A program made the translations under genes and the position numbers. DNA of 31,406 nt from a virus. Location of the stretch: the IMG/VR virus record IMGVR_UViG_3300046718_000718, positions 1 to 31,406 of that record; one strand, 5' to 3'. The notes under the pieces were generated by a model that saw nothing but the letters and a program-made list of their open reading frames with translations, was not told where the DNA came from and searched no databases. Positions 1 through 31,406 of the stretch are shown here, piece after piece; within the stretch, counting starts at the first letter, position 1; every line of letters begins with the position of its first letter.

Positions 1-66
1 AGGTCGTTCGGGATCAATATCCCTGGGAAGCCCTGGTACCAGACAAATCGAGGCTTCAAGTTTTGA
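1..66 (+). CDS. C-terminal fragment of an upstream gene (5' end outside window)
   Basis: Frame 1 is open from the first base to a TGA at 64-66 and encodes about 21 residues ending in PGKPWYQTNRGFKF. The mix of Gly, Pro, Trp and Tyr looks like a genuine folded C-terminus. The fragment is too short for a family call. A surface or tail-associated protein would fit the following glycan genes, but that is only inference. The next promoter begins almost on this stop codon, consistent with a transcription-unit boundary. Confidence 0.45.
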   Translation, partial: RSFGINIPGKPWYQTNRGFKF

Positions 67-67
67 C

Positions 68-95
68 TTGACATATACCGTGTATTGGGTACCAT
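68..95 (+). promoter_or_regulatory. Putative sigma70-like promoter
   Basis: TTGACA (68-73) is followed after 16 bases by TACCAT (90-95, 4 of 6 matches to TATAAT). The start point would fall near 102, two bases before the ATG at 104, so the first mRNA could be almost leaderless. No well-spaced Shine-Dalgarno precedes that ATG; the nearby TAAGG lies only one base away. The -35 box is perfect and the -10 box is weak. Confidence 0.4.
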
Positions 96-103
96 TGTAA
101 GGC

Positions 104-247
104 ATGAAGATAACGGTCAACAAGCTGACGTGTTTGAGGTGCGGGAAGTCCTGGATCTCGAAGACGGAAAATCCGCTCCGCTGCGGGAAGGTTGCCTGTC
201 GTTCGCCTTACTGGAATCGCCCGAGGAAGAAAGGAGTCGCTAAATGA
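104..247 (+). CDS. Small zinc-ribbon protein
   Basis: This 47-residue protein has the pattern CLRCGKSW, then PLRCGKVAC, then YWNRPRKK. It matches the widespread small phage/bacterial zinc-ribbon family with C..CG..W, P..C...C and W..PR. Four cysteines could bind one zinc ion, and nucleic-acid binding is the usual guess for such proteins. The stop overlaps the next start (ATGA at 244-247), indicating translational coupling. It begins right after the candidate promoter at 68-95. Confidence 0.75.
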   Translation: MKITVNKLTCLRCGKSWISKTENPLRCGKVACRSPYWNRPRKKGVAK

Positions 248-1041
248 AGACGCTCACGCTGCTCGCGCTCCTGGCTGTTCCGTGTCTCGCCGACGAGGTC
301 GTCATGAAGGACGGCCGGAAGATCGAGTTCAAGTCCCTGGAGGACAGCGGCGAGACCTATACGATTCTCACTCCCGAGGGGACCCGCGTCGTCGTCAAGC
401 GGTCCGACGTCGATGGAATCGCGAAGACCGAGCCCGCCGTCGCTCTGACCGGCGCAACGATGTCTTTCTCGAAGAAGAGCAAGCTCGATATGGTTGACCT
501 CATCAAGAAGATCGAGACCGAGAAGGACTTTCTGGTCGGCACCTGGAAGGTCCAGCAGGACGGTTCTCTCCTCCTGACAGCTCCTCCGAACGTCGAGAAC
601 GCCTGCTGCCAGTTCCGCTACGAGCTTCCGTCGGACGAGTACAACCTTTCGCTTGTGATCGAGCGCACCGAGGGCGAGGACAACGTCTCTGTTACGTTCC
701 CGACCCCGGGAGGTCGGCAGTGCCAGTTCTTCTTCGACGTCGACAAGGGCAAGTACTCGGCCATCCTGACGCCCGGCGGACCGGAAGGGCACCTCAAGGC
801 CTCCACGCCGATCCCCGGGAAGCAGCTCGCCGCCAAGAAGCCCCGCGCGGTCGTCTTCATGGTCCGGAAGTCCGGGCTCGTCGTTCAGATCGACGGGAAG
901 GACGTCACGACGTTCCGCTCGGACTGGTCCAAGGTGGTTCCTCTCACCGGACCTCAGACTAAGGACGCCTTCGCGATCGGGGCGCTTGCCTGCGGGGTCA
1001 GGGTCTCCAAGATGACTCTCACGGTCGTCCAGCAGAAATAA
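244..1041 (+). CDS. Secreted protein, SH3-like N-terminus plus LamG/DUF1080-like region
   Basis: The 265-residue product begins with a signal peptide (MKTLTLLALLAVPCLA, likely cut before DEVV). A short beta-rich segment follows (VVMKDGRKIEFKSL ... GTRVVVKRSDVDGI, about residues 19-60), typical of extracytoplasmic proteins of Planctomycetota-like bacteria. Residues 90-265 look like a beta-sandwich of the concanavalin/LamG or DUF1080 type, with FLVGTWKVQQDGSLLL early and VVQIDGKDVTTF late. No catalytic residues can be assigned. It is unusual in a phage early region; a lysogenic-conversion (moron) gene or a sugar-binding surface protein is possible. The start is coupled by ATGA to the zinc-ribbon gene. 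Confidence 0.7.
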   Translation: MKTLTLLALLAVPCLADEVVMKDGRKIEFKSLEDSGETYTILTPEGTRVVVKRSDVDGIAKTEPAVALTGATMSFSKKSKLDMVDLIKKIETEKDFLVGTWKVQQDGSLLLTAPPNVENACCQFRYELPSDEYNLSLVIERTEGEDNVSVTFPTPGGRQCQFFFDVDKGKYSAILTPGGPEGHLKASTPIPGKQLAAKKPRAVVFMVRKSGLVVQIDGKDVTTFRSDWSKVVPLTGPQTKDAFAIGALACGVRVSKMTLTVVQQK

Positions 1042-1062
1042 CTAGGTGAGATGGTGGGGGAA

Positions 1063-2244
1063 ATGGACAAGGAAGACGCTGCAGTCGCCAGGATGAAGCC
1101 TGTCGACGGCTGGTTCGCGGAGATCGAGGCCAGGGAGCTCTACCGTGCGACCATCGATGCGATCCGGAAGATTCCCGGCGGGGTCCTGATCGAGGTCGGA
1201 AGCTACAAGGGGCGCTCGACGGTCGTCCTAGCGTCCGCTGCCGTGGACTCCGGCGTCAAGACGACGCTCTTCGCGATCGACCCGCATCAGGGCGTTCTGA
1301 CGGACGGGATGCGGGTCAGTCCGACCTGGGACGAGTTCAACGCGAACATCAAAGCTTCGGGGGTAGCCTCTTCGATCGCAGCGATCAGGACCTCATCGTC
1401 GAACTATCAGACGAACGCGAAGGTCTCGGTCCTCTTTATCGATGGTCTGCACGACTTTGAGAGCGTCCTGATCGACTACAACAGCTACGGGAAGCTCGTC
1501 GAGCCCGGCGGCGTTGTCGCCTTCCACGACTACTCGAATCCTGAATTCCCAGGAGTGAAGAAGGTCGTCGACCTCATGGTCGCCCGCGGCGAACTCCTCC
1601 TGGTCCGCGTTCCGGACGGTAAGGACCCTCACGACACGCTCCTGATCGCCAGGAAGCGCGTCAAGCTCTCGATTATCATCCCGACCTGCGGTCGCCCGCG
1701 TCTGGAGCAGGCTCTGTACAGCATCCTGGAGAATGGGATCTCGAAGCGGGACGAAGTGATCGTGGTCGGCGACGGCCCGCAGCCGGTCGCTCGGGAGATC
1801 GTGAAGAAGTTCAATGGTGCTCTGCCGATTCGGTACTTCGAGCACGGTCCGACCAGGATGGTTGGGTCCGCACAGAGGAACTACGCGATTACCCATGCAC
1901 TCGGTACGCACCTTGCCTTCTTGGACGACGACGACGAGTACACCGACGGCGCCGTCGACTTCATCCGGAAGACCGTCGAGAAGAATCCGGAGCGGATTCA
2001 CGTCTTCAAGGAGCAGTCGCACGTCGCGCGGCATCCTTGGGGCGTCGTCTGGAAGGAGAGGATCATCCAGAGCGGGAACGTAGGGACCCAAGGGATCGTC
2101 GTCCCGAACGTCCACGGAAAGCTCGGGTCCTGGCCGAACAACGTCTGCTCGGACTACTATTTCCTGAGGGAGACGGTCAACCTTTACCCGGACAAAGACA
2201 ACGGAGTCGTCTGGGTCGATCACATCGTCGCCGGTCTTTACTGA
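1063..2244 (+). CDS. Fused SAM methyltransferase and GT2 glycosyltransferase
   Basis: About residues 1-195 form a class I SAM-dependent methyltransferase of the Methyltransf_24 type: LIEVGSYKGRSTVVLA (motif I), FAIDPH, VLFIDGLHDFESVLIDY and GGVVAFHDY. About residues 200-393 are a family 2 glycosyltransferase: KLSIIIPTCGRPRLEQAL, DEVIVVGDGPQP, and FLDDDDEYTDGA carrying the acidic nucleotide-sugar/metal site. The fusion suggests one protein that adds and methylates a sugar on a glycan or other polymer. It is followed by two more glycosyltransferases. An in-frame ATG at 1051 is an alternative start; 1063 was chosen because a purine-rich G stretch precedes it, but the choice is uncertain. Confidence 0.85.
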   Translation: MDKEDAAVARMKPVDGWFAEIEARELYRATIDAIRKIPGGVLIEVGSYKGRSTVVLASAAVDSGVKTTLFAIDPHQGVLTDGMRVSPTWDEFNANIKASGVASSIAAIRTSSSNYQTNAKVSVLFIDGLHDFESVLIDYNSYGKLVEPGGVVAFHDYSNPEFPGVKKVVDLMVARGELLLVRVPDGKDPHDTLLIARKRVKLSIIIPTCGRPRLEQALYSILENGISKRDEVIVVGDGPQPVAREIVKKFNGALPIRYFEHGPTRMVGSAQRNYAITHALGTHLAFLDDDDEYTDGAVDFIRKTVEKNPERIHVFKEQSHVARHPWGVVWKERIIQSGNVGTQGIVVPNVHGKLGSWPNNVCSDYYFLRETVNLYPDKDNGVVWVDHIVAGLY

Positions 2245-2266
2245 TTTTTTTTATAGAAGGGGAAAC

Positions 2267-2806
2267 ATGGACACGCCGACCGAAGAGCAGGAGCAGCTCA
2301 GTCTCGAAGCGCAGAGGCAGATCTCCAGGCTTCTGGACCACAACAGCGAGCTCGTGAAGGACTCGCACAGCCTCCAGTCGCTCGTCTCGACGAAGAACGC
2401 CGCGATCGTCCGACTTGAAGCCGAGAATCTCCGCCTCAAGATGACTCGGACCGACAAGGAGCTTTCGACGCAGGTCGACGCTCTTCGTACGGAGGTCGGC
2501 AAGAAGGACAAACTGCTGGTCGAGTACCAGAAGGTCATCGAGAACTACAAAGGGAATGAGATCATCATCCTTCGTCGCGCCGCTGTGGCCGAGCAGAAGG
2601 TTGCGACCGTCCAGGACACCATGACCAGGATCCAGAAGTCCAGGGACGCCTCGGCCGCAGAAGCCGACAAGAACGACAAGGCGCGTCTCGACGCTATTCG
2701 GGACATGGTTGCGGTCAGCGACCAGCTTCGAAAGGCGAACGAGCGGGCCGCTGCGCTGTCGAAGGAACTCGACGAGCTCAAGAAGAAGCAGCAGCCGAAG
2801 AAGTAG
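2267..2806 (+). CDS. Coiled-coil protein
   Basis: The 179-residue protein is almost entirely predicted helix with heptad-like spacing and many Glu, Lys, Arg, Leu and Ala residues (NAAIVRLEAENLRLKM, ALSKELDELKKKQQ). It ends in a basic KKKQQPKK tail. A long parallel coiled coil is likely, perhaps a scaffold or spacer, but no family was recognised. A GGGG-containing SD lies just before the ATG. It sits inside the glycosyltransferase block, where a structural partner for the glycan enzymes is conceivable but unproven. Confidence 0.7.
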   Translation: MDTPTEEQEQLSLEAQRQISRLLDHNSELVKDSHSLQSLVSTKNAAIVRLEAENLRLKMTRTDKELSTQVDALRTEVGKKDKLLVEYQKVIENYKGNEIIILRRAAVAEQKVATVQDTMTRIQKSRDASAAEADKNDKARLDAIRDMVAVSDQLRKANERAAALSKELDELKKKQQPKK

Positions 2807-2856
2807 CCTCCGGCGGGAGGTGGAGGGATGGGTGGTGACAGGGGAACGGGGAGGGT

Positions 2857-3078
2857 GTGCAGGTTCATGAAGTGCGACTCGGGATGCCCTACCGCGTCTG
2901 GGTCAACGGACGCGGCGGACGACACCTCTGCAGGTTCGTTCCCACGTCCAGGGTCTCACACACTCAGTGGGGCCCCGTCTTCATCGGACACTTGTATTTT
3001 CCGCCGTTCGACGGAAAATCAACTAGCTTTGTTCCGAGCCGGTTCTTCGCCGACGAGATGGGGCCATGGCCGACATGA
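2857..3078 (+). CDS. Hypothetical protein, 73 residues
   Basis: A GTG start at 2857 follows a G-rich SD at about 2848-2854. The product (MQVHEVRLGMPYRVWVNGRG...) is rich in aromatic residues and beta-like segments (WGPVFIGHLYFPPF) and looks like a real small beta protein. Its end overlaps the next gene by 13 bases. The overlapping +-strand frame starting at 2828 gives a low-complexity Ser/Thr/Gly product and is less credible. No family was recognised. Confidence 0.5.
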   Translation: MQVHEVRLGMPYRVWVNGRGGRHLCRFVPTSRVSHTQWGPVFIGHLYFPPFDGKSTSFVPSRFFADEMGPWPT

Positions 3079-3317
3079 CTAAGAAAGACTTCGTGAAGCG
3101 CTGGGCGAAGAAGGCGGCTGGCGGCGGCGCCGTCGAGACCTTCGAGAACGACGTCGAGCGCCTCGTCCGGACGATCGTCCTCGTTTCGACTTCGTCGATC
3201 GTGAATGGCCTCTTGACCGGCCTGGAGGAGTCTCCGAAGGATCAGAAGCGCTTCGTCGCCCTGGTCAACCAGATCTCTCCGGCCGTTGAGCAGGCTCTGC
3301 AGAAACTGTACGAGTGA
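3066..3317 (+). CDS. Hypothetical alpha-helical protein, 83 residues
   Basis: The protein starts MADMTKKDFVKRWAKK, followed by two amphipathic helices (VERLVRTIVLVSTSSIVNGL and VALVNQISPAVEQALQKLY). It has a basic N-terminus, no cysteines and no clear membrane segment. It lies directly upstream of a GT2 gene and resembles in size and layout the helical protein at 4917-5120 that follows the GT4 gene. Function unknown. Confidence 0.6.
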   Translation: MADMTKKDFVKRWAKKAAGGGAVETFENDVERLVRTIVLVSTSSIVNGLLTGLEESPKDQKRFVALVNQISPAVEQALQKLYE

Positions 3318-3324
3318 GGGGAAC

Positions 3325-3906
3325 ATGGCACTTCCAGTCCGCGTCGTAATCCCAACGATCAAGTCCAGGGAGAAGTTCCTTGAGACTCTCTGTCTGCCGA
3401 CCGTCATCAACAACGACCCGGCTGACATCGTCGTCGTCCGCGGAGACGGATCTGCTCCACAGAAGCGGAACCGCGGCGCGAGAGGAACTACCTGGAAGTA
3501 CCTCCTGTTCGTCGACGACGACTCGAGGCTTCTGCCGGGCTGCATCGCAGCGATGGTCGACATGATGGAGCTGACGGACGCCAGCTTCTGCTACTCCGAC
3601 TTCCAGATGCAGCCTCAGGGTGGCCGGTTCACCGCGGGCCGGTTCAACCCGGAGCGCCTACAGACCGGCAACTACATCGACACGACCAGCCTGATCCGCG
3701 CCGAGGCATTTCCTGGCTTCGACGAGAACATCCTCCGGTACCAGGACTGGGACCTCTGGCTGACGATCACGAAAAGCGGCGGACGTGGGGTGTACCTCGA
3801 AAAGCTTCTGTTCGAGAAGTGGAAGATCGACGTCGGGATCACGGAGTCCGTCACGGACAGCGACGCGCGTGGGGCGCTCGTTGCGAAGCACGGGATCCCG
3901 TCATGA
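3325..3906 (+). CDS. GT2-family glycosyltransferase (short)
   Basis: This 193-residue protein shows a compact GT-A fold signature: VRVVIPTIKSREKFL (nucleotide-binding start), YLLFVDDDSRLLPG (DxD metal/nucleotide-sugar motif) and the acceptor-side RYQDWDLWLTITKSGG. It is shorter than usual GT2 enzymes, with a shortened region between the first strand and DxD. The ATG at 3325 has GAGGGGAAC upstream; the in-frame extension to 3286 has no better start. Its stop overlaps the next ATG (ATGA at 3903-3906), so it is probably co-translated with the GT4 gene. It likely transfers a sugar onto a surface or virion glycan. Confidence 0.8.
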   Translation: MALPVRVVIPTIKSREKFLETLCLPTVINNDPADIVVVRGDGSAPQKRNRGARGTTWKYLLFVDDDSRLLPGCIAAMVDMMELTDASFCYSDFQMQPQGGRFTAGRFNPERLQTGNYIDTTSLIRAEAFPGFDENILRYQDWDLWLTITKSGGRGVYLEKLLFEKWKIDVGITESVTDSDARGALVAKHGIPS

Positions 3907-4904
3907 AGGTCCTCTACGTCCTGGCGCACTACCCACAGAACTCCGAGTCGTACGTCGATGCGGAAATGACCTACATGAGGAGCCAGGGCGTCCAGATCGA
4001 GGTCTGGTCGCCGACCTCCGGGTATGGGGATTCTCCGACTGTTCACGTCCACCGCCGGTCCTTGGCGGAAGCTCTCATCGGCTTCGCGCCGGACGTGATC
4101 CACATCCATCACCTGACGACGGCGACCTATTACCTGGACATCCTGCCGCGCGGCCGGGCGACCGTCCGAGCGCACTCGTTCGACTGGGACCTCGACCGCG
4201 CCAAGCAGGTCGTGAGTCACCCGTCCGTCCGGCGCGTGTTCGCTTTCCCGAACCTCGCGGCGACGGCGCCCGGTCTCGGTCTCGTCCCGCTGCCGGTGGC
4301 GTTCAACCAGGACCTCTACTACCGCGTTCCGAAGACGCGGTCCGTTGTCCGCGTGGCGGCAGGACTCCTGACGAAGCGCCTTGAGGACTTCCTGGTCGTC
4401 GGAAACGATATGCACCAGCACTACGCTAACGTGGAGTTCACGCTGGCGATCAACCTCGTAGTCGGGAAGGAGTCTCGGGTCTCCGACATGCTTGAGAAGA
4501 TCAACGCCTCGCTTGGCGGCCACGTCCGGATCCTGAAGAATCTCTCTAGAGCGTCTGTCTCAGAGCTGGTTCGTCAAGCCTCGGTCTACATGATGACCTG
4601 CGACGAGAAGTCCCATGCGTTCGGGATGCCGATCTCGATCGCCGAGGCGATGTCGTCCGGTGCGCTCGTCATCGCGCCGTCGAATGCTGTCGGTGTACAC
4701 GACTACATGGGCGACGCCGGGCTCTTCTACTCGTCGACACTCGAGGCGATGGCGATCATCGAGGTTGCTCTCGCCATGAACGACATCGAGCGTGACGCTG
4801 CCGCCGCTATCTCCAGACGGTGCGCCGAGCGCTTCCGGTCCGATGTCGTCCTGCCTCGGCTGCTCCAGGAGTGGGAGTCGATCCGTTCCGGGAAATCTAA
4901 CTGA
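3903..4904 (+). CDS. GT4-like (GT-B fold) glycosyltransferase
   Basis: The 333-residue protein begins MKVLYVLAHYPQNSESYVDAE, a typical GT-B N-terminal strand and loop, with DVIHIHH about 60 residues on. The C-terminal domain has VYMMTCDEKSHAFGMPISIA followed by EAMSSGALVIAP, the usual donor-binding helix of family 4 enzymes. In the EX7E motif the first Glu position appears as His (H-A-F-G...E), which could change catalysis or donor choice. The ATG overlaps the preceding TGA; longer in-frame starts (from 3819) lie inside the GT2 gene and are rejected. Confidence 0.8.
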   Translation: MKVLYVLAHYPQNSESYVDAEMTYMRSQGVQIEVWSPTSGYGDSPTVHVHRRSLAEALIGFAPDVIHIHHLTTATYYLDILPRGRATVRAHSFDWDLDRAKQVVSHPSVRRVFAFPNLAATAPGLGLVPLPVAFNQDLYYRVPKTRSVVRVAAGLLTKRLEDFLVVGNDMHQHYANVEFTLAINLVVGKESRVSDMLEKINASLGGHVRILKNLSRASVSELVRQASVYMMTCDEKSHAFGMPISIAEAMSSGALVIAPSNAVGVHDYMGDAGLFYSSTLEAMAIIEVALAMNDIERDAAAAISRRCAERFRSDVVLPRLLQEWESIRSGKSN

Positions 4905-4916
4905 AAGGATATCGCC

Positions 4917-5120
4917 ATGCTCACGGATCTCATGAAGTCGGTCGACCAGTTCCTGGAGAGGTACACCAAGGACGATCCCTCTCGGAAGGGAATGAAGGAA
5001 GACCTGATGGAGCTCGTCCAGAAGGCCGTCGACCACGGCGAGGGCAAGGACCAGGGCAAGATCGTCGGGGTAGCGACCAAGCTGATCAAGGGATTCTTCG
5101 GCAGCAAGAAGGACGACTAG
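4917..5120 (+). CDS. Hypothetical helical protein, 67 residues
   Basis: An AAGGATATCGCC leader gives a good SD. The product (MLTDLMKSVDQFLERYTKDD ... VATKLIKGFFGSKKDD) is highly charged and helical, without cysteines or a membrane helix. It follows the glycosyltransferase genes by 12 bases and is probably in the same transcript. No family was recognised. Confidence 0.6.
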   Translation: MLTDLMKSVDQFLERYTKDDPSRKGMKEDLMELVQKAVDHGEGKDQGKIVGVATKLIKGFFGSKKDD

Positions 5121-5122
5121 CC

Positions 5123-5224
5123 GTGTCGAACGAGCTCTCGCCGTTCCTTCCCGCCGCACTCGGCCTCTCCGTCGGCGTGCTCGTCTGGGCGATCGCCTGC
5201 GCGATGGCGCGGAAAAAGAGATGA
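5123..5224 (+). CDS. Tiny single-pass membrane protein, 33 residues
   Basis: A GTG start at 5123 encodes a short peptide with one hydrophobic segment (LGLSVGVLVWAIACAMA) and a basic RKKR end, so the C-terminus is probably cytoplasmic. The stop overlaps the following ATG (ATGA at 5221-5224). There is little room for an SD after the upstream TAG. Its packing between two genes in the same direction supports a real gene. Confidence 0.5.
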   Translation: MSNELSPFLPAALGLSVGVLVWAIACAMARKKR

Positions 5225-5397
5225 TCAACCCGATCCGCTGGTGGCTCGCCTGGATCGTCGACTTTGTCGTCTGGTGGACGAAGGTCCGGCCAAAGCGCTG
5301 CCATCCGAAGCCGATGAAAGCGAAGCGCTGCTCCGGCGGTCACCTCGTTCAAGCTAACGATGGAGGCCAGTGCGGCTCCTGCATGTATCCAAGGTAG
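5221..5397 (+). CDS. Membrane-anchored Cys-rich small protein, 58 residues
   Basis: The ATGA overlap couples this gene to the peptide upstream. The N-terminal WWLAWIVDFVVWW is a Trp-rich membrane segment. The C-terminal half has RCHPKPMKAKRCSGG and QCGSCMYPR, with four cysteines that could bind zinc. The TAG stop (5395-5397) abuts the repeat element beginning at 5398. Function unknown; a membrane-tethered zinc knuckle is the best description. Confidence 0.55.
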   Translation: MINPIRWWLAWIVDFVVWWTKVRPKRCHPKPMKAKRCSGGHLVQANDGGQCGSCMYPR

Positions 5398-5422
5398 TGG
5401 CACAAAAGAAGGATAGAGTGCC
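5398..5422 (+). repeat. Dispersed junction element, copy 1
   Basis: TGGCAC, 11 bases, then AGAGTGCC. With flanking bases the arms are GTGGCAC and GTGCCAC, a perfect 7-bp inverted repeat. It sits directly after a stop codon and 9 bases before the strong promoter at 5432. It is one of 14 copies with identical 25-bp geometry in this window. Confidence 0.8.
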
Positions 5423-5431
5423 ACAAATAAG

Positions 5432-5460
5432 TTGACAGAGTCATGGCATGACTCTATTCT
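5432..5460 (+). promoter_or_regulatory. Strong sigma70-like promoter with palindromic operator in spacer
   Basis: TTGACA (5432-5437), a 17-base spacer and TATTCT (5455-5460) form a near-consensus promoter. The spacer is filled by a palindrome at 5437-5455, AGAGTCATG-G-CATGACTCT, with perfect 9-base arms. A dimeric repressor bound there would block RNA polymerase. Transcription would start near 5467 and serve the gene at 5490, excluding the in-frame ATG at 5448 as its start. Confidence 0.75.
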
Positions 5461-5489
5461 TACGTGGGGCCCGGGAAGAAGGAACAGTA

Positions 5490-5747
5490 ATGACCAGATG
5501 GATTGTCAGTCGTAGCCTCTCCAGGTCAGACCTCAAGCGCGGCGGCGCAGGCCTCGTCTACCACATCCAGGCCAGGACCGCCGACCAGCTCTGTTCCTTC
5601 GCCACGCTCTGCAGCGAGAGCGCTCCTATGACCCGCATCAAAGCGGCGGACGGCGTGTCCGACGTCTTCACCTGCATGAGTGACCAGGGGCACACGACGA
5701 TGAACGTCGTCGGGAAGATCACCTACGAGGGAACGTGGCCGAAATGA
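5490..5747 (+). CDS. Hypothetical protein, 85 residues
   Basis: It begins MTRWIVSRSLSRSDLKRGG and contains a beta-like YHIQARTADQLCSFATLCSE segment. AGAAGGA at 5478-5483 is a good SD, and the position 30 bases downstream of the -10 box supports this ATG over the in-frame ATG at 5448, which lies inside the promoter. It is the first gene after the operator-controlled promoter, so probably an early or repressor-controlled product. Family not recognised. Confidence 0.65.
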   Translation: MTRWIVSRSLSRSDLKRGGAGLVYHIQARTADQLCSFATLCSESAPMTRIKAADGVSDVFTCMSDQGHTTMNVVGKITYEGTWPK

Positions 5748-6151
5748 TCATGATAGATGGAGTGAGGATCTACGGGACCTGGGGCGGAAACCCTAAGGGA
5801 ACTCGCGAAGATGTTACGCGCTGTATCGAGAGTGTCCTCGGAAACGAACGCGGAGCGATCGCCCATCAGTGCGACCGGAAGCGCGGGCACGGCGAGGGAG
5901 GTCTCTACTGCAAGCAGCATGATCCGAAAGCTGCTCAAGCTCGTCGTGAAGAATCTTCTAGGAAGTACCAGGAGATGCTCGATAAGCGTTTCCCAAACAA
6001 GGAGCGCGTCACGGCGCTCGAAAAGATCCTGGCCGAAGCTCGCAGCGTCGCCGACGCCCTGGACGGGTCGGACAACGCGACGCTGGCCGGTCTCGGCTTC
6101 GGCCTCAAGGCGCTCATCATCAAGTTCGACAAGAAGTACCCACAGAAATGA
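5744..6151 (+). CDS. Phage protein with C/H zinc-like motif
   Basis: The 135-residue protein has an N-terminal GVRIYGTWGGNPKG segment. It then has HQCDRKRGHGEGGLYCKQHD (about residues 41-60), a Cys/His cluster I recall from small phage proteins of unknown role. A charged helix and a hydrophobic ATLAGLGFGLKALI segment follow. The ATG overlaps the preceding TGA; the earlier in-frame GTG at 5735 is too close to the GAGGGA SD. Confidence 0.65.
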   Translation: MIMIDGVRIYGTWGGNPKGTREDVTRCIESVLGNERGAIAHQCDRKRGHGEGGLYCKQHDPKAAQARREESSRKYQEMLDKRFPNKERVTALEKILAEARSVADALDGSDNATLAGLGFGLKALIIKFDKKYPQK

Positions 6152-6276
6152 AAACCTGCAAGAACGAGAAGTGCCGGAAGCCGGTCACGTCCAAGAAGGA
6201 GCACGCGGAGTATTGCAGCCCGGCGTGCGGGGACGCTTTCCGACACCGACAGTACAGGCGGCGACAGAAGAAGTAG
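6148..6276 (+). CDS. Small zinc-finger protein, 42 residues
   Basis: The pattern CKNEKC, then EYCSPACGDAFRHRQYRRRQKK, resembles MYM/CGNR-like zinc fingers with a basic C-terminal helix. DNA or RNA binding is likely. The start is coupled by ATGA to the upstream gene. Confidence 0.65.
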   Translation: MKTCKNEKCRKPVTSKKEHAEYCSPACGDAFRHRQYRRRQKK

Positions 6277-6311
6277 GCCGTGTATACGGGCACTTAGAAG
6301 AAGGAGAGTTT

Positions 6312-7247
6312 ATGTCGAACAATCCAGCGACTAGTGACTTCATCGCATTTCAATTCATCTGGCAAGTCGCAGAGCACGTAGACATCGTTCGCGCTCTAAG
6401 TAACGACGGATTCACTAGGGAAGAGCGCCGTCGGATGCAAAGAATCGTCTGCAGAAAAGACGTGCGAACGAAGGAGCAGGTAATTAAAGACCTCTCCACT
6501 TCGAGCGAGCACTGTGATCAGGTCGAAGCTCGAAGAGTTTTCCTTGGGCTTCCTAAAAAATCAAGGTGGTACGCAGAGGAAGACATCAAGGGAAAGATTA
6601 AGGATGTAGGATCGAGGTTCCGCCGGGACATGATGCTTCAAACTCAGCTAGTTCGCTGGTTCTCTGGAAAGAGGTATGGGATATCTCTCGACAGTGACAT
6701 TACCTCAGTCCTAGCGGACATCGACGTTGATCTGTCTGGGCTCCATATCGAACTTCCGTGGAGTCCGATGCTCGTCAAATCCGGAGAGACTGAATTCTTC
6801 ATGTGGAAAAATGGAGAGACTCCGTTCTTCACGCGCTTCACGCGCACGGAAAACGGAACGCTTGCGATCTACAAGGGAGAGTCTGGAGCGTCTCAGTTTG
6901 AGATGCTTCCGGTCGAGCACAATAAAGAGGCCATTGCCGCATGGCTCTGCTCCGTCTCGAAGGGGGAAGGTAAGAGCGACTATTTTGAGCTGAAGGTTGG
7001 AGCGGCGACGGTTGCACTTCTCCCGAAAATCAATGCCTCTACAATCACTCTGAAGCACAAGATCGCTTCCGACTCGGAAGCTGATCGTGGGTCCTGGGTC
7101 CGTAAAGGTCACTTCAGGATGACGAAGAGCGGGCCTACGTGGATCCCTGGCGTCGTTTGTAGAGAAGAGCTCCCCTTCGTCCATAAAGTCCATGAATTGA
7201 AGCCAAAGGGAATGCTTCCGGAGTCTCAGAAATTGTTCAGCGGGTAG
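6312..7247 (+). CDS. Unknown protein, 311 residues, lower GC than neighbours
   Basis: AAGGAGAG precedes the ATG; longer in-frame starts (from 5811) lie inside other genes. The N-terminal half is helical and charged (FTREERRRMQRIVC). The C-terminal half is beta-rich with IELPWSPMLVKSGETEFFMW and ends with VRKGHFRMTKSGPTWIPGVV. That last segment recalls the GHxR...W motif of some phage and plasmid proteins of unknown function. Codons include many AGT, CTA and AAA; local GC is about 43-55% against about 60-65% around it, suggesting more recent transfer. It ends one base into copy 2 of the junction element. Confidence 0.7.
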   Translation: MSNNPATSDFIAFQFIWQVAEHVDIVRALSNDGFTREERRRMQRIVCRKDVRTKEQVIKDLSTSSEHCDQVEARRVFLGLPKKSRWYAEEDIKGKIKDVGSRFRRDMMLQTQLVRWFSGKRYGISLDSDITSVLADIDVDLSGLHIELPWSPMLVKSGETEFFMWKNGETPFFTRFTRTENGTLAIYKGESGASQFEMLPVEHNKEAIAAWLCSVSKGEGKSDYFELKVGAATVALLPKINASTITLKHKIASDSEADRGSWVRKGHFRMTKSGPTWIPGVVCREELPFVHKVHELKPKGMLPESQKLFSG

Positions 7248-7272
7248 TGGCACAATAATCGGGAAGAATGCC
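7248..7272 (+). repeat. Dispersed junction element, copy 2
   Basis: TGGCAC, 11 bases, then AGAATGCC. The element starts at the stop codon of the gene ending at 7247 and ends just before the ATG at 7273. The ATG inside AGAATGCC is not the start of that gene, which is in another frame. Confidence 0.75.
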
Positions 7273-7500
7273 ATGGATTCGAACAGCAGGAAGAAGGAAA
7301 TCGACGCGCAGCTTCGCGAGCTTTGCGCCGGAAAAAAGTGCCCACGGCACAAGCGGCTGACGGCGAAGTTCGGGATCCTGTGGGCGGATGGACGGGCCTT
7401 CACGTACGCCTGCAACAAGCCGTGCTATCTGAAGTGGAAGAAGAGCCAGGGAGAAATGGCCTGTGTCGTCCGGGTAGCTCCTGTTAACAGAGGGAAATAA
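7273..7500 (+). CDS. Cys-containing small protein, 75 residues
   Basis: It reads MDSNSRKKEIDAQLRELCAG, then KKCPRHKRL, then YACNKPCYLKWKKSQ. The four Cys and one His could form a zinc site. The TAA stop overlaps the ATG of thyX (TAATG), so it is probably translated together with it. Family not recognised. Confidence 0.6.
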   Translation: MDSNSRKKEIDAQLRELCAGKKCPRHKRLTAKFGILWADGRAFTYACNKPCYLKWKKSQGEMACVVRVAPVNRGK

Positions 7501-8276
7501 TGCGTAGAGTGAAGCCGAGCGTCTTCCTGGTCGGGCAGACCGAGCTCTGCAGGTCTGGGATGAGCGCCTACCTTAACCACATTGGCGCCAGCGACTGGCG
7601 GACGGACGCGAACACCGACGCCGAGACTCTGATGGAGTTCATGGGTCGCCTCTGCTACCGCAGCTGGAAGCCCGGCATGAACGCCAACGTGACGAAGGTT
7701 CGGGAGGGGAGCCAGAGCTACCTCTCCAACATCATCAAGGTGAAGCACGGCTCTGTCTTGGAGCACGCCGTCACGAGCTGGGTCTTCGCCGACGTCTCGC
7801 GCGTCTTCACGCACGAGCTCGTCCGGCACCGCGCCGGGGCCGCGTACAGCCAGGAGTCCCTCCGGTTCGTCCGGCTGACGGACCTGGGGCTCTGGCTGCC
7901 GCCGGAGGCCGAGTCGCAGCCCTGGCTCGTCGAGCTCTTCGAGAGGACCTTCAAGAACCTGGAGGAGCTGCAGAAGGAGATGGCGAAGCGGCTTGGCTTG
8001 GACGACGATGGCGTTCAGTTCAAGGAGAAGAAGGTCCTGACGTCGCTGATGCGTCGCGCGGCGCCGGACGGCCTCGCGACGACGATCGGCGCATCCTTCA
8101 ACTTCCGCGCCCTCCGGCACATCATCGAGATGCGGACGGCCGAGTCCGCGGAGACGGAGATCCGCGTCGTCTTCGACGACGTCGCCAAGATCTGCAAGTC
8201 GTACTGGCCGAACGTCTTCTCGGACTTCACGAAGAACGATAAGGGCGAATGGGTTACAGAGAACGGAAAGATCTAA
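7500..8276 (+). CDS. thyX: FAD-dependent thymidylate synthase
   Basis: The 258-residue protein is ThyX, which makes dTMP from dUMP using methylene-tetrahydrofolate, NAD(P)H and FAD. It has the THELVRHRAGAAYSQESLRF signature at residues 104-123 and the later FNFRALRHIIEMRTAESAE segment, where family members bind dUMP and FAD. The usual motif is RHRX7S; here Ser120 follows Arg111 by eight intervening residues. It heads a nucleotide-metabolism block with DUF3310 and MazG-like genes, as in many phages that boost DNA precursors. Length is normal. Confidence 0.95.
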   Translation: MRRVKPSVFLVGQTELCRSGMSAYLNHIGASDWRTDANTDAETLMEFMGRLCYRSWKPGMNANVTKVREGSQSYLSNIIKVKHGSVLEHAVTSWVFADVSRVFTHELVRHRAGAAYSQESLRFVRLTDLGLWLPPEAESQPWLVELFERTFKNLEELQKEMAKRLGLDDDGVQFKEKKVLTSLMRRAAPDGLATTIGASFNFRALRHIIEMRTAESAETEIRVVFDDVAKICKSYWPNVFSDFTKNDKGEWVTENGKI

Positions 8277-8287
8277 GGAGAGGGGTC

Positions 8288-8542
8288 ATGCTGAAGAAGA
8301 TCGAAGCGATCCATCATCCAGCGCACTACGGCGGCGACACGGTCTACGAGGCGATCAAGGTGATTGAGGCCTGGGAGCTCTGCTTCCACCTCGGCAACAC
8401 CGTGAAGTACATCTCTCGCGCCGGGAAGAAGAATCCGGCGAAGCTGCTCCAGGACCTGAAGAAGGCTCGCTGGTACCTCGACCGGAAAATCCAGGGCATC
8501 GAGAAGAGGAACGAAAGGAAGATCAAGAAGGTCCGCGCATGA
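8288..8542 (+). CDS. DUF3310 family protein
   Basis: The 84-residue protein matches DUF3310, common next to phage nucleotide-metabolism genes: HHPAHYGGDTVYEAIKVIEA, LCFHLGNTVKYISRAGKKNP and KKARWYLDRKI. Members are sometimes labelled nucleotide kinase, but biochemical evidence is thin. GGAGAGGGGTC supplies the SD for ATG 8288. It overlaps the next gene by ATGA. Confidence 0.9.
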   Translation: MLKKIEAIHHPAHYGGDTVYEAIKVIEAWELCFHLGNTVKYISRAGKKNPAKLLQDLKKARWYLDRKIQGIEKRNERKIKKVRA

Positions 8543-8814
8543 AGTGCGCCTGCTACTACTGCGAGGTCCAGGTCACGACCTACAACAGCTGGTGCTCGAC
8601 CTGCGTCAAGGACTGCAAGCCTCACGTTCCGGTGTCTGTTCCGCTCACGAGGCCGCGGTGGTACGGAACGATGATCGGGCTCATCGTGATCTATCTGGCC
8701 TTCCTTATGACGCCGGGCGCGAAGTCCGAAGTCGCGAATGAGCGATTCTCGTTCATGATCATCGGTGCGCTCTCTGTGGTGGCCGGGCTTCCATACATTC
8801 TGAAGGACGACTGA
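8539..8814 (+). CDS. Zinc-ribbon membrane protein, 91 residues
   Basis: An N-terminal MKCACYYCEVQV ... WCSTCVKDC holds CxxC pairs of a rubredoxin-like zinc ribbon. Two hydrophobic segments follow (MIGLIVIYLAFLMTP and FMIIGALSVVAGLPYIL), predicting two membrane helices with both ends on the same side. The ATGA overlap links it to DUF3310. Function unknown. Confidence 0.65.
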   Translation: MKCACYYCEVQVTTYNSWCSTCVKDCKPHVPVSVPLTRPRWYGTMIGLIVIYLAFLMTPGAKSEVANERFSFMIIGALSVVAGLPYILKDD

Positions 8815-8827
8815 AGGAGACAAGGCA

Positions 8828-9151
8828 ATGAGCGAGCTGACGTTCGTGAAGTTCCAAGAGGTGAACTCCATTCGGTGCGTGAAGGGGTTCAAGTCAACAA
8901 TCGACGAGTGGAACCCGATGGAGTGGGCCTGCGCTCTGTCCGGAGAGGTCGGGGAGCTCTGCAACCTCCTGAAGAAGCGGTATGGTCGTGGAGAGAAGAT
9001 CCCGATGGAGCAGATCGCCGACGAGGTCGCTGACGTCTTCATCTATCTCGATCTTCTCGCTACGCACCTGAGGCTGGACATGGAGACGGTCATCAAGACC
9101 AAGTTCAATAAGACCAGCAAGAAGGTCGGCGTCCCGGAAATCACCGTATGA
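8828..9151 (+). CDS. MazG-like nucleotide pyrophosphohydrolase
   Basis: The 107-residue protein is an all-alpha NTP pyrophosphatase. It has NPMEWACALSGEVGELCNLL (E40xxE43) and ADEVADVFIYLDLLA (E66xxD69), giving the EXXE...EXXD magnesium-binding set. Such enzymes hydrolyse NTPs or dNTPs, and in phages may cleanse pools or lower (p)ppGpp signalling. GGAGACAAGGCA gives a good SD. It overlaps a second MazG-like gene by ATGA. Confidence 0.85.
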   Translation: MSELTFVKFQEVNSIRCVKGFKSTIDEWNPMEWACALSGEVGELCNLLKKRYGRGEKIPMEQIADEVADVFIYLDLLATHLRLDMETVIKTKFNKTSKKVGVPEITV

Positions 9152-9552
9152 ACAAGCGCGAACACCTGCTGACCTGCCTCTCTGAGGAATGCGGCGAGAG
9201 CATCCAGGTCTCCGCGAAGGCGAACCGATTCGGGCTCGACCACATCTGGCCGGAGAAGGGCGAGTCGAACCGCAGGATCCTGGAGCGGGAGATTGCGGAC
9301 ATCTTGGGCGTAGCGCGTGAGCTCGGCCTCGTAATCCGCGAGGAGGACATCGAAGCGAAGCGGGAGAAGCTTCGGAAGATGATGACATTGTCGGCCTCGC
9401 TCGGAACCCTGAAGGATCCGGAGTTTCCGGACACTTACCTAGCGAATTGCGTTGAGTGCGGAAAGACGGAAATGGTTTGCTGCGACGACGGGTACAAGGC
9501 AAACCCAAGGTGCCGTCCGTGCTGTCACGGAAAAGTTCAGAAGGCACAGTAG
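9148..9552 (+). CDS. Second MazG-like protein with C-terminal zinc ribbon
   Basis: The 134-residue protein has LSEECGESIQVSAKANRFG (E14xxE17) and REIADILGVARELG (E48xxD51), an all-alpha NTP-PPase helix pair. A zinc ribbon follows at about residues 101-126, ANCVECGKTEMVCC then RCRPCCHGK. The ribbon is an unusual extension for this small family. Tandem MazG-like genes with ATGA overlap could give two substrate specificities or a mixed assembly. Confidence 0.75.
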   Translation: MNKREHLLTCLSEECGESIQVSAKANRFGLDHIWPEKGESNRRILEREIADILGVARELGLVIREEDIEAKREKLRKMMTLSASLGTLKDPEFPDTYLANCVECGKTEMVCCDDGYKANPRCRPCCHGKVQKAQ

Positions 9553-9566
9553 ACCTAAAGAGTGCC
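9542..9566 (+). repeat. Dispersed junction element, copy 3
   Basis: AGGCAC, 11 bases, then AGAGTGCC. It overlaps the stop region of the second MazG-like gene and lies 20 bases before the ATG at 9587. The AAGGAGG SD lies downstream of it. Confidence 0.75.
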
Positions 9567-9586
9567 AGGAAGAAGGAGGAACAGCC

Positions 9587-9766
9587 ATGCAGTGCAACTC
9601 GTTCGAGAAGGAAGTTCGGTGTCCGGATCAGGCGACCGTCGAGGTCTTCTGGCCCGGCAAGACGACAGCGATGTGCGATCGCCACGCCCAGGGCGCCGCC
9701 AGGGTGGCGTCGGCGATGGGGTTCAACGTGGACATGCGGCCGATCGCCGCGGCGGAGTCGTCATGA
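9587..9766 (+). CDS. Small Cys/His protein, 59 residues
   Basis: AGAAGGAGGA provides a strong SD. The product (MQCNSFEKEVRCPDQATVEV ... TAMCDRHAQGA) has three Cys and one His spaced like a small treble-clef or knuckle. This type (C...C ... C..H) is common in phage genomes as an unknown. It overlaps the next gene by ATGA. Confidence 0.6.
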   Translation: MQCNSFEKEVRCPDQATVEVFWPGKTTAMCDRHAQGAARVASAMGFNVDMRPIAAAESS

Positions 9767-10032
9767 CCCTATACCACCTGTACACGATCTGGGCACTAGT
9801 GATCGCGACGGTCCTGGTCATCCGCCTCGTCGTTGGCCCGCGCTGCGCCCACCCTTGGGAGCTCGTCGACAAGGTCGAGTTCTGCTCACAGGCTGAAGAG
9901 GCTAGGAAGCTTCACCTCGTCATCAATCATGCTATAGGGTCAGCGGTAGACGACGCTCTACGGAGGTCAGTCACCGTCGAGATGCGCTGCCCGCGGTGCG
10001 GCGCCTGCAAGGTTCTTAGGATCACGAGCTAG
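9763..10032 (+). CDS. Membrane-anchored zinc-ribbon protein, 89 residues
   Basis: It starts with a membrane helix (LYTIWALVIATVLVIRLVV). A soluble part then has PRCAHPWELVDKVEFC and, at the end, EMRCPRCGACKVLRI, a classic CxxC pair. The start overlaps the upstream stop. A longer in-frame extension from 9562 is a chance frame. Function unknown. Confidence 0.6.
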   Translation: MTLYHLYTIWALVIATVLVIRLVVGPRCAHPWELVDKVEFCSQAEEARKLHLVINHAIGSAVDDALRRSVTVEMRCPRCGACKVLRITS

Positions 10033-10035
10033 AAG

Positions 10036-10308
10036 ATGACCAGAGACGCCTATCTACAGTTCACTGGCCTGACGTTCACGAACATCAGGATAGATGAACT
10101 TAGCCTTCCTACGCGCGAGATCACCGAAGACATGCTCTACCACATGTTCGCGTCTGGTCTCTTCTACTCGGTTCAGGTCAAGCGGGCATACGAGAACACC
10201 TACAGGGAGTACAACCAGCACCAGATGCAGCGCTATGTCCAGGAGCGCGATCGCCTGGAGATCCGGCGCCTGCAGGCGGAGCTCGCGAACGTGAAGGCGA
10301 AGAAGTAG
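10036..10308 (+). CDS. Hypothetical protein, 90 residues
   Basis: It reads MTRDAYLQFTGLTFTNIRID, then a helix-rich, strongly charged C-terminus (MQRYVQERDRLEIRRLQAEL). A coiled-coil tail is likely. Only three bases separate it from the preceding stop. No family was recognised. Confidence 0.55.
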   Translation: MTRDAYLQFTGLTFTNIRIDELSLPTREITEDMLYHMFASGLFYSVQVKRAYENTYREYNQHQMQRYVQERDRLEIRRLQAELANVKAKK

Positions 10309-10310
10309 GG

Positions 10311-10445
10311 ATGGACAAGATGACGTGGACGTGGTGGATGGACTGCTTCATCTACCTGCTGCATGGGCTGCTCACGAAGCACGAGGTCGTGGTAGATCTC
10401 GCCTACGTGCCGGTGAAGCCTAGCTGCCGGACGTGTCGGCGATAG
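10311..10445 (+). CDS. Tiny Trp-rich protein with CxxC, 44 residues
   Basis: MDKMTWTWWMDCFIYLLHGL suggests a membrane-associated aromatic helix. The end PSCRTCRR carries a CxxC pair. It begins two bases after the upstream stop and is followed by GGAGGG and a GTG start. Its packing supports coding, but its size keeps confidence moderate. Confidence 0.5.
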   Translation: MDKMTWTWWMDCFIYLLHGLLTKHEVVVDLAYVPVKPSCRTCRR

Positions 10446-10454
10446 GAGGGTAGC

Positions 10455-10676
10455 GTGACCAAGGAAGAGCAAGAGGCATTCCGGAAAGGATACGAGCAGG
10501 CGAAGTCGGAGTGCATCCAGATCATCGACGAGTGGTCTCGTGCCTGCCACCCGGTCCATCCAAGGAACAAGGACATGAGGACGCGCTGCTGGCAGCACCA
10601 CGGCCTGCAATCGGCGAAGCGGAGCATCAAGAAGGACGTGCGGATCGTGCTGCTCTTCAACGGGAGGCCGATGTGA
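10455..10676 (+). CDS. Hypothetical protein, 73 residues
   Basis: The GTG start at 10455 follows GGAGGGTAGC. The sequence (EQEAFRKGYEQAKSECIQII ... RTRCWQHHGLQSAKRSIKK) is helical with a Cys/His-containing turn between helices. The stop TGA overlaps the next start (GTGA). No family was recognised. Confidence 0.55.
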   Translation: MTKEEQEAFRKGYEQAKSECIQIIDEWSRACHPVHPRNKDMRTRCWQHHGLQSAKRSIKKDVRIVLLFNGRPM

Positions 10677-10897
10677 GTACCACCCTGTTCGAGGGCGACC
10701 GAGTCCAGGTGTCCCGCTTCGCCTGCGGCCAGTGCCGGGTGAAGGGTCCGTGTTTCCAAGTCACCGGGATCGGACCGAAGAACGGCGACTACGTGGTCAT
10801 TCACCGCGAGGATGCCGATAAAGTCATCATCGCCATCTTGGCGGACACGAATCCAGACGACAACTACGTCGAGATCTCGCTCGGAAGGGACCGGTAA
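10673..10897 (+). CDS. Hypothetical beta-rich protein, 74 residues
   Basis: The GTG at 10673 overlaps the upstream TGA (GTGA). The product (FEGDRVQVSRFACGQCRVKG ... NGDYVVIHREDADK) looks like a small SH3-like barrel with a CGQC turn. An SD-like GGGAGG lies 7 bases upstream. The long frame extending back to 10511 is a shadow. Confidence 0.55.
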   Translation: MSTTLFEGDRVQVSRFACGQCRVKGPCFQVTGIGPKNGDYVVIHREDADKVIIAILADTNPDDNYVEISLGRDR

Positions 10898-10900
10898 ACG

Positions 10901-11086
10901 ATGTCCTCAAAGAACCAGATGATCCGGTGGTACGCCGCTCGCACCGTCGATCGATTGATCGAGATCGCGGAAGGGAATCGCTGTTCGTGCTTCCCTGGCT
11001 GCGCGAGACGCCGGATCTCCAAGGTGGTGCGAGGGCTCGTTTCTGAGACGGTTCGAATCACTAAAGAGAAGAAGAAGGCGCGGTAG
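10901..11086 (+). CDS. Basic small protein, 61 residues
   Basis: It reads MSSKNQMIRWYAARTVDRLI, then GNRCSCFPGCARRRISKVV and a KKKAR tail. Three clustered cysteines and strong positive charge suggest nucleic-acid binding. It is directly joined to the next gene, with the stop at 11086 and the ATG at 11087. Confidence 0.55.
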   Translation: MSSKNQMIRWYAARTVDRLIEIAEGNRCSCFPGCARRRISKVVRGLVSETVRITKEKKKAR

Positions 11087-11275
11087 ATGGAAGACAAGTA
11101 CTGCATCATCCGATTCATCTCCAAGGGACTGTCGGAGTGGGTCGCAGATGCTAGCACGTTCGAGATCGCGCTGAAGATCTGCGAAGGGCGCAGGGAGGAC
11201 CTGAAAGTCGGTGAGACGTTCGAGATAGTCGAGAGGGCGACCGGGTATCCCGTTCGTCAGATCCGACCACTCTAG
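11087..11275 (+). CDS. Hypothetical protein, 62 residues
   Basis: The sequence MEDKYCIIRFISKGLSEWVA ... VGETFEIVERATGYPVRQI is an alternating beta pattern typical of small phage proteins. It starts immediately after the upstream stop. No family was recognised. Confidence 0.5.
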   Translation: MEDKYCIIRFISKGLSEWVADASTFEIALKICEGRREDLKVGETFEIVERATGYPVRQIRPL

Positions 11276-11286
11276 GAGAATAGAAG

Positions 11287-11523
11287 ATGTCGATAGAAGA
11301 AGGCGGCGCCGCGTTCCCTGGTCCGTTCTCCGGTCACTGCGGGAAACCGGATCACATGGCTACGTGCGACTGCTACGTCGACAAGGGCATGACGCTGCGC
11401 GACTGGTTCGCCGGTCAGGCGATCGTTGGTGTGAAGTTCAGCGTGTCGCAGAACGAAGACGCCGTGGCGAAGGCAGCCTACCGTCGAGCGGACGCCATGA
11501 TCAAGGCCAGGACGGCACAGTAG
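11287..11523 (+). CDS. Conserved phage protein (GMTLRDWFAGQA family)
   Basis: The 78-residue protein contains GGAAFPGPFSGHCG, then GMTLRDWFAGQAIVG and AAYRRADAMIKAR. I recognise this arrangement (AFP ... GMTLRDxFA ... YxxADAM) as a widespread phage and prophage protein of unknown function. Here an extra CDCYVD insert precedes GMTL. AGGAGAATAGAAG supplies the SD. Its end overlaps junction element copy 4. Confidence 0.75.
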   Translation: MSIEEGGAAFPGPFSGHCGKPDHMATCDCYVDKGMTLRDWFAGQAIVGVKFSVSQNEDAVAKAAYRRADAMIKARTAQ

Positions 11524-11537
11524 CCGAATAGAGTGCC
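11513..11537 (+). repeat. Dispersed junction element, copy 4
   Basis: CGGCAC, 11 bases, then AGAGTGCC. It spans the stop codon of the gene ending at 11523 and lies 12 bases before the ATG at 11550. Confidence 0.75.
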
Positions 11538-11549
11538 AGGAGACGAGCT

Positions 11550-11810
11550 ATGACGCAGCCGATCGCCACCGAAGAAACGCTGATGCACCACGTCCGTACA
11601 GGAATCAATCAGATGGCATCCGCGGACTGGATCGCTCGCTACCTGGAAGCAAAGCACAAGAGAAAGCCTGGGTCGATGCACCTTGCCGTAAAGCTCTGCA
11701 TGAGGCGGCTGGAGGCGAAGGGGTTGATCGTCGTCCTTGGACCGAAGGACCAGTGGGACACGTACACGCTTTGTATTCCGCACGATCAGAAGGCACAGAA
11801 GGCAGATTGA
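11550..11810 (+). CDS. Possible winged-helix protein, 86 residues
   Basis: Helical N-terminal segments (TEETLMHHVRTGINQMASAD, then DWIARYLEAKHKRKPGSMHL) are followed by AVKLCMRRLEAKGLIVVLGP and a DTYTL strand. This is the order expected for a small winged helix: recognition helix, then a beta wing after KGLI. DNA binding is inferred, not proven. Its end overlaps element copy 5. Confidence 0.55.
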   Translation: MTQPIATEETLMHHVRTGINQMASADWIARYLEAKHKRKPGSMHLAVKLCMRRLEAKGLIVVLGPKDQWDTYTLCIPHDQKAQKAD

Positions 11811-11815
11811 GTGCC
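11791..11815 (+). repeat. Dispersed junction element, copy 5
   Basis: AGGCAC, 11 bases, then TGAGTGCC. It overlaps the stop of the upstream gene and lies 20 bases before the ATG at 11836. Confidence 0.7.
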
Positions 11816-11835
11816 AAGGGAAGAAGGAGATAGCG

Positions 11836-12123
11836 ATGCGCGTAGGAACTAAGCTCTCTGTGAATTTCGAGGCGGTTCTCCATCTGACGGAACCGGAGAT
11901 CCGGGCGATGGACGCCCTGGTCGGCTACGGCTTCGAGCCGTTCATCAAAGTGTTCTACGAGAAACTCGGCCAGTCCTACATGCGGGACCACGAGGGCGGC
12001 CTTCGGACCTTCTTCGAGTCCATCGAGAAGCAGATCCGCCCGGAGCTGCACCGAATGGAAGAGGTCCAGAAGGTCCTGAAGATGGAGATGGCGAGTGGCG
12101 GGCAGTTGACAAAGATCGGTTAG
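11836..12123 (+). CDS. Hypothetical protein, 95 residues
   Basis: AAGGAGATAGCG gives the SD. The product starts MRVGTKLSVNFEAVLHLTEP, continues with EIRAMDALVGYGFEPFIKVF, and ends in a charged helix (RPELHRMEEVQKVLKMEM). The LTEPEIRALDAL...YG pattern resembles a phage protein family I have seen without a function. It has no cysteines. Confidence 0.6.
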   Translation: MRVGTKLSVNFEAVLHLTEPEIRAMDALVGYGFEPFIKVFYEKLGQSYMRDHEGGLRTFFESIEKQIRPELHRMEEVQKVLKMEMASGGQLTKIG

Positions 12124-12134
12124 GCACGAGTGCC
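12123..12134 (+). repeat. Contracted junction element
   Basis: GGCAC-GA-GTGCC has the same two arms as the 25-bp element with the spacer reduced to two bases. It follows directly on a stop codon and precedes AAGGAGGAAGCG and the ATG at 12147. It may be a collapsed or deleted copy. Confidence 0.4.
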
Positions 12135-12146
12135 AAGGAGGAAGCG

Positions 12147-12431
12147 ATGGGCAAGAAATTCGACGTTCTGAAGGAGTACCCGGCACCGTGGCATCTTGAG
12201 GGGCCGCACAAGCTCGACGGGATCTGCTGGGGAAGCGACATCGCGATCGTCGCCGCCAATGGGAAGTGCATCCTGACTCAGCACTCTCAGGATAGTGAGG
12301 GGCCGGGCATCGCTGAATATCTTGTGAGGTTGACGAACGAGAAGGCTGGTTTCTCGGATGCTCCGCTCCGACTGCCGAAGCACAAGCGACCGAAGGAGCG
12401 GATGCTGAAGTCCGCTGGCGGAATGATCTAG
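12147..12431 (+). CDS. Hypothetical protein, 94 residues
   Basis: It reads MGKKFDVLKEYPAPWHLEGP, then ICWGSDIAIVAANGKCILT and a basic KHKRPKERMLK end. The middle is beta-like (W..GSDI.IV.ANG), typical of small phage proteins with a YP.PW motif. AGGAGGAAGCG is a strong SD. It ends at element copy 6. Confidence 0.55.
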   Translation: MGKKFDVLKEYPAPWHLEGPHKLDGICWGSDIAIVAANGKCILTQHSQDSEGPGIAEYLVRLTNEKAGFSDAPLRLPKHKRPKERMLKSAGGMI

Positions 12432-12456
12432 TGGCACAGAAGAGGTAAAGAATGCC
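12432..12456 (+). repeat. Dispersed junction element, copy 6
   Basis: TGGCAC, AGAAGAGGTAA, then AGAATGCC. The spacer carries an AGAGG SD and the right arm contains the ATG (12452) of the next gene, so the element is itself the translation start region. Confidence 0.8.
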
Positions 12457-12655
12457 GCCTAAGATCGCGTTCTTCATGGCCCCGGAAACTTTCCCTTGCG
12501 GATGTCGCTTCACTCAGAGGTGCCCGTCCAGACCAAGGGCAAAGTCTCCGGACTACGTGCGGACGAAGGACGGCGCGGCGGTTTGCAAGTGCGGGACGAA
12601 GTGGCGCGTCCAGTGGACCTCGCTTGGGGATTACCAAGTGGCGAAAAAGAGGTAG
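12452..12655 (+). CDS. Small Cys-rich protein, 67 residues
   Basis: It starts MPPKIAFFMAPETFPCGCRF, continues with TQRCPSRPRAK and VCKCGTKWRVQW, and ends VAKKR. The five cysteines could form a zinc ribbon. Both its start (ATGCC) and its last codons lie in copies of the junction element, as in the neighbouring genes. Confidence 0.6.
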   Translation: MPPKIAFFMAPETFPCGCRFTQRCPSRPRAKSPDYVRTKDGAAVCKCGTKWRVQWTSLGDYQVAKKR

Positions 12656-12663
12656 AGAATGCC
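12639..12663 (+). repeat. Dispersed junction element, copy 7
   Basis: TGGCGA, AAAAGAGGTAG, then AGAATGCC. It encodes the last codons (VAKKR), the stop and SD, and ends on the ATG of the gene at 12659. Confidence 0.7.
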
Positions 12664-12826
12664 AAAGGTTCAATGCTCCATGTGCGACATGTCGAAGGCG
12701 ACGAAGCACAAGGTCCCCGCGTGCAAGCGTCCCGCGAAGCACTGGGTCAAGGACGGGACGTGGGGTCGCCTGTACCTTTGCGAGTACCACTGGCGAAGGT
12801 ATCCGACCGTGAGCAAGAAGAGGTAA
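12659..12826 (+). CDS. Small zinc-finger-like protein, 55 residues
   Basis: MPKVQCSMCDMSKATKHKVP carries CxxC. ACKRPAKHW and LYLCEYHWRRYP add Cys and His residues of a probable treble-clef zinc site. It ends VSKKR. Its start lies in element copy 7, and its end in a degenerate copy at 12809-12833 (GTGAGC, 11 bases, AGAATGCT) that holds the next ATG. Confidence 0.6.
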   Translation: MPKVQCSMCDMSKATKHKVPACKRPAKHWVKDGTWGRLYLCEYHWRRYPTVSKKR

Positions 12827-12828
12827 GA

Positions 12829-13191
12829 ATGCTGATCTTCCTAAAGCCTAAGCAGATCGCGTACTCCTGGCCCGCGGTCGACTCGATGAACATCGCCTTC
12901 TTCGAGAGCAAGGACTGCGATCTTGTTGTTCACGAATCGAACGTCCTAGAGGTCCAGGTGGACGTCCAGCAGGCAAAAGGCCTGATCCAGCAGCTCACGG
13001 AGTTTTGCATCCGGAAGGGCGCACTTCCGAATCCGGAGATCAATTACCAGCATTCCGCTAAGCACTGTCCATGCGAGTCCTGCGAATCTCATCGGCAGTG
13101 GTACTGCCCGACGTGCGACAGTCTTATGTCCTCTCCAGAGTCAACGCGGTGCGTGAACGGGCACGAGCGTAGGTTGGCACAGAAAAGGTGA
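12829..13191 (+). CDS. Hypothetical protein with C-terminal zinc ribbon, 120 residues
   Basis: The N-terminal 60 residues (MLIFLKPKQIAYSWPAVDSM ... VVHESNVLEVQVDV) are beta-rich. The C-terminus has KHCPCESCESH, YCPTCDSLM and RCVNGHERR, three Cys pairs plus His for one or two zinc ions. It ends LAQKR inside element copy 9. The long frame back to 12496 is a shadow of the upstream genes. Confidence 0.6.
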   Translation: MLIFLKPKQIAYSWPAVDSMNIAFFESKDCDLVVHESNVLEVQVDVQQAKGLIQQLTEFCIRKGALPNPEINYQHSAKHCPCESCESHRQWYCPTCDSLMSSPESTRCVNGHERRLAQKR

Positions 13192-13199
13192 AGAGTGCA
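13175..13199 (+). repeat. Dispersed junction element, copy 9
   Basis: TGGCAC, AGAAAAGGTGA, then AGAGTGCA. The right arm contains the GTG start of the gene at 13195, and the spacer carries its AAAGG SD. Confidence 0.7.
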
Positions 13200-13341
13200 T
13201 AGACACCACTGGTCAAAGCCGTTTCGCTGTTACGGTCGGACGATCAAGAATTGCCGATCGAGTTCCGGAGGGACTCTCCTTTGCTTCTGCATCCTGATGA
13301 AGGTTGGTCGCGGGAAAAAGGCTAAGTGGGTTCCGAGGTAA
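13195..13341 (+). CDS. Tiny basic Cys-containing protein, 48 residues
   Basis: The GTG start lies in the junction element. The product (HRHHWSKPFRCYGRTIKNCR ... LLCFCILMKVGRGKK) is basic with four cysteines and ends KWVPR. Its start and end patterns match its neighbours, the best evidence that this short frame is real. The following junction (13325-13349) keeps only the right arm, AGAATGCC. Confidence 0.45.
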   Translation: MHRHHWSKPFRCYGRTIKNCRSSSGGTLLCFCILMKVGRGKKAKWVPR

Positions 13342-13344
13342 AGA

Positions 13345-13572
13345 ATGCCCCTGTGGATGAAGGTCTGGAAGGTCGCCCGGCTGATCTTCATGGTCGGCCT
13401 GTTGGAATGGATGATCTGCCGTGGACTCTACGACTCCGCCAGGAAGGGCGACTGGTTCTGGGTCTTCGCCGCCGTGTTCGAGCTTCAGCTGTTCGCGGCG
13501 TACTTCGGCTGGATCATGATCGAGGACTTCAACACGTACCAGCGGCTGCGGCGGCAGGCGAGGAAGGGGTAA
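13345..13572 (+). CDS. Small membrane protein, 75 residues
   Basis: It starts MPLWMKVWKVARLIFMVGLL, a membrane helix. A second hydrophobic segment follows (FWVFAAVFELQLFAAYFGWI), then a basic cytoplasmic tail (RLRRQARKG). Two membrane helices are expected. Its start lies in the right arm of a junction element (ATGCC). Confidence 0.6.
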   Translation: MPLWMKVWKVARLIFMVGLLEWMICRGLYDSARKGDWFWVFAAVFELQLFAAYFGWIMIEDFNTYQRLRRQARKG

Positions 13573-13580
13573 AGGATGCC
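13556..13580 (+). repeat. Dispersed junction element, copy 11
   Basis: AGGCGA, 11 bases including GGGGTAA, then AGGATGCC holding the ATG at 13576. The left arm is diverged but the spacing is kept. Confidence 0.55.
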
Positions 13581-13764
13581 ATGTAAACCGACCTATCCAC
13601 TCGATCCGAACTCCACCTGGGGAAAGAAGTTCATCGAGCACGCAGACCAGCTTCAGTACATGGTCAACCAGATGGGGTACTGCAACGGCAGAGACAAGCG
13701 GGCGTTTTCCGCGCTGACCAAGGCGATCGAGCGAGTTCGTAAGGCTGTGGCACGGAAAGGCTGA
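13576..13764 (+). CDS. Hypothetical helical protein, 62 residues
   Basis: It reads MPCKPTYPLDPNSTWGKKFI, then YMVNQMGYCNGRDKRAFSAL and a basic helix ending VARKG. No family was recognised. It begins on ATGCC of a junction element and ends in another, like its neighbours. Confidence 0.55.
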   Translation: MPCKPTYPLDPNSTWGKKFIEHADQLQYMVNQMGYCNGRDKRAFSALTKAIERVRKAVARKG

Positions 13765-13772
13765 AGAATGAC
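13748..13772 (+). repeat. Dispersed junction element, copy 12
   Basis: TGGCAC, GGAAAGGCTGA, then AGAATGAC. The ATG in the right arm opens only a 7-codon frame (MTYGKGD). The next true gene starts at 13795 behind its own AAAGGAG SD, so the arm is conserved without being a useful start here. Confidence 0.65.
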
Positions 13773-13794
13773 ATACGGTAAAGGAGACTAGGTC

Positions 13795-13956
13795 ATGCGC
13801 TCAATGGCGTGGGTATGGCTGTCGATCGTCTGGGTCGCAAGCTGCTGCGTGATTGGATACGCGGTCTATGCGACCAAGAACGCGAACTGCCTCTGGGCGC
13901 TCCTGATCCCGGCGAGCATGGGATTTACCACTGGAAAAAGCAACGAGTCAAAATGA
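13795..13956 (+). CDS. Small membrane protein, 53 residues
   Basis: AAAGGAGACTAGGTC is the SD region. MAWVWLSIVWVASCCVIGYA forms one membrane helix and CLWALLIPASMGFTTG a second. The TGA overlaps the next ATG (ATGA at 13953-13956). An overlapping frame from 13809 is its shadow. Confidence 0.55.
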   Translation: MRSMAWVWLSIVWVASCCVIGYAVYATKNANCLWALLIPASMGFTTGKSNESK

Positions 13957-14102
13957 AGACGATCCTGTGCTGGATCTTCGGTCACAAAATGGAGCCCTGG
14001 CGTCAGATCGGCTGGGTCCCGAAGCGATCTGGCAGGCGCCTGGACTTCTATCCGAACTACTCTCGCAGCGTGAACTGTCTACGCTGTAAGAAGAGCAACT
14101 AA
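13953..14102 (+). CDS. DUF1660-like small zinc-ribbon protein, 49 residues
   Basis: MKTILCWIFGHKMEPWRQIG followed by SVNCLRCKKSN matches small phage proteins of the DUF1660 type: ILC.IFGHK near the start and C..C near the end. The expected zinc ligands are Cys and His of the CWIFGH turn plus the CxxC pair. It is coupled by ATGA to the membrane protein upstream. Confidence 0.7.
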   Translation: MKTILCWIFGHKMEPWRQIGWVPKRSGRRLDFYPNYSRSVNCLRCKKSN

Positions 14103-14116
14103 CCTTAGAGGATCAA

Positions 14117-14614
14117 ATGAGTCTTTGTGGTGGCTGCGGGAATCCGGTGATCAACGGATCGTGCGCCTGTCCAGACGTTGTCGTGGATCTGAAAGCTGAG
14201 AACTCTAATCTCCGCGCAGGGATACAGCACAACAAGGAAATCGCGGATCAGGCAATGAAGGACCGGGAGGCAGCGATTGTCGAGAGGGACAAGACGCTTC
14301 TTCGGATCCGTGACTACCAAGCCGCCATTCGGAAGGTGGACAAGTGCTGTAATTGCCTCGCCTACAACGAGAAGTTCAAGGCCCTCGACCGAGGAACTCC
14401 AGAAGAGAAGTGCGAAGACTGTCAGCACGAGAAGTCGTACTGCGACTGCATCGAAAAGCGGGGCTCTGGGGTGTCATCCGGCGATCAAGACACGATCAGC
14501 CGTCCAGGCCCCCAGAGTCTCGCCGATAAGCGGAAGTGCGTAGGGTGCGGCCATCAACCGCACGAGCGGTATTGCGATGCCGGTAACTGTGCTTGCATCT
14601 GCATTATGAAATAG
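14117..14614 (+). CDS. Multi-zinc-ribbon coiled-coil protein, 165 residues
   Basis: N-terminal MSLCGGCGNPVINGSCACP is a CxxC zinc knuckle. A coiled coil follows (ENSNLRAGIQHNKEIADQAM ... VERDKTLLRIRDYQAAI). Three further Cys clusters come next: KCCNCLAYNEKF, CEDCQHEKSYCDC and KCVGCGHQPHERYC. It could bind several metals and nucleic acid or partners. The SD is weak (AGAGGATCAA). Confidence 0.65.
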   Translation: MSLCGGCGNPVINGSCACPDVVVDLKAENSNLRAGIQHNKEIADQAMKDREAAIVERDKTLLRIRDYQAAIRKVDKCCNCLAYNEKFKALDRGTPEEKCEDCQHEKSYCDCIEKRGSGVSSGDQDTISRPGPQSLADKRKCVGCGHQPHERYCDAGNCACICIMK

Positions 14615-14634
14615 AACGCTTTGGAGAACAGCAA

Positions 14635-14922
14635 ATGAAAGCAATTTGGAAGTTCACCCTACCAGCCATGAGCGGGGCCATGGTGGAGATGCCACAAGGC
14701 GCGGCGGTGCTCTGTGTCCAGTCCCAGGGCGACGTGCCGATGATCTGGGCTGAAGTGGACACGGAGGCCCCGAAGATCAAGCGGCGGTTCTTCACCTACG
14801 GCACGGGCCACGAAATGCCGCCGATGTCTGATGATCCGCGCCACTACATCGGAACCTTCCAGATCAGCGGGGGCGCTCTGGTGTTCCACGTCTACACGGA
14901 CCGGAAAGAGTATTCGCTTTAG
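14635..14922 (+). CDS. DUF7352-like phage protein
   Basis: The 95-residue protein (MKAIWKFTLPAMSGAMVEMP, AAVLCVQSQGDVPMIWAEVD, KRRFFTYGTGHEMP, YIGTFQISGGALVFHVY) matches a phage family I know as DUF7352, with its WK..LP, P.IWAxVD, YGTGH and YIGTF marks. Function is unknown. TTGGAGAACAGCAA supplies the SD; the earlier in-frame ATG at 14593 lies in the upstream gene. Confidence 0.75.
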   Translation: MKAIWKFTLPAMSGAMVEMPQGAAVLCVQSQGDVPMIWAEVDTEAPKIKRRFFTYGTGHEMPPMSDDPRHYIGTFQISGGALVFHVYTDRKEYSL

Positions 14923-14931
14923 AGCTATAGC

Positions 14932-15324
14932 ATGAGCATCAAGAGAGATCGGAAGCCCGTCGTCACCGTGACCGGGAAGGATTGCATCAAGGACACCTTC
15001 TGCACGGGTGGCCCTGGTGGTCAGGCCCAGAACAAGGTTGCCTCCGGGGTCCGCTTCACCCATCCCCCGAGCGGGGCTGTAGGCGAGAGCCGCACCCACC
15101 GCTCCCAGGAGCAGAACAAGAAGGCCGCCTGGGAGCGGATGTGCAAGACCGCCAAGTTCCAGGCGTGGATCAAGATGGAGCACGGGCGGCGGATGGGCAT
15201 TGAGACGGTCGAGCAGCGCGTCGAGCGGGAGATGGCTCCACACAACCTCAAGACCGAGGTACTCGACGAGGGCCAGAAGTGGCAGGAGAGGAAGCCCGAG
15301 GATTTGGAGGGCGACGAATCGTGA
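14932..15324 (+). CDS. GGQ release-factor-like protein (RF-1 domain)
   Basis: The 130-residue protein carries the class I release-factor catalytic domain: CTGGPGGQAQNKVASGVRFT with GGQ at residues 29-31, followed by HPPSGAVGESRTHRSQEQNK, the usual conserved stretch after GGQ. GGQ triggers peptidyl-tRNA hydrolysis in the ribosome. With no codon-recognition domain and a charged C-terminal extension (RKPEDLEGDES), it resembles ArfB/RF-H type rescue or host-translation factors. Inference: it frees stalled ribosomes or alters termination during infection. Its stop overlaps the next start (GTGA). Confidence 0.85.
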   Translation: MSIKRDRKPVVTVTGKDCIKDTFCTGGPGGQAQNKVASGVRFTHPPSGAVGESRTHRSQEQNKKAAWERMCKTAKFQAWIKMEHGRRMGIETVEQRVEREMAPHNLKTEVLDEGQKWQERKPEDLEGDES

Positions 15325-15554
15325 CTACCATCCACCACCGTTTGTGCTTCAAGGCTTCCCCTGAAGGCGGGAATACTCCCTGCATCTGTGAGCCGGATCA
15401 CGTTGACGGGAGACCGGAGGATTGCCCGGCTGGCGAGTGCATGATTTGCGCGGTGACGGTCTGCCCGCAAAAGGAGCCGTTGCACTATCACCACGACGGA
15501 TGCCCGGCCTGTGATGTAGGCGACGAATCCGAGATAAAGCGGGAGACGAAATGA
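15321..15554 (+). CDS. Cys-rich small protein, 77 residues
   Basis: The GTG at 15321 overlaps the upstream TGA. The product has CICEPDHVDG, CPAGECMICAVTVCP and HHDGCPACDVG: nine or more cysteines with several His and Asp, suggesting two zinc sites. The in-frame extension to 15279 is unnecessary. It overlaps the next gene by ATGA. Confidence 0.6.
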   Translation: MTTIHHRLCFKASPEGGNTPCICEPDHVDGRPEDCPAGECMICAVTVCPQKEPLHYHHDGCPACDVGDESEIKRETK

Positions 15555-15769
15555 CCTGCAAGGCCAAGGTGGACAACTACGACGACTACGTTCGATGCAA
15601 CCGGCGCTCCGGGCATCGGCGGCCCCATCGGTCGAAGCCCTCGACGTGGTACGACGAGGACACCAACCGGAATCTTCGGCGGCGATTCCTCGAGTGGACC
15701 AAGCCGAACGGCCAGGACGCGAAGCTTCGCAAATCCCAAGTACCAGGACCTACAAATGCACAAACCTAA
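15551..15769 (+). CDS. Basic small protein with Cys/His motif, 72 residues
   Basis: It reads MTCKAKVDNYDDYVRCNRRS, then GHRRPHRSK and a basic helical tail (NLRRRFLEWTK). The CxxxxxxxxxxxxC...GHxxxH arrangement resembles a phage zinc-knuckle family (C...C.R..GH...H). Its end overlaps the next gene by 14 bases. Confidence 0.55.
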   Translation: MTCKAKVDNYDDYVRCNRRSGHRRPHRSKPSTWYDEDTNRNLRRRFLEWTKPNGQDAKLRKSQVPGPTNAQT

Positions 15770-15959
15770 GAAGACCCATGAGGAGTACATGGCGGTGGCA
15801 AAGGTGCTCGGGCGACATCTCTCTATTGAACTGGCTTCGTCGGATCCGATAACTCAGTGCGCGAACCTTGCGATCCACTTCCTCTCGGACGTTCCTCGCT
15901 GTCCGCTGTGCCTGGACCGTATCGTGAAGGCCGCGGCGGCTGGCACATTAGGAAAATAG
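15756..15959 (+). CDS. Hypothetical protein, 67 residues
   Basis: It is helical (KTHEEYMAVAKVLGRHLSIE, then ANLAIHFLSDVPRCPLCLDR) with a CPLC pair and a C-terminal AAAAGTLGK. It overlaps the upstream gene and ends inside element copy 13. No family was recognised. Confidence 0.5.
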   Translation: MHKPKKTHEEYMAVAKVLGRHLSIELASSDPITQCANLAIHFLSDVPRCPLCLDRIVKAAAAGTLGK

Positions 15960-15965
15960 AGTGCC
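15941..15965 (+). repeat. Dispersed junction element, copy 13
   Basis: TGGCAC, 11 bases, then AGAGTGCC, spanning the stop at 15957-15959. The GTG in the right arm opens only three codons; the next gene starts at ATG 15969. Confidence 0.75.
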
Positions 15966-15968
15966 TGA

Positions 15969-16520
15969 ATGAAGGTCATCCTCGGCGCCGGTTCAGCCAA
16001 GCCGCAGAGCGGCTGGATCGCCACGGACAAGGACACCCTCGACATCACGAGTAGAGAGTCTTTTCTGAAGTTCTTCAGCTCGGGCGAGAAGGTGGAGGTG
16101 TTCTTCGCGGAACACGTCTGGGAGCACCTGTCCTCCGTCGACGGAGTGATGGCGGCCCACAACTGCCTCCTGTTCCTGAAGCCCGGCGGACATCTGCGGA
16201 TCGCGGTGCCGGACGCGCTTCACCCCGGCCAGAACTACATCGACTGGGTGAAGCCTGGAGGTGCCGGGCCCGGCGGAAAAGATCACCGCATGTTCTACGA
16301 CCACCTGATGCTTCGCTCGATGCTGACGACAGCCGGGTTTTCGCAGGTGATCCCGCTGGAGTGGTGGGACGAGAACGGGCTATTCCACAAGAGATTCTGG
16401 CGCAAAGAGGACGGGTTCGTGTCCAGGTCTGCTGATCACGACTACAGGAACACCGGAGGGGTTGTCCGGTACACGTCGCTCATCGTCGACGCGATCAGCG
16501 ACGTCGTCCCGGTAAAATAG
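15969..16520 (+). CDS. Class I SAM-dependent methyltransferase
   Basis: The 183-residue protein has the Methyltransf_11-like core: MKVILGAGSAKPQSGWIATD, FFAEHVWEHLSSVDGVMAAH and FLKPGGHLRIAVPDALHPGQ. The N-terminal SAM site is short, as in phage and plant-type surface-sugar methyltransferases. Substrate unknown; sugar, DNA base or protein are all possible. A right arm of the junction element (AGAGTGCC at 16519-16526) overlaps its end. Confidence 0.8.
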   Translation: MKVILGAGSAKPQSGWIATDKDTLDITSRESFLKFFSSGEKVEVFFAEHVWEHLSSVDGVMAAHNCLLFLKPGGHLRIAVPDALHPGQNYIDWVKPGGAGPGGKDHRMFYDHLMLRSMLTTAGFSQVIPLEWWDENGLFHKRFWRKEDGFVSRSADHDYRNTGGVVRYTSLIVDAISDVVPVK

Positions 16521-16521
16521 A

Positions 16522-17739
16522 GTGCCTAGCAAAAAAGGTGGACCTTACAGCGAGAAGCTGGCACACTATCTGGCTGAATCGGAGAGGGTAAAAGTGAGAG
16601 AGAATCCCGGCGACGTGATCGAGAAGACCTTCGAGAACCGAACGGTCGGCATCGAGAAGCTCGACGACGTCGAGCTGGAGCTCCACGCGGAGCCGAAGCC
16701 CGGCGAAGTATTCATCATGGCCCGCCAGAAGGGCAAGATGGTCGAGGTCGATGCCTTCGATCAGTGGGACGGCGATCCGTATGTCCTCTTCTCCGAGCCG
16801 ATCGAAGTTCCGGTCGGCGGGAAACCCTGCCTCACGAACGGAGCGCCGTTCTTCACCGCGAACCGGAAGATGGCCTCGATCTCCTTCGGGATCCCGGCGG
16901 GCCCCGTTGAGTCCGTCCACGGCGCCTGCCCAGCCTCGGCGCTTCCGGACAGCTACGAGAAGCACTACGGCCTCGGCGACGTCGACCAGCGGCCGATGAA
17001 GTACGAGGAGCAGATCTGCAGGAAGTGCTACGCCAACAAGGGCAACTTCATGTACGAGCTGCAGCAGATGTACCAGACGGCCCGCTTCCGCTGGCTGAAA
17101 GAGCAGCTGAAGACCGGCACGTCGGCCGAGCGGCTGGCCGACATCCTCACAGCGTGCGTTCGGACCGCCTCCCAGAACAAGAAGAAGCGTGCGTCGGAAG
17201 GCGAGAGCCCTGACTTCGTCCGGATCCACGACTCGGGCGATCTCTTCGACCTGCGCTACTGGCGTGCCTGGAAGCTCGTCTGCGAGAACCTGCCGCACCT
17301 GCAGTTCTGGTGCCCGACTCGGATGTGGATGCTGCCGGTGTACACGGCGGAGTTCCAGAAGGGCGTGCCCGAGAACCTCGCGCTTCGCCCGTCGGCCTAC
17401 CACTTCAACGAGAGCGCTCCCGTGATCCCGGGTATGGCCCACGGCTCCACGTCTAACTACTGGGAGACGAAGAAGGGCGGCCTGAAGATCGACCCGATCA
17501 AGGCCGACATCGCCGACTGGCCCTGCCCCGCGTACGTCGAAGTCGAGGGCGAGCGCGGAACCTCCTGCTCCGGCGCCCTGGAGCGTGTCGGGAAGGTCTG
17601 GGAAGGCCGCAACCGCGAGGCGCTCGACCAGCTTCTCAGTACGATGAGCGCGAGCGAGAAGCGAATCACGAACAACTGCAAGGACTGCCGGGTCTGCTGG
17701 CTCCGTGACGACATGAGGGTGAGCTACACGGCTCACTGA
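16522..17739 (+). CDS. GP88-family phage protein
   Basis: The 405-residue protein matches the phage gene product 88 family. Marks are SFGIPAGPVE and CPASA (Cys136), ICRKCYANKGNFMYE (Cys166, Cys169), DFVRIHDSGDLFDLRYW, and a C-terminal NNCKDCRVCWLRD. The grouped cysteines could hold an iron-sulfur cluster or zinc, and the HDSGD segment is the most conserved. Biochemical role unknown. The start is the GTG in AGAGTGCC at 16522, just after the methyltransferase stop; no strong SD is visible, which is odd for a long gene. Confidence 0.8.
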   Translation: MPSKKGGPYSEKLAHYLAESERVKVRENPGDVIEKTFENRTVGIEKLDDVELELHAEPKPGEVFIMARQKGKMVEVDAFDQWDGDPYVLFSEPIEVPVGGKPCLTNGAPFFTANRKMASISFGIPAGPVESVHGACPASALPDSYEKHYGLGDVDQRPMKYEEQICRKCYANKGNFMYELQQMYQTARFRWLKEQLKTGTSAERLADILTACVRTASQNKKKRASEGESPDFVRIHDSGDLFDLRYWRAWKLVCENLPHLQFWCPTRMWMLPVYTAEFQKGVPENLALRPSAYHFNESAPVIPGMAHGSTSNYWETKKGGLKIDPIKADIADWPCPAYVEVEGERGTSCSGALERVGKVWEGRNREALDQLLSTMSASEKRITNNCKDCRVCWLRDDMRVSYTAH

Positions 17740-17742
17740 GGA

Positions 17743-18231
17743 ATGAACTTGATCTCCGAATTCGAACGCTTCAAGTCCACGCATGTGCTGCCGAATCCAG
17801 GCGGTATGAGCGAGACGACCGCGTTCATGCAGCACCTGGACGAGGAAGGGACGCTCGGCGAATTCACCGACGCGGACTGGCTCAAGCTCGCCGAGAAGCT
17901 CGGTCTGACCGACGACCAGTATGCCGCGATGTTCGAAGGAACCGCCTCCTTCATCGTTGCGGATCCGACTCCTATCACGGAGCAGGTGCCAGTGGAATGG
18001 CCGGACGAGCTGCCGAAGAACACGGGGACAGCCTCTGCGGTCGTCAGGAATCCCGGTCAGCACGCCCGCCGCGGCGACGAGAACTTCGACGAGCTGGTCG
18101 ACAAGCTCGACGACGAGTGGGAACTAGGCAAGAAGGTGATCCGGAGCATCACGGAGATCCGGATCGTGAAGGGCGTGTTCGAGATCAAGGTCGAAGGTTC
18201 GGATGTCTGGGAAGAGATCGTCGAAGGATAG
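17743..18231 (+). CDS. Hypothetical acidic protein, 162 residues
   Basis: CACTGAGGA is the SD, three bases after the GP88 stop. The N-terminal half (FERFKSTHVLPNPGGMSETT, then FTDADWLKLAEKLGLTDDQY) is helical. The middle is Pro-rich and the C-terminus is beta-like (EIRIVKGVFEIKVEGSDVW). The NPGG start and repeated acidic residues suggest a soluble adaptor. No family was recognised. Confidence 0.6.
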   Translation: MNLISEFERFKSTHVLPNPGGMSETTAFMQHLDEEGTLGEFTDADWLKLAEKLGLTDDQYAAMFEGTASFIVADPTPITEQVPVEWPDELPKNTGTASAVVRNPGQHARRGDENFDELVDKLDDEWELGKKVIRSITEIRIVKGVFEIKVEGSDVWEEIVEG

Positions 18232-18240
18232 GGCTCTTGT

Positions 18241-18321
18241 AGAGGGGTCAGCGTCTCCGCGCAGGACTAACGAAGGTGGGTGCGCCGTTGTAGGCCCACC
18301 ACACATCGTGCTGACTCCTCT
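18241..18321 (+). ncRNA. Structured RNA element before the integrase gene
   Basis: The outer arms AGAGGGGTCAGC (18241-18252) and GCTGACTCCTCT (18310-18321) pair over 12 bases with one mismatch. Inside, GGTGGG (18275-18280) pairs with CCCACC (18295-18300), and GTC...GAC (18253-18267) gives a short third arm. The result is a multi-branched structure of about 80 bases in a 104-base gene-free gap. It is not a tRNA: there is no T-loop or CCA end. It could be a leader RNA controlling the integrase, or part of an attachment-site region. Confidence 0.5.
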
Positions 18322-18335
18322 GTAAGGACCCTACG

Positions 18336-19133
18336 ATGAAGAAGAAGAAGGAGAAGGTAGTCCTGAACAAGGACTACTGCGTCAAGGCCGTTTGCCATGT
18401 TTGCTCTCGCGAATTTCTCGCGAGGTACAATATGGGCGATCGCGCCAAGACCTGCACGTCGAAGGATCACATCTGCGAGCGCAAGACGATCAAGATCCCC
18501 GGGCGCCGGGACAAGCTGATCACCTGCGTCGAGAAGTGCTGCCGGAGCCAGTACTACAAGGGCAGTGCAGGGGCGATGGTGACGTCGGCGATCGACTCCA
18601 GGAAGTTCCTGAACAACATCGAGTACACGAAGACGATCCAGGAGAGTCACAAGCTCGAGAACCCGTACGGGATCGCCATCAGGTTCACGCTCGAGACCGG
18701 CTGCCGCTGCGGGGAGACGCTGCTCGTGCGGAAGCGGCACCTGGAGCTCCGGACAGGCCCGCTCTCCACGATCCGGATGCCGACCCTGAAGAAGGCCGGG
18801 CACCCGGAGCTGCCGGTCGACCTCGACAACAGCGGGAAGTTCGCGAAGGAGCTGATGACCTGGATCAAGCGGATGAAGCCGGACGACCTGCTCTTCCCGA
18901 TCGCCAAGAGGACCTTCCAGCGGTCCTTCGAGCGGATCCTGGACAAGGTGAAGCCGGACCGCTCGAGCCTCGTCCACATCATGCGGCACACCCGAGCGTC
19001 GCGCCTGATCGCCGCGGGGTTCGACTTCAACTACGTCCGCAAGCAGCTCCGGTGGAGCTCGATCGAGCTGGCGAAGATCTACGTCCACACTGAAGAGGAG
19101 AAGGTCGTCGGGTTGATGGAGAGGCTTCGGTAA
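18336..19133 (+). CDS. int: Tyrosine recombinase (phage integrase)
   Basis: The 265-residue protein carries the tyrosine-recombinase catalytic set: Arg124 in TGCRCGETLL, His214-x-x-Arg217-His218 in HIMRHTRASRL, Trp240 in the second His/Trp position (QLRWSS) and Tyr249 nucleophile (AKIYVH). The N-terminal 75 residues hold a Cys/His cluster (CHVC, DHICERK, CVEKCC), an atypical zinc-bound arm/core-binding region. It catalyses site-specific strand exchange between phage and host DNA, implying lysogeny. AAGGA at 18324-18328 is the SD. The TAA overlaps the next ATG (TAATG). Confidence 0.9.
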   Translation: MKKKKEKVVLNKDYCVKAVCHVCSREFLARYNMGDRAKTCTSKDHICERKTIKIPGRRDKLITCVEKCCRSQYYKGSAGAMVTSAIDSRKFLNNIEYTKTIQESHKLENPYGIAIRFTLETGCRCGETLLVRKRHLELRTGPLSTIRMPTLKKAGHPELPVDLDNSGKFAKELMTWIKRMKPDDLLFPIAKRTFQRSFERILDKVKPDRSSLVHIMRHTRASRLIAAGFDFNYVRKQLRWSSIELAKIYVHTEEEKVVGLMERLR

Positions 19134-19498
19134 TGTCTACGTGTAAACGCCGAGTTCCGAAGGAGCTCTACTGCTTCTCGTGCGAGAACAAGATCTTCCG
19201 CGAGGACGACAACTTCGGGCCCATCTGCCTGGGCTGCTTCAAGAAGACGAAGAAGCGGGACCTGCTGTCGGCCGCCGCGATCGCCAGGGTCGTGGTCGCG
19301 ATCGTGCCGATCGTCTGCCCGCACGACCTGGAGACGGCGCACAGCAAGTGCCGGTTCGGCCGGGCGACGGCGGCCTACTTCAACGTGCTCGTCCTGGACC
19401 GGAACCTGGAACCGACCGAGATCACCGGCCCGTACACCGCCAAGGCGGCCGAGAAGCGGGCGAAGACGCTCCGCAGGCGTCACCGCGGCAAGCCATAA
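19133..19498 (+). CDS. Zinc-ribbon protein, 121 residues
   Basis: The TAATG overlap couples this gene to the integrase. MSTCKRRVPKELYCFSCENK and FGPICLGCFKKTKK form a CxxC...CxxC zinc ribbon. The rest is basic and ends AKTLRRRHRGK. It might assist recombination or excision as a small DNA-binding partner, but it does not look like a typical Xis. Function open. Confidence 0.6.
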   Translation: MSTCKRRVPKELYCFSCENKIFREDDNFGPICLGCFKKTKKRDLLSAAAIARVVVAIVPIVCPHDLETAHSKCRFGRATAAYFNVLVLDRNLEPTEITGPYTAKAAEKRAKTLRRRHRGKP

Positions 19499-19514
19499 AG
19501 ACCTAGAATTCCAG

Positions 19515-19539
19515 TGGCACTCTAGTACAATTCAATGCC
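19515..19539. repeat. Dispersed junction element, bidirectional copy
   Basis: TGGCACTCTA on the left and TCAATGCC on the right. Read on the minus strand it is GGCAT-N12-AGAGTGCCA, so the strong arm faces left here. A TACAAT box lies inside at 19526-19531. It fills the intergenic gap after the integrase unit. Confidence 0.65.
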
Positions 19540-19573
19540 TAGCCGGTAAGAGGAAAGAAGGAGGAGCAGAGAG

Positions 19574-19960
19574 ATGTTAGAGACGCATCAGGTCGCAACA
19601 CTTCAGTGCGGAATCGCGAAGCTCGGGAACGGGTACGCGATCACGATCGTGCGGGCGACGCCGAGGCCCGCGCCGCCCCCGGTCAACCCCGAGGACGAGG
19701 TTGACCCGGACCATGCGATCGACAAGATGATCGACGGCCTTGGCGCACTCGTCCGATCGATCCACGACAGCGGCGCCGGGGAGACTTGGAAGAGCGACGA
19801 GGACCGGGCGCACGTCCGTGCGGCCTTCAAGCTCATGTTCCCGGGAATGTCGCGGCACCTGCTGTCGGCGGGAGAGGCGTTCGCCATGCCTCCGATTCCA
19901 GAGTCCCTGGTCTTCGAGACCAAGGAGAAGCTCATCGCCTACCTGACCGAAAAGCTGTGA
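19574..19960 (+). CDS. Hypothetical protein, 128 residues
   Basis: AAGAAGGAGGAGCAGAGAG is a very strong SD. The N-terminus (VATLQCGIAKLGNGYAITIV) is beta-rich. A Pro-rich linker (RPAPPPVNPEDEVDPD) and a helical second half ending KEKLIAYLTEKL follow. No family was recognised. Its stop overlaps the next start (GTGA). Confidence 0.65.
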   Translation: MLETHQVATLQCGIAKLGNGYAITIVRATPRPAPPPVNPEDEVDPDHAIDKMIDGLGALVRSIHDSGAGETWKSDEDRAHVRAAFKLMFPGMSRHLLSAGEAFAMPPIPESLVFETKEKLIAYLTEKL

Positions 19961-20223
19961 AGAGCTTCGAGGACATCAAGGCGGAGCTGAAGGAGATCGA
20001 CGAGGAGATCCTCCTGGCCGACGGTTTTGAGGACGCGCTCATCGGGTACGTGCAGATCTTCAGCAACACGATCGCGCTGTACGACCACGAGAAGTGCATC
20101 TCGATCCTGATGAAGCGCGACAAAATGGGCCGCGACGAGGCGGTCGAGTACTTCGATTTCAACGTCACGGGCGCCTATGTAGGTGATAAGACACCCGCCT
20201 TCGCGACGATCTTGAGGAAATAA
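19957..20223 (+). CDS. Conserved LADGFEDALIGY-type phage protein
   Basis: The GTG at 19957 overlaps the upstream TGA. The 88-residue product contains LLADGFEDALIGYVQIF, ALYDHEKCISILMKRDKMGR, then DEAVEYFDFNVTGAYVGDKT. This is a common phage and bacterial family of unknown function, recognised by LADGFxxALIG, YD..KCI and E.FNV.GAY.G..TP. The match is strong along the whole protein. Confidence 0.85.
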   Translation: MKSFEDIKAELKEIDEEILLADGFEDALIGYVQIFSNTIALYDHEKCISILMKRDKMGRDEAVEYFDFNVTGAYVGDKTPAFATILRK

Positions 20224-20237
20224 CGGAGGGTACAGAG

Positions 20238-20591
20238 ATGGAAAGCGGCATCACGTTCCTGCCGGTCCCGATTCCCGGAATCCGACTCAGCGGCAACGCC
20301 GGAGATGGAGAGGACGGCTCCATGATCGCGCTTCGACGCGGCGGCGAAGAGATCCTCTTCGCCTCGTGGGAGGTCGACGAGGTCGAAGGCTCCGACGACG
20401 CCAAGGCCCGCGGCATGGTCTGGGTCCCGGTCGGCGAGTTCTCGCCCGACCCCGAGGCGATCCGTCCGCCGGACATCGGCGTGGACGACCTGCCTGCCGA
20501 GGAGCAGCCCGACGGCACCGCGGAGCGCGAGGGCAGCCCCTTCGGCGGCGCCCGTAGCGGCCTGAAGCGTCGCCCGACCACCGGAGGGTAG
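20238..20591 (+). CDS. Hypothetical acidic protein, 117 residues
   Basis: It begins MESGITFLPVPIPGIRLSGN and has a beta-like EILFASWEVDEVEGSDD. Its low-complexity tail is rich in Pro, Glu and Gly (PPDIGVDDLPAEEQPDG, then RRPTTGG). It is likely partly disordered. CGGAGGGTACAGAG gives the SD. No family was recognised. Confidence 0.6.
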   Translation: MESGITFLPVPIPGIRLSGNAGDGEDGSMIALRRGGEEILFASWEVDEVEGSDDAKARGMVWVPVGEFSPDPEAIRPPDIGVDDLPAEEQPDGTAEREGSPFGGARSGLKRRPTTGG

Positions 20592-20592
20592 C

Positions 20593-20961
20593 ATGGGCAA
20601 GAAGAACAAGAATATCGACGAGCCGGAGAACTTCGAAGTCTGGATCCTCTACGCCGAGAAGGGCTGGATGCAGGTCGAAGAGGGCGGCAACGCGATCTTC
20701 CCGAAGAAGGAGCGTGCGCTGCTGCTCGCCCAGTCCAAGTCCAACGGCAAGGGCGTGATCGAGACCATGGTGATCGCCCGGCGCCCGATCGCGACCTTCA
20801 ACGGCGAGGCGATCGCGTTCAAGCACAAACAGAATTCCATCGAAAAGAAGAAGGAGAATGCCCATGCAGAACCCGAAGTACATGGCGATCGTCCGGAAGC
20901 GTGTGACGCTGCGGACGCCGGAGCTCAACTCCAAGGCGAAGCCGCTCCTGGTGGATGCTGA
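20593..20961 (+). CDS. Hypothetical protein overlapping the next gene by 98 bases
   Basis: Residues 1-85 (NFEVWILYAEKGWMQVEEGG, then IETMVIARRPIATFNGEAIA) look like a genuine small beta protein. From about residue 88 the product (AEPEVHGDRPEACDAADAGA...) is the shadow of the downstream gene. The original stop may have been lost by a frameshift near 20850, or the overlap is tolerated. The start follows GGAGGGTAGC. Confidence 0.55.
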   Translation: MGKKNKNIDEPENFEVWILYAEKGWMQVEEGGNAIFPKKERALLLAQSKSNGKGVIETMVIARRPIATFNGEAIAFKHKQNSIEKKKENAHAEPEVHGDRPEACDAADAGAQLQGEAAPGGC

Positions 20962-21223
20962 CGGGAAGGAACTCCCGAAGAACGACTCGGGCGAGTACGT
21001 CGGCAGCGGCAGCCAGAAGGTCAACGTCCAGAAGACGGACGCCACGGCCGACCCGCTGATGGACGACGCCGGGAATCCGGTCGAAGGCGGAACGCCCGAG
21101 GCCTTGCTTCACGCCGTCCTGAGCCACTTCAAGGATGAGGATGACACTGAGATCGTCTCGGTGACCATCCTGGAGATCCGTCCTGTCCGCGAGGTCTCCG
21201 GGTTGGAGCTCGCGAGACTGTGA
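20864..21223 (+). CDS. Hypothetical protein, 119 residues
   Basis: AAGGAG at 20851-20856 lies 7 bases before ATG 20864; the in-frame ATG at 20858 is too close. The product (YMAIVRKRVTLRTPELNSKA, then DSGEYVGSGSQKVN and DTEIVSVTILEIRPVREV) looks like a soluble alpha/beta protein. It is coupled by GTGA to the next gene. No family was recognised. Confidence 0.6.
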   Translation: MQNPKYMAIVRKRVTLRTPELNSKAKPLLVDADGKELPKNDSGEYVGSGSQKVNVQKTDATADPLMDDAGNPVEGGTPEALLHAVLSHFKDEDDTEIVSVTILEIRPVREVSGLELARL

Positions 21224-21510
21224 CGGGAGACGAGCTGACCCCCATGACGAAGCTCTCGTTCGACTGCGGGGACATCCCGGTCGCCTGCATCTGCAGCGGC
21301 GCGATCTATGCCCTCGACCGGATTGTCGAAGGCAGCGTCGACACGCTCGTGACTGTCCGCGGGAAGGTCATCAGGGGAGACGTGACCGTGATCAACGGTC
21401 GCCCCTGCGCGGACTGCCGCTTCCAGCCGTCGGATTCGGCCTGCGGCGAGAAGTTGACGACCTGCGCGTACCGGCCGCTGGCCGGTCCGCTCTTCGTTCC
21501 ACGACCGTAG
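21220..21510 (+). CDS. Cys-containing protein, 96 residues
   Basis: The GTG at 21220 overlaps the upstream TGA; an in-frame ATG at 21244 is an alternative. The product has FDCGDIPVACICSGAIYALD, then CADCRFQPSDSACGEKLTTC, a seven-Cys pattern that could fold as a zinc or iron-sulfur module. It is the last gene before the GC-rich structured segment. Confidence 0.6.
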   Translation: MTGDELTPMTKLSFDCGDIPVACICSGAIYALDRIVEGSVDTLVTVRGKVIRGDVTVINGRPCADCRFQPSDSACGEKLTTCAYRPLAGPLFVPRP

Positions 21511-21803
21511 ACGTTTCTCGGTGTGCCCTTTCCTTCCCAGGACTGGGGGCGCACCACACCCCTCCCTAGCGGGGGGAGGTCCGGCCAGTAGTACCCTATC
21601 CCGGACCTCCCCCGGCGCCCGTCGCGGGCCCCGGAACCCCGGTCTGGAGGCCGGAAAAGGCCTTCCGCGGGGTCCTGCGCCCCAGGGGGCGGCCGGTAGG
21701 GGGCACGTCCTGCGAACGGCGGGATAGGAGAGCCCAAGCCCCTGCGGAGGGGCTTTGGACCCGCCCGTGCCCCCGACCGGCGCCCCCTGGGGATCCCCTC
21801 CCT
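21511..21803. other. GC-rich gene-free segment with dense inverted repeats
   Basis: No convincing gene lies here. Perfect 13-base arms GGGGGAGGTCCGG (21572-21584) and CCGGACCTCCCCC (21601-21613) flank a 16-base loop. GCCCG-TCG-CGGGC is at 21617-21629. A longer inverted repeat joins 21680-21707 with 21766-21792 (one extra G, one mismatch) around a loop containing the AAGCCCCT hairpin. CCCAGGACTGGG is at 21536-21547. The segment could be a structured RNA on either strand, a terminator cluster, or an origin or packaging region. Confidence 0.6.
21736..21755. terminator. Hairpin, possible bidirectional terminator
   Basis: AAGCCCCT-GCGG-AGGGGCTT is a perfect 8-bp stem with a 4-base loop. Only a short T run follows (CTTTGG on plus; the minus side has CTTGGG), so intrinsic termination would be moderate. 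It sits in the loop of a larger inverted repeat (21680-21792). Confidence 0.5.
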
Positions 21804-21828
21804 GGGCACTCTATGGTTATTCTGTGCC
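21804..21828 (-). repeat. Dispersed junction element, minus-strand copy
   Basis: On the minus strand it reads TGGCAC, 11 bases, AGAGTGCC, the exact consensus, facing the GC-rich segment rather than the SprT-like gene. This suggests that the element controls, or marks the edge of, something in 21511-21803. Confidence 0.75.
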
Positions 21829-21843
21829 AAATGCGGTATTTAT

Positions 21844-21871
21844 TTGACATCATACCTAGGTATGATATCAT
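21844..21871 (+). promoter_or_regulatory. Promoter with overlapping palindromic operators
   Basis: TTGACA (21844-21849), 16 bases, TATCAT (21866-21871). The spacer contains a perfect 18-base palindrome ATCATACCTAGGTATGAT (21849-21866), and a second one, ATGATATCAT (21862-21871), overlaps the -10 box. A dimeric repressor could switch the downstream SprT-like gene set. The design parallels the promoter at 5432. Confidence 0.75.
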
Positions 21872-21897
21872 AGATACAGTTGATGGAGGATCTGACC

Positions 21898-22476
21898 ATG
21901 AGCAAGGCAACCCAGGTGAACCGCGAGGCGTGGCTCCGCGCGGCGTATTCCCTCCTGCGGAAGGAGCTGATCAAGGAGTGCCCGGCCCAGGTGGCGCTCT
22001 CCTGGAGCTTCCCGGCCAAGGGCGGCACGTCGGCGAACCGGCGCCGCATCGGGGAGTGTCACTACAAGGGCGCGTCCGCTGGAGGCGCCGTCGAGGGCGA
22101 CTGCGTCGTCCTGATCTCGCCGACCCTCCGGGAGCCCGCCCAGATCGTCGAGACCCTGCTCCACGAGATGGTCCACGTCGCGCTCCCCATGGGTACCGGT
22201 CACCGGAAGCAGTTCTCCCGCCTCGCGGCCCGGGTCGGCCTCGTCAAGCCCTGGACGGCGACCAAGGCCTCCCCGGAGCTCGCCAAGCGGATCGAGGGGT
22301 TCCTGAAGAAGCTGCCCGCGTGGCCCGGCGGCTACCTGGAGATCCACACGACCCAGAAGAACCGCCAGCTGAAGGCGGTCTGCTCCTGCGACCGGATCAT
22401 CCGCGGATCGCTCAAGCTGTTCGGCGACGGGCCGATCATCTGCGGGCTCTGTGAATGCACCTTCGAGCTGGCGTAG
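21898..22476 (+). CDS. SprT-like zinc metallopeptidase-family protein
   Basis: The 192-residue protein has LLHEMVHVALPMGTGHRKQF, with His89-Glu90-His93 as zinc and catalytic ligands and the GH of the SprT family (GHR..F). A C-terminal Cys region (VCSCDRIIRG, then ICGLCECTF) fits the zinc ribbon common to SprT/Spartan proteins. Such proteases cut DNA-bound or DNA-crosslinked proteins; phage copies are uncharacterised. GGAGGA at 21885-21890 sets the ATG at 21898. It is the first gene behind the double-palindrome promoter. Confidence 0.8.
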   Translation: MSKATQVNREAWLRAAYSLLRKELIKECPAQVALSWSFPAKGGTSANRRRIGECHYKGASAGGAVEGDCVVLISPTLREPAQIVETLLHEMVHVALPMGTGHRKQFSRLAARVGLVKPWTATKASPELAKRIEGFLKKLPAWPGGYLEIHTTQKNRQLKAVCSCDRIIRGSLKLFGDGPIICGLCECTFELA

Positions 22477-22514
22477 TGACCGTGTACACCGTGACTTCGA
22501 AGAAGGAGGACATG

Positions 22515-22988
22515 ATGATGGCGACGGAACCCAAGGCGGCGGCGCCCGCCGTCAAGCTCTTCAACGGGCGCTACACGATCGAGTCCAAGCAGACCGGCGA
22601 GCACCGCACCTTCTGGGTGAAGACCCAGGCCGCCGATGCGGAGTTCGCGCCCGGCAAGCGCGTCGTCTCGCTCCTGACCGGCTCCCAGAACGACGACCCC
22701 GACTGCTACACCGGCTTCGCCTTCGTCGACGACCGCGGGATCCACGTCTGGGCGTCCAAGGCCAAGCCCGGCGCTCCTGCGGGCTCCGGCGGCCACCGCT
22801 GGCTCCAGTTCGCCGACCTGCTCTGGGCGCTCGCCCTGGACGGCGCTCTGTCGCCCTGGGCGGACAAGGGCTTCACGATCCTCATGGAGGGCGCCTGCTG
22901 CCGGTGCAACCGGCCTCTGACGACGCCTGAGTCGATCCGGAACGGCATCGGTCCGATCTGCGCCGAGCTGGCCGGGGGAGGGTTCTAA
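22515..22988 (+). CDS. DUF6011-like phage protein
   Basis: The 157-residue protein has GRYTIESKQTGEHRTFWVKT, EFAPGKRVVSLLTGSQNDD, GFAFVDDRGIHVWASK, and a C-terminal zinc motif (ACCRCNRPLTTPESIRNGIG, then PICAEL). CxRCxRPLTxPxSxxxGIGPxC is the DUF6011 signature. The role is unknown, and it recurs in tailed phages and actinobacterial plasmids. Three in-frame ATGs follow AAGGAGG (22512, 22515, 22518); the middle one has suitable spacing. Confidence 0.8.
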   Translation: MMATEPKAAAPAVKLFNGRYTIESKQTGEHRTFWVKTQAADAEFAPGKRVVSLLTGSQNDDPDCYTGFAFVDDRGIHVWASKAKPGAPAGSGGHRWLQFADLLWALALDGALSPWADKGFTILMEGACCRCNRPLTTPESIRNGIGPICAELAGGGF

Positions 22989-22989
22989 G

Positions 22990-23262
22990 ATGCCCAAGAC
23001 GCCGTGCAAGTACTGCGGGTTCGAGGTCCAGCAGTCCGATGAGGACTGCCCGGCGGTCCAGTACAAGTACGTCCCGCTGTACCGGCCGCCCGGGTTCGCC
23101 ACCGTTCCGTCCGGCTGGGTCCTGGTCGAGCGCCCGCGGCAGTCCTGCGGCTTCGATCGCCGCACCGACCTTCCGCTCTCGGAGCACCAGTTCGGGGTGA
23201 TCGGCTACGCCAAGCGGCTCCCGGTCGCCGACGTCGACGCCTTCCAGTTGAAACCCCTGTAG
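22990..23262 (+). CDS. Zinc-knuckle protein, 90 residues
   Basis: MPKTPCKYCGFEVQQSDEDC holds a CxxC near the start and SCGFDRRTD a later Cys. The middle is aromatic and Pro-rich (YVPLYRPPGFATVPSGWVLV). It starts one base after the previous stop. No family was recognised. Confidence 0.6.
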   Translation: MPKTPCKYCGFEVQQSDEDCPAVQYKYVPLYRPPGFATVPSGWVLVERPRQSCGFDRRTDLPLSEHQFGVIGYAKRLPVADVDAFQLKPL

Positions 23263-23274
23263 GAGGAAGAGACC

Positions 23275-23487
23275 ATGTTCTGCGCCACCTGCATCGAGCG
23301 GCCGAATCACCTGTACGCGAGCCTTAAGGTCGAGGTGATCGCCGACCGCTCCGGCGAGTGGGTCGGAAACGGCCTACGCTTCGCCACCCAGGCCGAGGCC
23401 GAGGAGTACGCCAAGGACCTCTACTCCCGATGGACGGCGGTCAAGGAGTGGCGCGTCCTTCCGTCGAACGACCCCGTGAATCGGTAG
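23275..23487 (+). CDS. Conserved phage protein (WVGNGLRFAT family)
   Basis: The 70-residue protein has EWVGNGLRFATQAEAEEYAK, DLYSRWTAVKEWRVLPSNDP and VN near the end. This WxGNxLRFAT ... RWxxVxxxRVxxSxDPVN pattern is widespread among phages, with no known function. AGGAGGAAGAGACC is the SD. An N-terminal CATC pair is added here. Confidence 0.8.
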   Translation: MFCATCIERPNHLYASLKVEVIADRSGEWVGNGLRFATQAEAEEYAKDLYSRWTAVKEWRVLPSNDPVNR

Positions 23488-23499
23488 AAGGAGAGTTCG

Positions 23500-23700
23500 A
23501 TGATCTGCAGAATCTGCTGTCGGCGGCCCGTCCTGAGCGGCGGGAGGACCTGCGGGGACTCCCACTGTCAGGAGGCCGACTACTACGAGAACCGAGCCAG
23601 GAACACGCGCGGTCGGATGCGCGGCGAAGCGTTCGCCCTGGCGAGTCAGAAGGCGGCGATCGCCTCCGAGCGGTCGCCAGAAGAAGGAGGTGTCCGTTGA
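23500..23700 (+). CDS. Small zinc-finger protein, 66 residues
   Basis: MICRICCRRPVLSGGRTCGD, then SHCQEADYYENRARNTRG, is a CxxC...C...C pattern with a basic helix, typical of small DNA-associated phage zinc fingers. Its TGA overlaps the next start, which appears to be TTG (TTGA at 23697-23700). Confidence 0.6.
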   Translation: MICRICCRRPVLSGGRTCGDSHCQEADYYENRARNTRGRMRGEAFALASQKAAIASERSPEEGGVR

Positions 23701-24020
23701 CCTTTCCCGCCAACGTCCGCCGCGCGATCTACGACCGTGTTCCGCCTCGGGCCCGCGGCATGAAGCCCGGATCCGCGACCACCTCGATCGTCGTCCGCCT
23801 CGAAGTCGACTCGAATCGGGTCAAGAACATCGGCGGGCGGGAGCGTCAGCTCAACCTGACCGATCGGGAGCTCTCCTGCCTGCAGCCGCTCCGGATCACG
23901 CTCTTCTCGAACAAGGACGCTCGCCGGAAGGTCCGGCTGATCATCAACCGGCGCCGGGCGTACCTGCTGTCGGTCACCGAGACCGGCATCATCGTCTTCT
24001 CATACACGAAGATTGGATAG
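23697..24020 (+). CDS. Hypothetical protein, TTG start, 107 residues
   Basis: AAGAAGGAGG ends 6 bases before TTG 23697, which overlaps the upstream TGA. The product (MTFPANVRRAIYDRVPPRAR, then TTSIVVRLEVDSNRVKN and RAYLLSVTETGIIVFSYTKI) is beta-rich. A TTG start is rare, but the SD and overlap support it. The long frame back to 23358 is a shadow. Confidence 0.6.
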   Translation: MTFPANVRRAIYDRVPPRARGMKPGSATTSIVVRLEVDSNRVKNIGGRERQLNLTDRELSCLQPLRITLFSNKDARRKVRLIINRRRAYLLSVTETGIIVFSYTKIG

Positions 24021-24032
24021 GAGGATAGAGAG

Positions 24033-24347
24033 ATGAGATCCAAGGACGTCGACCCCGTGAAGTGTCCGGTCCTGCACGCCAAGCTGCTCCGCCAGGAGCA
24101 GAAGGCAGATGCGGACTGGAAGCGGATCGCCGAGCTGCGGAAGACCGGCCAGGACGGCTCGGCGAGGCGCATGGTCAAGAAGGTCCTGGGCGTCAAGAAG
24201 GGCCCGCCGATGACGGAGGAGAAGAAGGCGACGCTGGCTGACTGGAAGGAGCAGCACAAGGACGAGATCAAGGAGCGCAAGCAGCAGGAGCGGGAGATCC
24301 GGCGGCGCACGATCGCGCTGCTAACGACTGGAAAGAAGAGAAAGTAG
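24033..24347 (+). CDS. Highly charged helical protein, 104 residues
   Basis: The sequence is Lys/Glu/Arg-rich (KLLRQEQKADADWKRIAELR, then EEKKATLADWKEQHKDEIKE) with a basic tail (TTGKKRK). One long helix or coiled coil and nucleic-acid binding are likely. AGGAGGATAGAG is a strong SD. No family was recognised. Confidence 0.6.
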   Translation: MRSKDVDPVKCPVLHAKLLRQEQKADADWKRIAELRKTGQDGSARRMVKKVLGVKKGPPMTEEKKATLADWKEQHKDEIKERKQQEREIRRRTIALLTTGKKRK

Positions 24348-24356
24348 AGTTACAGG

Positions 24357-24506
24357 ATGAACAGATTTAGAGTCCGGAACCGTCCGCGTCGTTGCCGCTC
24401 CAGATTCTTTAAGACCCTGAGAAAGGCGCTGGCGCAGATGCGGTGGGACTTCCTTCGTCTACAGGACGAGCACGGAGAGGACCTGAGCGGCATGGAAAAC
24501 TGGTAG
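24357..24506 (+). CDS. Basic peptide, 49 residues
   Basis: MNRFRVRNRPRRCRSRFFKT is extremely Arg-rich. A helix (LRKALAQMRWDFLRLQDEHG) and an acidic end follow. It could be an RNA- or DNA-binding peptide. The SD is weak (ACAGG), which lowers confidence. Confidence 0.45.
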   Translation: MNRFRVRNRPRRCRSRFFKTLRKALAQMRWDFLRLQDEHGEDLSGMENW

Positions 24507-24541
24507 ATTGATTCTCGTAACGTGATAGGAGGATAGCGAAC

Positions 24542-24826
24542 ATGGTGACCCAGGTCGAGATCGCGAAGCACGTCGGGATCGACGTTTCCAGCGTCAACAA
24601 GATCATCAACAAGTCTCCCGGAAAGTTCAAGAAGGAGACGATCGCCGCCGTCTTCAAGGCAGCAAAGAAGTTCAAGTACAACTTCCGGCGCTCGTCGAAG
24701 GCGAACCTCCGCCGCATCCTGATGCAGCTCTTCCCGAAGGACTCGGCGCCGGTCGAGATCGCGCTGGCGCGTGGCGTCACTGTCCCGACTGCGGTGGAGA
24801 TCCTGCTGACCCTGTACGGAACCTAA
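24542..24826 (+). CDS. LacI-type helix-turn-helix protein without ligand domain
   Basis: Residues 2-50 (TQVEIAKHVGIDVSSVNKII, then NKSPGKFKKETIAAVFKAAK and FKYN) match the LacI DNA-binding domain pattern: IAxxxGxxxxxV...ET...V..AA...Y. The second half (SKANLRRILMQLFPKDSAPV...) is not the sugar-binding domain. So it is a 94-residue HTH-only regulator, probably dimeric. Candidate targets are the palindromes at 5437 and 21849. AGGAGGATAGCGAAC is the SD. Confidence 0.75.
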   Translation: MVTQVEIAKHVGIDVSSVNKIINKSPGKFKKETIAAVFKAAKKFKYNFRRSSKANLRRILMQLFPKDSAPVEIALARGVTVPTAVEILLTLYGT

Positions 24827-24862
24827 GGAGGGCGGACCCTCTTTGGACCCTCTCTCTCTATC

Positions 24863-24888
24863 GGGGCCGGGCAATGTTGCCCGGCCCC
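24863..24888. terminator. Strong hairpin, probable transcription terminator
   Basis: GGGGCCGGGC-AATGTT-GCCCGGCCCC is a perfect 10-bp GC-rich stem, extendable by AA/TT to 12 bp. ATCTTGC follows, a weak U tract. A CTCTCTCTAT run precedes it. It lies in the 121-base gap after the LacI-type HTH gene and before a fresh gene set, as a terminator should. Confidence 0.75.
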
Positions 24889-24895
24889 ATCTTGC

Positions 24896-24918
24896 GGGTG
24901 CTCCTGCGTGGAGCATCC
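24896..24918. other. Second hairpin before the 24948 gene
   Basis: GGGTGCTCC and GGAGCATCC form a 9-bp stem (one G-U pair) with a 5-base loop. It starts 8 bases after the terminator stem and ends 29 bases before the next ATG. It could be a second terminator, an RNA-processing site or a leader structure. Confidence 0.45.
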
Positions 24919-24947
24919 ACAAGGTACGAATGAAGAAGGAGAAACTA

Positions 24948-25583
24948 ATGTCTCGCAGAGGAACGGCAAAGGTCGACAAGCTCGAGTGGCGCGGCGTGGT
25001 CTACCCGATCTTCCTGAACAAGGAGACCGGTGAGTTTTCCGCTCACGTCCCGGATCCGGACAATGTCCACAGACCGATGGAATCGTTCCATGGAGAGTTA
25101 CCCGAGGTAAAGAAGCAGCTCGAGAAGTACCTCAAGGAGGCCGACGGAAAGGACCTGGAGTGGGAGCCGGTCATCATCATCAAGTACGAGAAGCGCGAGA
25201 ACTGGAATTACGGCCGTAGGAGCGATAACTCCCTGGACCTGGACTACAAGCGCGGGTTCCGCGCTAAGACGATCAGCGGGAAGCTGCTCTGGCGGGACTT
25301 CCTGGACACGAGCCCAGACAGTCAGGACGACGTCACCGTGAAGATGCAGGAGTACAACACGGATCCGCCGTACTGGCGATCGAGCGCAGTCGAGATCGCG
25401 TACACGCCGGAACGCTGGAGCTCGCTCCGGCTGATCACCGAGACCATGAAGCTGATGAACGAGCGACTTCAGAAGATCCTGAGCGGAGGCGCGGACGAGA
25501 TCGCCAAGATGCTGCACGGGATCTCCGAGAAGGGAGCGCAGATGCTTCTTCCGGCGCCGAAGGAAGGCGGGAAGGGACGATGA
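24948..25583 (+). CDS. Hypothetical protein, 211 residues
   Basis: AAGAAGGAGAAACTA is a good SD for ATG 24948; the earlier in-frame start at 24843 would run through the hairpins. The protein (GVVYPIFLNKETGEFSAHVP ... KKQLEKYLKEADGKDLEW) begins beta-like. It then has YGRRSDNSLDLDYKRGFRAK and a helical, amphipathic C-terminus. No family was recognised. It overlaps the next gene by ATGA. Confidence 0.65.
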   Translation: MSRRGTAKVDKLEWRGVVYPIFLNKETGEFSAHVPDPDNVHRPMESFHGELPEVKKQLEKYLKEADGKDLEWEPVIIIKYEKRENWNYGRRSDNSLDLDYKRGFRAKTISGKLLWRDFLDTSPDSQDDVTVKMQEYNTDPPYWRSSAVEIAYTPERWSSLRLITETMKLMNERLQKILSGGADEIAKMLHGISEKGAQMLLPAPKEGGKGR

Positions 25584-25813
25584 AGATCTATCTAGGAAAG
25601 CCGCCGAAGCCCGGTGGCCCTGAGAAATTCACGATGGGAGAGTCGACCGTTCGTCCAACGGAGCAGCAGCTGAAAAAGATGGGCTTCGAGCGCCCTCTCA
25701 AAAGACTTGCGAAGGCGCTCTCCAAGAATGGGCCTGGAGACGTGATCGGGATTGAGGTCGGTGGGATCGTGTTCAACTGGCTCCTGGATCCGAACGACAA
25801 AAAGCTGTTGTAG
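25580..25813 (+). CDS. Hypothetical protein, 77 residues
   Basis: It reads MKIYLGKPPKPGGPEKFTMG, then RPLKRLAKALSKNGPGDVIG and VFNWLLDPN. It is coupled by ATGA to the upstream gene. A basic helix between two short strands is expected. No family was recognised. Confidence 0.55.
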   Translation: MKIYLGKPPKPGGPEKFTMGESTVRPTEQQLKKMGFERPLKRLAKALSKNGPGDVIGIEVGGIVFNWLLDPNDKKLL

Positions 25814-25853
25814 CTATAAGTGCTGAGTGATTTCAAAGAAGAAGGAGGAGATC

Positions 25854-26294
25854 ATGCGTCGAGTGAAGATGGCTGAGTTCGGGAAGGACCACTGGAGCCT
25901 GCTAGCGTACGTCGAGACGCTCTGCGTCGAGAGCTCGAAGAAAGGGGTCGGAGAGATCAGCAAAGACCGGATGCGCTGCAATCCGAAGCACCACCCGCTA
26001 CATGCGGTGAACGAGGTGCGCGGCGTCCACTGGATCGACGACTACAGCTCGCGCCTCGCGGGGTACTACCCGGAGACGGGCGGGACGGACAAGTCGAAGA
26101 TGGTTCGCGGCCACGACGACTGGGACTGCCTTGACGACTTGGAGGCGGCGAAGTTGATCGAGGTTCTGTCGGAGGCAAACGGGTTCGTCATACTCTCCGA
26201 TCTCGGACGGGAGATGGCGGGGCGCATCCGGGCGCACAAGACCAAGGGCGGGTCCTTCTCGAACTTCAGTCCGGCGGAGACGGTTTCCTCCTGA
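25854..26294 (+). CDS. Conserved protein (FGKDHWSLLAYVE type)
   Basis: GAAGGAGGAGATC sets the ATG at 25854. The 146-residue protein has MAEFGKDHWSLLAYVETLCV, GVGEISKDRMRCNPKHHP and GHDDWDCLDDLEAAKLIEVL. I recall the first two blocks from phage and plasmid proteins without known function. The last part (VILSDLGREMAGRIRAHK) looks like the end of a small winged helix. An upstream GTG at 25827 is less well placed. Confidence 0.65.
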   Translation: MRRVKMAEFGKDHWSLLAYVETLCVESSKKGVGEISKDRMRCNPKHHPLHAVNEVRGVHWIDDYSSRLAGYYPETGGTDKSKMVRGHDDWDCLDDLEAAKLIEVLSEANGFVILSDLGREMAGRIRAHKTKGGSFSNFSPAETVSS

Positions 26295-26346
26295 AAAGGA
26301 TGGCCTATTTTGGCCCCGTAACCAGGGGTATTTGAGGGTGGGAACA

Positions 26347-26895
26347 GTGACGAAAAGCGACTTAAAGCGTTTCTGGGACAAAGTGAAGGTGGATACGACG
26401 ACAGGCTGCTGGATCTGGACCGCCGCAGTCCGGACGTGGAAGAAAGAGCCGCACGACGGCGGCTATGGCGCCTTCTCGATCGACGGCAGGATCCGCCGGG
26501 CCCACAAAGTCGCTTTCCGGATCCTGTTCGGCTACTGGCCGCGCGGCGGCGAGATCCTCCTGCACGGGTGCGACAATAGACGCTGTGTAAACGTCCTGTT
26601 GCATATCCGCCCCGGGACGCAGCTTGAAAATGTGAAGGATATGCTGGATAAAGGTAGAGCTACCCATCAGAGGAGACAACATGGGCGAGTACAACGAGAC
26701 CACGGCGCGAGTCCTGGACGTCCTGTCGAAGAAGCCGTCGACGGTCGACGCGCTGGCGAAGAGCCTCGAGTGCTCCAGGTCGAATGTCACGGTGATCCTT
26801 TTGAAGCTGCTCAAGTTCGGTCGAGTCGACCGCAAGAAGGTCCGGAAGGGCGAGATCGTCATCCGGGCCACCAACCCGCCCGTTACCAGGGATAA
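26347..26895 (+). CDS. HNH endonuclease with anomalous C-terminal overlap
   Basis: The N-terminal DLKRFWDKVKVDTTTGCWIW, GGYGAFSIDGRIRRAHKVAF and LLHGCDNRRCVN followed by GTQLENVKDMLDKGRAT are marks of AP2-type/HNH_3 homing endonucleases, which cut DNA using a His-Asn-metal site. One extra residue separates CVN from the His compared with the common CVNPxHL. After about residue 115 the frame runs 215 bases into the next gene, so the true end may have been lost by a frameshift near 26680. GTG 26347 follows GAGGG; GTG 26338 is possible. Confidence 0.65.
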   Translation: MTKSDLKRFWDKVKVDTTTGCWIWTAAVRTWKKEPHDGGYGAFSIDGRIRRAHKVAFRILFGYWPRGGEILLHGCDNRRCVNVLLHIRPGTQLENVKDMLDKGRATHQRRQHGRVQRDHGASPGRPVEEAVDGRRAGEEPRVLQVECHGDPFEAAQVRSSRPQEGPEGRDRHPGHQPARYQG

Positions 26896-26983
26896 TCTCG
26901 TATTCGTCTACTCGATTACAGACTCCGGCCTTGATAGACTGGAGCGGATCTCGGGGTCGGGTGACGCCGGGCGGGAGGGTTAG
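26681..26983 (+). CDS. Winged-helix DNA-binding protein, 100 residues
   Basis: TTARVLDVLSKKPSTVDALA, then KSLECSRSNVTVILLKLLKF and GRVDRKKVRKGEIVI form a typical MarR/ArsR-like winged helix: helix, recognition helix SRSNVTVILLKL, and wing. A further FVYSITDSGLDRLERI follows the fold. AGAGGAGACAAC gives the SD. It overlaps the reading frame of the HNH gene but has its own clear start. A role as local regulator is inferred. Confidence 0.7.
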   Translation: MGEYNETTARVLDVLSKKPSTVDALAKSLECSRSNVTVILLKLLKFGRVDRKKVRKGEIVIRATNPPVTRDNLVFVYSITDSGLDRLERISGSGDAGREG

Positions 26984-28126
26984 ATGCTGGCAAGAAAACT
27001 TGCACTGTCCAAGGAGCAGAATCCTGCGCTTCAGCGGATCGCAGAGATGCTCGAAAAAGCGTTCAACGATATCGGCGAGAAGATCCGGGAAGACCTCCTG
27101 AAGGCATACCGGAAGTACGCTCTCGACTCCTTCAAGACATTCATGACGGCGATCGCCGAAAGCACCGGTCCGATTCCAACGAATCGAATGGGACGTCAGG
27201 CATACGGCAACTGGCACGAGTACGCCGACATGAAGAAGACAGACAGACACGACTATTCTCCGACCAAGACCTGGGAAGACTACAAGAAGATCGCGCACCT
27301 GTTCGTTGTCTCGTATCGCAAAGCTGACAGCGACGCGAACGAGGCTTACGAGAATTCCAGGGACTCGTTTGTCCACAAGAACCTCGACAAGCTCAGGAAC
27401 GTTCTCGGCAATCGCACCGATCTGACGAACGCTGTCATCAAGTTCGACTGGAAGGGTGGGTACTTCAAGGGCAACGTCCAGATCTACCTGGAAGGCGCCT
27501 ATTTCCGTGGGGATATCGACATCAAGTACGTAGTCCGCACGATTCCGCGCGTCACGCCGTACTTCCAGTACCCGCTCCTGTTTGTCGAGGCTGAAGTGAA
27601 CGGGAAGCATTACAACAGCCCGAGCGAGGAAGAGCTCCGCCTACTCCTCGGCGGACCGTCCAAGGAGAAGGCGATCGAGATCCAGAAGGAAGAGGCCGCG
27701 GCCGAGGGCTGGTGCCCGATGAGCGGACAGCCTTCGGACGCCAAGGTTCGGTACGGGTCGTCGACCTACGTCAAGTGTCCTGGGTGCAAAGCCACGGTCG
27801 CCGTCCAGCACTACAAGTACCGGAAGCACAAGACTCCGAAAGCTCTGAAGGACGAGGAGATCCAGAAACTCGTCTCCGGCGGGAGCTGCCCGATGTCGAA
27901 CCAGCTTGCTCCTTTGAGCGCGTTCGAGAGCCTACTTAGGAAGCACACCGTGTGGCCCGCAGGAAAGGAGACGATCGAGTTCTCTGTCAACCTCTTCGAC
28001 AGCCAGGGGAAGTACAACAAGATCCCCTGCTCCGCCTGCGGTCAGAAAGTGGTGATCGGCAGAGATTACGGAGCACTGAAGCCGGAAGACGTCAGGGTCT
28101 ACTACCGCAAGCACAAGTCGAAATAG
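26984..28126 (+). CDS. Large protein with two zinc ribbons, 380 residues
   Basis: Residues 1-110 are helical (LQRIAEMLEKAFNDIGEKIR, FKTFMTAIAE). The middle is beta-rich (GYFKGNVQIYLEGAYFRGDI). The C-terminus holds two similar units: GWCPMSGQPSDAKV with KCPGCKATVAVQHYKYRKHK, and GSCPMSNQLAPLS with PCSACGQKVVIGRDYG...YYRKHK. The duplicated zinc ribbons, each ending in a YRKHK motif, suggest a DNA- or RNA-binding tail. The ATG starts right after the preceding stop. No family was recognised. Confidence 0.65.
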   Translation: MLARKLALSKEQNPALQRIAEMLEKAFNDIGEKIREDLLKAYRKYALDSFKTFMTAIAESTGPIPTNRMGRQAYGNWHEYADMKKTDRHDYSPTKTWEDYKKIAHLFVVSYRKADSDANEAYENSRDSFVHKNLDKLRNVLGNRTDLTNAVIKFDWKGGYFKGNVQIYLEGAYFRGDIDIKYVVRTIPRVTPYFQYPLLFVEAEVNGKHYNSPSEEELRLLLGGPSKEKAIEIQKEEAAAEGWCPMSGQPSDAKVRYGSSTYVKCPGCKATVAVQHYKYRKHKTPKALKDEEIQKLVSGGSCPMSNQLAPLSAFESLLRKHTVWPAGKETIEFSVNLFDSQGKYNKIPCSACGQKVVIGRDYGALKPEDVRVYYRKHKSK

Positions 28127-28139
28127 GGAGGACTGAGCC

Positions 28140-28643
28140 ATGATGAAAACCACGCCCTGGAAGGAGTACACCGAGCACGGTCGCAAGAACAGGATCTGCA
28201 CGACCTACGGGCTCGACTACGACTTCGCCCGCAGGAACAACCAGGATCCGTACTTCTCGGCGACCTGCACCATCGAAGAGAAGCGCGGTACACGGTGGGT
28301 GGAGTACGCGGGCGGCGCAGACAGCGTCGCGATCGCGCAGCACTTCCCGGAGCTCGCTCAGTACCTGAAGTGGCACCTCGTCTCGACCGGCGAGCCCATG
28401 CACTACATCGCCAATGCGAAGTACTGGTGGGAGATGGCGATGGGGAAGATCAAGCCGAGCGAGTACCAGCGTGTCGATCCGAAGGACGCCTTCAAGACAA
28501 CGATCATCCTGGGAGGGATCCCCGGAGAGCAGATGCCGTACTCCAACGACTGGCAGGATGTCGAGAAGTGGCTCCGGGACCGTCTCCCGAAGTTGATGGG
28601 GTTCTTCTCGGCTGACATGAAGAACCTCGGCGTCCTGGAGTAG
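28140..28643 (+). CDS. Conserved PMHYIANAKYW-type protein
   Basis: The 167-residue protein has DPYFSATCTIEEKRGTRWVE, HFPELAQYLKWHLVSTGEPM and HYIANAKYWWEMAMG. I recognise the DPxFSxT ... HFPEL...KWHL...PMHYxxNAxYW layout from phage and plasmid proteins of unknown function. GGGAGGACTGAGCC is the SD for ATG 28140. Confidence 0.8.
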   Translation: MMKTTPWKEYTEHGRKNRICTTYGLDYDFARRNNQDPYFSATCTIEEKRGTRWVEYAGGADSVAIAQHFPELAQYLKWHLVSTGEPMHYIANAKYWWEMAMGKIKPSEYQRVDPKDAFKTTIILGGIPGEQMPYSNDWQDVEKWLRDRLPKLMGFFSADMKNLGVLE

Positions 28644-28692
28644 TGGTCGACGCGCCCTGCAGTAACCGTGCGACCGGGGGCTGGAGGGTCGA

Positions 28693-28926
28693 GTGAAGGT
28701 CTACCACATACCGAGGTCTAACTGCCCGCTTCGGATTCAGGTCTCAGACGACGAGATCGTGTACTGCCTGCAGTTCTTGGGAGAGGACCGCTACCCGTTC
28801 TACTGGAAGCTCGTGACGCCGGACACGGCGAAGCGCCTGATCTACGAGTATCAGATGACGGTCGCTTTCACTCTGCCGGACACGCCGGAGGACCAGATCA
28901 TCCACGAAGGGCCGAGAAGTCCATAA
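28693..28926 (+). CDS. Hypothetical protein, GTG start, 77 residues
   Basis: GGAGGGTCGA precedes the GTG at 28693. The product (MKVYHIPRSNCPLRIQVSDD, then GEDRYPFYWKLVTPDTAKRL) is a small alpha/beta protein. It is the last plus-strand gene and ends one base before the convergent sigma gene, without a visible terminator between them. Confidence 0.55.
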   Translation: MKVYHIPRSNCPLRIQVSDDEIVYCLQFLGEDRYPFYWKLVTPDTAKRLIYEYQMTVAFTLPDTPEDQIIHEGPRSP

Positions 28927-28927
28927 G

Positions 28928-29401
28928 CTACGATGCGAACCGCTTGAGCCGGACCTTCAGGGCCTGCTTCGCTCTGAAGACCATGGTCTTCGAGCTCGCC
29001 ACGGTGACGCCGATCTTGGTCGCGATCTCCTCGTGGGAGAGCCCGTCCAGGTGGAACAGCTCGAAGGCCTTCCGCTCGCGTTCCCGGAGCGAAAGCAGCT
29101 CCTCCCTGAAGGACTTCTCCAGCTCGGACGAGATCGTCTCCTGGAGAGGGGTCTCGGTCTGCTTGACCGAGTTCAAGATGATCCTCCCGTTCCTGCGGGC
29201 GACTTCAGACCTCTTTTTGGTGTCCATGGCGAGGTTCTTGGAGATCTGGTACAGGAGCGGGAACACGTTCTCGACCCTGAGCTCGATCTTGAGGACCCGG
29301 TAGATCGCCTCATCGACGACGTCCTCGGCGACGTTCTGCACGCAGCCATACCGCCGCTGCATCTCGTTGATGAGTTTCTGCCTGCAGTCCAGCGGGTTCA
29401 T
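28928..29401 (-). CDS. ECF-like sigma70-family factor
   Basis: The 157-residue protein has region 2-like residues about 20-65 (NVAEDVVDEAIYRVLK, ENVFPLLYQISKNLAM) and region 4 at about 102-152 (LSLRERERKAFELFHLDGLS, then EEIATKIGVTVASSKTMVFR). Regions 1 and 3 are absent, as in ECF factors. It may direct host RNA polymerase to phage promoters. No SD precedes its ATG; a promoter-like TATACT ends 7 bases upstream, suggesting a leaderless mRNA. A copy of the 25-bp element covers that promoter. Confidence 0.8.
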   Translation of the reverse strand: MNPLDCRQKLINEMQRRYGCVQNVAEDVVDEAIYRVLKIELRVENVFPLLYQISKNLAMDTKKRSEVARRNGRIILNSVKQTETPLQETISSELEKSFREELLSLRERERKAFELFHLDGLSHEEIATKIGVTVASSKTMVFRAKQALKVRLKRFAS

Positions 29402-29408
29402 ACGCTGG

Positions 29409-29438
29409 AGTATAGCCTAGTGGCACTCTAACAGACAA
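29409..29438 (-). promoter_or_regulatory. Putative promoter of the sigma gene
   Basis: On the minus strand TTGTCT (29438-29433), 18 bases, TATACT (29414-29409). The spacer contains the strong arm AGAGTGCCACT of a junction element, so a bound protein would cover the promoter. Transcription would begin at about 29402-29401, on the ATG. Confidence 0.5.
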
Positions 29439-29445
29439 CTGTGCC
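29421..29445 (-). repeat. Dispersed junction element, minus-strand copy at sigma gene
   Basis: The minus strand reads TGGCAC, 11 bases, AGAGTGCC. With flanks it shares CCTAGTGGCACTCT (plus strand, 29416-29429) exactly with the copy at 31056-31069. Confidence 0.8.
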
Positions 29446-29456
29446 AGAAAGATTAC

Positions 29457-29711
29457 CTACCAGATCTCGTACTTCCCGTCACGAGGTCTGAGGCCACAGC
29501 GGCGGCAGGATTCGAACGTGTCATAGCGACCACGGTTAACTGCTTCGGATCCGGGGATCCCTCCAAAGGCAGGGCCGCCGGAGCCACGAGGAAATCCCGT
29601 AAAGAGGTCAGGTCCGTTCGGGTCGATGTTGAAGACAGTCTTCGTCCGCAGATCGTGAGTGCCCGCGCACGAGAACAGCGAGTGAGTCCAGGAGATCAGC
29701 GACCACAGCAT
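29457..29711 (-). CDS. Small protein with C-terminal Cys motif, 84 residues
   Basis: The N-terminal MLWSLISWTHSLFSC is hydrophobic and could be a membrane segment or weak signal. The middle is Gly/Pro-rich (FTGFPRGSGGPAFGGIPGSE). The end has FESCRRCGLRPRDGKYEIW with a CxxC. GGAAGA precedes the ATG. Function unknown. Confidence 0.5.
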   Translation of the reverse strand: MLWSLISWTHSLFSCAGTHDLRTKTVFNIDPNGPDLFTGFPRGSGGPAFGGIPGSEAVNRGRYDTFESCRRCGLRPRDGKYEIW

Positions 29712-29715
29712 ATTT

Positions 29716-29733
29716 ATCTTCCGCAGAAAAGAT
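29716..29733 (-). repeat. Minus-strand junction stem-loop, copy A
   Basis: ATCTT, 8 bases, AAGAT (plus-strand coordinates), the same geometry as at 30021 and 30276. It lies between the stop of the 29-residue peptide gene and the ATG at 29711. Confidence 0.55.
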
Positions 29734-29822
29734 TATCCCTTACGAAAGATCCACCGAATCATCGGATTCACAATGAGAATATAGGCGAACAAGCAGAATC
29801 CGATAGCAGCCACCGTCTGCAT
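29733..29822 (-). CDS. Tiny single-pass membrane peptide, 29 residues
   Basis: MQTVAAIGFCLFAYILIVNP is one membrane helix, followed by MIRWIFRKG with a positive end inside the cell. AGGAGG lies 5 bases before the ATG, an excellent SD, which is the main reason to accept so short a gene. The stop lies in the junction stem-loop. Confidence 0.55.
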   Translation of the reverse strand: MQTVAAIGFCLFAYILIVNPMIRWIFRKG

Positions 29823-29834
29823 CGCAGCCTCCTA

Positions 29835-30032
29835 TTATTTTATGCCGAGAAGATTACCTACGAGATCGTGCTTCAGCTTCAGATGAAGGTATAAGGCGCT
29901 CGCCGCGCCAGCCTTCGTGTCCTTCGTAGTATCGGCCAACACCTCGCGGCACTTCTTGCAACGAAAGACATGGCCGTCGATCTCAATGAGATCGTCGACC
30001 GCCTTCGTGACGCGCGCCTTATCTTCTTCCAC
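29835..30032 (-). CDS. Small C2H2-like zinc protein, 65 residues
   Basis: IDGHVFRCKKCREVLADTTK, then ASALYLHLKLKHDLVGN, has CxxC followed by HxxxxH spacing close to a C2H2 zinc finger. A GTG start at 30032 is used, and no strong SD is visible. A degenerate stem-loop (ATTTT-N8-AAGAT at 29837-29854) overlaps its end. Confidence 0.6.
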   Translation of the reverse strand: MEEDKARVTKAVDDLIEIDGHVFRCKKCREVLADTTKDTKAGAASALYLHLKLKHDLVGNLLGIK

Positions 30033-30050
30033 TAAGATTCACTGGGGAGC
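30021..30050 (-). repeat. Minus-strand junction stem-loop, copy B
   Basis: ATCTT-N8-AAGAT at 30021-30038, followed by plus-strand AAGATTCACTGGGGAGC at 30034-30050, which is repeated exactly at 30290-30306. It contains the TGA of the gene ending at 30039. Confidence 0.6.
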
Positions 30051-30263
30051 CGGAAGGTTGTTCCGGTTCAGCAAGCCCTGGAGACCGGCGAGCGAGAGGA
30101 CGTTGTCCGACAACTTCGTGACCTCGAACCGCTTGACGTCGCCACGCCTTTTGGCGCTACGCAGGATCTCCCGCAGCTTCGCCGCCTGGGCGTCGGAGAT
30201 GCTGGCGACTACGCCCTCTCCGGTACCGTCGGTGAATTCGATGCCGATTCCGAAAGCTTTCAT
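30039..30263 (-). CDS. Hypothetical protein, 74 residues
   Basis: The GAGAGGAAT leader favours ATG 30263 over a TTG at 30290. The product (MKAFGIGIEFTDGTGEGVVA, then SDAQAAKLREILRSAKRRGD) has a beta start and a basic helix. It ends NLPAPQ; the last residues, APQ, are shared with the next upstream gene because both stops lie in the same 17-bp repeat. Confidence 0.6.
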   Translation of the reverse strand: MKAFGIGIEFTDGTGEGVVASISDAQAAKLREILRSAKRRGDVKRFEVTKLSDNVLSLAGLQGLLNRNNLPAPQ

Positions 30264-30275
30264 ATTCCTCTCGTC

Positions 30276-30306
30276 AATCTTATATGGCAAAGATTCACTG
30301 GGGAGC
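30276..30306 (-). repeat. Minus-strand junction stem-loop, copy C
   Basis: AATCTT-ATATGGCA-AAGATT (30276-30295, 6-bp arms, 8-base loop) plus the 17-bp AAGATTCACTGGGGAGC (30290-30306) shared with copy B. Confidence 0.65.
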
Positions 30307-30471
30307 GGCAGATCGAGCCGCCGTCGCCTGAACAGACTCTAGATAAACGAGGCACTTGCAGTTCGGATGGTTGCAGCCGCGGTCATGCTGCCTGCGACGG
30401 TGCCAGCTTTTCTGGTGATGGCATCCGACGCACTGGTACATCGACACGATCCTTCCAAAGACTTTTCTCAT
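30295..30471 (-). CDS. Zinc-finger protein, 58 residues
   Basis: MYQCVGCHHQKSWHRRRQHD, then RGCNHPNCKCLVYLE, has seven potential metal ligands: C..C, HH, C, H, C and C. It is basic. The ATG follows the upstream TAG with no gap (TAG|ATG), so translation is probably coupled; MYQC is a possible later start. It ends in APQ within the 17-bp repeat. Confidence 0.55.
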   Translation of the reverse strand: MRKVFGRIVSMYQCVGCHHQKSWHRRRQHDRGCNHPNCKCLVYLESVQATAARSAAPQ

Positions 30472-31029
30472 CTACGTATTCCGCTTGAGGGCCGCTCGCC
30501 CTTCGTCAGTGGCCTCGTACAGGTACGTTTCTCGGCCATCAACCAGCCCAATACTGCGATCCACCCAGCCGCGCCGGAATAGGCGCTGGATTCGGCTAGC
30601 GATCTGCTTCGTCGTGAGATACAGACCGGAGGAGTTTGACTGGACGTCGTATGCCGTGGCGCCGTTCATGTAGGACAAAATACGAAGAATGGCGATCTCT
30701 CCTGGGTACAACGAGAGTGGAGGGTCCGGATTCTTCTTCGTCTTCCTCTGGTCTACCCGCCCGTCGTACTCTCCCAGCTTGTCGACAGCGTACTGGAGAG
30801 CGTCCTTGAGGCGCGTGAAGCCGTGCTCATCGGACTCGAACTGGTCGCTCAGGTCGATCACGCTGGAGCGGTCCTTCACCAGGAAGAGCGTCTGGTAGAT
30901 CTCTCGACCGCGGCGATCCTCTCGTCCCGACGAGCCTTCCGTGCGTACGACCTGGAGGTGATGACGCCGACCGTGGACTGTCCAGTCGTCCGCGCTGTCC
31001 TTGGTGTAGTAGTAGTCGGTCTTCATCAC
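30472..31029 (-). CDS. Protein with C-terminal winged helix, 185 residues
   Basis: The first half (DDWTVHGRRHHLQVVRTEGS ... KDRSSVIDLSDQF) is beta-rich and charged. The second half (YPGEIAILRILSYMNGATAY, then TTKQIASRIQRLFRRGWVDR and ETYLYEATDEGRAALKR) is a MarR-like winged helix with recognition helix TKQIASRIQRLF and a wing. It could be the regulator of the adjoining promoter, which carries a junction element. The start has no strong SD. Confidence 0.65.
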   Translation of the reverse strand: MMKTDYYYTKDSADDWTVHGRRHHLQVVRTEGSSGREDRRGREIYQTLFLVKDRSSVIDLSDQFESDEHGFTRLKDALQYAVDKLGEYDGRVDQRKTKKNPDPPLSLYPGEIAILRILSYMNGATAYDVQSNSSGLYLTTKQIASRIQRLFRRGWVDRSIGLVDGRETYLYEATDEGRAALKRNT

Positions 31030-31046
31030 AATCTTACCGTTGTACG

Positions 31047-31075
31047 ATTGTACTCCCTAGTGGCACTCTTGCTAA
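31047..31075 (-). promoter_or_regulatory. Putative promoter of the winged-helix gene
   Basis: On the minus strand TTAGCA (31075-31070), 17 bases, TACAAT (31052-31047, 5 of 6 matches). The spacer again contains AGAGTGCCACTAGG. The leader would be only about 11 bases. Confidence 0.5.
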
Positions 31076-31085
31076 CTAGAATGCC
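31061..31085. repeat. Dispersed junction element, bidirectional copy
   Basis: TGGCAC, 11 bases, AGAATGCC on plus. On minus it is GGCAT, 12 bases, AGAGTGCCA. It overlaps the end of the HELGH-protein gene and the promoter of the winged-helix gene. Confidence 0.75.
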
Positions 31086-31404
31086 GGAGCTCCTGCAGTG
31101 TCCGGCGGTTGATCTTGAGCCCGTTGAAGCCAAGGACCTCGACGGCGATCCGGTTCGCCTCCTGCTCGGCGGGCTCCTCCCAGTGTGGAGGATTCTTCCG
31201 AACGCGGTGCTCCGGATACCGGAGGCGCATCCCGACGATGTGCCCGAGTTCGTGAGCGGAGATCCCGAGGACCTCCTCCTCCGTCAAATCGAACTCGGAA
31301 GCCTTCGCGAAACAGACCGTGTATACGCGGTGATTGGTGTGGGCGAACTGGCGCCACTTCTGCCCGTGATGTCGATCGGCGAGCGGGCAGAAGCAGAACT
31401 TCAC
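31072..31404 (-). CDS. ImmA/IrrE-like HExxH protein (may extend beyond window)
   Basis: The 110-residue frame has EEEVLGISAHELGHIVGMRL with His51-Glu52-His55, then EEPAEQEANRIAVEVLG, where a Glu could be the third zinc ligand. This is the pattern of small ImmA/IrrE zinc peptidases that cleave phage repressors. The GTG at 31404 lies two bases from the window edge, so the true start may lie outside. Next to a winged-helix gene it could form an induction switch (inference). Confidence 0.6.
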   Translation of the reverse strand: MKFCFCPLADRHHGQKWRQFAHTNHRVYTVCFAKASEFDLTEEEVLGISAHELGHIVGMRLRYPEHRVRKNPPHWEEPAEQEANRIAVEVLGFNGLKINRRTLQELRHSS

Positions 31405-31406
31405 GG

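Follow-up and report, generated by a model that had tools for sequence, protein, structure and literature searches.

The window, by which we mean the whole 31,406-nucleotide stretch (positions 1 to 31,406 of IMG/VR virus record IMGVR_UViG_3300046718_000718), contains between 12432 and 13772 a run of small, tightly packed genes whose boundaries share a repeated junction (Table 1). The original prediction described this junction as one module that joins six interchangeable gene cassettes and encodes the end of one gene together with the start of the next. The repeat is real at all seven listed places, although only the D, E, and F copies are whole, those at 12640, ~12811, 13335, and 13557 having damaged or missing arms. 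As predicted, most copies supply a stop codon, an SD-like GAGGT or AAGGTG, and the next ATGCC or GTGC start, and the genes after the junctions start MP, ML, or MH in most cases. The gene tails, by stop position, are VAKKR (12655), VSKKR (12826), LAQKR (13191), WVPR (13341), ARKG (13572), and VARKG (13764); thus, two of the tails expected were found, but VAQKR is not the tail of the gene before 12432, which ends in ...GGMI at a TAG stop (12429-12431). No Pfam family was matched by the 67-amino-acid cassette gene. Elsewhere in the window, a ThyX thymidylate synthase (7500-8276) and a methyltransferase/glycosyltransferase fusion with another glycosyltransferase (1051-4904) are encoded.

Table 1. 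Elements, cassette genes, and the candidate recombinase gene in the window
Feature	Position	Strand	Core	Remarks
Element beyond array	5399..5422	+	GAAGGA	
Element	7249..7272	+	ATCGGG	In G013 too, next before A
Slot A element	9543..9566	+	GACCTA	8/8 phages
Slot B element	11514..11537	+	GCCGAA	7/8 phages, deleted in G002
Slot C element	11792..11815	+	GGCAGA	8/8 phages
GGCACGAGTGCC	12123..12134	+		Core missing between the arms; a probable collapsed element, or chance
Slot D element (junction 12432-12456)	12433..12456	+	GAGGTA	8/8 phages; whole copy; reference junction of the original prediction
Cassette gene, 67 aa	12452..12655	+		Start inside D; Cys-rich; tail VAKKR
D-like copy (junction 12639-12663)	12640..12663	+	GAGGTA	Left arm damaged (GGCGAAAAA)
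Cassette gene, 55 aa	12659..12826	+		Tail VSKKR
D-like copy (~12811)	12811..12834	+	GAGGTA	Left arm degenerate, right arm one base short
Cassette gene, 120 aa	12829..13191	+		Tail LAQKR, inside E
Slot E element (junction 13175-13199)	13176..13199	+	AAGGTG	8/8 phages; whole copy
D-type element, right half only	13335..13349	+		
Degenerate D-like element (junction 13556-13580)	13557..13580	+	GGGGTA	
Slot F element (junction 13748-13772)	13749..13772	+	AGGCTG	5 phages; whole copy
Element	15942..15965	+	GGAAAA	
Tyrosine recombinase, 265 aa	18336..19133	+		Candidate enzyme for the elements; Cys/His-rich N-terminus
Element	19516..19539	+	GTACAA	3' of recombinase gene region
Element	21805..21828	-	TAACCA	
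Element	29422..29445	-	GTCTGT	Upstream of minus-strand ORF
Element	31062..31085	-	GTTAGC	Upstream of minus-strand ORF

The repeat extends well beyond the six-gene run, with another 10 copies elsewhere in the window (Table 1). It is a 24-bp imperfect dyad in which 9-bp arms, GGCACWSWA, flank a 6-bp core, and two weaker outer positions beyond each arm stretch the dyad to an 11-6-11 layout. Pooling of 154 half-sites yielded strong arms of the form GGCA(C/T)(A/T)(C/G)(A/T)A around a 6-bp center without common sequence. Inverted arms of this kind (9 strong positions and two weak outer ones) around an overlap of 6 to 8 bp, here 6 bp, are the layout of a core-type recombination site. A palindromic-arm search recovered 13 copies in the window, on both strands, at gene boundaries and mostly intergenic; several sit upstream of genes, and elements were also found inside tight operons. 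No match to the full 25-mer of the junction was expected from shuffled sequences, and an arms-only model detected 73 sites in 183 kb (the window phage and six relatives) compared with 0.2 in order-2 Markov shuffles. The original prediction would have failed if the tails were conserved for protein function, which is not so, the same element being read in different frames, or left unread, by the genes ending there. Genes end within ~25 bp of each element at differing offsets and frames, so that their common MP starts and KKR-like tails are incidental products of the D element, with its built-in stop, SD, and start.

Relatives were sought in 2.9 million IMG/VR contigs by flanking protein, element patterns, and recombinase. 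Seven carrying the array were found, making eight contigs of uncultured phages with the array when the window phage is counted: G001 (IMGVR_UViG_3300050821_010673), G002 (3300045391_003935), G004 (3300006163_000013), G013 (3300050821_005575), G014 (3300031962_000003), G015 (3300020579_000012), and G016 (3300047509_000270), the last found only via its recombinase. A ninth, 13-kb contig, G017 (3300045391_006826), has the recombinase and one element ~60 bp upstream of the recombinase gene. Across the IMG/VR collection, the pattern of element C matched only these seven array-bearing relatives. Contigs with single-pattern matches (G003 and G005 to G012) had no PF00589 protein and were regarded as chance matches or as unrelated. 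Among the matches listed for genome contigs, the hits were single and scattered over unrelated taxa, looking like chance, and no host was found among them. Among 50,697 phage records, neither blastn with the 11.5-14.5 kb region nor tblastn with the recombinase and with two large proteins of G013 gave a match. The virus group was not placed, because terminase PF03237 was not found and most of its large proteins had no PHROGs or Pfam family. A GP88-family gene (window 16522-17739) follows F in G000, G001, and G004, follows E in G016, and precedes A in G013, and on this gene order it is a backbone gene relocated relative to the array.

Two other features were observed near the element at 21805. 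A noncoding region of ~290 nt (21512-21800) is predicted to be very strongly structured as RNA (z -4.7, both halves) and is partly matched at the DNA level in G001, G002, and G004; it had no Rfam match and is a candidate undescribed phage RNA. Just upstream of an SprT-like gene, a sigma-70-like promoter (TTGACA...TATCAT) overlaps the perfect palindrome ATCATACCTAGGTATGAT (21840-21900), an arrangement that looks like a repressor operator.

Comparison of the eight array contigs revealed that the elements occur in the same order, A-B-C-D-E, in all of them, with F also present in five and B deleted in G002. All array sites from A to F have the same orientation in every genome. Each of the 38 sites in the A-E intervals had the core of its own slot, and no near-miss cores were seen, although the arms-only scan was blind to the core. 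Across slots A to E, none of 30 core columns varied compared with 27 of 90 arm columns (Fisher P=2e-4; the columns are not fully independent, as the genomes are related and the arm model was trained on instances that include the array sites). Over 100 slot pairs, with the close pair G002/G004 excluded, position-wise identity between genomes at the same slot was 1.00 for cores, 0.92 and 0.88 for the arms, and 0.24-0.26, no better than chance, for the flanks; between different slots, cores were only 0.39 alike and arms 0.82. Outside the array, cores drift by one base. Thus, the single interchangeable module originally proposed does not hold: each junction has a slot-fixed core, the slot order is fixed, the DNA dyad also lies outside genes, and a linked recombinase probably acts on it.

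No genome had two intact sites sharing one core. D was the only array core with extra copies (six genomes), every one of which has one damaged or missing arm (window 12640, ~12811, 13335, and 13557; L045:10080; L048; L213; L215; L231:9134). Duplicate D cores with a broken arm are expected if intact direct repeats get deleted. D may be where new cassettes enter the array; alternatively, the right half of D may be reused as a stop-SD-start coupler.

The cassette idea itself was borne out, since across the eight related contigs the elements are common and the intervening genes unrelated. In blastn comparisons between genomes, almost only the elements match within the array, as islands of 24-32 bp, and blastp detected no homologous genes in the same slot from A to E except in the close pair G002/G004. 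Exchange among the eight phages was therefore not seen directly, same-slot cassettes being homologous only in that pair. To the left of A, G002 and G004 are 97.5% identical, and their homology breaks off precisely where A ends on the right and again just past the right edge of C. G002 lacks B and retains a remnant of its left arm. In this pair, three of the five points at which homology breaks off are no more than 3 bp from an element (P=0.001); the right breakpoint of the C-to-F difference lies away from any element. The expectation that breakpoints between relatives would fall at the element was thus borne out in the close pair, but some other relocated genes lack an element at one end. The only clear cassette shift concerned a gene with 58% identity that occupies slot D-E of G015 and slot A-B of G016, element to element, and so crosses different cores (D slot and A slot); this gene had no other relatives in IMG/VR.

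Exactly one PF00589 protein is encoded by each array phage (E 5.5e-14 for the window protein), and the same orthologue occurs in all eight array contigs, with 61-75% identity among the array phages, and in the ninth contig. All nine recombinase contigs carry at least one element, a co-occurrence that lies within one virus group and is not phylogenetically independent. More distant homologues were not found in IMG/VR contigs. The catalytic residues R124, E127, K152/153, H214, R217, W240, and Y249 are invariant in seven orthologues (7/7 kept), and the enzyme is apparently catalytically complete as judged from its residues. For the modeled catalytic domain, the nearest fold is XerH bound to difH (Foldseek top match, E 3e-6), with Z 15.7 and 3.8 A rmsd over 171 aligned residues; XerA gave Z 15.4, these values referring to a predicted model whose pLDDT is only 62 as a whole and whose N-terminus has no confident model. 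The fold search gave nothing useful on this low-confidence N-terminal domain. The domain (window 18336-18580) is Cys/His rich, with invariant C20, C23, C40, H45, C47, C64, C68, and C69, and occupies the place of the core-binding domain in related enzymes.

The direct observations are elements with slot-specific invariant cores in a fixed order, cassettes that are unrelated, a single close pair with breakpoints at elements, and recombinase co-occurrence, and it is probable that the elements are heterospecific sites at which the phage-encoded Xer-like tyrosine recombinase exchanges cassettes slot by slot. Tyrosine recombinases exchange strands across an overlap between two binding arms, and efficient exchange requires matching overlaps. 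Here, two inverted recombinase-binding arms would flank a 6-bp overlap, the candidate recombinase would bind and cut the elements, and strand exchange would be located in the core. Since the overlap differs at each genomic site, the enzyme could not bring about efficient deletion or inversion within the phage genome itself. Co-infecting relatives would carry identical overlaps at corresponding slots, and recombination at two neighboring slots would therefore swap the gene or genes between those slots, presumably during co-infection itself; invariant slot cores amid freely drifting arms are predicted by this need for matching overlaps. In tightly packed genes, the element also serves as stop codon, SD, and start codon. 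We give an even chance to the fuller proposal of an addressable slot array, in which at least five heterospecific sites in fixed order, with private 6-bp addresses and a dedicated recombinase, let co-infecting relatives swap single genes without genome scrambling. The same recombinase could instead serve lysogeny or dimer resolution only.

The strongest rival is that the elements are repeated operators, at which the recombinase-fold protein or another regulator controls transcription and gene turnover is unrelated. MrpR of SPbeta, a repressor that has lost catalytic residues (keeping 3/7) and binds SPBRE repeats across SPbeta, is a precedent for a tyrosine-recombinase fold acting at intergenic repeats (PMC10516654), and dyads that recur on both strands where genes meet, several of them upstream of genes, are consistent with such a role. 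It is nevertheless unlikely, given that an operator has no need of an invariant 6-bp center peculiar to each slot, that all seven catalytic residues are kept here, and that elements sit inside tight operons. Rather unlikely, too, is the view that the elements are boundary sequences, kept for translation coupling or regulation, whose homology serves ordinary homologous recombination. T4 PeSL cassettes and lambdoid boundary sequences are reportedly precedents for such homology-based gene swapping, and short matching islands amid unrelated sequence are what this view would expect; it gives no reason for cores conserved above arms, for dyad arms, or for the single intact copy per core.

A signal at the RNA or translational level (hairpin, terminator, or stop-SD-start coupler) seems very improbable, even though the D and E cores hold SD-like sequences and stop codons and D right halves recur as couplers without a left arm. 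The inner arms are not self-complementary, with positions 6 and 7 paired in just 2% and 9% of the array copies, RNA folding is weak (z -1.8 to +0.3), and the elements have no Rfam match, by which hairpins and terminators are largely refuted. The A, B, and C cores are invariant yet without an SD, and the stops lie in different frames.

Among known systems, the closest in working are the pdif/dif modules of Acinetobacter, in which 11-6-11 inverted arms with variable 6-bp spacers, acted on by XerC/XerD, border small gene modules (PMC13141974). There, sites with matching 6-bp spacers recombine, and individual modules are substituted between plasmids or replicons that agree in both their left and their right spacers (PMC13141974). 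The phage elements differ in arm sequence (GGCACWSWA versus pdif arms such as ATTTCGTATAA and TTATGTTAAAT; PMC13141974, Table 1), in having a single phage-encoded candidate recombinase rather than host XerCD, in the common orientation of sites A to F versus alternating C/D modules, in slot cores and order that are fixed across genomes, and in one-gene slots with start and stop codons inside the site. XerH/difH shares the nearest fold and the use of one recombinase on an imperfect dyad; unlike it, the phages have many sites with different cores per genome and a Cys/His-rich N-terminus, and the elements are not, as far as known, a chromosome dimer resolution site. Integrons and phage CALINs likewise combine a tyrosine recombinase with arrays of small-gene cassettes in phages (PMC9892861), whereas the 154 half-sites here read GGCACWSWA rather than GTTRRRY/RYYYAAC, form no attC-like hairpin, and have their own core per slot. 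The integron integrase model TIGR02249 (integrase_gron) scored 25.8 and 28.6 bits against a cutoff of 265. The array would work like pdif modules but is neither a dif module, by arm sequence and orientation, nor an integron, by site and integrase.

MrpR/SPBRE resembles the array in pairing a recombinase-fold phage protein with repeated intergenic elements (PMC10516654) and differs from its slot-specific cores and complete catalytic set. The SAS/ESAS of cluster K mycobacteriophages are repeated start-associated sequences with inverted repeats adjoining genes of different families (PMC3203893); their 13-bp GGGATAGGAGCCC at start codons is unrelated to the present element, the ESAS spacer is of variable length, and no slot-specific core was reported (PMC3203893). 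In manner of working, the array would also resemble the incompatible lox or FRT sites used for cassette exchange in the laboratory. No such phage array was described in the open-access literature searched, a scope outside which most subscription papers lie.

Phage mosaicism is usually ascribed to illegitimate or homologous recombination without dedicated machinery. If the proposed mechanism is true, these phages would possess a built-in system for accessory-gene exchange, consisting of a recombinase and ordered, separately addressed sites, which would account for the turnover of small genes between fixed borders and would provide a natural series of sites that are served by one enzyme yet incompatible with one another.

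Follow-up and report, generated by a model that had tools for sequence, protein, structure and literature searches.

A GC-rich gap between two transcription units

The locus lies in a phage fragment of 31.4 kb, catalogued as a virus record, the whole of which is referred to here as the window. An operon of small genes (hereafter the left operon), whose tested ORFs gave no Pfam or PHROG match, ends at position 21510, and the next promoter, which is sigma-70-like, drives a gene for a SprT-like metallopeptidase (Table 1). The original prediction singled out the segment between them (21511-21803) as extremely GC-rich, gene-free and packed with nested inverted repeats, and its composition and folding bear this out. 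The GC content is 74.6 % between 21511 and 21805 (74–75 % for the segment), and among all 290-nt windows this one has the most stable fold, 4.7 standard deviations below the GC regression. On the plus strand the fold of the segment as a whole reaches -199 kcal/mol (z = -5.7), a stability that none of 100 dinucleotide shuffles equalled; against such shuffles the minus strand reaches z = -5.5.

The predicted 13-bp perfect stem is present, and so are the hairpin enclosed by the 27-nt repeat and the minus-strand consensus element placed at 21804, which proves to be one of about 12 dispersed copies. The 27-bp inverted repeat itself exists, but “near-perfect” was generous since its arms are 81 % complementary without gaps. 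As to the absence of genes, no frame is open throughout in all four orthologous gaps compared, which leaves no conserved ORF across the segment, but two antisense ORFs do cross it in the window (21306-21830 and 21596-21910, both on the minus strand). The segment contains no tRNA or tmRNA, and Rfam, including its group I/II introns, HEARO, riboswitches and phage ncRNAs, gave no match at the gathering score and chance-level matches only below it.

Table 1. Features of the hairpin cluster and its surroundings (window coordinates)
Feature	Position	Strand	Remarks
Left operon, 3′ part (four small ORFs)	20238-20591, 20593-20961, 20858-21223, 21220-21510	+	Orthologues in the same order in relatives
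H1	21520-21555; lower stem 21520-21528 / 21547-21555	+	Apical part CCTTCCCAGGA
Linker between H1 and H2	21556-21568	+	ACACCCCTCCCTA; unpaired, conserved
H2	21569-21616; stem 21572-21584 / 21601-21613	+	13-bp perfect stem, GGGGGAGGTCCGG with CCGGACCTCCCCC; basal extension
H3 (motif B)	21633-21675	+	GGAACCCC GGTCTGGAGGCCGGAAAAGGCCTTCCG CGGGGTCC
H4	21681-21792	+	27-nt inverted repeat 21681-21707 / 21766-21792; nested hairpin 21733-21758
GGCAC-N14-RTGCC element	21805-21828	-	GGCACTCT...TGTGCC; closes the cluster
Sigma-70 promoter	21844-21871	+	TTGACA-16-TATCAT, 11/12 consensus; starts the right transcription unit
SprT-like metallopeptidase gene	21898-22476	+	PF10263, 31 bits; first gene of the right unit
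Second conserved structured RNA	24844-24933		CCCTCTCTATC-type linker, GGGCCGG hairpin, hairpin TCTTGCGGG...TCCACAAGG with compensatory changes
GGCAC-N14-RTGCC elements	5399, 7249, 9543, 11514, 11792, 12433, 13176, 15942, 19516, 21805, 29422, 31062	two orientations	

A search with the SprT-like protein returned seven contigs carrying 70–81 % identical proteins, the longer ones measuring 67–73 kb, and the integrase and the DUF6011 protein as queries led back to the same phages only. Versions of the segment occur in six related uncultured phages (genomes of about 67–73 kb) that share the flanking gene order. The counted set thus comprises seven phages, the window, L005, L006, L007, L008, L009 and L011; L010 and L014 belong to a phage near-identical to L009 and are counted with it. 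A nucleotide search against annotated phages and plasmids gave no match, and no close relative or prophage was found in bacterial genomes.

In every relative the left operon ends inside or just before the cluster, which in six of the phages lies between the end of this operon and the SprT promoter. The informative exception is L006, where the left operon is found about 10 kb downstream of the SprT gene (around 58.2-59.1 kb of G002) and the cluster still comes after it, in the order H1, linker, H2, an HNH ORF, a GCAC element and a convergent gene. The SprT gene of L006 is preceded by leftward genes and has a promoter without the cluster. Since the cluster follows the displaced operon, it belongs to that operon, at its 3′ end, rather than to the SprT promoter. 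With unit limits read from gene order, a stable hairpin stands at the end of a transcription unit in all seven phages, the displaced copy included.

The SprT promoter contains a palindromic operator (21845-21870), and comparable TTGAC[AT] promoters with palindromes are found upstream of SprT in the relatives. The type of operator differs between the phages (window, L005-L011), the forms being ATCATACCTAGGTATGAT, GACTACTGTACAGTAGTC and ACAACGGTACTGTTG, a variety suggesting different repressor specificities.

Conserved core and strand of the putative RNA

Reading the gap in each relative confines conservation to roughly the first 100 nt, that is H1, an ACCCCUYYC linker and H2. H2 was found in all seven phages; H1 is missing in L009. 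The linker is kept as ACCCCTYnC in six of the seven, with a shift of one base in L011, and the apical sequence of H1 (CCUNCCCAGGA) is retained in the window, L005 and L008 while the lower stem covaries.

MAFFT alignments of the H1-H2 region were poor, and base pairs were instead counted in a register set by hand, against controls in which the 3′ arms are exchanged between phages (arm swaps). For H1, 51 of 54 cells can pair (94 %), with double-sided changes in 6 of the 9 pairs; the corresponding figures for H2 are 83 of 84 cells (99 %) and compensatory changes in 10 of 13 pairs, these percentages being somewhat favoured by a register picked by eye. The best of all derangements gave 78 % and 80 % pairing, and the z-scores from shuffled folds are independent of the choice of register. 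An automatic alignment of H2 alone contained a single double-sided pair, a low yield that we put down to misalignment by MAFFT and because of which the covariation result rests on the hand-made register. The covariance analysis proposed with the original prediction thus yields, in that register, the compensatory changes expected if H1 and H2 form a conserved structured RNA. The folds are kept while the letters change, so it is the shape that evolution preserves.

The remainder of the cluster behaves differently. Conservation of the stems in relatives holds for H1 and H2 but not for the 27-nt inverted repeat: H4 as such was not found in the relatives, whose folds from H3 to the end have z of about -1, and the most eye-catching repeat falls outside the conserved core. 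Motif B is conserved in its primary sequence, GGTCTGGAGG being common to the window, L008, L009 and L011; its other scan matches (L013, L015, L016 and L018) are unrelated coding sequences. At the place of the 21805-21828 element the relatives have GCAC...GTGC-type counterparts. A possible loop pseudoknot between 21595-21603 and 21720-21728 looks specific to the window.

A structured non-coding RNA transcribed leftward was one of the functions proposed for the segment; the structure is supported, the direction is not. On the plus strand the wobble cells in H1 and H2 are eight G-U against two A-C, the latter equivalent to G-U on the minus strand, and both A-C cells sit in the inner, weaker part of H1. 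Moreover, the orthologous segments have a more negative z on the plus than on the minus strand in seven of seven cases (plus-strand range -3.2 to -5.6). The cells are few and the signal is modest but consistent, and it points to a rightward RNA.

The same asymmetry bears on the notion that the cluster acts as DNA, for instance as a replication origin, a packaging site or a recombination hot spot, since it favours a single-stranded plus-strand RNA. Inverted repeats are dense here and the cumulative GC skew, which was also suggested as a check, has a maximum near 21.3 kb; the turn is however small, without a strong switch, and no tandem iterons are present in 21400-22000, which leaves the origin without support. 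Two contigs of one metagenome abut beside the cluster with a 12-nt overlap (L010:1-12 and L014:1-12, TGCACACTTCTA), probably an assembly break at the hairpins, but other relatives have contigs that span the site. These end elsewhere, at differing places, and a packaging terminus is rejected on this ground. As the cluster also travels with the operon in L006, a DNA-level role strikes us as very improbable.

An HNH-AP2 gene next to the hairpins

Three of the phages (L005, L006 and L008) encode a protein of 148–149 amino acids directly 3′ of H2 or motif B, from an ORF starting at or just past the place of H3. It belongs to PHROG 99 (E = 3e-28) and matches Pfam HNH_3 and AP2 below their cut-offs. 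The gene is present in a single copy in its carriers, always behind the same operon, and is absent from the window, L007, L009 and L011, a presence/absence at one site that has the pattern of a free-standing homing endonuclease. Proteins of this sort combining HNH and AP2 have been described (PMC10448857), and the ICP1-type genes found at phage module boundaries are alike in their domains and in being present or absent at one site among relatives. In contrast to these, the gene here lies beside hairpins that are conserved as a cluster, and the window has the cluster without the gene.

The cluster itself could in principle belong to a mobile element associated with the HNH gene, resembling an intron or HEARO, that has lost its ORF in the window, given that the ORF sits at exactly this place in three of seven phages. 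We regard this as highly unlikely: the single-copy ORF never interrupts a host gene, no Rfam intron or HEARO model matches, and L007, L009 and L011 retain the hairpins without the ORF, as expected for a target site. A HEARO-like element in particular is rejected, as the ORF is a short HNH-AP2 protein and the RNA has no match to any Rfam model. Homing endonuclease genes come and go at a site whose most striking repeat is not its conserved part.

Termination, regulation or 3′-end stabilisation

The position of the cluster, at the end of an operon with a promoter or a convergent gene immediately beyond, is what one would expect of a terminator array whose hairpins themselves release RNA polymerase. 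The terminator cluster of the original prediction thus fits by position, one relative having the cluster at a tail-to-tail junction, but the sequence does not agree. GC-rich hairpins are there, and an inner hairpin (AAGCCCC-TGCGG-AGGGGCTTT, at about 21736-21756) looks terminator-like, but a U-tract is absent after every conserved hairpin and a scan of the cluster found no intrinsic terminator. Cluster O phages have stem-loops of the intrinsic-terminator type (PMC4351075), which share with the present ones a GC-rich hairpin after the last gene of an operon; here, the U-tract is lacking and the hairpins form a tandem array with a conserved linker sequence. Mycobacterial RNA polymerase, to judge from the title of a work cited in PMC4351075, needs a U-tract at intrinsic terminators, although it may not be of the host's type. 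Because no U-tract is present, a classic terminator is unlikely.

Where mapped transcript ends coincide with GC-rich hairpins that lack a U-tract, the hairpins have been interpreted as barriers to exonucleolytic trimming and as stabilisers after Rho-dependent termination and trimming, and REP elements act likewise (PMC13289151). This precedent, the operon-end position and the missing U-tract lead us to lean towards an RNA element that stabilises the left operon's mRNA at its 3′ end and insulates what follows. The segment would be rightward-transcribed RNA forming the 3′ terminus of this operon, whose ORFs reach to 21510, and in it H1 and H2, very stable GC-rich hairpins joined by the conserved C-rich linker, serve as operon-end punctuation. 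By blocking 3′-to-5′ exonucleases they would set the mRNA end and stabilise it once transcription has stopped at the cluster or past it, and they may help to insulate the SprT promoter, which is of the repressor type; in the window, H3 and H4 would be further hairpins added to these. We infer all three of its elements, transcription of the segment, an mRNA end there and the exonuclease block. The likeness to REP-type and other U-tract-less hairpins of bacterial mRNAs (PMC13289151) lies in the GC-richness, the location at unit ends, the missing U-tract and the reading as exonuclease blocks, whereas the cluster is not a dispersed repeat: each phage has it at a single locus, and its two covarying hairpins are accompanied by a conserved linker.

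Covariation in six to seven phages, with arm-swap controls far below the observed pairing, speaks for 3′-end stabilisation. The absence of H1 in L009 counts against it. So does the conservation of the linker and of the H1 apex, which hints at a sequence-specific partner, something a simple barrier to exonucleases could do without. Such a partner, a protein or an mRNA, is the essence of the proposal that the cluster is a regulatory RNA, either a cis riboregulator or a processed phage sRNA, bound through the H1 apex and the ACCCCUYYCUA linker. The arms vary around a linker that is conserved. This linker resembles an anti-Shine-Dalgarno sequence and could alternatively pair with the 5′ arm of H2, and the same phages have a second conserved element with the same linker motif ahead of a GC-rich hairpin. 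Against this, L009 does without H1, in six phages a promoter stands between the cluster and the gene that follows, which makes cis control of SprT unlikely, and no promoter for a separate RNA was found; on balance we consider a regulatory RNA quite unlikely. Few covariation-supported operon-end RNA structures come from uncultured phages, and the cluster offers a short testable element that remains tied to one operon even when the operon moves.

A second structured element and dispersed repeats

The second element, in which the linker motif recurs at 24844, is better aligned than the H1-H2 cluster and has double-sided changes in 6 of 24 pairs. Strong matches occur in eight records, with weaker extra copies in G004 (64735-64824) and G009 (13639-13727), and the genes 3′ of it are unrelated between phages. 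It lies between co-directional genes with no obvious transcript end, which argues against the operon-end reading of its counterpart. Together, H1-ACCCCUYYCUA-H2 and 24844-24933 might represent a new class of phage RNA elements, recognisable by a common single-stranded linker ahead of a GC-rich hairpin. A specific protein, of the phage or the host, would read them and so control the elongation of transcription or the ends of mRNAs where modules meet; we think this rather doubtful. Further strong hairpins are found at gene junctions of the same phages.

The GGCAC-N14-RTGCC elements are of a similar kind to the 17-bp dyad repeats known from cluster O mycobacteriophages (PMC4351075). Some orthologous copies are 100 % identical over 26–31 bp, while identity elsewhere between the phages concerned is about 75 %. 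Another family of intergenic hairpins in the relatives (L105:10308-10346, L108:15120-15162, L112:7892-7928, L116:4586-4620 and L122:11586-11630) carries an anti-Shine-Dalgarno-like TCCTCC in the loop, which in some of them is on the minus strand, with pyrimidine/purine flanks that lengthen the stem.
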